Assembly (NCBI RefSeq): GCF_022539665.2
Contig: NC_081337.1
Coordinates: forward strand, 2,394,679 to 2,458,678
DNA length: 64,000 nucleotides
Source: Daphnia carinata
Lineage: Eukaryota; Arthropoda; Branchiopoda; Diplostraca; Daphniidae
Direction: 5' to 3'
Part shown: positions 1 to 64,000 of the stretch, piece by piece
Layout: each line of letters begins with the position of its first letter
Numbering within the stretch: the first letter of the stretch is position 1
Made by a program: the position numbers and the translations under genes
The notes under the pieces: generated by a model
Database searches by the model: none
Told to the model about the DNA's origin: nothing
The model's input: only the letters and a program-made list of their open reading frames with translations

Positions 1-45
1 ATTAATGTAAACGGGTTTTAATAGTTCGATTGGGTTAAGTAGTAC

Positions 46-2866
46 CAAATACATGACGTGATGAGAAGCCGGACTCAGAATGGCAGCCTCCTGCGCACAT
101 GCTAGTGCCTCTTCGCATTTTCCTAGTCTAACGTAAAGCTCTCCAGTTAGAAGCCAGATCTTAAGCTGCACTTGCCATGCCGGTCCTGGTTTTGGTAGGC
201 TCGAGCACATCGATGACGTGACGTCCGACAAAGCTTGCTCTGCACGAGCTGCCGCTACCGACTGGGCGTAAATGGAACCTATGGGAATAAAATTTCGTTA
301 TAGTACCGTTCGGCCGTAAACGTGATGCTATCACGCACGTTACGAACGCAGATTTGAGGTAAGATTAGTCTTACTTTCACGTTCGTTGGCTTCGGAAATG
401 TGCTGTGCGGAAACTGCGCTCATTGCCAGACTTCTGGTATCGTAGTTGCTGTAACTATGACTGACGTTCGGATTATTTTCACTTGTCACGTTGGCTCCTG
501 ATGAGGAAGAATCCTCATAAAGTTGCTTCCACAATGCCAACATATGTTTAGCGGTGCCGAGCGCAACTTCACCTCCGAAACAACGTTCTTCCAACAGCGT
601 TTTGATGTAGAGTAAATCGAAATTGTTGGGGTATTCTTCTAACGTTGCTTCCGCTAGCGAAAGTGCTCCTTGACATTGGTTAACATGTGATTCCTCCTCG
701 TCATCAATACTAGCATTTGAAGAGGAAGACATTTGCGAGGATGGTGACGCGGCTGGCGTAGAAAGTAAAAGCGAAAGTAGCAATAAAGACGGAAGGTGTT
801 CACCTCGCAAACGCAAAGCCATCCGTACTTCAGCTAAGGCCTGTGACACCTGGCGACAAAAGGCGTGTGTCAGGGCCAAGTAAAAATGAACAAGATGATC
901 ATTAGGATCGTGTTCGGCTGCATCGCACAGTGACTTCAGGCAGACTGCCATCCAGTTCTGCTTCAGGGGTTGAATGCGGCTCTGACGCCACTTGATGAAA
1001 CTGGCAATCCCTTTAATCAAGCAGGCCCTATCGTAATAATATTAATGAATAACAAAGGATGCACTGTGTTTACTACAGAGAGCCCTGTTATGATGTACTG
1101 GTAAGAAAAGATGAACGATACCTGGCAGCGACATTTGAATCTTGCGCCTCTGCTCGCTTAGTCGCTTCTGAAGCCAAATTGAACCCGTCGTCGACAAGAT
1201 TCAGATGTTCCAAACAGACCTTGGCTGCCATCAAGCAAGGTAACGGATTTTGTGGGCACAGCCTGGCAACTTCCTGTATGACCACATGAATCACTTTGTT
1301 AAGCTGTGTGCTTTACCGTAAACTTTATTCAAACCTTCAAGACTAGAACGGCTTTGTTGAATTTTCCTGCCGCTATGAGTGAATAGGAAAATTGCGACCA
1401 GATGTGAGCGTCTTCAAAAGAGAACTTCAGAGCTCTTTCAAGTGATTCACAAAGCATGGCGGTCTGGCCATGTTGAATGCAGCAAACAATCAACAAATCG
1501 TAAACGACGGTTGCGTTTCGCATCGAGGCCTTGCGCAACTCACGAAACTCTGGTGACTGGCTCAAAACCGCATCCCGCACCGCCATGGCCTCGCTTAAAA
1601 GTATGAGAAGAAAAACTTCTTCGTTAACGTCACGCGGTGAGAATAGGCTAGAACCAGAATAGTATTTTGATTTCCAGTGACTGTTTGGTCCTTTAGACCC
1701 CACAGCCCCGTAGTTTGCCTGCAGGTGGGATTATAGGTAATTAGCTGGAATGTTCCCAGAAGAAATTAGAATAAATTAAATAAAAAAGAACTCGATTACC
1801 TGGCATACTTTGCGAAGTAAGACCTCTGCCAATTGTCTGGCAAACGTCAAGCGAAGGGTTTGAGTTGCAGAAGATTCCATGGCGCGTAGCACTGTCCGAT
1901 ATCTTGCAATTGCTTCATTCCACCTTTGAGCCTTAATGTGAATTAGCGGAGCCCTCAACAAGGCTGTTTCCAGCAACATTCCTATTCTTTGCTCAGTCAA
2001 AGGAGGTAGAGGCGAATTTGATCCTGTTGTTGAAATACTCCAATTGCTCTGACCTTTAAATTTTTTTACGTTAGAAGTATTTAGAATAAATCGTTTTCAA
2101 AAATTACACTGGAGACCGTGTTTACTTTCTATTCAGAAACAGTGTATACCTTGTAACTTATCTTGCTCCTGCAGATACAGCAATGCAATATCTCCAGCTA
2201 TTTCCATGCTTCTAAGAATTTGTTGCTCTCTACTATCATTATTTTTTCCATATGTTGAACCTGGAGGAATTTTTTCCAATGCTAATGCCTGAACAGCAAA
2301 AGACTCTGCAATAATTTTGAGACTCCGAACTGGTAGGGGTTTCTCAGTTAGTTGATCCAAGCCAGCCTCAGAAAGGAATTGCAAAGCTTCAATGTATTCT
2401 CCTGAAAGAAATTAAAAAAGAAAAAATACATTAGATGCTACAAATTACCATTCAAATTTTTACCACAGGCAAAATGTAGTTTTGCTAATAACAATTGAGC
2501 ATCCATGGATCCTGTTGTTCTTGAACCTTCGATTCCTGCTGGTAGAGTTAAATATTGTTTAGCTTCCTGCAGCCCATTTTTTAATTCTGCATGTGTTTGA
2601 TTTGCTGCATCATATGGTGTGTGGTCTTCAAGGTATTGCTCCAATTTGGCTTCTCCAAGTAAGAAATTTGCTAATTGATCTGTAACATCCCCCACCTCAT
2701 GATTAGCTTAAAATAGAAAATTTTTCATAAATTTTTAACAAATAATAATACCATTTATTCCAACTTTCCCGCCTTCCGTTAACTCAATCAATTTCTTCCA
2801 ACAGCCTTCGTCTCGTAGTTTCTGAACGTCTACTTCTAGTTTGCCAGTCGATTTCTTTGAAGTCAT
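46..2866 (-). CDS. TTC7: TTC7, tetratricopeptide scaffold of the PI4KIIIalpha complex (3' partial)
   Basis: Eight exons join in phase on the minus strand: 2752-2866, 2464-2706, 2150-2401, 1800-2053, 1335-1718, 1122-1303, 375-1027 and 46-278, giving 772 codons before the model leaves the window through a donor at 44-45. The start is the ATG at 2864-2866, giving MTSKKSTGKLEVDVQ, like the N-terminus of animal TTC7. Family landmarks are LLGEAKLEQYLEDH, GDIALLYLQEQDKL, FARQLAEVLLRK, SEAMAVRDAVLSQSPE and VAAARAEQALSDV, with helical TPR-type pairs throughout. Known role: TTC7 with EFR3 and FAM126 holds PI4-kinase IIIalpha at the plasma membrane to make PI4P (yeast homologue YPP1). The first donor in exon 2 (2463/2462) is preferred over a later one because it gives FACGEYIEAL, colinear with vertebrate TTC7. 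The last TPRs lie beyond the left edge. Confidence 0.93.
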
Positions 2867-5100
2867 GTTTAATTTTCAGACTCAAGTTGGAATAGAACTT
2901 TTGGCAACTGCCTTTTACACCTTCATGTATACTACTTTTCAGTGAATCATATATCTGCAGCCAAAAACAAGATGAAATACAAACTTTCTGACATATACTA
3001 AGGCTGCTGACAGATAATCTTCAAAAATTCGTCTGCAGCTGTTGACAAACAGTAGCCTTTGTTAAAGACAGATGTCGTTGCCGGTTATAATGGCAAAAAT
3101 GACAGCTGTCTACAGCAAGAAAACTAATAAATTTCGAGCACGTTTTTGACTAATCATAGCCATTATAAGGGTTTGCAGGAAGAGTTTCACTTACGTGGTT
3201 CATGACCCAAAGTTTTTGCTCTTCCATCACCAGTCTTTAGTTCAGAATGACATGAAATAGGGTACGCCCCGGTTCATTACTAGGGACTGCAGTTAAAATA
3301 TAATCAGGTTATGCTTGGCTAAACACGAGATCTAGGTATAAGATATATCCTGCATGAATATAACTACCTGCGACAAAAATCGAGCATTAAGCTGTTATCG
3401 ATCAATCAGGTTATTTGTTACTGTTCGTAAATTATATTACGAGGATGCAGAGGAACAATAACAAGAAGATTGTACGAAGTTGCAGTCAGCGTGCGTTTAA
3501 AACTGCGTACAAAAATGTTGTTTTCTCTTTAGTTTTTTTTTTTTTGCTGTTTTATTGCTGTTTTATTCAATGGAAGAAAGTACGTGGGTCTGTTCCTGTT
3601 ATGCCGTTAGATGGAGTAGATATCGAAGAAACTCGATCGATAAAAGAGCTGTCGCATTACAATTGCCAGAGGAGAAACGAGCGGCGAAAGTTGCGCTAGT
3701 CTCTCTGCCGAGATATTGATTGGAATAAAGCAACCAACGGGCAAGGCAGAAGACGAGAGAGATCAGATGAATGGAGGCCACTCGAACGGCACCCACGCTT
3801 TTTTTCATTTTTATTTGTTCCGTCTTCCAACTTCTCCACCGTGCACATGATCGCTTTTCCTTCGTTGCGTAACTCGCCGCGGTTTATCAATAATTTCTTG
3901 ACTGGCAGTAAGCAGATTCGTCAATGATGCCAGTGTCTTTTTCCCGGACACCAGCGGAAACCACAGGTGGCTGCCATTTCCTTATGTCCCTGAGGCGCGT
4001 ATGGAAAGTAGGTTCTTGTCAACACTTTTTCTCGTCATACATTCACACCGATGGGTGCAATATCGGAATGTTACATGTCGTTGCGCAGCTACGCCCTTCT
4101 TGATGCAAATCACACCGCACACGATGCTCCATTTCACCGCATTTACGCTAACTTGCAGTAGCTCTAGGTATCGGTACTAGTTGGGAGCGGCTAAACCAAT
4201 GCTTTACGTGTGCAACTTGCCTAGTTTTCTGATTTTGGAGCAATGAGACAATATTGCACACGCACCCGTTAAAGGCGAGAGTTCCGTAATTCGTTGGCGG
4301 TCGAACCATTAGCAACTCACCACTCTGAGTGTATATCATGGCCTCGTACATAATTGAGTCAATTAGAGCAAGCACAACAAAAGATTCAATCGGGGGAAGT
4401 AAGGCGATGGGGAAAATGTACACTTTTCCCGTGTTGCAGCCATCCGGTTGCAACCTAGGCGAAAATCCAGTTACGTTCCACGCTAGCCAAACCTAACTAT
4501 CGTAGGAGGGATCCCTTTGGCTATTAAGCCACGCTGGATGGCATATTTATTGTCGCTATAGTACCCCGAAATTTTGTTCTACATTAGAAGTGGGACAGAT
4601 ACACCTACGTACGTCAAGGTATAACTGGATGAAAACTGGAGGCTATTCACACGTGACGCGGACATACGATGCCATCGTCACATTTTGTGTATACAACGTG
4701 GCTTTCGTTGTTCTGTGCGACGCTAATTTTCGTATCGCTTTCCCGTAAGTGTATTTCATTGTTTGCGTTGTTTAAAATCTTTAATGAAATAATGCGTTGA
4801 CCATCAACAAACTAAAAGATGATGACTGAAGGCTTGCGCTCAACTTTTGAATGAGCTGTTTGTAATTGCCTTCTCTATTAGCAGCCTGTGGCAAATCTTC
4901 TTTTTTCACGTGTCTTATTCGACGAAATTGTTAATACAGGCTTTTACTCTTTTTACCCCAATAAAAAAACACTGTAAAACAGCCAGACAAACCATATCAA
5001 GCTCTAACGCATTTCGCTCGTGCTGCAAAGTACACAGCTGTCGCATCAAGTTTCACCTTTAACCTTCCCTACACTGCAGTGAAACCATTTCAAATGCGTC
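2867..5100. other. Intergenic DNA upstream of TTC7
   Basis: No exon chain or RNA gene is recognisable here. The open frames are short, overlap on both strands and match no known family. The first few hundred bases next to 2866 should hold the TTC7 promoter, but no TATA box or initiator stands out. Confidence 0.6.
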
Positions 5101-8100
5101 CGTGTACACTGTATTTAGGTTGTGCTTCATTTTTGCCTCAGGGAAGAAACACTGGGCAAGACGAAGCGTTCACAGGTCTTGATAAGAATATTGCGCCATT
5201 GCGAAAAACGAGTGTCATGCTGCAATCGGAGACCCACCAGGTGTATTGTTACAAAATAGCCCATATAAGTTTGGTACCTGGCCGTAACAATCGGCTGCGG
5301 TTTTGTAGCCCCACATCGTGATATACGTATACATATAACGGTAACCTTTACATTCTGCGGCATTGACGGCAACTATAGTTGCGATTGACGTCATTTTCGA
5401 CGTGTCCTATATGCTTTGCCACCGTAATCTCGGTCCCCTTGCTCCTTCCAATCCACAAGAGGAAGGGGAAAACAAAAACCAACCAAAAATAAAAAAAAGG
5501 CGACGCATTGCGGAGGCTTTGCACGAACGCGTTCGACGAGCAACGACGAAGCCGGAAAAGAATCAAGACACACGAGAAAGGAGATAGACAGCGTAAAGAA
5601 AAAAAAATTATAAAAGAACAATAGGAATGAAGATTGAAGAAATGGTCAGGCCAAATAACGACAGAAAAACAAGATCCCCGCAAGATCCTCCTTCCCTTCC
5701 TCCCTTCTTCGGGCTGACAGCCGAGATCTTTATCTCCAGTCTCTTAGAAACGCTGGCCAAAATCTTTGCTATAACCTCCGAAAAAGGCAAAGAAAAAAAT
5801 GTTACTAGATGAATAAGCCAATAAAGGCGCTAACATCCGTCTTGCTGTACGACATCTGTGCTTGTTTTTATTTTTATTTTCTCCTACCGATCCCATTTTT
5901 TCTCAACCAATCGCCGTAGAGTCATTTAATTATTATCACCCGTCCGGACGTGATGGCGATCAATTTCCCCGAGATCGCACGTATCAAAATGTTTTCTCTA
6001 TTTTGCGCAATACGCGAGACAGTGATGGAAAATGGCTGAAGTATAGATGTGGATATATGATGCTAAAAACAGTAGCAATTTTTTGCCAGTCAATCGAGTG
6101 CTGGAGGGATACGCACAACCCAGCACATGTATAAAACGTACGATGTAGATGTGTAGACCAGTTACTCTGGCTTTAAATACTAATCAACTTACGTTAACCA
6201 TGAACAGCCTACAGTGCCATGAGTCGGGATAAGTTTCAAGCAAAAAAATAAAAATAAACAGATAAAATTGGAAATTTGTGAGATCAGTTCGGCTAAAACA
6301 ACTTGTTATGCGACAAATTGAGTTCCCAATGCGATCATTGGTGGACATGCCCGTCGTATTTACCGGCAGCAGACGAGTGTGATCGAGCATGATAAGTTGA
6401 TCCCCCCGCCCTCACCCCCCCCCCCCCAACAGCAGTGTGTGTTGCTGGGTTTGATTTATCATGGCATATCATGGCTCCTTGGTCTATCATATAGATTAAA
6501 CTGGTGATAGTTAAAGAACGCGAACAAGTCGTTGGATGGTGTTTGTTTCTTTTTCCCAACCAAATAAAGCAAAAGAAAGGGAAAAACTAAAATCGAGAAA
6601 CCGAGCTCGTGTCTTGTGATACAAACCAAACTAATGTCTTTGATCGTCTACAATTTGACAAAAAAAAAATAAATAAAATGCTGCGGCATTCGAGCTTGGC
6701 AATAGGTAAGACGTAGTGCGTCTCTATACGTTACCTTAACGCAATTTCTTCGGCGGGTTAGGGGAGTGGTCTCGGGAACTGGCGTGGTTCTCTACACGAC
6801 ACGCCAAAAAAATTTAACGACGACAATGCAGATCGTTTTCAATGGCTTCTCGGCAGTATCCGCAGTCGCTGCTTTTCCGCTTTGCAGATCATCGATTTTT
6901 TTTTTTTTCTTGTGTTATGTTATGATTCACTGGTCAAACGTACTGGGGGGTGAGTTATACTGTACGGTATGTGAATGCCAATGACGTTTTTTAGTGTCAC
7001 CCATCGTGTATATACAAAAGAAAGTTGAACGGGTGTGCCACCCAAGCCGGTCGCGTACGGAATTTTAATCCAGGCATCATCAGGCTCGTCACGCGCCTTT
7101 TGACGGCCGCAAAGTTTTGTTTGCATCACTGCACACGCCCTCCCATCAAACTGTTTTCATCATTTTTTATCAATCAGTGGTTAAAACCATTTATTTTGTT
7201 TTTCTTTATTTCTTGATGAATAGAATTAGACTTTGTGATAGGCCGTAGGGTCTTTTTTTTTGAGGGGGGACCGCAAACACAATTTTTCTATGTAATTCAA
7301 TAAAGCTATATTCATTCCGGCTTTTTTCTTTTCTTTTGAAAATATAAGGAGTTGGCAAAGTGGGACTTGGATAATGCACCGGCGCATGCGAATATTGAAG
7401 ATGTTGATCATCGATTGAATTATGGCATAACCGTTATGGGGCTATATTTTAAACTATACTACAGGCTAAAATGATGAGCTTTTGTTGCCAAAAGTGTAAT
7501 GTATTTATTGATTCGCCAAATGATGTTCACACGATCGGACGGTTCCTAATAGCTTTTCTCCTCACCGTCGTTCGTGAGGCTATTTCATGTCTTTACGATT
7601 GCAAGTTTGCGTATACAACTGTACGATTTGCATTGTAAATGAGAAGCCTCATGAATATGCTTTGTGCACAATATTCATCCTGCCATTAGCTGTTGTTTCC
7701 AGAAATAATGGGAAAAGTATGCAGTCAGCGTGCGGAATAAAATGATTGTTGGATGTAGCAGATTCGGCATTTCTAAAATGCCAATAGAATATCAATGCAA
7801 GAGAAACAACTAATCGTTCAGATCAATTCGGCAACACTGATTCCCCCTACTAGGATCAGCTTTTTGTTGACGTTACGCGACTTGGGCTCGCAAGTCTCTT
7901 TGCTAGTTGCGTGTGTCCGACTAATTACATTAACTATCGGCAGTCGCGCGAGGCCTAGCGTATATAGACATCCTTTACTAGTTGGTAGCCTACATTTTTG
8001 TTTTTATCGGATTGTCCATTACGCTGCCCATGCGTTAGTCCTTTTATTTTTCGATCCATGTAGATATTCTATATTAGAGGGGTGTGTGTTACTATGGTGA

Positions 8101-11100
8101 CCAGATAAAGAAAATGGAATGGGGAATCGACCGTACCGGTCGTAAAAGTGCGCAACGCGCAGCACACATCACACAACCAGCCTACAATCTGCGTGGAGTG
8201 GAACATGAAACTCTAAAAAGCAACGAGAAAAAGAAAAAAAAAAAGAAAAAAAAAACCCCAAAGAAAAGCTAGATGTCAAAATCAGCGGTTTGTTCCATTC
8301 GGTTACGGTATGGCCCGGAAACTGTTGAATTTCCCCACACATTGAAAATATGACGTAAAACAAAGTTTGGCTGGTTGGATATGCTCGTCATGCATGTGAC
8401 TGGAACAGCTATTTCTTTGTACGAAATCAAATAGTTTCATTGTATTTTGGGCGTGTCCGCAGCTCGTTTCTCTGACAACATGGCAGGTATAGGTTTTAAT
8501 ATGGCGCTGTATCGTGATACGACGCCGTATTAATCCATCACAATATGTCCTCCGCAGATGCTATCAAGATTGAAAGAAAATGATTACATATCATATTGGT
8601 TATCGTTCCTAGTAACATGGCCTGAACGCCGAGGAGCTCTTCCGCGTTTGTCCCCTTGCTTTTTAGCAAATGTAGCAAAGGAGGCGAATCGCGGGACTCT
8701 ATTAATTATAGTACGCTATCATCCGTGCGATGTTCGCTCATATTAACAAATACCAAAATGAACCGAATTGAACAACTGTGACACTCGGACGCATACCCGT
8801 CAGCGCTTCCATTGCGTCTTAAATTTTGCCAGTGCAAGGGAAACGGTTAAAAGACAATGGCCGAATTTGTGGCTATCGCATTTTCTTGTTTTTGTTAAGC
8901 ACAGGTTTTACATGCAAAAGTTCTTGATTTCTATAGCCCAAAAATTGGATACTTCTATTTACGAGTTACCAGTTTCGGAAATGCGATAGTTGGCGCGAAT
9001 GTCGGGCATACTTTATTAACAACTGTACGTGCTGGCAAATTTCTACTGTTGATCAGTACGCTTAGAAATAGGAACAAGCAAAATGAGTTCTGTCCTATTT
9101 GATTGACGCGAGCAGCAAAGTTGGAAGACTAGCAACGGAGTAGTTAACAAGGTAAGTCATGTGGTGTGCTTGATATTCCGAGAACATGTAGATTAGAAAA
9201 TGATTCCATTGTTAGGTCGGTTATGACAGCTCGTAATCAAATCTATATCTAAGTTGTGTAAAACGTTAAAAGATAATTGATTCGCTGAGCGAAACAGCCA
9301 TTAGCTATTGATATTGCATTTCATTTTTTCCACAACTTTTGCTGATATGATTAACGACGTCGATTTGCCTGCTTCGTTCTAAACATAAAGCAATAGGTTT
9401 TTATCCGACTTGCGGAAGTGGCTTGCGAAATGCCGTTTCTCGCAGACGACTGTCGTAACAGATAAAATGTTTTTTTTGTTTTTTTTTCCCTTCTCCCAGT
9501 TACCGACGGCGAGTCGAGCGCACCCTTACGACGGCACAGAGTGACTCCGGCCGCTATGTAAAATGACGCGCGCATCAAAACTCTCTCTCTCTCTCATCCA
9601 CGTACCGTATTGGCTGGTTGGATATACTGCAATGCGAAAAGCTTCCATCTTTTATCTCTGTTCCGTTCGGCTCTGGGACGCTCTTTGGATCGGTCAAGAT
9701 TTATTTATTATCAACGGCGCGGAGAAGACAAAATGGATCGGATAGACTATGGGGGGATGATGGGGAAAACATACCTTTGATTTTCAAATAAGAAATAACA
9801 AATTTTTTATTTTATCTGGCATCTTTCCTCGTGCGCTGTGTGCAATCGCCCATTTACGACACTGATCGTTGGATAGAACAAAATCGGCTTGTATTCGTTA
9901 AGCTAAGAGAAAGAAATGATTGAAAAATAAATGGTTGATTGAACATTTTATGGCTACATATTCGTGAAGCTTTTAAAACAAATTGTGACTGAATAATCGT
10001 GCAAGGGTCACTTGTGTCAGCATATGTCCGCTGCTTACGTCGAGACTGACAGCCTGTGCATGTAGGAAAACGAAAATTGCTCATCTTGTAGTCTTCCATC
10101 TTCCTTTCAGGCGAACGATAAGGCAGAATACATGATGAATGCCGGGAATAGTATACATTTTGATCCGATTTTTTGTGTTTGTTTTGTTTTGTGAGAAGTG
10201 ACGCACAGCCTTAAACCTAAAATAAAGTTATTATTATTTGATGATGACGGGGGGCAACGGAAGCGCCTCGCAGTCACACGAGGCGCACGTGAATATTGAA
10301 CACCTTATGGCTGCCTTTCGTTTCTCGGTAACTCAGCATGCAAATGCGACAAAACTAATGGCTATATAATTTGAATCCGTGTGAACATAACAGCAATGAT
10401 GGTGATCCGTTTTGCTGACGCATTCCATAGATGAGCAACTGTCGGCTATTTATCGCAGAATAAGCCATTTCTTTTCTGTCGTTAGGGAAATCATATGTAG
10501 ATTTATTTCAGCGAGACGACGACGTTTAAGCGGCGTGAAGAGAAATAGCGTAGATATTGCTTAAAAAAAAACAACGAAATTTATTGCTGAAATCATCGTT
10601 GTTTTACGATTATTCCACAGCCCTTCAACGGGCTCGTTTATTTTAAATAATGTTTAAATGAGCACATTCGTTAATGATTGATTGCGATGAATGTGATCAG
10701 CCTTAGCAGCGTGTCGTGTTTCATGCCTCTCTTGTGTGTCAGGTAGTTAAAAGCTAGATTTTAAATGTGGCATTGATTATAAACTCTAATTATGGAGCCA
10801 CGAGTAATTTGAGTACTTGTGTGCGCATGGCACATGGGGGATTGCGAGCGCCCTGCGAAAATGATGGTTTTGCGACATGTAGACAATAGACTATAGCGAG
10901 AATGAGAGGGGAGGTTAGAGAAAAAGACTTGGCAATAGTGGGCGCCGGGGTAGTAGTCACCTTGGTGGCGGAGCAAGAGAGTGTGCGCCGGGCGGGACTA
11001 TTAATGAGTTCAAGTCTATTGATCGGTCCCTCTTTTGGCCGCCTCCCGCACAATCACTCATGGACTTGTCTCGTGGATGTAGTCACTCTTTCCACAAATT

Positions 11101-12880
11101 ACCAACAAACTTCTAGTCGACAGAGTCGGCACATTTGCAACTACTCTGCAAAGAACGTTTAGGATTCTTTAGTTAAACAATGGACCAGATAATGGAATAA
11201 GCATTTGCTTCTAAAGCCAATATTAATACAATAAAAAAACCAAACAAAAAAGAGGAGGATTTATGAGTGTTACGGCAGACAGGTGGCGCTCGTTATTCAC
11301 AGCCTGGAATTATATGAAAACATTGACTCATGCCAGTAAAAACATAATTAATAAAGAGCAAAAGATAAATCCATTTCCTTTGTTTCTCTCTTTCTCTTTC
11401 TCTCTCTTTTTTGACGTGAGGGCTCACAGTTCACATAATGTCGTCCATATATTTAAACAATGATGTTTGACTTCCCATTTTTTTTTTTAGGCATCGACGC
11501 ATAGCGTTGGCCTGCGGGTAGTTTCGGGTGGATCCTCATATTCCAGCTATTGCATCACGTATGGCATGTCAGACACGTCGAAAAAAAAAACAAATAAAAT
11601 AACGTGTGGAGAAGACACCACCATTTTCAAAGATAACGATTTATCTCGTACATGACAATCTCTGGTTGTTTTGTATTTGTCTGTGTGGCTCAATGAATTC
11701 GGCGCTGACGTAACGATATCGACATTACAACTTCTTCAACTGGGTTATCTTATTGCATTTTCTATATCGTTTTCTGTAGGTAACAAAAAGCAGCCACAAA
11801 CAAATGGCGACACACCAAATCCCTTCTTCTTTTGTCCTCGATTAACTTCGAGAAGCTTTAAAAGAAAAACAAAAAAAAAGGAAAAGAAAAAGAAAAGAAA
11901 AACAGTTGAAAAATAGAAAACGTCATGGCATTTGTATATATATCCGAGCAAACGAGTGACGTGTACCAATGGGCTAAATGTCTGTTTACGTTTGATCATA
12001 GAGAAAACGCCCAAACAACTGACGTACGCCATCCGCAGTGGGGGAAAAAAAGAAATGGTATCTGGTTTTACCTGTTGAAAAAATACCTTTTCATGCAAGT
12101 TTGGCTCGCCGTGCTTCTCTAAGGGGCATGCAGTCAAGAGGTTCTGCAACCCTACGCATAGGTTACCCCAACCTTGATAACGTGGCCGCTAGGTGAAACA
12201 CCAAGGGCTGCGAATAACCAACAGTCAAGGCAATTCGCACCATAACTTTTAATTTGATTGGCTACTCCAATATTTTTGTTTCCTTATTGGATTCGTGTGG
12301 ACTTAGAGAGGCTAAATTATGTGGCCTCAGACTATGGCAGACTAAATAGCCGTTGAAAGCAACTAGTAAGACTGTCGCAATTTCAAGAGAAAAGAAGGGT
12401 GATGTTCAATGGTTATTCGATTCGACTACAGTGACAAGTTTATGGTCTTTCTCGTTCGAGCTTTCCCATATTTTGTTTTCTTGTAATCATACAGTTGCTT
12501 CAGATTCTGCGTTTCATTTTTGAGATTCGCTTTCTTTTTTTTCTTTTTCGCTTGCTTAAATTAGAGCCGTGTTGACAAACGCCATAAAAATGTCCCCTTC
12601 CCTTTTTCTCATTCCTGTCCTTGTGAAAATTTGGCTTGATAGTAGCAAAAATCCCCGTGATGTAAATTCGATTTTTTTTCCTCCCGTATAGGTCGGACGC
12701 TATTTTAATTTATGCAAGCTGCTGCAGTCAAATACAACATACACTGTAAAGCTAAGTCAATCATCTTTTTTGTGTGTTATATTTAACGTCAGGCAGAACG
12801 AGGAAAACACACGAGAAAAAATAAACACCAATTAAAAAGACATTATATAAAAATTTTTGAGCTGAGCTGATAGAACTGAC
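5101..12880. other. Long non-coding stretch with A/T homopolymer runs
   Basis: Nearly 8 kb without a convincing coding exon on either strand. Open frames are under about 135 codons and are driven by A or T runs (for example 8230-8260, 11860-11900, 12530-12550). It contains small inverted repeats near 7560-7653 and a consensus splice donor at 9151 without an attached coding frame. It may be the distal regulatory region of calmodulin or contain untranslated exons; this cannot be decided from sequence alone. Confidence 0.5.
7560..7653. other. Two adjacent short inverted repeats (possible hairpins)
   Basis: CCTCAC and GTGAGG at 7560-7579 form a 6-bp stem with an 8-nt loop. The same right arm continues as TGAGGCT, which can instead pair with AGCCTCA near 7644-7652 to close a longer imperfect hairpin of about 75 nt. 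I recognise no known microRNA in it. The two pairings exclude each other. Confidence 0.25.
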
Positions 12881-13185
12881 GATTCGCTCTTCGCTGTGTC
12901 GTCGACTCTGCATTGCAGGTGCCAGCCGACCAATAGGCGACGGCGCACCCCACCCCACGCGGAAGTGGGGGGAAAATGGGTGGCAAGCGACTGCGGGATG
13001 GGAAAGAAAAGAAAAAAAAAAGAAAAAGAAAAAAGGGAAAAACGCGGACGCGATGCAGTACGTTCGCCAGCCAACCAGATAGGAGAGTAGCCTGAAGGAG
13101 TTGCGGTGGCGCTAGCCGACAGTCTAATAGCAGAAAGGCAGAGCTTGAGAGGCCCTATTATTACCCAAGCCGCTGTTTAGCCGAG
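12881..13185 (+). promoter_or_regulatory. GC-richer upstream block before a candidate exon
   Basis: Base composition shifts here from strongly AT-rich to locally GC-rich (12895-12975 and 13040-13140), with A-rich runs between. This resembles a promoter and 5'UTR block ahead of the small candidate coding exon at 13186. No TATA box is clear. Confidence 0.25.
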
Positions 13186-13268
13186 ATGGCTGAGTATGCT
13201 CGTGTCGCATCCCACCAGAGCAGCGATCTTCCATTTGAGCTTCAACAAACATCAACAATTTTCAAACG
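13186..13268 (+). CDS. Candidate orphan first coding exon (unassigned)
   Basis: An ATG in strong context (GAGATGG) opens 27 codons plus two bases, starting MAEYARVASHQSS and ending TSTIFK, and runs into a possible donor (AACG then GTGGGT at 13269). It sits just after the GC-richer block. I found no following exon in the right phase between here and the calmodulin promoter, and I do not recognise the peptide. It could be the first exon of a gene with distant exons, or chance. Confidence 0.25.
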
Positions 13269-15240
13269 GTGGGTCGTTGGGATGATTGCGCCCTTTGCTC
13301 CTCTCACGGTATTGAACGGGCTGTCAGCTAAAAACAAAGAAATATTACGCAGTTAATAACCCCCTCTTTCATCAAATAGATCAGGTAGTTTCAAACAACA
13401 ACTCGATTATTGAGCATTCTAAACCTTCCGGCGAACAATTTCAGCATGATGATTGTTAATTTCAGGCCGTCTCACATCACGTTTTGCTTACAACTTCACG
13501 CGAAAACCACGCAGTGCACGATATGGAATCATCGGCCGATTAGTTAACATCGGAAGCATTAATAAGAGCATTTTCTCGCGTTCGTTTACGAATGTTGGGC
13601 ATAATCGTATATACTTGTCAGACTTAAACTAAACGGAATAAGAATCCCGTGGAAGTGGCATCCAGTTGACATGTTATCCTCTAAATAGAATCAAGTGATT
13701 GATTTTCTTCGTTATAACAGTAAGAAGCTCGGTGGCAAATAACAGACTAGGAAAAACGTTGCACAAACTAGAAAGAACGTGGAATTTTCCTTGAAACGGA
13801 AGCCACGTTGACGAATTTCAAAATAGCTTTGCATACCCTGGAGTATCTTTTATCTGCATGATGTCATATCAATGCTCAAGTTAATTAACTTAAGAGCAAA
13901 AAGCTTTGCAGCTTTCCATAGGGAAACCATCTAAGGAAAGCTAATGAAACCAAGTGTGACGTATTATTAGAATGCTCTATTTGATTTGAAATTTGGCATC
14001 TATATTTACCAACGGAATAGTTAAAATAAATTACTTTGACGCATCGTAGATGGCAATTATCGTCTTCGTAACTATGGACGGGCACCGTACTTGGGCTAGA
14101 TGCATGTGGACAAGGTCGACTAGTCATTTACATACACGAAACAGAACCCCTTCCTCATTCCCGCAAAAGTTGTTACTCGTATTTGGGATTGAAATCGATA
14201 AACTCAGACGGAAAGCGTTTACGAAGAATTTCGAGTTTAAAGCGGAAAATTCGAATCTGCATGACATTGACACCTGATCTGAATATCTGCCGTTTGTCAC
14301 GTTTCGCTGTCAACCAACTAAATCGGATCCTTTATTCTTCATCTTAAACTGACCCCATTGATGCTGTATAGCAGATCCCGTCAACAGTTTTCTTTTTTTT
14401 TCCATAAAATTGGAAAATTGTTCCTTGTTGAAGAACGAAACCGGAAAGTATATCAAAAGGAATGGCAAATATGCGGCGGGGTTGGGCTTTTTTGCTTGAC
14501 AAAATTTCAGTTTTGGGTTACTCACTTTGCATGGCTGAAGGCTGTTTAAAGTACGTGTATGTTGGTTGATGGTCAGTTTGGGCTTTTCCTTACACGAATG
14601 CACCAACAGTTGATGAGGACACTGTCTGGCTTGGTTTTACGTTTGATGTCAGTTTGGACGGATTTATGCCATTGGATAGCCTACATAACAGGTAACGCAG
14701 GAGGGTTTGCAACATAGAACGGCGAGAATGTGAGCAAGGTTAACAGCAGTCTGTCTGGCAATGAGCGTAGCGTGTCATGAAACCAAGCCGTTTCGCATTA
14801 TCTGAAACAAAGTCCTAGCCATTTCCGATCTTTCCTGACGCCAGAGACATGCGAAATTGAACACATTACTCGTCACACAACTAGCATATAACAATGAAGA
14901 GATTTCAGTTCTCGTTGGTGCATTTTTTTCTTGTGCAATTGCCATATCAAGCGTTAAAAAGCGACACGTCAGCCAACAACTACCGCAAACTGAATTACGC
15001 TTCGTAGGAGCGCTCTCAGTCGCATTGCTTCATGAATCCGATTCTTAAATTGCTGAAGGGGAAATAAGACACAGAAAATAAGAACGTAAAGCCAAAATGG
15101 GAAAAAAAAAACTGAAAAGCGTATGCGACCGCTTTTTTGTCAGTGGCTTCCAAATAGTAAGAAGGTTGCTCTAACCGGTCAATATCCGTTTCTGGGTTTG
15201 GAAGCTTCCTCACTCGTCCGCAATGTGCACGTGGCGCCTC
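13269..15240. other. Intergenic or intronic DNA upstream of calmodulin
   Basis: About 2 kb without a supported exon or RNA gene. Short open frames on both strands match no family. The closing 100 bases become pyrimidine- and GC-rich, merging into the calmodulin promoter. Confidence 0.5.
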
Positions 15241-15298
15241 TAGTCCCGCCCCGCCTCTTTTCCCACTTTCTCTCTTCGTCCAAGCCTTGAGTTCAGTT
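15241..15298 (+). promoter_or_regulatory. Calmodulin core promoter candidate
   Basis: A GC-box-like run (CCCGCCCCGCC, about 15245-15255) and a pyrimidine-rich tract lead to TCAGTT at 15293-15298, which fits the arthropod initiator consensus. It lies about 150 bp upstream of the calmodulin ATG and would give a 5'UTR of that length. No TATA box is visible. Confidence 0.45.
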
Positions 15299-15445
15299 GG
15301 CTTTCGTCTGTAGTGCTTGGTGAACGTCTCCGTCTGGTTGTGGTACTGCCTTCTTCTTTTGCTCTCTCCCTCCCATCGTCGACGTCGTCCGGGATAACTT
15401 ATTTTTTTCCAACAAACTCTCTATTTTCATCCAACAATATCCACA

Positions 15446-17573
<2,128 letters not shown>

Positions 17574-19242
17574 ATGAATCCTGCGGTGTGGTGCCCCTTC
17601 CCCAGTGAGCCGTGTGCAGCGTGGACGTGGTTGTGTTTATCCGAGACAACAATCAACTACAACAAAACGTACCATAATTATCAAAGCAACTGTTTGTAAG
17701 ACTACAGCAACACCCGGCTGAGGAAACAAAAAAAAAACATAAAAACTAAAAAAACAAACAAACAAAACAAAAAAAAAAAAGAAAAGAAGAAGCAAGTTGT
17801 AAAATTGATACTTTTGAGGGCGGCATCCATTTTGGGAAGGAAAAATAAGATCCACCAGATTTCGGTTTCAAAATAATTTTTTTTTGCTGTTTTTTTTCAT
17901 ATTTTGTGTGTAAAGAAACTAACGTTACTATCTTAAAAACACTTTGGTTCCCATGCATATAAACTGCGCTCGTCCAGTGTAGTGTTGTGAACTGCCGTGC
18001 TGCTCGGGGATGGAATACTGGACCAAGTTAATTTAAACCAGAATACGAATCGGCAGATTAAATTAAAGACAGAACAGAAAAACGAAAAAAAAAGACAAAA
18101 CGTGGGAAGTTACTTGTCATACAGAAAAAGAGTGATCATTTGTCAGCTGTAGAAGAAATTCGATACATTCACCATCAACCAAACCCCTCCTTTTTGTTAA
18201 AACTTTGCGTTCACTAAATTTTAATATTTCGTTTATCCATCATTGTCTAGTTCTGCGCTTGAAGTCCCTTAGACTTTCGTTGTTTTGAACCATCTGTACA
18301 CAAATCGAGCAATGGTTGAACTAAGTAACAGTTTATGTGAGGTGAAGCGGGGAATGGTCCATGCACCTATAACGAACGCTGCCATTCGGATTGGATTAGT
18401 ATTTTCGATGGAACCTGCTGATTGTGGCGGGGTGGGGGGAATGGGAAGAATATTTTTGTTTGGAGTCGGCCAGTTTTTCCTCATTCAATTTTTGAGTGTT
18501 TTCATTGTATTTTTACCCTCCGAGCATTATCCCATAACATCTAGTAGGTAAAATTCGATCTATTCGACTATTGAAGTGAATCATCTTCAATCCCTAGAAA
18601 CATCCACATTATTTTCAAATTTTTGTGTTGTGTTACATCCGCCCAAACCTCTTTTCCTTGATAAACACAAACAGCTGTCCATAAAAAAAATTAATAGATG
18701 TGGACATCCTCCCTCAATCCTTTTTTTCCAATCTTTGTGAGTTGATTTTTGGGTCTCGTCTTTGCGTTTTCTTTGTCGGTATGATTTCTTTTTGCCCTTT
18801 CTGGATTGCTTTGCGTTTCCCTTCTTCGCGTTTCGAGGCTGTTTTGTGCAAATCTTTTTTCCAATTTCGAATTCGATCGGGATTTGGGCTAGGTAGATGA
18901 GTCAATTGGATCACACACACACAGGAATTGTTTTGAGTAAATATTCCTTTTTAATAATTTGATTCCCATCCGGTTTACGGCGATTCACATATTCACTTTG
19001 GTCTTGGTTAAAACCCATGTTTCGTTCGTTCAGCGCGGAATATTACTTTTGGGTGTGGATGTGAACCGTTGCCCATTGACCCTTCCGTTATTTTTTTTTC
19101 TTTTCCCACGAAAAGAAATTGTGACTTCCTCTCCTCCCCTTTTGATGTGTGGCGATTACACAAAACTTTTGTCCTCGACGATTCTTTGATTTTCTTATAC
19201 ACACTTACTTCAACAGTATACTTGCTAAAGAAAGGAGTTTAT
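17574..19242 (+). other. Calmodulin 3'UTR and convergent spacer with EAPP
   Basis: About 1.7 kb separates the calmodulin stop from the EAPP stop; the two genes converge. The sequence is AT-rich with A runs (17725-17790) and no coding exon. ATTAAA around 18059 is a possible poly(A) signal for calmodulin. The exact transcript ends cannot be read from sequence. Confidence 0.5.
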
Positions 19243-20062
19243 TCAATGACTCGTTACTACATTGAAAAAATGATACACCTCATCGCTATCGAGCATAGCC
19301 ACGTGCGTATTGCATACTGAACACCTTACTGGATGGTAACTATCGTCATCACCGCTGAAATGAGCTTGACCGGGCTGAATCGAAACCTTCTTGGCGCGAT
19401 TTTTTTGGGATTGAAGAGGAACTTTCATGACCTCCCCAAGGTCTACTTGACAGTGGAACGTGAACATAGCTCTATACTGTGTTTTGATGGTTTCGTGCCT
19501 AAATTTGAACAATGGGAGAGCTGGGTAATTATGACAACCAATCTTTTTAATTAATTACTGTAAGATACCTTTGGCAATCATGGCACAAGGTGGTGAAGCA
19601 TGCAGGGCAATTCAATACTGCATCACTGTTAGGTAAAGGTTTCGGTTTGGTTTGATTCATGAGCTTTGTTCTGTACATGTCTCTTTGTCTTTGAACAAAT
19701 TGTTCATCTTTGGAATCCATTAGGGGGTCATAAAATAAATCCATGTTTGATTTTGCCTCTACCGTTGGATCTTCTGTTTCTCCTTCTTCTGAATCAGTGT
19801 CAAAGTAATCTCTAAATTTTCTTTCTTCTTTTATATCACTCTCAGGCTTTAAAGGATCACGAAACTGTTCTTTCTCTAGGTATGCTGCAACACGGATGTC
19901 TGCTTCGTTTTCCATTTCACTCTCAAAATCTTTTAATGATCTTTTTGATACAGAACCTGATTGCCGGAAAAATTCTTTCATGACCATTTCATCTTCATCA
20001 CTTGAGTCAGTTCCTCCATCCTCGCTAAATTGTTGTACAATATACTCGTCATCCGAATCCAT
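19243..20062 (-). CDS. EAPP: E2F-associated phosphoprotein (EAPP) homologue
   Basis: Two exons: 19569-20062 and 19243-19498, joined through a 70-bp intron, 249 residues. The acidic N-terminal half is rich in Ser, Asp and Glu (MDSDDEYIVQQF and later TDSEEGETEDPT), typical of a phosphoprotein. The conserved C-terminal half reads NSDAVLNCPACFTTLCHDC, then QRHETIKTQYRAMF, YHPVRCSVCNT and DEVYHFFNVVTSH, including the CxxC pairs seen in vertebrate EAPP. Known role: a nuclear protein that binds activating E2F factors and modulates their transcription; its role in arthropods is little known. The ATG at 20060-20062 is chosen because the upstream in-frame extension begins only with TTG and contains a possible 5'UTR splice acceptor (CATCAG). 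Confidence 0.9.
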
Positions 20063-21542
20063 TTGAAAACTTTGCTGATGTGAGTGGATTTGACTCAGGC
20101 CAGTCACAGTGGAAGTTGACAATAAACTTATAAAAATTCAATCTCTAGATTTGATATCTGACGAAGTACGATTTTCTTACGCCCTCACCTTAATAATACG
20201 TTCTTATTACGTTTTTTGTCAACTTCGATGGTGGTAACTGAAGTAGACTGTCCGTAGTGTGGTGGACTCGGAATACGGATGCTCCTTTGTTTACATGCTT
20301 GTAACTCGATCATTGGCTCGCACGTCCAATGGTTAAAAACATATTTTGATTTTTAAAGAACCATTTCTATTATTTATTGAAAGTTTCAAAAAATATATAT
20401 ATAAAAGCCCTGCAGTTATAAAGTAATTTCATTGCATTTTAAAATGTTTATTTAAATTTTCGTTAAGATATTGATCCTCCGTGCGTGCCTAAAATGCCAA
20501 AGCGAAACCGCGAAACCTGTTTCGACTGAAATGCAAAACTCAATGCGGAACCAAAATCCTCTTTTGCGGTAAAAACGTTTCCAAGTTTTCGCAAAATATG
20601 CTAATCTGCTAAACTTGATCACAAAAAAAGAAGGCGATAGTTTACAAATTCTCCATTATTTTACTTATTTGATTAGTAATTTATCAAGGTAATAAACACT
20701 ATAAAAGTAAAGCCTCTTTCTTGAAATCGCCGTTGAAACTGTGAGAAAGAACCTCAGTATCATTTAGTTGATATGTCGCTTGATGATTTAATAAATAGAA
20801 TTTTTATCCTAATTACATTGTGAGATTTAACATGCAAAGTCGCATGCCCCATTTATTTTTCCGTCATCCAACATAATCTAGCAAGTTGGCGCAATTTTAA
20901 AATATTATTAACACAGAAATTACATACTATTTTTTAAAATCTCTTTTTGTCAGTCTCGATCAAAACTTACTTATGGGATCACACGCTCACCAGAAGAGGC
21001 ACACGGACTCTTACCTTTTTTCGGATTAAACATTTGTAGCCTATATACCCATAGGGAGAAAAGAAAACAACCTAACTGTAACTATCCTGACATGCATTTG
21101 TTTTCATCGAAGGATTTTAGTCCTTAAATGCACAATTCATTAGCACTTCTAATAACGGCTTCGCTAAACTTGTTCGCAATTCCTGATGCCCTCCGGTGAT
21201 ATTAGCCCTGGCTCACAGCTAATTCTTTTGGGGCCACTCCGCATTGAGTTTCGCGTTTTAGTCGAAAAACGTTTCGCGTTTCATGAACACCGTGATTCTC
21301 CGTTTGACTTTTCTGTCGCAGAACGTTTGGTCTGCTTTCACCCTAGAGGCTTTACACCCTTCTTCTTGTACTAGGGTCTAGGGAGGGTTTCTGCTTGCTG
21401 AGTGCTTTCAGCTTTGTGTTCACTGCTATTGCTAGACATAGCAGGACGTAGGACCAAGAGGAAACTTATCTAAGGCGGAATTAAACCTGTGGTACTGTGT
21501 TAGGTCAGTTTCTTGCCTAGTAAAGATATTGTAAATTCTAAA
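20063..21542. other. Divergent spacer between EAPP and MEMO1, with an inverted-repeat element
   Basis: The 1.5 kb between two divergent genes. No exon is seen. Most of it (20502-21282) is bracketed by a strong inverted repeat, listed separately. The last 250 bp should contain the MEMO1 promoter and 5'UTR. Confidence 0.6.
20502..21282. mobile_element. Putative MITE-like element with long terminal inverted repeats
   Basis: The arm at 20502-20548 (cores GCGAAAC, TTTCGACT and ACTCAATGCGG) is the reverse complement, with a few differences, of 21239-21282 (CCGCATTGAG, AGTCGAAAAACG, TTTCGCG). About 690 bp of AT-rich sequence lies between. No transposase frame is present and I could not define target-site duplications, so the outer ends are uncertain. 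A decayed non-autonomous DNA transposon is the simplest reading. Confidence 0.45.
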
Positions 21543-23153
21543 ATGTCCGTACGTAAAGCTTCTCATGCAGGTAGCTGGTATTCCGATTCAGGTAACTATA
21601 TTTTTTCACATTGCTTCTTTGTTTGAAAAGTGAACTGTAAGAACTTGACATGTTTCATTCATTCTTTACAGCTAAGGAACTTGGTCGTCAGCTTGATGGG
21701 TGGCTAGAAGCTGCCAATTTTTCACATGGACCTGCAAGAGCTATAATTGCTCCGTAAATTTTTAAAACTTATTTCTTCATTCCATTTTATTAGCAGATTA
21801 TTGCAACTAAATTCTAAGAATGCACAAGGAAGCCTACAGCTGATGCTAGAACTAATACATCTTTTCTTGCAACAGGCATGCTGGCTATCGTTATTGTGGG
21901 TCATGTGCAGGTTTTGCGTACAAACAAATTGATCCTACGAACGTGTAAAATCAAGAAACAAAATACTTGTTTGCATCTTCTTTTTTATCAATATCTATTT
22001 TTTTTCTGTTGGAACAGGAAACGTGTCTTTATTCTAGGGCCATCTCATCATGTTCGACTGTCTGGCTGTGCCCTATCTACAGTAGCAAAATATCGCACAC
22101 CTTTTTGTGATCTCAATCTAGATACTCAGGGTAAAACTCTCTTACTTTGCTATTTTATCAGAATGAAAATATTTAACTCATGTATTTAGTGTACAAAGAA
22201 CTGCAGAGTACAGGTTGTTTTGAGTGGATGAACTTGGAAACAGATGAAGATGAGCACAGCATTGAAATGCATTTGCCTTACATTGCCAAAGTGTTTGAAA
22301 AGTATGTGTATTTTGGCTCTAGGCTTTTTTCGATTTGCAGGTAGACGGACTGTTTTGACACGATGGCGATTTTCTAAGCTATTTTATTTTATGAGTAAGA
22401 CTTAAACATACCGATTGCTAAACGGTAAATGCTTTTCTGAGCTTGGATATAGTAGGTGTCGTTATAGTGTCGCAATCGTCCAGTCACCGAATTTCACTTC
22501 TATTATATAAATAACTAAATAATGGTTATTGTTTTTAGTCACAGAGATATTTCCATAGTCCCGATTTTGGTTGGATCGCTGTCACCGGAACGTGAAACTC
22601 ACTACGGAAGACTTCTTTCCAGATATCTCGTTGATCCCAGCAATTGCTTCATTATTTCTTCAGACTTCTGCCATTGGGGCCAGCGGTTCCGTTATACGCA
22701 CTATGATAAATCTTGCGGCGAAATTTATCAGTCCATTCAGAGACTTGACCAACAAGTAATATTGTTTGTGGAAATTACTGGTGCCAGCCGTGAAATATCT
22801 AGTTTTCCAATACAGGGTATGTCCATTATTGAAATGTTGGATACCACTGGATTCACCGAATACTTGAAAAAATACGGAAACACGATTTGTGGCCGACATC
22901 CAATCGGAGTGCTGCTAAACGTAAGGAAAATATTTTCCTGCCACTTCTTCTTTTTCATCCCTTAGGTTCGTTTCAGAAGTGTTCTACTGATACTGATTCA
23001 ATATTCTTTTTTAAGATGGTGGACCATATTCGTGAAACTTCGAACGGTTTGACGGCTTCCCTCAAATTTGTGGATTACGCTCAGTCGAGTCAATGCCGGT
23101 CATTTAGCGATTCATCGGTCAGTTATGCATCTGCTGCGCTACTCTTAGAATGA
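21543..23153 (+). CDS. MEMO1: MEMO1 homologue (mediator of ErbB2-driven cell motility, class III dioxygenase-like fold)
   Basis: Eight exons join in phase: 21543-21591, 21672-21753, 21876-21944, 22018-22130, 22190-22301, 22539-22755, 22816-22920 and 23016-23153, giving 294 residues against about 297 in vertebrates. It starts [16 protein letters not shown]. Conserved blocks are [49 protein letters not shown] and [14 protein letters not shown], and the end [20 protein letters not shown]. The His and Cys residues of the pocket resembling extradiol dioxygenases are kept (HAGY, GPSHH, FCHWG, CGRHP). Known roles: binding phosphotyrosine near ErbB2, regulating actin and microtubules, and copper or redox handling. 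The C-terminal exon ends at TGA 23151. Confidence 0.95.
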
Positions 23154-25090
23154 ATCAAAATGGAGAGCATTCTATGTTAAATTAAAGAACAAGATGAAAA
23201 ATCCGTTAGCGGGTTCTCATAAACCAAGGAAGAATATATGATATGACTGATCATTTGGCTGAATTCAAGAACGAACGACAATTTTACTTTAATCTCTTTT
23301 GTTCACAGGTCTTGGTCAAAACTGTAATCAACCAGTATCTGCTCCTAACTATTAGTTGAAACGCTAAATCAGTCCATTTACCTGCGAATGAATATGACAC
23401 AAAATTAAAATTGCACGTAACTTTCGACTTTTTTTAAAGATAAAAATGATCGGCATTTGGAGCATTGGTGAACATTTTATTTACGTCTTCAGCTAGCTAA
23501 TTTTAATTTTCTAAGTATACTTTTTTGAAATAGCTTGATGCATATAACTGAAGATGTATATGCAGGTGGTTCAGTTTTTCGTTTGTCTGCGTAATAGTTG
23601 CTGGTTATTTTACTATGCAATTACATTGTGTACTTCCAAGGTAATAAATATACCTGTAGCGGATGTTGAGTTGCAATTTCTTTGCAATCTACCTATCCAA
23701 TATGGAGTTTTTTTTTAAACATTAGGGCAATCAATGTTGCCTAAAAAGTTGTGGTCAGTAGACGGTGGAACCGAAGCGGCTGTTGCACTTTGGTATCACC
23801 ACACCTTTAGAATGGCATGCGTGACGCACCAGGATATTAATGGTCCCAAGTATGCTTATTACTGAACAATTTTTCCCATTTCCTAAGAATACTTGGGATG
23901 CAATAGGGGCTTCGCAACACAGGCAAATACCGAGAATAAGATAGTAAATTAATTTTTAATTAAATTAAACTGTTAGGGTAGCATACTAACCTACAAAAAA
24001 TTCTTTAAAATTAATCAGAAAATGGGAGATATTTTGTCCTAGGAATTTCAGAGTTGATATAACAAAGAACCCCAAAAATTTTTGGTTTTTTCTTCTTATT
24101 TCCCTTAACCTTATATAACACCAGTTTTTTGCTCTCTTTTTCTATTCTTTCTGACAACATTTTGCTGTGTAGCTCGACCTCGAGGTTACGAAAATTTTTT
24201 CTTTCGGTGAAGATGCATTTGTTTGTAAAGAACAGTCTAGCCGTGATCTCCGTTCTCGTTTAAGATAAATAAATAGATCGCCAATTATATCTTTTGAATT
24301 TGGTGTTGATGTGATCGGCGATAAGTAAAACTCGTTGATCGGCAGCGATCAATTTTGCGATTGAATTTAGCGCCACCAAACGAAAGAATTTACAATTCAC
24401 ATAAATTTTTGCTAAAGGATTTCGCTGTGGAAGTTGTTAATCCTTCATTTGCAGCAGACGCCTTTTTGTCTACTTATAGGTTAAGTGAAGACATGGACTA
24501 GAAATGGTGACAAATTTAGTTCAATTTTGACAACTAAATTTTGCCTAAAAACGATCGGAAATCGAAAAAATTTGATCGCCGATCAGATCTTCTTAAAAGA
24601 TGTAATCGGAGATCAAGATCAATCACTGAAGATGGGATCGGCGATCAAGATAAAAATATGGCAATCCGTTTTATCCCCCCCCCCCTCCCCCAAAAAAAAT
24701 CGGCATTGTTTTTCTTTTTAGAGCTATCGCTATCTAACGGTCACCGTGAAAAAAAATCGGCGATCATCCGTCTGTTGAAAAAAAATTTAATTTCGATTAA
24801 ATTTCCTACCAATTACTTTTCCGATTGTTTTTAGACGCCAACTAGCAGTAAACAAATAACTTCCCATTGTTTATATTGACATAAGTTAACATTTCAAAAA
24901 AGCGTCTGCTACAAAAGTGACGCAACTCTGAATATACTTTCATGTATTCTCATCTAACATTCATACAGGTCGCAAACTAATCGGAAAAAAATCGCTCGAC
25001 TAAATTAAATTTTTAAAAATTAAATCGCCGATTTCGATTATTTTAAAATGATTTTATCGCATATTAAAATTTTATTCAAAATTAAAATCG
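23154..25090. other. MEMO1 3'UTR and repeat-like intergenic DNA
   Basis: ATTAAA at 23181-23186 is the nearest poly(A) signal for MEMO1. Beyond it no exon is seen. From about 24250 to 25060 the sequence is dense in short GATCGGCGATC-like words on both strands, listed separately. A short C run lies at about 24667-24688. Confidence 0.6.
24250..25060. repeat. Cluster of interspersed (G)ATCGGCGATC-type words; probably a decayed element
   Basis: Words such as GATCGGCGAT, GATCGCCGATCAGATC, GGATCGGCGATCAAGAT, AATCGGCGATCATC and AATCGCCGATTTCGATT occur about ten times in 800 bp on both strands, far above expectation in AT-rich DNA. Within it AGCAGACGCCTTTTTG (about 24454) is nearly the reverse complement of CAAAAAAGCGTCTGCT (about 24896), a possible pair of inverted ends. 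No coding capacity is seen. Confidence 0.4.
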
Positions 25091-25237
25091 TGATTAATTT
25101 TCAATGGAACCAACATGAATGTAGTCTCTCAAACATTACATCCCATTTTTTATAGATTCGATCTTACTGAAACCCAGATATTTTTTGGTCTGTTTCACAA
25201 CACCAATGGAAATAACTAGATATAGAAAGAAGTGAAT

Positions 25238-25309
25238 TGGAGCTGCGGAGGATTGAACTCCGGGCTTTTCGCATGCAAAGCGAACACTCTACCACTGAGT
25301 TACAAACCC
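25238..25309 (-). tRNA. tRNA-Ala(UGC), outlying copy with acceptor mismatch
   Basis: The 72-nt cloverleaf reads GGGTTTG for the 5' acceptor strand, a G4 to U change facing C69. Otherwise the family fold is kept: D arm ACTC/GAGT, anticodon arm TTCGC-TTTGCAT-GCGAA, T arm CGGAG-TTCAATC-CTCCG, discriminator A. The G3:U70 pair, the main identity signal for alanyl-tRNA synthetase, is intact. Position 10 is A (paired with U25) where almost all tRNAs have G, so the internal A box is off consensus; this applies to the whole array. Confidence 0.8.
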
Positions 25310-25640
25310 ACATTTTCATATCAATTTACACAAATTACGTTTTTTGCAAATTTCAGGTAAAATTTCAATCGTCCTTGTTACTGCTTGTAAATTGATTCAA
25401 AAGAAATTTTCTGGTTAGATATTACATTTGTCTTAATTAAAATGTGTGCATACTTGGTATTCTTTGAAATGAACCAGTAGTGCAATCTTTAATTATAGTT
25501 CCAAATTGTTTGTAGGCTATCAACATCGTTGGTTTTATTGCAGTTGCTTTTACATGTAATGCTACCTATAATTCGATGAGTTACTTTTTCATGATGATGG
25601 AATTCGGTAATTCGAATGTATTAAAAATCCTTCTTTGGGT

Positions 25641-25712
25641 TGGAGTTGCGGAGGATTGAACTCCGGGCTTCTCACATGCGAAGCAAACACTCTACCTCTG
25701 AGTTACAACCCC
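25641..25712 (-). tRNA. tRNA-Ala(CGC), outlying copy
   Basis: Anticodon loop TTCGCAT gives CGC. The acceptor stem GGGGTTG/CAACTCC is fully paired and keeps G3:U70. The anticodon stem TTTGC/GTGAG relies on three G-U pairs and so is weak. A TTTTT Pol III terminator begins 14 nt after the discriminator, a feature shared by the other CGC copies. Confidence 0.8.
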
Positions 25713-25860
25713 ATTTATATAGACTCGATCTTACTGAAACCCAGATGTTTTTTGGTCAATTATATTATCAAATTTAATCATTCTTGTTTCTGTTGTCGCA
25801 TTAGTCCATTTTCAGATATAAATGGCACTTAAATTTTATATAAGTTCTGCATTCATGGAC

Positions 25861-26093
25861 AAATTTTTTATGTACAAATAATGCAAAATATTGTTCTATA
25901 AGTGATCAACATGGACGTAGTCTCTTTCAAACGTTATTGACATTATTGGAATGATTTGCTAATTTCAATATTTACTAGGAAATGGTTTTCTATGCTTGGA
26001 AATTTTTTATGTACAAATAATGCAAAATATTGTTCTATAAGTGATCAACATGGATGTAGTCTCTTTCAAACGTTATTGACATTATTGGAATGA
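25861..26093. repeat. 140-bp local tandem duplication next to the Helitron insertion
   Basis: 25861-26000 is repeated from 26001; the second copy is cut at 26093 by the Helitron and resumes at 36560. Other array units have this segment once, followed by AAAAACGGGACTGG, so the duplication belongs to this unit alone. Confidence 0.85.
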
Positions 26094-26108
26094 CTAGTAT
26101 ATGGCGGC

Positions 26109-26122
26109 CCGTCCCAGGACGG
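26109..26122 (-). repeat. Helitron 3' subterminal hairpin, copy A
   Basis: CCGTCCTGGGACGG on the minus strand folds into a 5-bp GC stem with a CTGG loop, 11 nt before the terminal CTAG. This is the canonical position of the Helitron termination hairpin. Confidence 0.85.
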
Positions 26123-27099
26123 TAATAGGTGAAGTCTAGTATTTAGTGTCTGCACTTCGTTTTCTCTCGGCCTGTAGGCAATCCCCCCCCTCCACTTCCG
26201 CCCTCGATTCGCGATTTTCAGTCTGCGTTTTCATCCTGCATGCAGTTTTACTCCAGTTCGTTTAACTTCGAAAGAAAAAATGTTTAAGCACTTGCCGGTG
26301 GCAGTTGGAAATGCATTTCAGGTTGTCGAACCCTACTCGGTATTTCAATGTCACGCTATTTATATTCGATCAATGGTAGGAGGGACGACAAAGGGGTAGG
26401 CAAAATGTTAAGCCTATCGCTAGTGCCAGTTGTAGTTATTGCTATTTTTGTGTTATCAATCCTTACACAACCTTCCCATTGCTATCTGATGATGGGTCAC
26501 GAATGAATCGGCAAACAAACTTTCATTCGTCAGTTGTATAACAGCGTTGATTTAGCATTACGCTAATGAAATTGCAAACGTTTCTGGTTAGAAATCGTAC
26601 TCATTGAATGAATTCTCCTTCTCATATATGACCAATTTCCGGAATCCACTGTCAATTGCCAATTTTAGTCAGGAGCGTAAACGTTATCTGAAACATTACT
26701 GCAATAATCAAAAATTAAATGAGAATACTGGATGTTGTTACTTGCTCGATTGTGAACCTTGTTGAAAGATATGACATTCAAGAGCTTGCAGCTGCATGTT
26801 AAACTCGTTGACTGCTCATATGCACCTCAGACTTAAGATATCGTTTCTCTAGAATGCATAATAGTTCCAGAAGATTTAATGTTTCTGTCGTGTAATCGAA
26901 AACAAAGTGTGATTGTAAAATTTTCAGCGAGCACATGAACATAATGTGAGACTTGCATATTTCAGAAATTGGCCATTAATTCCCACATACAGGCATTGGC
27001 CTGTTATTGAACTATAACATCATTGTTAAAATGGAGCGGAACTGAAGATGCAGCTCGTTAAGTTAAAAAAAAATTTATAAATTTTTTTTAAGAATTACC

Positions 27100-29530
27100 A
27101 TTCAATAAGGAGCCTGTTCAATAATAAATATTGCAAGCTTTAAGTCAAGTGTGATTTGTTGTGTGCTTCGAACCTGTGACATTTCTTTTGGTTGATCAGC
27201 AGTCGATCCTCGCGCAGCTTTTCACTTTCAAAGTTGCGAATGAAACTATGCTTCTGAAATTTGCACAATGCAACTCAAATATATGCTACACCAGTTCACC
27301 ATTCAGTGTTTCACCATTCAGCGTTCAGATTAAGCCACCGTCTTCTTTTAATTTTAACAACAGCCAAGGAGTGAAAGAAATATAATAAGGCATGTTAAAT
27401 TAGAACTGAAATGATCAACGCAGAGACCTTTCATCCGGCAGACGTTAAAAAAACTGAATGCTGTTGGTTGAAAGTAGTACTTGGTGGATGGTGTGATTTG
27501 CATATTTCAATGAGCTACTTGTTGACAAATAAGCACCGAAAGCTTCATGACATATGAGACTGGTTGAGTGCTTTGCGCGTGTGAGCTTCTCATTTGTTGT
27601 ATTTTAGTTGTGGTTTAAATTAGCTTAGCTTTAGGCATCATTTTGGGCGAGCACGACGTCAAAGAAAACTGTAGTCACCTGGTTGAAAACGCAGCTCTTA
27701 ACTTCGAAAATTGCAGCATGCAAGTCAACGAATTCTTCATCTGTAAACATGAGAAAATTTGTGATCTTCAAATTAAGAAACGGTATGTTTTTTTAAACGC
27801 AAACAACAGCCAAAACGGTAAACCAAAACCACAAGTTATGTTGAAAAAGAACTGAAGCAAAAGTGTATATCCCCTAAACCTGGATGGGTTGAAAACGTTA
27901 AACGCCGTTGTTTGAGAGTGGTGGAACTCGCTGTATGCTAACATCTGCACGCTTCAGTGTGGCACCTGTTAACAAATAACTACTGAAAGCTTTGAATAAA
28001 CCGTGACTTGTTGAATGCTTGACACCTGTGTGTTTGGTATTTCTTGTAGTCCATCAGCAGTCCATTCTCGAGTAGCTTTTCAGTTTCAAAGTTGCAAATG
28101 AAGTTGGCCTGTGAAATTTGCAGAATACAAACCAATGAATGCTTCATCTGTAAACGTGAGAAAATTTGTGATCTTCAAATAAAGAAGCCACAATGTCTTT
28201 ATGTAAACGCATACTAACAGCCAAAATTGGTAAACAAAAGAACCAACACATTTTAAAATACAATTGATGTGGAAATGAAGAGCCCAACACCTGAAATGTG
28301 TGGGAAAAGTTACACACAATAGGTTAAGAGTGGTAGGACTTGTTGAACCTCAACCTCTGCCCGTATCGATGAGGTATCTAATTACAAATAAACATTGAAA
28401 GATTTACTTCAAACGTTACTTATCGAGTGCTGTCTACTTAAAAGGATGACATTTCTTTTAGTGTACCAGCAGTCCATCCTAACCTAGCTTTTCCCTCTCG
28501 GAGTTGCATATGAAGCGTGTCTGCTAAATTTGCAGATTGCAATTTAATGGAATGCTTGTAAACGGGAAAATGTGAGGTTTTTAGATAAATCCACTGTCTG
28601 TTTGTAAATTAAAACAGCAAAGCAGTGCAAAAAAACATAAATGCACGTTAAAATAGAACTGAAGCAAAAAATGCTAAGCCCTTTCACCTGGAAGGTGTTG
28701 AAAAAAACTGGATTCTGAGAGTATTACTTGTTGAGTACTTAAACGTGAATGTTTGAATGAGCTACCTGTTGACAAATAAACCCCGAGAGCTTTAAGTCGT
28801 ATGCGACTGGTTTAGTGCTTTGAACCGGTGAATCTCACATACGTTGTAGTTCAGTAGGAGTTTAGTTTGCTTTAGGCAGCGTTTTGCGCAAGCTCAGACG
28901 GAAAGAAAAACTATTATCACTTGGTTAAAAGTGTTATTATACCAGGTTGAACACGCGTTCTAAAGAAATGTGCTAACAGAAATTGGTCACCCTAGTCAGT
29001 TATTAACAGCTGAATATGCAGAGCCCTTTCGTCTGGAAGATGTTGAAAAAGTTGAACGCCGTTGCTGGTTTAGAGTGGTGGAATTTGTCAAATGCCCGCT
29101 TCAATGGGGCACTTGTTGACAAATAACCAATGAAAGCTTTAAATAAAACTTGACTTGTTGAATGCTTCATACCTGTGCGTTTGGTATTTCTTTTGATTGA
29201 TCAGCAGCCCATCCTCGCGTAGTAGTTCACTTTCAAAGTGGCAAATGAAATGTGCCTGAGAAATTTGCAGAATGAAAGTAAGAGAATACTTCCTTTAAAT
29301 ATTGAAAAATTTGGGTAATTCAGTTGAAGCCAAACTGTCTTTTTGTAAACGTAAACAACGGTCAATTTGTTTACCAAACCATAAACACGTGTTGAATGAG
29401 AACTGAAGTGGTGGTGCAGAGCCAGTTCAACTGGAACAGGGTGACAAAGTTAAATACTGCATGTTGTGGGTGGTGGTTCTTGTTGAATGCTAATATCTGC
29501 AGGTTTGATATACCAATGAGGTGACATTGC
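27100..29530. repeat. Degenerate internal repeats of about 400 bp in Helitron copy A
   Basis: The same word order recurs: GACAAATAA then GAAAGCTTTAA, then CAGCAGTCCATCCTCG, then GAAATTTGCAGAATGCAA, then AAACAACAGCCAAA. The CAGCAGTCC-type word lies near 27200, 28053, 28466 and 29204, with shortened units between. The arrangement suggests an old tandem array captured or grown inside the element. Copy B carries the same array at about 32120-34350. Confidence 0.75.
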
Positions 29531-30180
29531 TTTCAGTTGCTCAGATGTAAGCGAAAAAATCTATGACCTTCAGCTGTAGCCACTATCTTTCTGTAAGTGT
29601 AAAAGGCAGCCAATTAGTCATCTGAAGCATTGATACATTTAAAAATAGAATTAAGATAGGGAGGCAGAGCACTTTCACTTGGACGTTGTTGGAAAACTTG
29701 AACAGAATAACTTGAGGGTGATGAACTACTTACTTCTGCAAATGAGTCATAAATATTTGAATGTATCATGTTACCTATTAAAATGTGCAGGAAAGGAATA
29801 CATTTCTTCACTGCAATACATCAAATGGCTTTATTTTTGAGCGAGCTGAGATTAACCAGCTCACACTAAACCACACTTCTACTGTCCAATAAATTATCAC
29901 CTGTTCATCGTAAAGTAAAAATTAGGTTGCAAATCAGATATGCAGATTTTTATAAATGTGTTATATTAAATCGCTTACCCCAATTAAGATATCACAGCAG
30001 CAAGTTTTGTGTTGTTTGTTGTTTATTGTTTAAATCACGGTGGCTGTTTTTCGTCTGACGTCAATGTGTCAAGGATAGTGGAAACGAATTGCTAAAATGC
30101 GGAATGCGAAGTTTGGGAATGACTAATTAAAGGGAAAAGTGGAAACGAAATAAAAGGTTAAGCTTACCCCGCGGCAGGTC

Positions 30181-30535
30181 GAACCTTTTCACAGGTAGTC
30201 GAACCTTTTCTCAGGTAGTCGAACCCTTTTTCAGGTAGTCGAACCTTTTTCCAGGTAGAAAAAATCACGTGATGTCCACATCCCCAATGGCAAAAGGGAT
30301 ACCGAAAGGAAAAGAAAATGTCAAGCCTTGTCAAAGGGAGTTAAAACCTTTTTTCAGGTAGTCGAACCTTTTTTTATGTAGTCAAACCTTTTACCAGGTA
30401 GAAAAAAAGCACGTGATATCACTACAGCCAATGAAAAAACGGATGGCGAAATGAAAGGAAAAAGTTAACCCTTGCCAAAGGCAGTTTAAACCTTTTTGCA
30501 GGTAGTCGAACCTTTTTGCAGGTAGCAAAAAGTCA
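30181..30535 (-). repeat. Subterminal short repeats, Helitron copy A
   Basis: About nine copies of a 20-bp word (plus strand AGGTAGTCGAACCTTTTTC) in three groups, separated by similar spacers of about 100 bp that mostly carry CACGTGAT. They lie within 500 bp of the TC end. Reading frames through them (repeats of FDYLKKGL) are a by-product of the repetition and not a gene. Confidence 0.85.
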
Positions 30536-30557
30536 CGTAAATGCCCGAGAACCAATG

Positions 30558-30575
30558 ACGGCGTGCGCACGCCGT
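30558..30575. repeat. Perfect 18-bp palindrome near the Helitron TC end, copy A
   Basis: ACGGCGTGCGCACGCCGT is its own reverse complement and lies about 85 bp inside the TC end. The identical palindrome is kept in copy B at 36458-36475. Confidence 0.9.
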
Positions 30576-30711
30576 TAGGTTTTTCGGACAAACAAACAGA
30601 CAGATACACAAACAAACTCCTCCCACAAATAGACCTTTGGCTTTTATAAAGAAAGTAGACTAGTATATGGCGGCCCGTCCCAGGACGGTAATAGGTGAAG
30701 TCTAGTATTAA

Positions 30712-31086
30712 GTGTCTGCACTTCGTTTTCTCTCGTCCTGTAGGCAAGCCCCCCCCCCCCCCCCCCCAATTTCCGGCCTCGATTCGCGATTTTCCGTCTA
30801 TCTGCGTTTTCATTCTGCATGCAGTTTTACTCCAGTTCTTTTAACTTCGAAAGAAAAAATGTTTAAGCACTTGCCGGTGGCAGTTGGAAATGTGTTTCCT
30901 GTGTCAAACCCTACTCCAGGTATTTCAATGTCACGCTATTCCTATTCGATCAATGGTAGGAGGGACGAAAAAGGGGTAGGTAAAATGTTAAGCCTATCGC
31001 TAGTGCCAGTTGTAGTTTTTGCTATTTTTGTGTTATCAATCCTTACACAACCTTTCCGTTGCTATCTGGTGATGGGTCACGAATGA
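30712..31086 (+). CDS. Small open frame carried by Helitron copy B (possible captured gene fragment)
   Basis: A 124-codon frame opposite in sense to the Helitron. The likely native part starts at an internal ATG near 30859 (MFKHLPVAVGNVFPVS) and is about 76 residues, with a hydrophobic stretch LSLVPVVVFAIFVLSIL that could span a membrane, ending YLVMGHE. Copy A holds the same DNA with a frameshift near 26322 that breaks it. A poly-C run (30750-30767) lies in the upstream part. I do not recognise the peptide. It may be a captured exon or a chance frame. Confidence 0.3.
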   Translation: MSALRFLSSCRQAPPPPPPISGLDSRFSVYLRFHSACSFTPVLLTSKEKMFKHLPVAVGNVFPVSNPTPGISMSRYSYSINGRRDEKGVGKMLSLSLVPVVVFAIFVLSILTQPFRCYLVMGHE

Positions 31087-31477
31087 ATCGGCAAACAAAC
31101 GTTCATTCGTCAGTTGTATAACAGCGTTGATTTAGCATTACGCTAATGAAATCGCAAACGTTTCGGGTTTAAATCGTACTCATTGAATGAATTCTCCTTC
31201 TCATATATGACCAATTTCCGGAATCCACTGTCAATTGCCAATTTTAGTGAGGAGCGTAAACGTTATCTGAAACATTACTGCAATAATCAAAAATTAAATG
31301 AGAATACTGGATGTTGTTACTTGCTCGATTGTGAACCTTGTTGAAAGATACGACATTCAAGAGCTTGCAGCTGCATGTTAAACACATTGACTGCTCATAT
31401 GCACATCAGACTTAAGATATCGTTTCTCTAGAATGCATAATAGTTCCAGAAGATTTAATGTTTCTGTCGGTAGCCGG

Positions 31478-31675
31478 TGAAATAGGACTAAAACGAAATA
31501 GGACTGGAGAAATAGGACTGCAAATTTCCAGTCCTATTTCTACCGGAGAAATTGGACTGGGAGAAATAGGACTGACTTTTTAAAACTTTTAGGACAGTCC
31601 TATTTCTCCATGCCAGCAGTCCTATTTCTCCTCGGCATCAGTCCTATTTTTCCTTAGAAATAGTCCTATTTATTT
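31478..31675. repeat. Array of GAAATAGGACTG words in opposed orientation
   Basis: About five forward copies (GAAATAGGACTG, one with TTGG) are followed by about five reverse copies (CAGTCCTATTTC), with a nested small palindrome around 31530-31560. The layout, forward words then reverse words, can fold into a long imperfect hairpin. It resembles the subterminal repeats of a DNA transposon end, but no partner end is visible. Confidence 0.8.
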
Positions 31676-32028
31676 TATTTTATTTTATTTTGTTCCAATA
31701 GGAACGATATACCTCCAATCCGGTAGGCAACATATTGCGTAAGAGCGTCGGCTTATATCCATTTCTCTTTGTAAAAAGCCGATGGTGTTAACTCATAACT
31801 TAAATGGTTCACCAAACATTTATCTTTTATCCTATTTTAATTTAAATTGCAGGGGACCATTAATTATGTTATATCTAATATAGTTCATTTAATAAAATAC
31901 TACAACGGCCACACCAGAAATATTTATTAAATTTTTCTTACTTTTTAGTGCATAAATAACTTTTCCAGTTGCACTCATGTTGTACTTGCTCATACAACTA
32001 TCAGCAACGAATAACAAGCAAGTCTTAC

Positions 32029-32093
32029 CATATCGGTAGCGCTCTAACCTGTGACACGGGTAGTCCTATGTTCGATTCTCCGTGGTTACATTT
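32029..32093 (+). ncRNA. tRNA-like sequence (possible SINE head or tRNA relic)
   Basis: It has an A-box-like TATCGGTAGCGCTCT and a B-box GTTCGATTCTC at normal spacing, with a middle stem ACC/GGT around GTGACAC. The acceptor and T stems pair poorly and no poly-A or Pol III terminator is well placed, so it is probably a relic or a SINE-type promoter rather than a working tRNA. Confidence 0.3.
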
Positions 32094-33659
32094 CTTCTGA
32101 GGTTTTTAATAATTCTTCTATGCTACACCAGTTCACCATTCAGTGTTTCACCATTCAGCGTTCAGATTAAGCCACCGTCTTCTTTTAATTTTAACAATAG
32201 CCAAGGAGTGAAAGAAATATAGTAACGCATGTTAAATTAGAACTGAAATGATCAACGCAGAGCCCTTTCATCCGGCAGACGTTAAAAAAAATGTTGTTGG
32301 TTGAAAGTAGTACTTGGTGAATGGTATAATTTGCATATTTCAATGAGCTACTTGTTGACAAATAAGCACTGAAAGCTTCATGACATATGAGACTGGTTGA
32401 GTGCTTTGCGCGTGTGAGCTTCACATTTGTTGTAGTTTAGTTGTGGTTTAAATTAGCTTAGGCATCATTTTGGGCGAGCACGACGTCAAAGAAAACTGTA
32501 GTCACCTGGTTGAAAACGCAGCTCTTATCTTCGAAAATTGCAAATGGAGTGTGCCTGTGAAAATTGCAGCATGCAAGTCAACAAATTCTTCATCTGTAAA
32601 CATGAGAAAATTTGCGGTCTTCAAATTAAGAAACGGTATGTTTTTTTAAACGCAAACAACAGCCAAAACGGTAAACCAAAACCACAAGTTATGTTGAAAA
32701 AGAACTGAAGCAAAAGTGTATATCCCCTTAACCTGGATGGGTTGAAAACGTTAAACGCCGTTGTTTGAGAGTGGTGGAACTCGCTGTATGCCAACATCTG
32801 CACGCTTCAGTGTGGCACCTGTTAACAAATAACTACTGAAAGCTTTGAATAAACCGTGACTTGTTGAATGCTTGTCACCTGTGAGTTTGGTATTTCTTGT
32901 AGTCCATCAGCAGTCCATTCTCGAGTAGCTCTTCAGTTTCAAAGTTGCAAATGAAGTCGGCCTGTAAAATTTGCAGAATACAAACCAATGAATGCTTCAT
33001 CTGTAAACGTGAGAAAATTTGTGATCTTCAAATAAAGAAGCCACAATGTCTTTATGTAAACGCATACTAACAGCCAAAATTGGTAAACAAAAGAACCAAC
33101 ACATTTTAAAATACAATTGATGTGGAAATGAAGAGCCCATCACCTGAAATGTGTGGGAAAAGTTACACACCATAGGTTAAGAGTGGTAGGACTTGTTGAA
33201 CCTCAACATCTGCCCGTATCGATGAGGTATCTAATTACAAATAAACATTGAAAGATTTACTTCAAACGTTACTTATCGAGTGCTGTCTACTTAAAAGGAT
33301 GATATTTCTTTTAGTGTACCAGCAGTCCATCCTAGCCTAGCTTTTCCCTCTCGGAGTTGCAAATGAAGCGTGTCTGCTAAATTTGCAGATTGCAATTCAA
33401 TGGAATGCTTGTAAACGGGAAAATGTGAGGTTTTTCGATAAAGCCACAGTCTGTTTGTAAATTAAGACAGCAAAGCAGTGCAAAAAAACATAAATGCACG
33501 TTAAAATAGAACTGAAGCAAAAAATGCTAAGCCCTTTCACCCGGAAGGTGTTGAAAAAAGCTGGATTCTGAGAGTATTACTTGTTGAGTACTTTAAACGT
33601 GAATGTTTGAATGAGCTACCTGTTGACAAATAAATCCCGAGAGCTTTAAGTCGTATGCG

Positions 33660-33760
33660 ACTGGTTCACCGGTTCAAAGCACTAAACCAGTCGCTCGATA
33701 ATAGTTTTTCTTTCCGTCTGAGCAAACTAAACTCTACTGAACTACAACGGAAAAACTATT
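33660..33760. other. Local inversion scar in Helitron copy B
   Basis: Copy A (28803-28916) runs GCGACTGGTTTAGTGCTTTG ... GCTCAGACGGAAAG ... ACTATTATCAC. In copy B the same blocks appear reverse-complemented (TTCACCGGTTCAAAGCAC, then TTTCTTTCCGTCTGAGC, then CTACTGAACTACAAC) between intact flanks, and the GCGACTGGTT and GGAAAAACTATTATCAC sequences now occur in both orientations. Confidence 0.85.
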
Positions 33761-34346
33761 ATCACGTGGTTAAAAGTGTTATTATACCAGGTTGAACACG
33801 CGTTCTAAAGAAATGTGCTAACAGAAATTGGTCACCCTAGTCAGTTATTAACAGCTGAATATGCAGAGCCCTTTCGTCTGGAAGATGTTGAAAAAGTTAA
33901 ACGCCGTTGGTTTAGAGTGGTGGAGTTTGTCGAATGCCCGCTTCAATGGGGCCCTTGTTGACAAATAATCACTGAAAGCTTTAAATAAAACTTGACTTGT
34001 TGAATGCTTCATACCTGTGCGTTTGGTATTTCTTTTGATTGATCAGCAGCCCATCCTCGCGTAGTAGTTCACTTTCAAAGTGGCAAATAAAATGTGCCTG
34101 AGAAATTTGCAGAATGAAAGTAAGAGAATACTTCCTGTAAATATTGAAAAATTTGGGTAATTCAGTTGAAGCCAAACTGTCTTTTTGAAAACGTAAACAA
34201 CGGTCAATTTGTTTACCAAAACATAAACACGTGTTGAATAAGAACTGAAGTGGTGGTGCAGAGCCAGTTCAACTGGAACAGGGTGACAAAGCTAAATACT
34301 GCATGTTGTGGGTGGTGGTTCTTGTTGAATGCTAATATCTGCAGGT

Positions 34347-35430
34347 TTGATGAGGTACCTGTTGAGAAATAAAAATTGAATGCTTTAAATCAAACATGTC
34401 ATGCTATGCTTATTACATAAAATATAACTTACCGAGTGCTGTTCACCTATGAGGTTCACATTGCTTTTAGTTGACCAGATGTAAGCGGGAAGAAATTTGT
34501 GATCTTCAGATGAAGCCATTGTCTTTCTGTGAATGTAAGCAAAAGCCAATTAGTCAAAGACACATTTTAAAATAACTTTGAGGTAGAAATGCAGAGCCCT
34601 TTCAATTGTATGAGGTTGAAAAAATCAAACACAGTTAATTTGGGGGTGATGAATATAGTTGAACGCTACCATCTGCAAGTGAGTCATGCTGATTTGAATG
34701 TAAAATGTTACCTATTTAAATGTGGAGGAAGAGGATAAAATTTTTCACAGCAATATATATATCCAGAGGCTTTCTTTTCGGCGAGCTGGGAGACATTCAA
34801 CCATACTATTGTCCAATAAATTATCACCTGTTCAAATGAAAACCACGTTAAAAAATAAGAAATGTAGAATGTTTGAAAGAAATGTGTTACAAGAAATAGC
34901 TTATCCCAGTTAAAATATGACAGCAGGACGTTTTCGTGTACAATGAGTTGGCTGAATGTCGGCTCAATTTCGTCTGACGACAATGTGTCAACGATGGTGG
35001 AAACGGATAGAAAAATGCGGTGGTTTGGAATGACTAATTAAAGGGAAAACGGGAAAAGGCAAAAGGGTAAGCCAAGCCGGCGGCAGGTCGAACTTTTCTC
35101 AGGTATTCGGAACCTTTTCGAAGGTAGTCGAACCTAAATAAAATAAAACTAATGCGGCTCAAGGAATGCTTCAAATTTGATAAATTCGTGTGATTATGAA
35201 GAAGCCACACTGCCTTTTAGTAAACAGAAACAATACTGAAATGGAAGTGCAGAGCCTGTTCACTTGGAATGTTAACAAAGTTCAACACTGGTGGTTATGG
35301 ATGGTTGTTGTTGTTGTATGCTAATACCTGCAGGTTTCCTGAAGTACCTGTTGACAAATAAATATTGAAAGGTTAGAATCATACACGTCTTGCTAAGCTT
35401 TATGTTAAACATTAGTTATCGAGTGTTGTG
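34347..35430. other. Extra segment of copy B, absent from copy A
   Basis: Copy A jumps from GGTTTGAT (about 29508) directly to the GTGACATTGCTTTCAG word (about 29521); copy B carries about 1.1 kb between the matching points. Part of it (34730-35135) is a diverged version of 35700-36130, including one truncated set of the AGGTAGTCGAAC subterminal repeats. Either copy A lost it by recombination between these similar segments or copy B gained it by internal duplication. Confidence 0.75.
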
Positions 35431-36081
35431 TGACATTGCTTTCAGTTGCTCAGATGTAAGAGAAAAATCTGTGATCTTCAGCTGTAGCCACTATCTTTCT
35501 CTAAATGTAAAAGGCAGCCAATTTGTCAACTGAAGCATCGATACATTTTAAAATAGAATTAAAATAGGGAGGCAGAGCACTTTCACTTGGACGTTGTTGG
35601 AAAAGTTGAACAAAATAACTTGAGGGTGATGAACTACTTACTTCTGCAAATGAGTCATAAATATTTGAATGTATCATGTTACCTATTAAAATGTGCAGGA
35701 AAGGAATACATTTCTTCACTGCAATACATCAAATGGCTTTATTTTTGAGCGAGCTGATATTAACCAGCTCACACTAAAACACACTACTACTGTCCAATAA
35801 ATTAAAACCTGTTCATCATAAAGTAAAAATTAGGTTGCAAATCAGATATGCAGATTTTTATAAATGTGTTCTATTAAATCGCTTACCCCAATTAAGATAT
35901 CACAGCAGAAAGTTTTGTGTTGTTTGTTGTTTAAATCACGGTGGCTGTTTTTCGTCTGACGCCAATGTGTCAATGATAGTGGAAACGAATTGCTAAAATG
36001 CGGAATGCGAAGGTTGGGAATGACTAATTAAAGGGAAAAGTGGAAACGAAATAAAAGGTTAAGCTTACCCCGCGGCAGGTC

Positions 36082-36425
36082 GAACCTTTTCCCAGGTAGT
36101 CGAACCTTTTCTCAGGTAGTCGAACCCTTTTTCAGGTAGTCGAACCTTTTTCCAGGTAGAAAAAAGCACGTGATGTCAACACCACCAATGGCAAAAGGGA
36201 TACCAAAAGGAAAAGAAAATGTTAAGCCTTGCCAAAGGCAGTTTAAATCTTTTTTCAGGTAGTCGAACCTTTTTTCAGGTAGTCGAACCTCTTTCCAGGT
36301 AGAAAAAAGCACGTGATGTCACAACGACTAATGAAAAAACGGATGGTAAAATGAAAGGAAAAAGTTAAGCCTTGCCAAAGGCAGTTTAAACCTTTTTTCA
36401 GGTAGTCGAACCTTTTAGCAGGTAG
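36082..36425 (-). repeat. Subterminal short repeats, Helitron copy B
   Basis: The same three-group arrangement as in copy A, with CACGTGAT in the spacers, which supports a functional or mechanistic part of this Helitron family rather than random drift. Confidence 0.85.
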
Positions 36426-36457
36426 AAAAACGACACGTGACTGCTCGCGAACCAATG

Positions 36458-36475
36458 ACGGCGTGCGCACGCCGT
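36458..36475. repeat. Perfect 18-bp palindrome near the Helitron TC end, copy B
   Basis: Identical in sequence to the palindrome in copy A and at the same distance from the TC end. Confidence 0.9.
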
Positions 36476-36677
36476 TAGGTTTTTCGGACAAACACACAGA
36501 CAGATACACAAACAAACTCCTCCCACAAATAGACCTTTGGCTTTTATAAAGATAGTAGATTTGCTAATTTCAATATTTACTAGGAAATGGTTTTCTATGC
36601 TTGGAAAAACGGGACGGGAAAAACTTTTTCTGTTTCACAACACCAATGGAAATAACTAGATATAGAAAGAAGTGAAT

Positions 36678-36749
36678 TGGAGCTGCGGAGGATTGAACTC
36701 CGGGCTTCTCGCATGCAAAGCGAACACTCTACCACTGAGTTACAACCCC
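36678..36749 (-). tRNA. tRNA-Ala(UGC), unit 1
   Basis: Anticodon stem TTCGC/GCGAG, so U27 faces G43; other stems paired. Confidence 0.82.
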
Positions 36750-37081
36750 ACATTTTCATATCAATTTACACAAATTACGTTTTTTGCAAATTTCAGGTAA
36801 AATTTCAATCGTCCTTGTTACTGCTTGTAAATTGATTCAAAAGAAATTTTCTTAGTTAGATATTACATTTGTCTTAATTAAAATGTGTGCATACTTGGTA
36901 TTCTTTGAAATGAACCAGTAGTGCAATCTTTAATTATAGTTCCAAATTGTTTGTAGACTATCAACATCGTTGGTTTTATTGCAGTTGCTTTTACATGTAA
37001 TGCTACCTATAATTCGATGAGTTACTTTTTCATGATGATGGAATTCGGTAATTCGAATGTATTAAAAATCCTTCTTTGGGT

Positions 37082-37155
37082 TGGAGTAGCGGAGGATTGA
37101 ACTCCGGGCTTCTCACATGCGAAGCAAACACTCTCTACCTCTGAGTTACAACCCC
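37082..37155 (-). tRNA. tRNA-Ala(CGC)-like, unit 1, probable pseudogene
   Basis: It carries a 2-nt insertion between the D and anticodon arms (74 nt in all) and a U6-U67 mismatch in the acceptor stem. Confidence 0.65.
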
Positions 37156-37513
37156 ATTTATATAGACTCGATCTTACTGAAACCCAGATGTTTTTTGGTC
37201 AATTATATTATCAAATTTAATCATTCTTGTTTCTGTTGTCGCATTAGTCCATTTTCAGATATAAATGGCACAAATTTTATATAAGTTCTGCATTCATGGG
37301 CAAATTTTTTATGTACAAATAATGCAAAATATTGTTCTATAAGTGATCAACATGGATGTAGTCTCTTTCAAACGTTATTGACATTATTGGAATGATTTGC
37401 TAATTTCAATATTTACTAGGAAATGGTTTTCTATGCTTGGAAAAACGGGACTGGAAAAACTTTTTCTGTTTCACAACACCAATGGAAATAACTAGATATA
37501 GAAAGAAGTGAAT

Positions 37514-37585
37514 TGGAGCTGCGGAGGATTGAACTCCGGGCCTTTCACATGCAAAGCGAACGCTCTACCACTGAGTTACAACCCC
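37514..37585 (-). tRNA. tRNA-Ala(UGC), unit 2
   Basis: A10 faces C25, breaking the first D-stem pair; G30 faces U40 in the anticodon stem. Confidence 0.72.
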
Positions 37586-37917
37586 ACATTTTCATATCAA
37601 TTTACACAAATTACGTTTTTTGCAAATTTCAGGTAAAATTTCAATCGTCCTTGTTACTGCTTGTAAATTGATTCAAAAGAAATTTTCTTAGTTAGATATT
37701 ACATTTGTCTTAATTAAAATGTGTGCATACTTGGTATTCTTTGAAATGAACCAGTAGTGCAATCTTTAATTATAGTTCCAAATTGTTTGTAGACTATCAA
37801 CATCGTTGGTTTTATTGCAGTTGCTTTTACATGTAATGCTACCTATAATTCGATGAGTTACTTTTTCATGATGATGGAATTCGGTAATTCGAATGTATTA
37901 AAAATCCTTCTTTGGGT

Positions 37918-37991
37918 TGGAGTTGCGGAGGATTGAACTCCGGGCTTTTCACATGCGAAGCAAACACTCTCTACCTCTGAGTTACAACCCC
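37918..37991 (-). tRNA. tRNA-Ala(CGC)-like, unit 2, probable pseudogene
   Basis: The same 2-nt insertion as the CGC copy of unit 1, but with a fully paired acceptor stem (U6-A67), so the insertion is shared while the acceptor base is not. Confidence 0.65.
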
Positions 37992-38351
37992 ATTTATATA
38001 GACTCGATCTTACTGTAACCCAGATGTTTTTTGGTCAATTATATTATCAAATTTAATCATTCTTGTTTCTGTTGTCGCATTAGTCCATTTTCAGATATAA
38101 ATGGCACTTAAATTTTATATAAGTTCTGCATTCATGGGCAAATTTTTTATGTACAAATAATGCAAAATATTGTTCTATAAGTGATCAACATGGATGTAGT
38201 CTCTTTCAAACGTTATTGACATTATTGGAATGATTTGCTAATTTCAATATTTACTAGGAAATGGTTTTCTATGCTTGGAAAAACGGGACTGGAAAATCTT
38301 GTTCTGTTTCACAACACCAATGGAAATAACTAGATATAGAAAGAAGTGAAT

Positions 38352-38423
38352 TGGAGCTGCGGAGGATTGAACTCCGGGCTTTTCGCATGCAAAGCGAACA
38401 CTCTACCACTGAGTTACAACCCC
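38352..38423 (-). tRNA. tRNA-Ala(UGC), unit 3
   Basis: All stems paired, including U27-A43; one of the best-folded copies. Confidence 0.85.
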
Positions 38424-38755
38424 ACATTTTCATATCAATTTACACAAATTACGTTTTTTGCAAATTTCAGGTAAAATTTCAATCGTCCTTGTTACTGCTT
38501 GTAAATTGATTCAAAAGAAATTTTCTTAGTTAGATATTACATTTGTCTTAATTAAAATGTGTGCATACTTGGTATTCTTTGAAATGAACCAGTAGTGCAA
38601 TCTTTAATTATAGTTCCAAATTGTTTGTAGACTATCAACATCGTTGGTTTTATTGCAGTTGCTTTTACATGTAATGCTACCTATAATTCGATGAGTTACT
38701 TTTTCATGATGATGGAATTCGGTAATTCGAATGTATTAAAAATCCTTCTTTGGGT

Positions 38756-38827
38756 TGGAGTTGCGGAGGATTGAACTCCGGGCTTTTCACATGCGAAGCA
38801 AACACTCTACCTCTGAGTTACAACCCC
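38756..38827 (-). tRNA. tRNA-Ala(CGC), unit 3
   Basis: Acceptor fully paired; anticodon stem TTTGC/GTGAA with two G-U pairs. Confidence 0.8.
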
Positions 38828-39187
38828 ATTTATATAGACTCGATCTTACTGTAACCCAGATGTTTTTTGGTCAATTATATTATCAAATTTAATCATTCTT
38901 GTTTCTGTTGTCGCATTAGTCCATTTTCAGATATAAATGGCACTTAAATTTTATATAAGTTCTGCATTCATGGGCAAATTTTTTATGTACAAATAATGCA
39001 AAATATTGTTCTATAAGTGATCAACATGGATGTAGTCTCTTTCAAACGTTATTGACATTATTGGAATGATTTGCTAATTTCAATATTTACTAGGAAATGG
39101 TTTTCTATGCTTGGAAAAACGGGACTGGAAAAACTTGTTCTGTTTCACAACACCAATGGAAATAACTAGATATAGAAAGAAGTGAAT

Positions 39188-39259
39188 TGGAGCTGCGGAG
39201 GATTGAACTCCGGGCTTCTCGCATGCAAAGCGAGCACTCTATCACTGAGTTACAACCCC
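39188..39259 (-). tRNA. tRNA-Ala(UGC), unit 4
   Basis: Anticodon stem perfect (CTCGC/GCGAG), but the D loop has A in place of G19, which normally pairs with C56 to shape the elbow. Confidence 0.72.
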
Positions 39260-39591
39260 ACATTTTCATATCAATTTACACAAATTACGTTTTTTGCAAA
39301 TTTCAGGTAAAATTTCAATCGTCCTTGTTACTGCTTGTAAATTGATTCAAAAGAAATTTTCTTAGTTAGATATTACATTTGTCTTAATTAAAATGTGTGC
39401 ATACTTGGTATTCTTTGAAATGAACCAGTAGTGCAATCTTTAATTATAGTTCCAAATTGTTTGTAGACTATCAACATCGTTGGTTTTATTGCAGTTGCTT
39501 TTACATGTAATGCTACCTATAATTCGATGAGTTACTTTTTCATGATGATGGAATTCGGTAATTCGAATGTATTAAAAATCCTTCTTTGGGT

Positions 39592-39663
39592 TGGAGTAGC
39601 GGAGGATTGAACTCCGGGCTTCTCACATGCGAAGCGAACACTCTACCTCTGAGTTACTACCCC
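39592..39663 (-). tRNA. tRNA-Ala(CGC), unit 4, compensated acceptor
   Basis: The only copy where the U67 variant is matched by A6 (GGGGTAG/CTACTCC), restoring the pair; the anticodon stem is improved to TTCGC/GTGAG. Confidence 0.8.
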
Positions 39664-40023
39664 ATTTATATAGACTCGATCTTACTGAAACCCAGATGTT
39701 TTTTGGTCAATTATATTATCAAATTTAATCATTCTTGTTTCTGTTGTCGCATTAGTCCATTTTCAGATATAAATGCCACTTAAATTTTATATAAGTTCTG
39801 CATTCATGGGCAAATTTTTTATGTACAAATAATGCAAAATATTGTTCTATAAGTGATCAACATGGATGTAGTCTCTTTCAAACGTTATTGACATTATTGG
39901 AATGATTTGCTAATTTCAATATTTACTAGGAAATGGTTTTCTATGCTTGGAAAAACGGGACTGGAAAAACTTGTTCTGTTTCACAACACCAATGGAAATA
40001 ACTAGATATAGAAAGAAGTGAAT

Positions 40024-40095
40024 TGGAGCTGCGGAGGATTGAACTCCGGGCTTTTCGCATGCAAAGCGAACACTCTACCACTGAGTTACAACCCC
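40024..40095 (-). tRNA. tRNA-Ala(UGC), unit 5
   Basis: All stems paired; same gene sequence as the UGC copy at 38352. Confidence 0.85.
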
Positions 40096-40427
40096 ACATT
40101 TTCATATCAATTTACACAAATTACGTTTTTTGCAAATTTCAGGTAAAATTTCAATCGTCCTTGTTACTGCTTGTAAATTGATTCAAAAGAAATTTTCTTA
40201 GTTAGATATTACATTTGTCTTAATTAAAATGTGTGCATACTTGGTATTCTTTGAAATGAACCAGTAGTGCAATCTTTAATTATAGTTCCAAATTGTTTGT
40301 AGACTATCAACATCGTTGGTTTTATTGCAGTTGCTTTTACATGTAATGCTACCTATAATTCGATGAGTTACTTTTTCATGATGATGGAATTCGGTAATTC
40401 GAATGTATTAAAAATCCTTCTTTGGGT

Positions 40428-40499
40428 TGGAGTTGCGGAGGATTGAACTCCGGGCTTCTCACATGCGAAGCAAACACTCTACCTCTGAGTAACAACCCC
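40428..40499 (-). tRNA. tRNA-Ala(CGC), unit 5
   Basis: A9 is changed to U, next to the A box; acceptor stem paired. Confidence 0.75.
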
Positions 40500-40860
40500 A
40501 TTTATATAGACTCGATCTTACTGTAACCCAGATGTTTTTTTGGTCAATTATATTATCAAATTTAATCATTCTTGTTTCTGTTGTCGCATTAGTCCATTTT
40601 CAGATATAAATGGCACTTAAATTTTATATAAGTTCTGCATTCATGGGCAAATTTTTTATGTACAAATAATGCAAAATATTGTTCTATAAGTGATCAACAT
40701 GGATGTAGTCTCTTTCAAACGTTATTGACATTATTGGAATGATTTGCTAATTTCAATATTTACTAGGAAATGGTTTTCTATGCTTGGAAAAACGGGACTG
40801 GAAAAACTTATTCTGTTTCACAACACCAATGGAAATAACTAGATATAGAAAGAAGTGAAT

Positions 40861-40932
40861 TGGAGCTGCGGAGGATTGAACTCCGGGCTTCTCGCATGCA
40901 AAGCGAACACTCTACCACTGAGTTACAACCCC
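40861..40932 (-). tRNA. tRNA-Ala(UGC), unit 6
   Basis: U27-G43 wobble form, as in unit 1. Confidence 0.82.
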
Positions 40933-41264
40933 ACATTTTCATATCAATTTACACAAATTACGTTTTTTGCAAATTTCAGGTAAAATTTCAATCGTCCTTG
41001 TTACTGCTTGTAAATTGATTCAAAAGAAATTTTCTTAGTTAGATATTACATTTGTCTTAATTAAAATGTGTGCATACTTGGTATTCTTTGAAATGAACCA
41101 GTAGTGCAATCTTTAATTATAGTTCCAAATTGTTTGTAGACTATCAACATCGTTGGTTTTATTGCAGTTGCTTTTACATGTAATGCTACCTATAATTCGA
41201 TGAGTTACTTTTTCATGATGATGGAATTCGGTAATTCGAATGTATTAAAAATCCTTCTTTGGGT

Positions 41265-41336
41265 TGGAGTTGCGGAGGATTGAACTCCGGGCTTTTCACA
41301 TGCGAAGCAAACACTCTACCTCTGAGTTACAACCCC
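41265..41336 (-). tRNA. tRNA-Ala(CGC), unit 6
   Basis: Acceptor paired; A43 variant, as in unit 3. Confidence 0.8.
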
Positions 41337-41696
41337 ATTTATATAGACTCGATCTTACTGTAACCCAGATGTTTTTTGGTCAATTATATTATCAAATTTA
41401 ATCATTCTTGTTTCTGTTGTCGCATTAGTCCATTTTCAGATATAAATGGCACTTAAATTTTATATAAGTTCTGCATTCATGGGCAAATTTTTTATGTACA
41501 AATAATGCAAAATATTGTTCTATAAGTGATCAACATGGATGTAGTCTCTTTCAAACGTTATTGACATTATTGGAATGATTTGCTAATTTCAATATTTACT
41601 AGGAAATGGTTTTCTATGCTTGGAAAAACGGGACTGGAAAAACTTGTTCTGTTTCACAACACCAATGGAAATAACTAGATATAGAAAGAAGTGAAT

Positions 41697-41768
41697 TGGA
41701 GCTGCGGAGGATTGAACTCCGGGCTTTTCGCATGCAAAGCGAGCACTCTACCACTGAGTTACAACCCC
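41697..41768 (-). tRNA. tRNA-Ala(UGC), unit 7
   Basis: C27 faces A43, opening the top of the anticodon stem. Confidence 0.78.
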
Positions 41769-42100
41769 ACATTTTGATATCAATTTACACAAATTACGTT
41801 TTTTGCAAATTTCAGGTAAAATTTCAATCGTCCTTGTTACTGCTTGTAAATTGATTCAAAAGAAATTTTCTTAGTTAGATATTACATTTGTCTTAATTAA
41901 AATGTGTGCATACTTGGTATTCTTTGAAATGAACCAGTAGTGCAATCTTTAATTATAGTTCCAAATTGTTTGTAGACTATCAACATCGTTGGTTTTATTG
42001 CAGTTGCTTTTACATGTAATGCTACCTATAATTCGATGAGTTACTTTTTCATGATGATGGAATTCGGTAATTCGAATGTATTAAAAATCCTTCTTTGGGT

Positions 42101-42172
42101 TGGAGTAGCGGAGGATTGAACTCCGGGCTTCTCACATGCGAAGCAAACACTCTACCTCTGAGTTACAACCCC
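42101..42172 (-). tRNA. tRNA-Ala(CGC), unit 7
   Basis: U6-U67 acceptor mismatch. Confidence 0.75.
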
Positions 42173-42532
42173 ATTTATATAGACTCGATCTTACTGTAAC
42201 CCAGATGTTTTTTGGTCAATTATATTATCAAATTTAATCATTCTTGTTTCTGTTGTCGCATTAGTCCATTTTCAGATATAAATGGCACTTAAATTTTATA
42301 TAAGTTCTGCATTCATGGGCAAATTTTTTATGTACAAATAATGCAAAATATTGTTCTATAAGTGATCAACATGGATGTAGTCTCTTTCAAACGTTATTGA
42401 CATTATTGGAATGATTTGCTAATTTCAATATTTACTAGGAAATGGTTTTCTATGCTTGGAAAAACGGGACTGGAAAAACTTGTTCTGTTTCACAACACCA
42501 ATGGAAATAACTAGATATAGAAAGAAGTGAAT

Positions 42533-42604
42533 TGGAGCTGCGGAGGATTGAACTCCGGGCTTTTCGCATGCAAAGCGAGCACTCTACCACTGAGTTACAA
42601 CCCC
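42533..42604 (-). tRNA. tRNA-Ala(UGC), unit 8
   Basis: C27-A43 form, same as unit 7. Confidence 0.78.
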
Positions 42605-42936
42605 ACATTTTCATATCAATTTACACAAATTACGTTTTTTGCAAATTTCAGGTAAAATTTCAATCGTCCTTGTTACTGCTTGTAAATTGATTCAAAAGAA
42701 ATTTTCTTAGTTAGATATTACATTTGTCTTAATTAAAATGTGTGCATACTTGGTATTCTTTGAAATGAACCAGTAGTGCAATCTTTAATTATAGTTCCAA
42801 ATTGTTTGTAGACTATCAACATCGTTGGTTTTATTGCAGTTGCTTTTACATGTAATGCTACCTATAATTCGATGAGTTACTTTTTCATGATGATGGAATT
42901 CGGTAATTCGAATGTATTAAAAATCCTTCTTTGGGT

Positions 42937-43008
42937 TGGAGTAGCGGAGGATTGAACTCCGGGCTTCTCACATGCGAAGCAAACACTCTACCTCTGAGTT
43001 ACAACCCC
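42937..43008 (-). tRNA. tRNA-Ala(CGC), unit 8
   Basis: U6-U67 mismatch form. Confidence 0.75.
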
Positions 43009-43367
43009 ATTTATATAGACTCGATCTTACTGTAACCCAGATGTTTTTTGGTCAATTATATTATCAAATTTAATCATTCTTGTTTCTGTTGTCGCATTAG
43101 TCCATTTTCAGATATAAATGGCACTTAAATTTTATATAAGTTCTGCATTCATGGGCAAATTTTTTATGTACAAATAATGCAAAATATTGTTCTATAAGTG
43201 ATCAACATGGATGTAGTCTCTTTCAAACGTTATTGACATTATTGGAATGATTTGCTAATTTCAATATTTACTAGAAATGGTTTTCTATGCTTGGAAAAAC
43301 GGGACTGGAAAAACTTGTTCTGTTTCACAACACCAATGGAAATAACTAGATATAGAAAGAAGTGAAT

Positions 43368-43439
43368 TGGAGCTGCGGAGGATTGAACTCCGGGCTTTTC
43401 GCATGCAAAGCGAGCACTCTACCACTGAGTTACAACCCC
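43368..43439 (-). tRNA. tRNA-Ala(UGC), unit 9
   Basis: C27-A43 form; units 7 to 9 share it, a run that suggests they spread as a block. Confidence 0.78.
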
Positions 43440-43771
43440 ACATTTTCATATCAATTTACACAAATTACGTTTTTTGCAAATTTCAGGTAAAATTTCAATC
43501 GTCCTTGTTACTGCTTGTAAATTGATTCAAAAGAAATTTTCTTAGTTAGATATTACATTTGTCTTAATTAAAATGTGTGCATACTTGGTATTCTTTGAAA
43601 TGAACCAGTAGTGCAATCTTTAATTATAGTTCCAAATTGTTTGTAGACTATCAACATCGTTGGTTTTATTGCAGTTGCTTTTACATGTAATGCTACCTAT
43701 AATTCGATGAGTTACTTTTTCATGATGATGGAATTCGGTAATTCGAATGTATTAAAAATCCTTCTTTGGGT

Positions 43772-43843
43772 TGGAGTTGCGGAGGATTGAACTCCGGGCT
43801 TCTCACATGCGAAGCAAACACTCTACCTCTGAGTTACAACCCC
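43772..43843 (-). tRNA. tRNA-Ala(CGC), unit 9
   Basis: Acceptor fully paired (U6-A67), unlike the copies on either side. Confidence 0.8.
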
Positions 43844-44203
43844 ATTTATATAGACTCGATCTTACTGTAACCCAGATGTTTTTTGGTCAATTATATTATC
43901 AAATTTAATCATTCTTGTTTCTGTTGTCGCATTAGTCCATTTTCAGATATAAATGGCACTTAAATTTTATATAAGTTCTGCATTCATGGGCAAATTTTTT
44001 ATGTACAAATAATGCAAAATATTGTTCTATAAGTGATCAACATGGATGTAGTCTCTTTCAAACGTTATTGACATTATTGGAATGATTTGCTAATTTCAAT
44101 ATTTACTAGGAAATGATTTTCTATGCTTGGAAAAACGGGACTGGAAAAACTTGTTCTGTTTCACAACACCAATGGAAATAACTAGATATAGAAAGAAGTG
44201 AAT

Positions 44204-44275
44204 TGGAGCTGCGGAGGATTGAACTCCGGGCTTCTCGCATGCAAAGCGAACACTCTACCACTGAGTTACAACCCC
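44204..44275 (-). tRNA. tRNA-Ala(UGC), unit 10
   Basis: U27-G43 wobble form. Confidence 0.82.
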
Positions 44276-44607
44276 ACATTTTCATATCAATTTACACAAA
44301 TTACGTTTTTTGCAAATTTCAGGTAAAATTTCAATCGTCCTTGTTACTGCTTGTAAATTGATTCAAAAGAAATTTTCTTAGTTAGATATTACATTTGTCT
44401 TAATTAAAATGTGTGCATACTTGGTATTCTTTGAAATGAACCAGTAGTGCAATCTTTAATTATAGTTCCAAATTGTTTGTAGACTATCAACATCGTTGGT
44501 TTTATTGCAGTTGCTTTTACATGTAATGCTACCTATAATTCGATGAGTTACTTTTTCATGATGATGGAATTCGGTAATTCGAATGTATTAAAAATCCTTC
44601 TTTGGGT

Positions 44608-44679
44608 TGGAGTAGCGGAGGATTGAACTCCGGGCTTCTCACATGCGAAGCAAACACTCTACCTCTGAGTTACAACCCC
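44608..44679 (-). tRNA. tRNA-Ala(CGC), unit 10
   Basis: U6-U67 mismatch form. Confidence 0.75.
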
Positions 44680-45039
44680 ATTTATATAGACTCGATCTTA
44701 CTGTAACCCAGATGTTTTTTGGTCAATTATATTATCAAATTTAATCATTCTTGTTTCTGTTGTCGCATTAGTCCATTTTCAGATATAAATGGCACTTAAA
44801 TTTTATATAAGTTCTGCATTCATGGGCAAATTTTTTATGTACAAATAATGCAAAATATTGTTCTATAAGTGATCAACATGGATGTAGTCTCTTTCAAACG
44901 TTATTGACATTATTGGAATGATTTGCTAATTTCAATATTTACTAGGAAATGATTTTCTATGCTTGGAAAAACGGGACTGGAAAAACTTGTTCTGTTTCAC
45001 AACACCAATGGAAATAACTAGATATAGAAAGAAGTGAAT

Positions 45040-45111
45040 TGGAGCTGCGGAGGATTGAACTCCGGGCTTTTCGCATGCAAAGCGAACACTCTACCACTGA
45101 GTTACAACCCC
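45040..45111 (-). tRNA. tRNA-Ala(UGC), unit 11
   Basis: Fully paired form, as in units 3 and 5. Confidence 0.85.
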
Positions 45112-45443
45112 ACATTTTCATATCAATTTACACAAATTACGTTTTTTGCAAATTTCAGGTAAAATTTCAATCGTCCTTGTTACTGCTTGTAAATTGATTC
45201 AAAAGAAATTTTCTTAGTTAGATATTACATTTGTCTTAATTAAAATGTGTGCATACTTGGTATTCTTTGAAATGAACCAGTAGTGCAATCTTTAATTATA
45301 GTTCCAAATTGTTTGTAGACTATCAACATCGTTGGTTTTATTGCAGTTGCTTTTACATGTAATGCTACCTATAATTCGATGAGTTACTTTTTCATGATGA
45401 TGGAATTCGGTAATTCGAATGTATTAAAAATCCTTCTTTGGGT

Positions 45444-45515
45444 TGGAGTAGCGGAGGATTGAACTCCGGGCTTCTCACATGCGAAGCGAGCACTCTACCT
45501 CTGAGTTACAACCCC
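45444..45515 (-). tRNA. tRNA-Ala(CGC), unit 11
   Basis: The anticodon stem is CTCGC/GTGAG, stronger than in other CGC copies and matching the 5' arm of some UGC copies; U6-U67 mismatch remains. Confidence 0.77.
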
Positions 45516-45875
45516 ATTTATATAGACTCGATCTTACTGTAACCCAGATGTTTTTTGGTCAATTATATTATCAAATTTAATCATTCTTGTTTCTGTTGTC
45601 GCATTAGTCCATTTTCAGATATAAATGGCACTTAAATTTTATATAAGTTCTGCATTCATGGGCAAATTTTTTATGTACAAATAATGCAAAATATTGTTCT
45701 ATAAGTGATCAACATGGATGTAGTCTCTTTCAAACGTTATTGACATTATTGGAATGATTTGCTAATTTCAATATTTACTAGGAAATGATTTTCTATGCTT
45801 GGAAAAACGGGACTGGAAAAACTTGTTCTGTTTCACAACACCAATGGAAATAACTAGATATAGAAAGAAGTGAAT

Positions 45876-45947
45876 TGGAGTGGCAGAGGATTGAACTCTG
45901 GACTTCTCGCATGCAAAGCGAGCATTCTACCACTGAGTTACCACCCC
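45876..45947 (-). tRNA. tRNA-Ala(UGC), unit 12, divergent compensated copy
   Basis: It differs from the other UGC genes at several positions, mostly in matched pairs: acceptor GGGGTGG/CCACTCC, T stem CAGAG/CTCTG and anticodon stem CTCGC/GCGAG are all fully paired. One D-stem pair is lost (C11-A24). G3:U70 and the anticodon are kept. The flanking spacer is not unusual, so the change is limited to the gene. Confidence 0.82.
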
Positions 45948-46279
45948 ACATTTTCATATCAATTTACACAAATTACGTTTTTTGCAAATTTCAGGTAAAA
46001 TTTCAATCGTCCTTGTTACTGCTTGTAAATTGATTCAAAAGAAATTTTCTTAGTTAGATATTACATTTGTCTTAATTAAAATGTGTGCATACTTGGTATT
46101 CTTTGAAATGAACCAGTAGTGCAATCTTTAATTATAGTTCCAAATTGTTTGTAGACTATCAACATCGTTGGTTTTATTGCAGTTGCTTTTACATGTAATG
46201 CTACCTATAATTCGATGAGTTACTTTTTCATGATGATGGAATTCGGTAATTCGAATGTATTAAAAATCCTTCTTTGGGT

Positions 46280-46351
46280 TGGAGTAGCGGAGGATTGAAC
46301 TCCGGGCTTCTCACATGCGAAGCAAACACTCTACCTCTGAGTTACAACCCC
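46280..46351 (-). tRNA. tRNA-Ala(CGC), unit 12
   Basis: U6-U67 mismatch form. Confidence 0.75.
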
Positions 46352-46711
46352 ATTTATATAGACTCGATCTTACTGTAACCCAGATGTTTTTTGGTCAATT
46401 ATATTATCAAATTTAATCATTCTTGTTTCTGTTGTCGCATTAGTCCATTTTCAGATATAAATGGCACTTAAATTTTATATAAGTTCTGCATTCATGGGCA
46501 AATTTTTTATGTACAAATAATGCAAAATATTGTTCTATAAGTGATCAACATGGATGTAGTCTCTTTCAAACGTTATTGACATTATTGGAATGATTTGCTA
46601 ATTTCAATATTTACTAGGAAATGATTTTCTATGCTTGGAAAAACGGGACTGGAAAAACTTGTTCTGTTTCACAACACCAATGGAAATAACTAGATATAGA
46701 AAGAAGTGAAT

Positions 46712-46783
46712 TGGAGCTGCGGAGGATTGAACTCCGGGCTTCTCGCATGCAAAGCGAGCACTCTATCACTGAGTTACAACCCC
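46712..46783 (-). tRNA. tRNA-Ala(UGC), unit 13
   Basis: Same gene sequence as the unit 4 copy: perfect anticodon stem with the G19 to A change. Confidence 0.72.
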
Positions 46784-47115
46784 ACATTTTCATATCAATT
46801 TACACAAATTACGTTTTTTGCAAATTTCAGGTAAAATTTCAATCGTCCTTGTTACTGCTTGTAAATTGATTCAAAAGAAATTTTCTTAGTTAGATATTAC
46901 ATTTGTCTTAATTAAAATGTGTGCATACTTGGTATTCTTTGAAATGAACCAGTAGTGCAATCTTTAATTATAGTTCCAAATTGTTTGTAGACTATCAACA
47001 TCGTTGGTTTTATTGCAGTTGCTTTTACATGTAATGCTACCTATAATTCGATGAGTTACTTTTTCATGATGATGGAATTCGGTAATTCGAATGTATTAAA
47101 AATCCTTCTTTGGGT

Positions 47116-47187
47116 TGGAGTAGCGGAGGATTGAACTCCGGGCTTCTCACATGCGAAGCAAACACTCTACCTCTGAGTTACAACCCC
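47116..47187 (-). tRNA. tRNA-Ala(CGC), unit 13
   Basis: U6-U67 mismatch form. Confidence 0.75.
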
Positions 47188-47547
47188 ATTTATATAGACT
47201 CGATCTTACTGTAACCCAGATGTTTTTTGGTCAATTATATTATCAAATTTAATCATTCTTGTTTCTGTTGTCGCATTAGTCCATTTTCAGATATAAATGG
47301 CACTTAAATTTTATATAAGTTCTGCATTCATGGGCAAATTTTTTATGTACAAATAATGCAAAATATTGTTCTATAAGTGATCAACATGGATGTAGTCTCT
47401 TTCAAACGTTATTGACATTATTGGAATGATTTGCTAATTTCAATATTTACTAGGAAATGATTTTCTATGCTTGGAAAAACGGGACTGGAAAAACTTGTTC
47501 TGTTTCACAACACCAATGGAAATAACTAGATATAGAAAGAAGTGAAT

Positions 47548-47619
47548 TGGAGCTGCGGAGGATTGAACTCCGGGCTTTTCGCATGCAAAGCGAACACTCT
47601 ACCACTGAGTTACAACCCC
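47548..47619 (-). tRNA. tRNA-Ala(UGC), unit 14
   Basis: Fully paired form; last intact UGC gene before the array decays. Confidence 0.85.
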
Positions 47620-47924
47620 ACATTTTCATATCAATTTACACAAATTACGTTTTTTGCAAATTTCAGGTAAAATTTCAATCGTCCTTGTTACTGCTTGTAA
47701 ATTGATTCAAAAGAAATTTTCTTAGTTAGATATTACATTTGTCTTAATTGAAATGAACCAGTAGTGCAATCTTTAATTATAGTTCCAAATTGTTTGTAGA
47801 CTATCAACATCGTTGGTTTTATTGCAGTTGCTTTTACATGTAATGCTACCTATAATTCGATGAGTTACTTTTTCATGATGATGGAATTCGGTAATTCGAA
47901 TGTATTAAAAATCCTTCTTTGGGT

Positions 47925-47996
47925 TGGAGTAGCGGAGGATTGAACTCCGGGCTTCTCACATGCGAAGCAAACACTCTACCTCTGAGTTACAACCCC
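47925..47996 (-). tRNA. tRNA-Ala(CGC), unit 14
   Basis: U6-U67 mismatch form. It lies 377 bp from its UGC partner because of a 27-bp spacer deletion near 47749. Confidence 0.75.
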
Positions 47997-48045
47997 ATTT
48001 ATATAGACTCGATCTTACTGTAACCCAGATGTTTTTTGGTCAATT

Positions 48046-48547
48046 ATATGAAGTGATTGGACATTTTGAACATGCAAAGCAAACACTCTACCACAAATTG
48101 ATTCAAAAGAAATTTTTGATTTGTCTTAATTAAAATGTGTGCATACTTGGTAAAATTTCAATCGTCCAAATTGTTTGTACTATCAACATCGTTGTAAATT
48201 GCTTTTACATGTAATGCTACCTATAATTCGATGAGTTACTTTTTCACTTGATGATGGAATTCGGTAATTAGAATTATATAGGATTGAACTCGGGCTTTTC
48301 ACATACTGACAAACACTCTCCTACCTCTGAGTTACAACCCCATTTATAGACTCGATCTTACTGATGTTTTTGGTCAATTATATTATCAAATTTAATCATT
48401 CTTGTTTCTGTTGTCGCATTAGTCCATTTTCAGATATAAATGGCACTTAAATTTTATATGAGTTCTGCATTCATGGGCAAATTTTTTATGTACAAATAAT
48501 GCAAAATATTGTTCTATAAGTGATCAACATGGATGTAGTCTCTTTCA
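48046..48547 (-). pseudogene. Decayed or misassembled end of the tRNA-Ala array
   Basis: Pieces of the unit appear in the right order but with many small deletions and joins, including relics of a UGC gene (about 48073-48094) and a CGC gene (about 48282-48333). The pattern of frequent short skips, in contrast to the near-identical units before it, suggests poor consensus next to the gap or a true array edge. Confidence 0.7.
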
Positions 48548-48647
48548 NNNNNNNNNNNNNNNNNNNNNNNNNNNNNNNNNNNNNNNNNNNNNNNNNNNNN
48601 NNNNNNNNNNNNNNNNNNNNNNNNNNNNNNNNNNNNNNNNNNNNNNN
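48548..48647. other. Assembly gap, 100 N
   Basis: Exactly 100 N, the usual placeholder for a gap of unknown size. It joins the decayed array end to the middle of a coding exon, so order and distance across it are uncertain. Confidence 0.98.
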
Positions 48648-48719
48648 TTCCATAATTTTGTCGTAGTTGTCGTCATCTCCAATGACCAGCTGGAACTTGC
48701 CTGTTGTTTCAAATGCCAT
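48648..48719 (-). CDS. Fatty-acid-binding-protein-like, N-terminal exon only (cut by gap)
   Basis: Minus-strand ATG at 48717-48719 opens 24 codons, MAFETTGKFQLV followed by IGDDDNYDKIME, and runs straight into the N gap. The pattern GKF-x-L-followed by an acidic/Asn-Tyr/Phe-Asp-x-x-Met matches the first beta strand and helix of intracellular lipid-binding proteins (FABP/CRABP), small cytosolic carriers of fatty acids or retinoids. A TATA box lies about 100 bp upstream. With only 24 residues the family call is moderate. Confidence 0.55.
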
Positions 48720-48814
48720 TTTCTTGTTTTTGAAATTAGGAGGTAGGAGGACAGAGGTAAAGTGAGTCGAAAAGGCAAAAGACTACTGGTGATTGAACGA
48801 GGGAAATGCGTCCT

Positions 48815-48822
48815 TATTTATA
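48815..48822 (-). promoter_or_regulatory. TATA box of the FABP-like gene
   Basis: TATAAATA on the minus strand, 96 bp before the ATG. It would place transcription start near 48787 and leave a 5'UTR of about 70 nt without an intron. Confidence 0.55.
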
Positions 48823-49560
48823 TGAATTCGAAGGCTACATTAGATCAAGCTATCGTTGTATATACTAATGCTCATTAACTGATTGTTTCATTAATCCAAG
48901 CTCATTTGAAGACTTAAGGCTATAAAAAGTACAATGTATCAACAGCAGACGATCTGCCATGGAACAATGCATATACGTCATTAAACAGCTCGCCTCTTTG
49001 TCATTTGGAATATCAAAGTCTCTTTCAGAAATTAGGAAACAGGTTTTATGCGGTTTTATTAACCACAATTTGATCATCCTATGGTTAAGTCCGAAAGCGC
49101 AAATAAATCATCTCTACGTATACAGTCTGCGTCGATATCGTAATGAACACATTTAATGTTGTTCATTTATACCTAGGATAATAGATTGTACTTTGTAACA
49201 AGGAGGACTTGACCATTTGAAAATCCTAAGGGTGATAAAAATATTAACCTGCTTGTGTGCAATCTCTTTATTGTTTTATGCTTTTCCTGAAATCTTCAAG
49301 TGATTCTCAAACTTTGTGTGAAGTAATTTTTACTAAAAAAGCTGGTAATGAGGTCGAACGTCTTGGTATACGACTGAAATGGTGTTGACTGATTTCTAAC
49401 CAAGATGACTGGCTGAAATTCAAACAAGGCCTCTAGCAAAATAGTGAACCCTTGTGTAAACAGACTCTAAATGACGCATTTCTATAAATAAAATAGCAAA
49501 GGAATGTGATGATGATTGGTTTTTGATTGAAATTTTAAAATTTCCTTGAAAATTGAACAG
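48823..49560. other. Spacer or intron before the Echinoid exons
   Basis: No exon is seen. The end (49540-49560) is an intron acceptor for the first Echinoid exon, so at least the right part is intron of that gene. The upstream Echinoid exons are not in it. Confidence 0.6.
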
Positions 49561-52500
49561 AATCAGTTTCAAGCCGGCCGAGGGCCAGTACGACTTGCTG
49601 GTGTCTGGTGCCACTTACGACCGCGACAATGGCCGTTTCGAGTGCCGCCTCAAGGAACAAGGGACGGGCATTGAATTGCACACGCAGTCGGTCGATTTGG
49701 TCGTCTTGGTGCCGCCATCCGCACCTCAAATCAACCCAGTCAGTCCGGTGGCCGTCGAAGGACAACCCACTGAATTGGTCTGTTCCAGCGCCGGTGGCAG
49801 TCCCGATCCCGTTCTGAGGTAATAAAACTTCATCCGATTCGATTTTTAATAGAATTTTAATTTTCAATGTTCAATCGGGCAGATGGTACCGGAAGGGCGA
49901 AGCGAACCCGTTGGAAGGGGCGATAACGAAACCGGGCGGAAGCCGGAGTGTGGCCACTCTGTCGACGCTCATCGTCCGACCGCAGAAGGAAGACGACGGG
50001 GCCGAGTACCGCTGCGTGGCCTGGAACAGAGCCATGGACGCCAACGACAAGAAGGAAGCCAACGTCGCTCTCACCGTCAACTGTAAATTTTCTTATTTCT
50101 TTTAACATTTTAAAATAGCCCAGCCTGAGGCCTTTTTTTTTTTAATTAGATGCTCCGAGAGTGCGTGTCAGTCCTAGCCCTTTAAGTGTCGAACGTGGCG
50201 GATCTGTTCAGATTCAATGCCAAGTCGATGCCAAACCGGCCGTCTACAGCGTCCGTTGGACTCGATCGGGCCGTTTCATCGCAACGAGTTTCAATCACAC
50301 GTTGCGATCCGTCAGCCTCGATGATGACGGCGTCTACGTTTGTTCGGCCGATAACGGACTAGGTCAAGTCGGCGAAGCTGAACTGCAATTGGACGTGCTC
50401 CATCCGCCCGTTGTGACCGTCAGCGAAGCTCGAAAGGAAGTGGAGATTGGCGCCAGCGTCGTCGTCCCCTGCAACGTCTCGGCCAAACCGGCGCCCATCT
50501 CCATCGAATGGATCAAAGAGGACGACGTTCAGTTCAGATCTAATGGTCCAGTTTTGAGACTCAATAGAATCTCTGCCAATGACAACGGCCGTTACGTTTG
50601 CCGGGCCACCAACATGGTCGGAGCGGCCGAGCGTTCGGGCAACGCCACTTTCCAGTTGCTGGTCAAACACGAGCCCGGAGCGGCGAAAATCTCGCCCGAA
50701 GAGCCCATCGCCGTCGACGAGGCCTCCATCACTCTGACTTGCGTTGCCGATCCGCCCGGCTGGCCCGCCCCTTCGTACCGTTGGTGGAAGGCCGGCGCCG
50801 AGGCGACCATTTTGTCTTCGACTTCGGAACTGACGATCCCCGTCGCCCGCCAGAACAGCGAAGGCACCTACTTCTGCCAGCCCAACAACGACCTGGGCAC
50901 TGGCAGTTCCAGCTACGTTCATTTGCGGGTCTTTCAACCGCCCCGCTTCATTGGCCAGTTGCCGCCCGTCTTGCAGAAAAAGGCACAAGACGCTGATTTT
51001 AATATGACGTGCTCTGCCCAGGGCAAACCGAAGCCATCCATCACGTGGCTCAAGGACGGAGTCGAGATGTTGCCCGGCAGCAGTTCGGGCGCGTACGAAT
51101 TAGTGACGGACGAGTCTGAAGGTCGAAACGCCATCTTTACCGTGCGTTCGACACTTCGTTTTCACGGATCCGAACGTCCGGCTTTGTCTCAACTAACGGC
51201 CGATGATCGGGGCGTCTACACTTGCGCTTTTGAAAATCAAATCCGACGCATCGAGTCCACCTTGACGCTGAAGATCGAACACGCGCCCATTTTGCTGGAT
51301 CACAGGCCCAAAGTGGCCTCTAATGTCGGATCGTCCAGCGTCCAGTTGCTGTGCCAAGTGCAGGCCTACCCTCGTCCCAATTTCGAATGGTCTTTACGAG
51401 ATGTGCCCATCATCGGCGGAGGAGGCGATAGCAAATACGAAATGAACGTGACGTCGATGACGGACAATGGTCACGACATCTACCAGGGCATTTTGCGAAT
51501 CAACGACGTCAAAGAGTCCGACTACGGCGATTACACTTGCAAAATGTGGAACGCTGAAGGTGAAAATGCGGCCGCTGTCCGTCTGCAAGCGACCAGCGCA
51601 CCGGAGAAACCGACCAATTTGAGAATTGTCCAGTCGGGTTATGATTCGCTGACGCTCGAATGGGACGAAGGATTTAATGGCGGATTTGAAAACACCATTT
51701 ACACTGTCCTCTATCGGGCCGTTTCATCGAGTAGCGATGCTGGCCAGCAACAAGAGGACGATTGCCAGTATGCAAATCCTTGCGTCATTCGAGGCCTGGA
51801 ACAGCTCCAGTCGTACACGATCCAAGTGCGCGCCGAGAACACGAAGGGCAAGAGCCCGTTGAGCAACGCCCTAACGGCCTCGACCATCGTCGATCTCTCG
51901 CGCATCCCCGAGCCCAAACAGGTGACGTTCGAGCCCAAAACCAAGACGATCTCGTTCAACGTCGACTCTCAGCTTCCCCTCATGGCCATGGTCGAGAGCC
52001 GCATCGAAGGTGATTGGGCCCTTTCGCAAAAGATTTCCGTCCGATCGCCAGTTAGCCGCGAAGTGCTGGACTTGGTGAAAGATGACGTCGATGATGTCCG
52101 CATTAAATTGTGTCTCGAAATGAACACGACGCTGTGCAGCGACGCCGTGGTGGCCGTGACGGGCGACCTCATTCAAGAGCCGACCAAAGCGCTGACTGAA
52201 TTGCCGGCCAAGTACATGGTGGCCATCATCGTGGCATGCGTCGTTGGGTCACTCGTCTTTGTCTTGTTCGCCATCTTTTATTGCTATCGTCGCAGACGCG
52301 CGCAAAAATTGAAGAAGCTGCTGGAAATGGAAAAGGCCCATTCGGCCCGTCCCACCATCGGCCAACAGCAACAACAACAACAGCAGCCTCCCCCGCCTTA
52401 TTATGCTGGACTGGAGAATAAAGGACGCGATCAGAGTTTAATGAATACGAGCCATAACAGTATGCTGGACGATGCGGCCAGCAAGAACGCCCTGTACGCT

Positions 52501-53241
52501 ACCCAAAATGGCTATGGATACGCTGTGGCCAGCGCTCAGAATAACGGACACGCCAACGGCGATTGTAATTCCCATTTTCATTTGATTTATTTTGATTTAT
52601 TTGGAATAATGGATTAACTTTAAATTTAGGGGTCAATATGGCGTACACGGAACACAGTTATTCCAATTCGAACAATGGCGGCTCGGTCAATTCTCAAGAC
52701 TCTTTGTGGCAATTGAAATTGGCTAGCCAAAATGGCGGCGTTGGCGGAGTGAACGGAGGCGATCATCAACTAGGCAATGGAACTCTGCCCGACCGCTCCT
52801 ATCACTACGATCCCATGACACACGGAGGCTACGGCGGTTTCGAGGACTACAGCCACTACCCGCCCAGCAACGGCGACGACTATCTCAACCAGCGCAACAA
52901 TTACGCCGTGGCCGGCAATGGCGATCCTTACGCCGCCGTCCACAAGAACGGCAAACGCATGGACCATCTTGGTATATTCTTTTCTTATTTATTTCACGTG
53001 AAAGATGACGCTGATTTTTCTTTAAAATTCGTTCTTAGAATCAACATATCACAACGTGAGTGGCTTGCCAGATCCCTACATGGAGGCCGAACCGGAGGAG
53101 ATGAAACAGCAACAGCAACAACAACAACAACAGCAAATGGCGCCACCTCAGCACCATCTCTCGTTTGATGAGTCGCTCGAGAGCGGCTATTCAACACCGA
53201 ATTCACGGAATCGCAGAGTCATCCGCGAGATCATCGTCTAG
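49561..53241 (+). CDS. ed: Echinoid / Friend-of-echinoid type adhesion receptor (5' partial)
   Basis: Exons 49561-49818, 49883-50082, 50150-52564, 52630-52971 and 53039-53241 join in phase to about 1,138 residues. The first exon enters mid-codon from an acceptor, so the signal peptide and the start of Ig1 lie upstream. Order: end of Ig1 (GRFECRL), six full Ig domains (each with Cys, Trp and YxC, such as DDGAEYRCVA, DDGVYVCSA, DNGRYVCRA, SEGTYFCQP, DRGVYTCAF, DYGDYTCKM), an FN3 domain (PTNLRIVQ to SPLSNAL), a weaker FN3-like domain, and a membrane span (VAIIVACVVGSLVFVLFAIF) followed by Arg/Lys. The cytoplasmic tail has Gln runs and ends REIIV. Drosophila Echinoid has seven Ig, FN3 and a C-terminal EIIV that binds the PDZ domains of Canoe and Bazooka at adherens junctions. 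Coding GC is well above the flanks. Confidence 0.88.
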
Positions 53242-54400
53242 AGGAGATGCTAATATTATTATTTCTTTATAAAGATTTACGATTATTAGATGTTGTACAA
53301 CTCCCTTCGTCCCCCTCTCGCATCGATCTAATTTAAAATCAGAAGTGAATGACCTGACTACGTTTTCGCCGTGTGTGCCAAAACACCTTTCGAGGTTTTA
53401 CCATTTAACGGAGCGACGACAATCATCACCATTTTCATCACCTCTGATGGCCGCCATCTTTTTTTTGGTTGATTGGCTAAAACAAAAAACAAATTTTCCC
53501 TATTTGGTTTTTTATTATTTGAAATAAGAATTGAGTTTGGATTGTGATAGGAAGGCTCAAAGAAGGATATTCATGTGCTGCCCTCGAGTGGGGAATTGCC
53601 TGCCTGTTATTTGTTTTGTCGCCATTTTGATCTCGCTGAAATGAAGGGAAAAACAAAAACGGAAAGAAGGGAATACTGATCAGTTAGAGGTCGTGTTATA
53701 AATAGTTAATAAATAATGAAGTTCTATTTGATTTTCAAAAAAAGCGATGGCATAACCGACAACAAATTCATTTTCGAAAAAAATTAAAATAAAAAAAAAG
53801 TGTGCGATGTTTTATTCGAATGTCGCCATCATCGACTAGTTATACATTATTTTTTGTTTGTTTTCTAATTGTTTTGTGACCATTTCCGTTCAAACGTCTT
53901 GTACATAAGAAACAACATTGTCCACCCTCCTGACGTTACGCCCTCATCCTTCCCGAATGTCTCTAAAAAAAAACTCGTGTTTGTATATAGGACGTGAGAA
54001 GAAATATTGCAATTCAAACAGAGGATTTCTTTCAATGAAATCCATCGCAACTCTGTACTTCTCGATGCATGCCAATTTTTTCTCTCCATTCTTTAATGTT
54101 TTTTTTAATGTTTTGTCTTTATTCTTGTTTTGTTTTTTCCCGGAGACATAAATGGACACAAAAATGAACAATTATCAACGGACGAATGCTCAAATTGCTT
54201 CCTTCCAAACGTGAACCCTCGTGCTGCTGTTTTCTTTCCACCATATTTTTTTTTACAACATGTCCATCTGTTTTGACCCTAGTTTTTTCCCCTTTGTTTT
54301 TTGCGTCTTATTTTTACGTTGATGTACAGTTTTTCTATATGTAAAGTTGATTCATAAAAAAAACACGAATAAATGCCGTAGAAGCAACTTAGATTTTAAA
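53242..54400 (+). other. Echinoid-type gene 3'UTR
   Basis: AT-rich sequence without coding exons after the stop at 53239-53241. AATAAA at 54368-54373 is the best poly(A) signal; the UTR would be about 1.1 kb. Confidence 0.55.
54368..54373 (+). promoter_or_regulatory. Poly(A) signal, Echinoid-type gene
   Basis: Canonical AATAAA at the end of the long AT-rich UTR. Confidence 0.5.
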
Positions 54401-57318
54401 TTATTCTTTTAAGTCTGATGCAGATTAATGCAAATAAAAACTGAAACGAAAGTGTTTGAGATGATTAAAAAATTAATATTGAATAAGATTCTTAGAAAAT
54501 TTGTTGATTGGTTAAGATTTGTTGTATGTGAATTCATACTTCGCGCGCTTAGAAAAGCCTAGCCCTCTGGCGTCTTTTTGATCAACTATCTTCGCACAAC
54601 GATGCCGAATCTAGATTCTCAATAAGGTTGTTCGAAATAAGAAGATCTGGCAATGCTCCAGCGACTTCCGTCCTTGCCAAGTGGAATGAGTCATTTGGAA
54701 ATGTGTAGAAATGGCGACTTGTTCTAGTTTTCTTAAATCTGAAATTCTTTACATTGAGGCGCGTGTACTGCTTATTAATTTTCGAAATTAGGATTTTAAT
54801 TTTGATAATTGTTATTCAAGTTGTGCTATTGTAGCATATAATCAGCCTAAAATTAGAGAATTACAAACATGTCAAAATTAAAGACAATTCCATTAGAAGG
54901 TCGAAGGTTTTGATGAGCACACGTGCGGGGAACCCTAAATCTAATTGCTGAAATGTGTAGTGCATTAAGCATAGAAAAGGATAGCAGTACAGTGCTAAAT
55001 TCCGTAAATCTTTTGGTTTGACAAACATGAAACCTCAATAAACGTAATCTACCACTTCAAAGATGAGAACAAGAGGTAATGTGGAAATAACTAAACTTGC
55101 TAATCAAAATTCCAGAAATTCTTTTTCTAGAAATCTTTAACAATAAATGGATTGACATCCAAATGTGATGTGCCTGTAGTAACTGCTTGGTGAATCTGAA
55201 CTGCCACAAAGCAACATTTAGTTCGAAGGGCTTTACAAGATATCTGCTCGCTTAAGGCAAACGTTAGCTGAAGTATTAGCTTGAGGATCATGTTTAGGTT
55301 AGAATAAGTAAAAGACGAATGAGGCTTAAGCTTTTAATCTAACTCTTGGAATTTTTTATGCTTCACCTTCTTTTGCCCTAACCTTTTTTTCTCCCTGTCT
55401 CCTGTAATTCAGTTTTAAAATCTTGAAGTAGTTTATCTTGTGTTGGATTTGAGTCCAACTGTCTAGAGGGAAATTTTCTTTCCGAGGATGATAATTTCAC
55501 CCTAGATTAGTCCAACACTTTCATTTTTCAAAAACTTTGTCATGTGCTTCTTCCAAGCAGTGCATGTTGCCTCAAAGTGGAGTGTGTAATCTAAGCAAAT
55601 GTATATTTGTTTTTACAGAGAAACGAGAAGAGTGATAACTATTTGATGGCTGTTTTCTATTGACCTGTTTCGCAGCACCGCCATACAGCTGATTACTGCA
55701 CAACACAGGGAATGTGCATAAGTGATGTAATCCATCCGGGTTTAAAGTAAGACATTCATTTGCTTTTTTTGAGAATGCCAATCTATATTCGTGTACTACA
55801 AGAGTTTATCTATTTCATTAAGCCCAATTTTCCATTCTCTTTTTTATTCCAAAAAAAGTTTTAGTGGTTAACCATGTCTTATTTCTTACTTTGATAACGA
55901 CAGTTTATACTTAACGCGAGTAATAATTTCCTCCTCTTACCTAGGGAAAGTGCTCAGTAAAACTAGAAATGGCTGAGGAGATCTATATGTAGGCAGATGC
56001 AGGGCGGAAAGTTTTGTTTTCACAACTGCGCCGATTTTTATATCCAGAACGCCTATCAAGTCGAAAATGGGACAAGTGAGTTATATGAAACACATATTGA
56101 TTAAATTCCAAACAAATCTAGAGAAACAGGCCATGGATATTGAATCTTTTATTAAAGATAATTGTTTAAAATTCTGCTGAAGGTAGAAATGCAGACCTTC
56201 GCGCATCCGTTGACATCACTTTAAACGTACAGGAAAAGTAAGGCAATAGTTAGTTAAATAACAAAAATTTTAATAACCTGTTAAAATTACTTAATATTTC
56301 GGGTGACTGTTTGCAGGTTTCTAGAAATTGGTAGGTTGCTTTTTCGGAGAAAATTACCGGACTTAAAGAGAAATGACCACATCCAAGTACTTTTTCTTTC
56401 ACATCATTCGGTATATTTTAATCCTAATATTTTCTATCGTTACAACCCACATTTAGATATCTGTCTCATTCCGCACACAGCTGTGAAATTCTTCAAACCA
56501 GTCGATGGTAAGGATAAAAGATAAAAGAAAGTAGCATTTAGAGCTGAAAAGCAGTCTTTTCTGAAATTTGTTTCATTTTCAATGAATTTAGTTGCAGTAC
56601 GAACGATGACGTACCCGCGCTGGATCAGAAATCCGGATATGTCAGCAGTATTTCCAGGACCGGATTAACATGGCGTTATATTAGGTATTTACATAAATTT
56701 GCAATAGGCATCGATTCTAAAAGGCTGACGTATCATGTTTTGCAAAAGTAGGTGAAAATGTTCATTTCTATACGAAGCAAGGTCCCTGTTTGCGTCAGGG
56801 CTTTTGATATAAGCCAGCGTACACTTCGTCGTGATTTGGTCGGCATGAAAAGGTTAGTTACCATATTCTGTTCATTTCGCATTATTGCGCGGTTGCATTT
56901 GATAGTAGAGCTGATAGGGGACTGTTTGACAGTCATTTTTTAATGGTTGCTTTTTTTTTAATCCTTAAGTCCGTGTGTTTTACGTCGTTGTGTACCAGCA
57001 GACATAAAATTGTATAGCGTGTAAGGTTTCTTTATGTATTGTAAATAATCAAGCCGCGTTCGAAGTTACAATTGAGGCCGGAGAATACTATCATGCACCT
57101 ATAGATTAGTATTATCTAATGGCCCACGTAAGTCATCTGTGGGGAATGCGTCATTTGAAATTCTATTTCCAGTATATGGTGTATTTGACTAACTTGTTTA
57201 TCAGGTTCATATAATAAGGTCCATAGCAAACAAGTGTGACTAAAATCTTTCATTGGATGTTGTCACATTTCGCTGGACCTAGGTTCACGGCTATAGATTT
57301 CAACATCGCTTTTGTTGA
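54401..57318. other. Intergenic DNA, right part is a duplicated flank
   Basis: No supported exon. From about 56290 to 57155 the sequence matches 63020-63850 in the same orientation and is listed separately. The remainder shows nothing recognisable. Confidence 0.6.
56290..57155. repeat. Left copy of a duplicated flank of the ankyrin-kinase locus
   Basis: Shared landmarks with the right copy: TTTGCAGGTTTC, TTTCTATCGTTACAACCCAC, CATTCCGCACACA/AATTCCGCACACA, AAACCAGTC, GGTAA-AATAAAAGATAA, TTGTAAATAATCAA and CACCTATGGA-type words, in the same order over about 850 bp with many substitutions. It ends about 160 bp past the stop of the ankyrin-kinase gene. Confidence 0.85.
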
Positions 57319-60300
57319 TTAACTACTGGCAGAGTCTGTCTTGTCAAATGGTTTTAGGATTTCCCCAAAATTGTTGTTTTTGTAAGTGTCGCGTAAGAGG
57401 ACTTGTGCGTCAAGTCGGTTTGATTTAATCTCAATTCCTAGTTGAATTAAAACTTTAACCGCGTCGAATAGATTTTCGCTGGAATTAAATCTGCACAGAA
57501 TATGGAGCGCATTCCATCCGTTTTTTTCCTTTGCATGTCTATCAATTCCAAGATGGACAAGCAGTTTGATGGCTTCAATTAAATTTGTGGATGAATTTTT
57601 TGCGCACAGGACATGGAGTGCGTTCAATCCGCGGTCATCCTTTGCGTTCAGGTCGATTCCGAGTTGGATTAACTTTTCGATTCCATCAGTTAAATTTGTG
57701 GATGAATTTGTTGCGCACAGGACATGGAGTGCGTTTGCTCCGTTGTCGGTCTTTGCGTTTACGTCGATTCCGAGTTGGATTAGCTTTTCGATTCCATCAA
57801 TTAAATTTGATGAATTGTAAGCACAGAGGAGATGGAGGGCGTTTGCTCCGAATTTACCGCTCTTTGCTTTCACGTCAGTTCCGAGTTGGATTAATTTTTC
57901 GATTTGGTCCATTAAATTTGAACTTGAATTGAATGCACACAAAGTGTGGAGTACGTTCATGCCGTTGTTGTCTTTTGCGTTTCCATCCATTCCACTTTTG
58001 ATTAAGAACTCGATTGCATCTGTTAAATAAGGACTGAAATTGTATGTGCACAAAACGTGTAATGCGCTCAGTCCTTCGTTGCTCTTTGCGTTTGTGTTGA
58101 TTCCGCGTTTTATCAACAACTCAAGTTCCTTTATTAAGTTTAAGTTGTTTGTACACACCCAATGTAGAGCATTCCATCCAAGCTAAATAAAGAAAATAAT
58201 TAGCGTTAAAGCCGGTTAAATTATTTTGTCGATTAATGCACGTTGATAGTTTTTTTAATTTGCACAAGATTTTTACTTTCGTTTGAATGATTTGAAGTTC
58301 AGTAACGACATCTCCTGATGCGATCCTCTCAGTAGGCTTAGTGGTCAACATTTTTGTTAACAAACTACGTGCCCAGTGTAAATTATGAATCTCTACAATG
58401 AAAACATATCAAAGGATTGAATATTAGTGAATATATGTTTGCGAAAATTACCGTCCTTAAAGAGAAACTTACTCTCCATATTAATCGGTTTATTCTGTTT
58501 GATGTTTGTCATAACTTCTTCGTCTGAACCGTAGAGATGTATTCCATTCAAGAGAATGTAACCGAAGACGAGGCCCTCAGCAAAGACATCGCTTTTAACT
58601 GTACCCCGTTTTCCTTCCAGGGTATTGTCTAAGAGAATTTCGTACAGCTCAGGAGCATACCAATATTCAGTTCCTCTGAATCCACTCATTGCGAATGTTC
58701 CGCGTTTGTTCACTGGTCGGCAAGATCCAAAATCACCCCACTTCATCGTTGCATGTTCGCCTTGGTCAGTCATTTTCACAGAAATCAGAATGTTTTCCGG
58801 TTTAATATCTCGGTGAGTTAAATTCCGCGAATGGATATAGGCAAGGCCTGAAGCTAAATGGAGAAACATTTCGATAGGGAGTGGTATAGGTCCTTCATAT
58901 TTCTTGTGGTCGTCCGATTTTGAAAATAGCTGATCCAGGGCTGTGTTGCATAGTTCCAAAATTAAATACCTGAAAAACCAGTTAATATACAATATTTGTT
59001 ACTGGTTCAAAGTGACGTTTCCAAAATGTTACTTGAAGGTATCATCGATTTCGAAGTGAAGGAGTTTGACAACATTTGGATGGTCTAATTCTAGAAGAGC
59101 TGTTAGCTCGTTGTCGACTGGGTTGACTTGTTCACCAATCAGCTGAATCCGTTTGACTGCAACCTTTCGGTTTTTAAATTCACCCCGAAATACTAACCCG
59201 GATGCACCGTTTCTTATAAAATCCTTTATGTAGTACTGCATTTTTTCGACGTGTTCATTTACGGCATTATTTGAAAGAAGGTCCGGCTTGTAAAATAGTT
59301 TTATGATTTCCTCCAAGTTGTCCTTTTGGTAATAGTCGCGTAAGAGAACCTGCGCGTCATAACCGTTGGATTTAATCTCAATTCCCTGTTCAATTAAAAA
59401 TTTGACCGCGACGCGTAGGTATTCATTGGAATTAAATCTGCACAGGAAATGGAGCGCATTCCATCCATCTTGGTCCTTTGCATGGATATCAATTCCCAGG
59501 TGGATCAACAGTTTGATGGCTTCAATCAAATGTGGGCCTAAATTTTCCTTGCAGAGAGTATGGAGTGCGTTTAATCCGTCGTAATTCTTTGCTTTCACGT
59601 CGATTCCGAGTTGGATTAATTTTTCCATTGCGCCAGTTAAATTTGTGGATGAGTTACTTGCGCACAGAATATGGAGTGCGTTATATCCCGTGTTGTCTGT
59701 TGCTTTCACATCAATTCCTGCTTGATGTAAACGTTCGATTGCGCTAATTAAATGTTGGGATGAATTTTTCGCACATAGGTAATGGAGTGCGTTAAATCCG
59801 TTGTCGCTCTTAACGTTCATGTCGATTCCCAGTTTGATCAACTTGTCGATAGCGTCTATTAACTTTGCGCTTGAATTGCTTGCACACAAAGCGTGGAGTA
59901 CGTTATTGCCGTTTTTATCTTTAGCGTTGCCATCCATTCCGATTTGGATTAAGAATTCGATTGCATCAGTTAAATAGGGGCTTGAATTTTTCGCACACAA
60001 ATAATGGAGTGCGTTTTGTCCGTCGTTGTCTGTTGTTTCCACATCGACTCCTGATTGAAGTAAACGTGTGATTGCGCCAATCAAATTTGAGGATGAATTG
60101 TTTGTGCAAAGGTAATGGATTGCGTTGGATCCGCTGTCGCTCTTTGCATTCACGTCGATTCCGTTTTTAATCAACTTTTCGATTGCGTCTGATAACTTTG
60201 CGCTTGAATTGCTTCTGCAGAGGAAATGGAGTGCGTTTAATCTGCTGCCGTCACTCTTTGCGTTCACGTCGGTTCCGAGTTGAATTAACTTATCGATTGC

Positions 60301-62207
60301 GTCTATTAACTTAGAGCTTGAATTGTTTGCGCATAAAGTGTGGAGTATGTTTAAGCCGTTTTTATCTTTTGCGTTCCCATCCATTCCGATTTGGATTAAG
60401 AATTCGATTGCGTCACTTAAATAGAAGCTTGAATTTTTCGCACACAAGTAATGGAGTGCGTTTTGTCCGACGTTGTCTGTTGTATTCACATCTAGTCCAC
60501 TATTAAGTAAACTGGTGATTGCGCCAATGAAATGTGAGCTTAAATTGTTTGTGCAGAGAGCATGTAGTACGTTAAATCCATCCTTGTCCTTGGCGTTCAC
60601 GTCGATTCCGCGTTCGATTAAAACATGGATTGCGGTAACTAAATATGAGCTTGAATTTTTTGCACACAAGGCGTGGAGTGCATTTAATCCGCTGGTGCTC
60701 TTTGCGTTGACGTTGACTCTTAGTTGGATTAACTTTCCGATTGCGTCTATTAACTGTGAGCTTGAATTGTATGCACACAAAGTGTGGAGTACGTTATTGC
60801 CGTTTTTATCTTTTGCATTCACATCCATTCCCATTTTGACTAAGAATTCGATTGCATCAGTTAAATCAGGACTGGAATTGTATGTGCACAAAACGTGTAA
60901 TGCGCTCAGTCCTTGGTTGTCAGTTGCATTGGTATCGATTCCGAGTTTTATCAACAAATCGATTGCTTCAAGTAAGTTTGAGTTTGAGTTAATTGCACAT
61001 ACCAAATGTAGAGCATTCCATCCATTTTCGTCCTTTGATGTCACATCGATACTGCGCTGACCTAAAGAATTGATCGTTTCGCAAAATTTGAATTTTGAAC
61101 TCGTGCCAGCCAACAGTTGAAGCAATTTGTTTTCTACATCGGCAAGCTAAATAAAGCGAAAATTAGTTTTAAAGCACATTAAATAATTTTGACGATTCAA
61201 GCACGGTGATAGATTTTTCAATTTGAGCAAAATGTTTACTTTCGTTTGAATAGAATGAAGTCCAGTAACGATATCTCCTGAAGCGATTCTATCAGCAGGT
61301 TTAGTGGTCAACATTTTTGTTAACAAACTACGTGTCCAATGGAAACTATGAATTTCTAAAATGAAACATATTAAATGGTTTAACATTAGTGAGTATGTGT
61401 TTGCGACATTGGCCGTACGTAATTAGAAACTTACTATCCATATTAATCGGTTTATTCTGTTTGATGTTTGTCATAACTTCTTCGTCTGAACCGTAGAGAT
61501 GTATTCCATTCAATAGAATGTAACCGAAGACGAGCCCTTCTGCGAAGACATCGCTATTGACTGTTCCACGTTTTCTGTCCAAAACATTGTTATCCAGAAT
61601 TTCGTACAACTCGGGCGCAAACCAATATCGAGTGCCTTTGATTCCACTCATTGTGTATGTTCCTCGTTCATTCACGGGTCGGCACAATCCAAAATCACCC
61701 CACTTCATCCTTGCCTGTTTGCCTTGGTCAGTCATTTTGACAGAAATTAGAATGTTTGCCGGTTTTATATCTCGGTGAGTAAAATCGCGCGAATGGATAT
61801 AGGCAAGGCCTGCAGCTAAGTGAAGGAACATTTCGATAGGGAGTGGTATAGGTCCTTTGTAATTCTTTGGATCGTTTGGTTTTAAGAACAGCTTATCCAA
61901 TGATGCGTCGCAAAATTCCAAAACAAAATATCTGAAAGAGCAATAACTGTACAGGGTCTGTTTCTGATTAAAAATGACGTTTAAGAAAAAAAAAATCTTA
62001 CTTGAAATTGTCATCGCTTTCGAAATGAAGCAGTTTGACAACATTCGGATGGTCTAATTCTTGAAGAGCTTTAAGCTCGTTGTCTGGGCTGACTTGTTCA
62101 CCAATCTTCTGAATCCGTTTGATTGCAACTTTTTGGCCTTTGAATGTACCAAGAAACACGAAACCGTATCCACCCCTTCCTAAAATATTCGTCGTGTCGT
62201 ACTGCAT
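57319..62207 (-). CDS. Double ankyrin-repeat protein kinase, IRE1/RNase L-like kinase domains, no KEN domain
   Basis: Seven exons join in phase: 62002-62207, 61435-61931, 61240-61355, 59033-61146, 58473-58969, 58277-58392 and 57319-58182 (4,410 nt, 1,469 residues). Order: kinase 1, 15 ankyrin repeats of 37 residues, kinase 2, 7 ankyrin repeats. Kinase 1 has GRGGYG, VAIKRIQ, HRDIKPANILIS, GDFGLCRP and WFAPELYE, all catalytic residues present. Kinase 2 has VAVKRIQ, HRDIKPENILIS, GDFGSCRP and WYAPELYE but a weak glycine loop (RNGASG). The HRDIKPxNILIS and DFGLC motifs and the unusual C-lobe resemble IRE1 and RNase L; the KEN ribonuclease domain that follows in those proteins is absent. Exon lengths 497 and 116 recur exactly in both halves, proving duplication. 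Start is ATG 62205-62207, with an in-frame stop 16 codons upstream. Alternative: two genes, the second starting at the ATG at 59239-59241. Substrate unknown. Confidence 0.82.
59241..61080 (-). repeat. Coding ankyrin repeat array with higher-order period
   Basis: Fifteen direct repeats of 111 bp code for the 37-residue unit NALHxLCxxNSSxxLxxAIE followed by LIxxGIDVNAKDxxG. Repeats 5, 6 and 7 resemble 9, 10 and 11 more than their neighbours (for example AIEFLIQIGMDGNAK in both 6 and 10), giving a second period of four repeats, about 444 bp. The reverse strand shows long open frames through it that are shadows. Confidence 0.85.
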
Positions 62208-64000
62208 TTTACTGACGTCTTTATTTGCGACAGTATTTGATGCGACAACGTTTTAACTCACTCATTGAGTTGCACTTGAATACTAGCGAAACAGGGACGT
62301 GTGCAAGTTGCTAGGTTAGAATTTGATATTAGATAATCAAAACTGAAATCGCTGTGAGGTTATCAGTTCGCTTATTTGTTGAGCATATCACAAGTTGAAA
62401 ACCGTGGGAAACTATTGCATCCGTCTACCTGATTATCTACTTGACATATCCGTGAAGTCGTTTCAAATCTTTACGTTGAAGTTTCGCCCAATGATTTTCA
62501 TGACTAAGAAAGCTATTTACATGTTTTCAGAACGAAATGTTCTCCCTTGCTTCAACTGTAATTTTCAACTGATTCAAGTTTCTACATGACTACATGTATC
62601 ATCGTGCATCCTGGCTTCAATTTGCATGTAGCACCATTAAAAAGAGGAACAATTTTAGTAAATTTAATTTGCTTGTTGCGTTTTATTCAAACTAATGTAC
62701 TACGTACTTTTATTAATCAAAGATGTAGAACGTCTTTTCCAGTTATGAAGAAGAATACGCGAATCTGCTGTGTAACGACAGTCAATATTATAAGCGCAGA
62801 GCTTTTTTCACATGAACATTTTTAAGAATAAAATGTCAAAACGGATGTTTGATTCCCGCGAACGAGGACGAATGGTGGCATATTTGCTGTGAGTGCCTCC
62901 AACCAAGCCATGTATAGTGGGGCACTGAAGGCTCCTTTTCGAGTTACGTGTAAGGTCCTTATTTAATTAATTAAAAATTTCTTAGTATTATTTTATTGCC
63001 GTTACCGTTTTATTGCCTTTTTTTGCAGGTTTCCAGAGAGTGCTATGTTTACCTTTTCGAAGAAAATTCCCGGACAGAGAAATGTTACATAACCAAAGGA
63101 AGTACTCTTTCTTTCACGTCATTCTTTGTATTTTAGTCTAAATATTTTCTATCGTTACAACCCACATTTGGATATTTGTCAAATTCCGCACACACCTGTG
63201 AATTTCTACCAAACCAGTCAATGGTAAGAATAAAAGATAAGAGAAAGCAGCTTATGAGCAGTCTGGTCCAAAATTTGTTTCATGTCCGATGAATTCACCT
63301 GTGGTACGAACGATGACGTAACGACGCTGGAATCGGAATACGGATGTGACATCAGCATTGCCTGTTTGGATTAACATGGCGATATGTCAGGTATTTACAT
63401 AAATTCTAAATAGTTATCGTCTCTTAAAGGTTGACGTATCATTTTCTGCAGAAGCAGGTGGAAATGTTAAATTTCTATCCGAAGCGGATCCCTGTTTTTT
63501 GCTGCAGGACTTGTGATATAAACCAGCGGTACGCATCGCCGCGATTGGATCGAAATGATAAGGTTAGTAACCATATTGTGCTAAGTCATATTGTTAGGCG
63601 GTTTCATTTGATAGTAGTCCTGATTAGGGAACTGTTTGAAAGTCAATTTTTAAAGGTTGCTTTCTTATCCTAAAACCCCTCTGTTTTCCGTCGTTGTGCG
63701 CCAGAAAACGTTAAATGTTGTGGCGTGTTGGGATCTTTATCTATTGTAAATAATCAAACCGCGTCCGTAGTTACCTTGAGGTTAGAGAATGCTTCGAGCA
63801 CCTATGGACCAGCGTTATCTGATGGCCTAAGTAAATGTGTCCATTTGATGCAGCTGCGGCTTTCCACACCAAGTAAACGTTTCTATGCGAGGCCAAATCA
63901 TGTTTGGCCGTTTATTTTTGCCACATCAATGAGTTAGGAAAATGAATTAGAAAAGTAAAATGCATTACCTGCGAGTTTACTTCCATAACGGTTTTTCACA
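62208..64000. other. 5' flank of the ankyrin-kinase locus and duplicated flank
   Basis: No supported exon. The promoter of the ankyrin-kinase gene should lie in the first few hundred bases, but no TATA box is clear. The right part repeats the left flank. Confidence 0.6.
63020..63850. repeat. Right copy of the duplicated flank
   Basis: Colinear with 56290-57155. In the left copy the order is flank, about 160 bp, then the 3' end of a minus-strand ankyrin-kinase gene; here the corresponding point would fall at about 64,010, just outside the window. Confidence 0.85.

Follow-up and report, generated by a model that had tools for sequence, protein, structure and literature searches.

How did two kinase-ankyrin (ANK) units come to be read as one chain in Daphnia carinata, and does the result still behave as a gene? 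The window, the whole 64,000-nt stretch of DNA analysed here, holds seven exons on the minus strand (62207-57319) in which all introns are GT-AG and which together give an unbroken frame of 1469 residues in the order kinase-ANK-kinase-ANK (K-A-K-A). The coding sequence is 4410 nt long and its single stop is terminal, as expected from the sequence-only reading of this locus as an in-frame fusion of two kinase-ANK units. That reading also placed kinase 2 in one open exon with the first ankyrin block, and exon 4 (61146-59033) indeed runs without interruption through the first block (ANK1), a linker and the beginning of kinase 2. The parts of the locus are as follows.

62208..62978, minus strand: 5′ flank of the fused gene and its probable promoter region, sharing 92% identity with the corresponding flank of solo unit 2554707
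62002..62207, minus strand: exon 1 (206 nt), N-lobe of kinase 1, ATG at 62207; the joined kinase matches Pfam PF00069
61435..61931, minus strand: exon 2 (497 nt), kinase 1 with HRDIKPAN and DFG
61240..61355, minus strand: exon 3 (116 nt), end of kinase 1
59359..61146, minus strand: exon 4, first part, ANK1 with 15 repeat motifs at 37-38 residue spacing and a type I start (LADVENK)
59275..59358, minus strand: exon 4, C-terminal tail of ANK1 (DAQVLLRDYYQKDNLEEIIKLFYKPDLL), matching the stop-ended tail of unfused units
59242..59274, minus strand: exon 4, linker SNNAVNEHVEK, like the 5′ leader directly before the ATG in solo units
59033..59241, minus strand: exon 4, final 209 nt, start of kinase 2; the Met at the solo start codon position is residue 909
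58473..58969, minus strand: exon 5 (497 nt), kinase 2 with HRDIKPEN and DFG
58277..58392, minus strand: exon 6 (116 nt), end of kinase 2
57319..58182, minus strand: exon 7, second ankyrin block (ANK2) with 7 repeat motifs, a type II start (LGWNALHW) and the stop

The splice introns are supported by the D. carinata protein record P0122 (489 aa), which corresponds to unit 2497268 and whose first 273 residues equal the splice model. The exon lengths of 497 nt (exons 2 and 5) and 116 nt (exons 3 and 6) and the equal intron phases, taken earlier as a bond between the two halves, are true of both. The fused gene belongs, however, to a group of 21 IRE1-like kinase-ANK units that lie in two clusters on one contig, and since lengths of 497 or 494 nt and of 116 nt are found in all 21 units modelled, they were rejected as a hallmark of this pair. 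The gene follows the layout of the whole family, with exons of 206-212, 497 or 494, and 116 nt followed by a long ANK exon. The proposed alignment of the block ends held in that the end of the second block lines up with the point where the first reads through, but the stop lies 16 residues past DAQVLLRDTYKNNN, as FGEILKPFDKTDSASS and then the stop codon. Among the 21 ANK ends read, 19 are stop-terminated and two continue into a kinase, namely the fused gene and a second locus, here called copy 2.

The units of the array can be divided into type I and type II from the start of their ankyrin block. Five of the seven unfused type I-type II neighbours are separated by spacers of 2.2-2.6 kb (2367, 2450, 2549, 2566, and 2214 nt), the long ones being 5688 and 17796 nt, while the fused gene has no spacer at all. 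The 5688-nt spacer encloses the cut unit 4803002. Unit 2465973 was left untyped by the script, but reads LGWSALHW and was counted as type II. Strict alternation of the two types was rejected, as the first cluster has one I-I and one II-II neighbour pair. A polyadenylation hexamer is found within 400 nt at 15 of 16 unit ends.

IRE1 has a lumenal sensor and a membrane anchor, and RNase L has N-terminal ankyrins that bind 2-5A. The fused protein resembles these systems in that IRE1 is the closest PDB kinase domain to its heads, providing the best 16 of the 17 PDB matches at E ≤ 1e-20 for kinase 2 and the best 16 of the 60 matches listed for kinase 1. It differs from them in its ankyrins, which follow the kinase (none precede kinase 1 within the seven-exon model), and in showing neither a KEN domain nor a transmembrane-like segment. 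The KEN RNase domain (PF06479) gave no match in kinase 1, kinase 2 or ANK2 at E up to 10, or in exon 4 at E up to 0.001, and the highest 19-residue hydropathy mean in the fused protein was 1.37. Kinase-KEN proteins with ankyrin repeats are known, as is a Daphnia expansion of the Swt1-type HEPN family, which is a family other than kinase-ANK (PMC3710099). The main text of PMC12102780 contains none of the words "kinase," "ankyrin" and "IRE1." Single-sequence structure prediction for exon 4 gave one usable model of five (pLDDT 71.4; others 39.6-44.9), in which the ankyrin helices are predicted well and residues 591-704 (tail, linker, and N-lobe) fall below pLDDT 50.

We find it probable (about 0.68) that the fused gene arose when two adjacent kinase-ANK genes of the D. 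carinata tandem array merged and that it yields a double-headed protein. The spacer would have been lost; the linker matches the ANK tail of one unit followed by the 5′ leader of a second. Before kinase 1, the 5′ flank is 92-93% identical to that of unit 2554707, and the 3′ flank of the fused gene is 93% identical to that of unit 2549964, the neighbour of 2554707. The kinase pair has a dN/dS of 0.34, within the range of the family medians.

Copy 2 lies 34 kb from the fused gene, and here too an ANK block runs in frame into a kinase at the same position, through a similar linker. Identity between the two linkers is 80%, while identity to solo leaders is at most 66% for the fused gene and at most 69% for copy 2. 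Copy 2 has decayed into a pseudogene, with a frameshift, a lost HRD Asp and a stop. The merged locus in the window might be on the same path, its join having arisen incidentally through unequal exchange in an array with rapid turnover, with low expression and no function, although we regard this as unlikely. It would fit with the changes in kinase 2 at normally conserved places (the first Gly of the Gly-loop is Arg, a Ser follows DFG, and the activation-loop Thr is Ala), with the long kinase 2 branch in the kinase tree (0.19), and with the absence of any record of the fused gene among the matches listed in two protein searches; among the 120 proteins listed in one of these, 2 come from the contig of the gene. 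Yet the catalytic triad (Lys, HRD Asp, and DFG Asp) is intact in both kinases. Furthermore, about 4.9% of single changes in the fused coding sequence create a stop, and by a rough estimate some 21.5 inner stops would be expected over its length at 10% neutral divergence. None is present, so the open frame is not due to chance. The ANK1 end also evolves much as unfused ends do, with a median dN/dS of 0.48 vs. 0.40 in the 71 pairs without a fused ANK1, a comparison based on 13 of 19 unfused ends. The junction itself has a dN/dS of 0.90 between the fused gene and copy 2. Much of this value is suggested to come from the decay of copy 2, and as a measure of selection on the junction it was set aside as uninformative for that reason.

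It is very unlikely that the locus comprises two genes, with kinase 2-ANK2 started inside exon 4 and ANK1 ended by early polyadenylation. The solo start codon is kept at 59241, and five polyadenylation hexamers lie within exon 4, but ANK1 has no terminating stop and the 5′ flank common to the solo units is missing before kinase 2, where identity to solo 5′ flanks is at most 47% (-700 to -70) and at most 49% (-330 to -45).

The sequence-only reading offered either loss of a stop or an intragenic tandem duplication as the origin of the fusion. Comparison of the sequences fits the former better, as two adjacent units, type I then type II, that would have merged in frame through spacer loss, and disfavours the doubling of one unit within itself, which we consider highly improbable. 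The merger is favoured because the halves are of different unit types (ANK1 starts as type I, ANK2 as type II), because most segments are closest to different solo units, and because the linker is leader-like. In intron 2 and in the exon 3-intron 3 stretch, the two halves have different solo units as their closest kin, and kinase 1 has a dS of 0.26 to unit 2554707, smaller than its 0.38 to kinase 2. A duplication would account for the sister position of the two window kinases (WIN_K1 and WIN_K2) in the kinase tree, which has support of 52/23 and is neither demonstrated nor rejected, and for exon 1 of kinase 2 having its nearest match in exon 1 of kinase 1 (81.3%), followed closely by copy 2 (80.3%) and others. 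Against the merger, the sequences closest to exon 2 of kinase 1 belong to type II units (92%), and the ANK1 start is marginally nearest to a type II unit (82.6% vs. 82.0%), so the history has been mixed by gene conversion. The tree was built with kinase domains from 16 of the 65 classed proteins described below, 8 further proteins (first 290 residues) and one IRE1; units 4843009 and 4823467, in which exon 1 is frameshifted or was not found, were included without exon 1 and dropped from the dN/dS table. An assembly error that joined two units is barely credible even in a repetitive array with gaps (100 N at 2443226 and at 4802543), since no gap lies inside the gene and copy 2 provides a second locus with an in-frame junction at the same place and a similar linker.

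The order of the domains, for which no named protein had been known to the sequence-only reading, turned out not to be unique. Among 65 public relatives that were classed, 29 have the K-A-K-A order and one is K-A-K-A-K, four of them being from D. carinata and the others from D. magna and D. sinensis. The K-A-K-A relatives share with the fused gene two IRE1-like kinases with ankyrin repeats after each. For one D. carinata relative, P0015 (source name "death-associated protein kinase 1-like"), the junction was read in DNA and is a single open exon with ANK1, the linker and the kinase 2 start. Alignment breaks in relatives of this type fit the same seven-exon layout. They differ from the fused gene in lying on another branch of the kinase tree, in a linker of the GWxxxYYLxNKDKKEMKIWFDR type, and in the distance between the heads (134-184 residues in those measured vs. 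635). Their kinase 1 also mostly lacks an intact triad: across all 30 K-A-K-A and K-A-K-A-K proteins it is kept by kinase 1 in 6 and by kinase 2 in 26, so the older form is mostly pseudokinase-ANK-kinase-ANK. Another K-A-K-A protein of D. carinata, P0003 (LOC130691331), has both triads as seen for the fused gene, but falls in a separate clade, and its linker is a different one, similar to the N-terminal end of the protein's own first unit. AU tests rejected a grouping of WIN_K1 with nine old kinase-1 rows (p 3.5e-40) and a clade of P0003 with the window pair (p-AU 1.8e-40), and a single origin was therefore rejected for these two combinations. The fused gene thus seems to be a further, independently formed instance of a recurring merger in the kinase-ANK family. 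The record names of the K-A-K-A relatives do not describe the order, and no paper on it was found among the titles and abstract starts listed in searches of open-licence PMC papers.

A merged gene of this kind would be expressed from the promoter of kinase 1 as a single soluble protein of 1469 residues, in which ANK1 would join two IRE1-type heads that both have the triad. Kinases of the IRE1 type work in pairs, and IRE1 forms a back-to-back dimer (PMC4536996). The merger would thus provide such a pair ready-made, in which each head could phosphorylate the other once a ligand is bound by the ankyrin solenoids. Given that no KEN RNase domain was found, the protein would act by phosphorylation rather than by cleaving RNA. 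In the older double-headed relatives kinase 1 is mostly a pseudokinase, so the first head is likely to become regulatory and the second to remain the catalytic one.

The plant tandem kinase proteins offer a likeness, by analogy only, in having two kinase heads in one chain, but they belong to other kinase families (plant receptor-kinase-type subfamilies) and carry other extra domains. In these proteins (Yr15, Pm57, and others) the two heads arose by duplication or fusion, and several combine a kinase with a pseudokinase (PMC11153570). We suggest, tentatively, that Daphnia may repeatedly make two-headed kinase-ankyrin receptors by neighbour mergers as its IRE1-like arrays expand, and that the first head then tends towards a pseudokinase regulator of the second. 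Such receptors would be an animal counterpart of the plant tandem kinase proteins and of JAK kinases, possibly with a role in immunity, and the fused gene would be a young case before loss of the first head. If so, one array displays solo units, a merger in frame whose linker was once a 5′ leader, and a decayed relative, while older double-headed forms with a mostly dead first head occur elsewhere in the genus, and the origin of kinase-pseudokinase pairs could be tested inside a single genus that has good laboratory species. The kinase-ANK family is large and is scattered by annotation, in which its members are called IRE1-like or death-associated protein kinase, among other names.

The gene on the minus strand at window positions 62207–57319 (window: G000:C7:2394679–2458678 of a 108 Mb genome) is a real fusion of two kinase-ankyrin units, as the sequence-only reading had it. 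Its seven exons give a CDS of 4410 nt and 1469 residues, in which the only stop is the terminal one. The six introns (63–94 nt) are all GT-AG, and the database protein P0122, which represents a solo unit of this array (2497268), is consistent with the splice model. PF00069 matches both kinase 1 (E 1.5e-37) and kinase 2 (E 1.9e-35), and ankyrin families match both ankyrin blocks (ANK1 and ANK2).

Parts of the predicted fused protein (minus-strand gene)
Residues 1–273: kinase 1
Residues 274–869: ANK1, 15 repeat motifs
Residues 870–908: tail and linker
Residues 909–1182: kinase 2
Residues 1183–1469: ANK2, 7 repeat motifs

The sequence-only reading gave no named protein with this order, but the order is not unique. 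The best 120 of 1531 matches were considered, and the first 65 of these were classed by their kinase domains (K) and ankyrin motifs (A). The orders are K-A-K-A (29 proteins), K-A-K-A-K (1), K-A (9), K-A-K-K (1), K-K-A (3), A-K-A (1), K-K (15), K-K-K-K (2), K (3) and A (1). By organism name, the 30 proteins of the first two orders come from D. magna (22), D. carinata (4) and D. sinensis (4), where some D. magna genes are possibly counted twice since two isoforms of one gene and more than one annotation are included. A public protein of the window locus was found neither among the best 120 of the 1531 matches (808–2570 aa) nor among the 120 matches listed in a second protein search (310–987 aa).

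The arrangement can also be followed in D. carinata DNA. At the locus of relative P0015 (C6:9515901–9516491) one open exon holds ANK1, the linker and the start of kinase 2 and equals the protein, and the remaining alignment breaks are compatible with the same seven-exon layout. Among eight further loci, a related junction aligns without stops in L031, L032, L038 and L040 (C8), with one stop in L033 and with six in L037, the aligned stretches extending into introns; L035 and L039 showed no related junction. By hand count, at least 18 rows among the matches listed span the P0015-type junction, at least 10 of them stop-free. P0043, P0048 and the 15 K-K proteins among the best 120 matches add other Daphnia arrangements with two or four kinases, and 12 of the 15 K-K proteins also carry the WD40 family PF00400; heads may therefore often be duplicated in this kinase family.

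Searches with tblastn placed 21 kinase-ankyrin units on C7, and an extra kinase start at 4803002 is interrupted by a 100 N gap.

Joined and solo units on C7
2.452–2.555 Mb, minus: cluster 1, 14 units
4.796–4.852 Mb, minus: cluster 2, 7 units
Kinases at 2491235 and 2488949, minus: copy 2, a decayed and likewise joined relative

Exon 1 of the units measures 206–212 nt where intact, followed by exons of 497 or 494 and 116 nt. The ankyrin exon starts as type I in 10 units (LADAENK, LADEEKK, LAADEKK, LVDEEAK or LADVENK) and as type II in 11 (LGWNALHW and near forms), the latter including unit 2465973, which was assigned by eye. The shortest open ankyrin exon has ~650 nt (unit 2497268, judged by P0122) and the longest 5526 nt (G000:C7:4836452–4830927), with repeats of ~111 nt, near-identical in many cases, so ankyrin number differs widely among the units. 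The ankyrin block ends in a stop in 19 of the 21 units, and the other two, the window gene and copy 2, run on into the next kinase; in both, a type I unit is followed by a type II unit. Copy 2 has a frame shift in ANK1 near 2489878, and its kinase 2 reads HRGVRPEE where HRDIKPEN is expected and has a stop within exon 3.

The linkers of the two joined loci, SNNAVNEHVEK-M and SNTAANENVGK-M, both resemble the 5' leader directly upstream of solo start codons (as in SNTVANKDVSK-M, ahead of the window gene's own kinase 1), and the tail preceding the linker matches tails terminated by a stop in other units. The window gene seems to have lost the spacer of a type I-type II pair, as suggested by its flanks, its kinase 2 and the unfused pairs. 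Upstream of kinase 1 the sequence matches the 5' flank of unit 2554707 at 92% identity, and downstream of the gene it matches the 3' flank of unit 2549964 at 93%; these units are neighbours with a spacer of 2367 nt. Kinase 2 is not preceded by the solo 5' flank (identity at most 47–49% to solo units, 77–85% to copy 2). Spacers in the seven unfused I-II neighbour pairs are 2214–2566 nt in five, 5688 nt in one that has a cut unit within, and 17796 nt in one. Exon 2 of kinase 1 is nevertheless nearest to type II units (92%), as marginally is the ankyrin start, a sign of gene conversion which complicates a simple loss of the spacer. Intragenic duplication, also proposed from the sequence, is compatible with the kinase tree, where the two window heads are weakly united (support 52/23), but is disfavoured by the remaining evidence.

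Linker identity between the window gene and copy 2 is 80%, compared with at most 66% (window gene) and 69% (copy 2) to solo leaders, and both fused tails have a proline (KPDL, EPGL) where the remaining tails compared show T or L. The simplest reading of the joined loci is a single merger that was then copied or spread by gene conversion, although their second kinases are not sisters in the kinase tree. The flanks of the fused gene (window 54822–57318 and 62208–64000) recur across both clusters with about 73–96% identity, which would ease unequal exchange.

In the tree of 61 kinase domains, the C7 units form a single clade (22 rows: 21 units and P0122; support 100/99). The older K-A-K-A proteins form a kinase-1 clade (9 rows, 100/100) and a kinase-2 clade (12 rows, 93/84, unstarred), and their merger probably predates D. 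magna, D. carinata and D. sinensis, since each clade has members from all three. P0009_K1, P0011_K1 and both P0018 heads fall outside these clades. Both heads of P0003 lie in a separate clade (6 rows, 100/99) with P0005 and P0006 (K-A) and P0129 and P0130 (left unclassed). AU tests rejected one group of the window and P0003 pairs (p = 1.8e-40) and the placing of WIN_K1, the window's kinase 1, with the older kinase-1 rows (p = 3.5e-40). The linkers also differ, being GWxxxYYLxNKDKKEMKIWFDR in the older type, STIPVNVDGIQF in P0003, EILKLLDEMKIKFDQRD in P0018 and of its own kind in the window gene. From clades, AU tests and linkers we conclude that mergers happened independently at least three times, perhaps four. 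The window gene merits further work as a young case of a fusion type that recurs.

Both window kinases retain the Lys-Asp-Asp triad; in kinase 2 the first glycine of the Gly-loop is lost, Ser follows DFG and Ala replaces the activation-loop Thr. Pairwise dN/dS between the two is 0.34 (family medians 0.30–0.42, 19 units). The junction value of 0.90 between the window gene and copy 2 owes much to decay of the latter, as ANK1 ends give a median of 0.48 for the window gene against other ends (14 pairs, copy 2 among them), 0.73 for copy 2 and 0.40 for 71 pairs without any fused ANK1. At 10% neutral divergence ~21.5 in-frame stops would be expected and none is seen inside, a rough estimate as the fusion is undated.

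The triad is intact in kinase 1 of 6 and kinase 2 of 26 of the 30 database proteins with K-A-K-A or K-A-K-A-K order (8/32 and 27/32 with the window pair and copy 2). They do not equal 30 loss events, since all of them are predicted from genes and many are closely related paralogues. The Lys column is gapped in 10 kinase-1 rows because the domain piece begins late, and all 10 also lack the DFG Asp. A broken triad also occurs in two of five solo forms checked, and GFG replaces DFG in solo C7 units 2554707, 2549964, 2517444 and 4808768, so likely pseudokinases arise without fusion as well.

Both window kinases are IRE1-like; no KEN domain was found in the kinases or ankyrin blocks, and no membrane-like segment in the fused protein. 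PMC4536996 describes a back-to-back IRE1 dimer coupled to autophosphorylation. Two heads and two ankyrin solenoids in one chain would form a pre-paired kinase, whose activity would depend on ligands that bind the ankyrins. An immune role is a guess prompted by the rapid turnover and the differing ankyrin numbers, with RNase L as an analogy. Plant tandem kinase proteins (PMC11153570) offer a second such analogy.

At G000:C7:4854553 (L027) a unit-type 5' flank, 93% identical to that of the window gene over 2463 nt, abuts sequence resembling the 3' side of units, as if one whole unit had been deleted. Beside the array, the plus strand at window 50146–52617 has an open frame of 823 aa that resembles a protein of the cell-adhesion type: it contains five Ig stretches and a single fn3 domain, plus a hydrophobic segment around residue 695.
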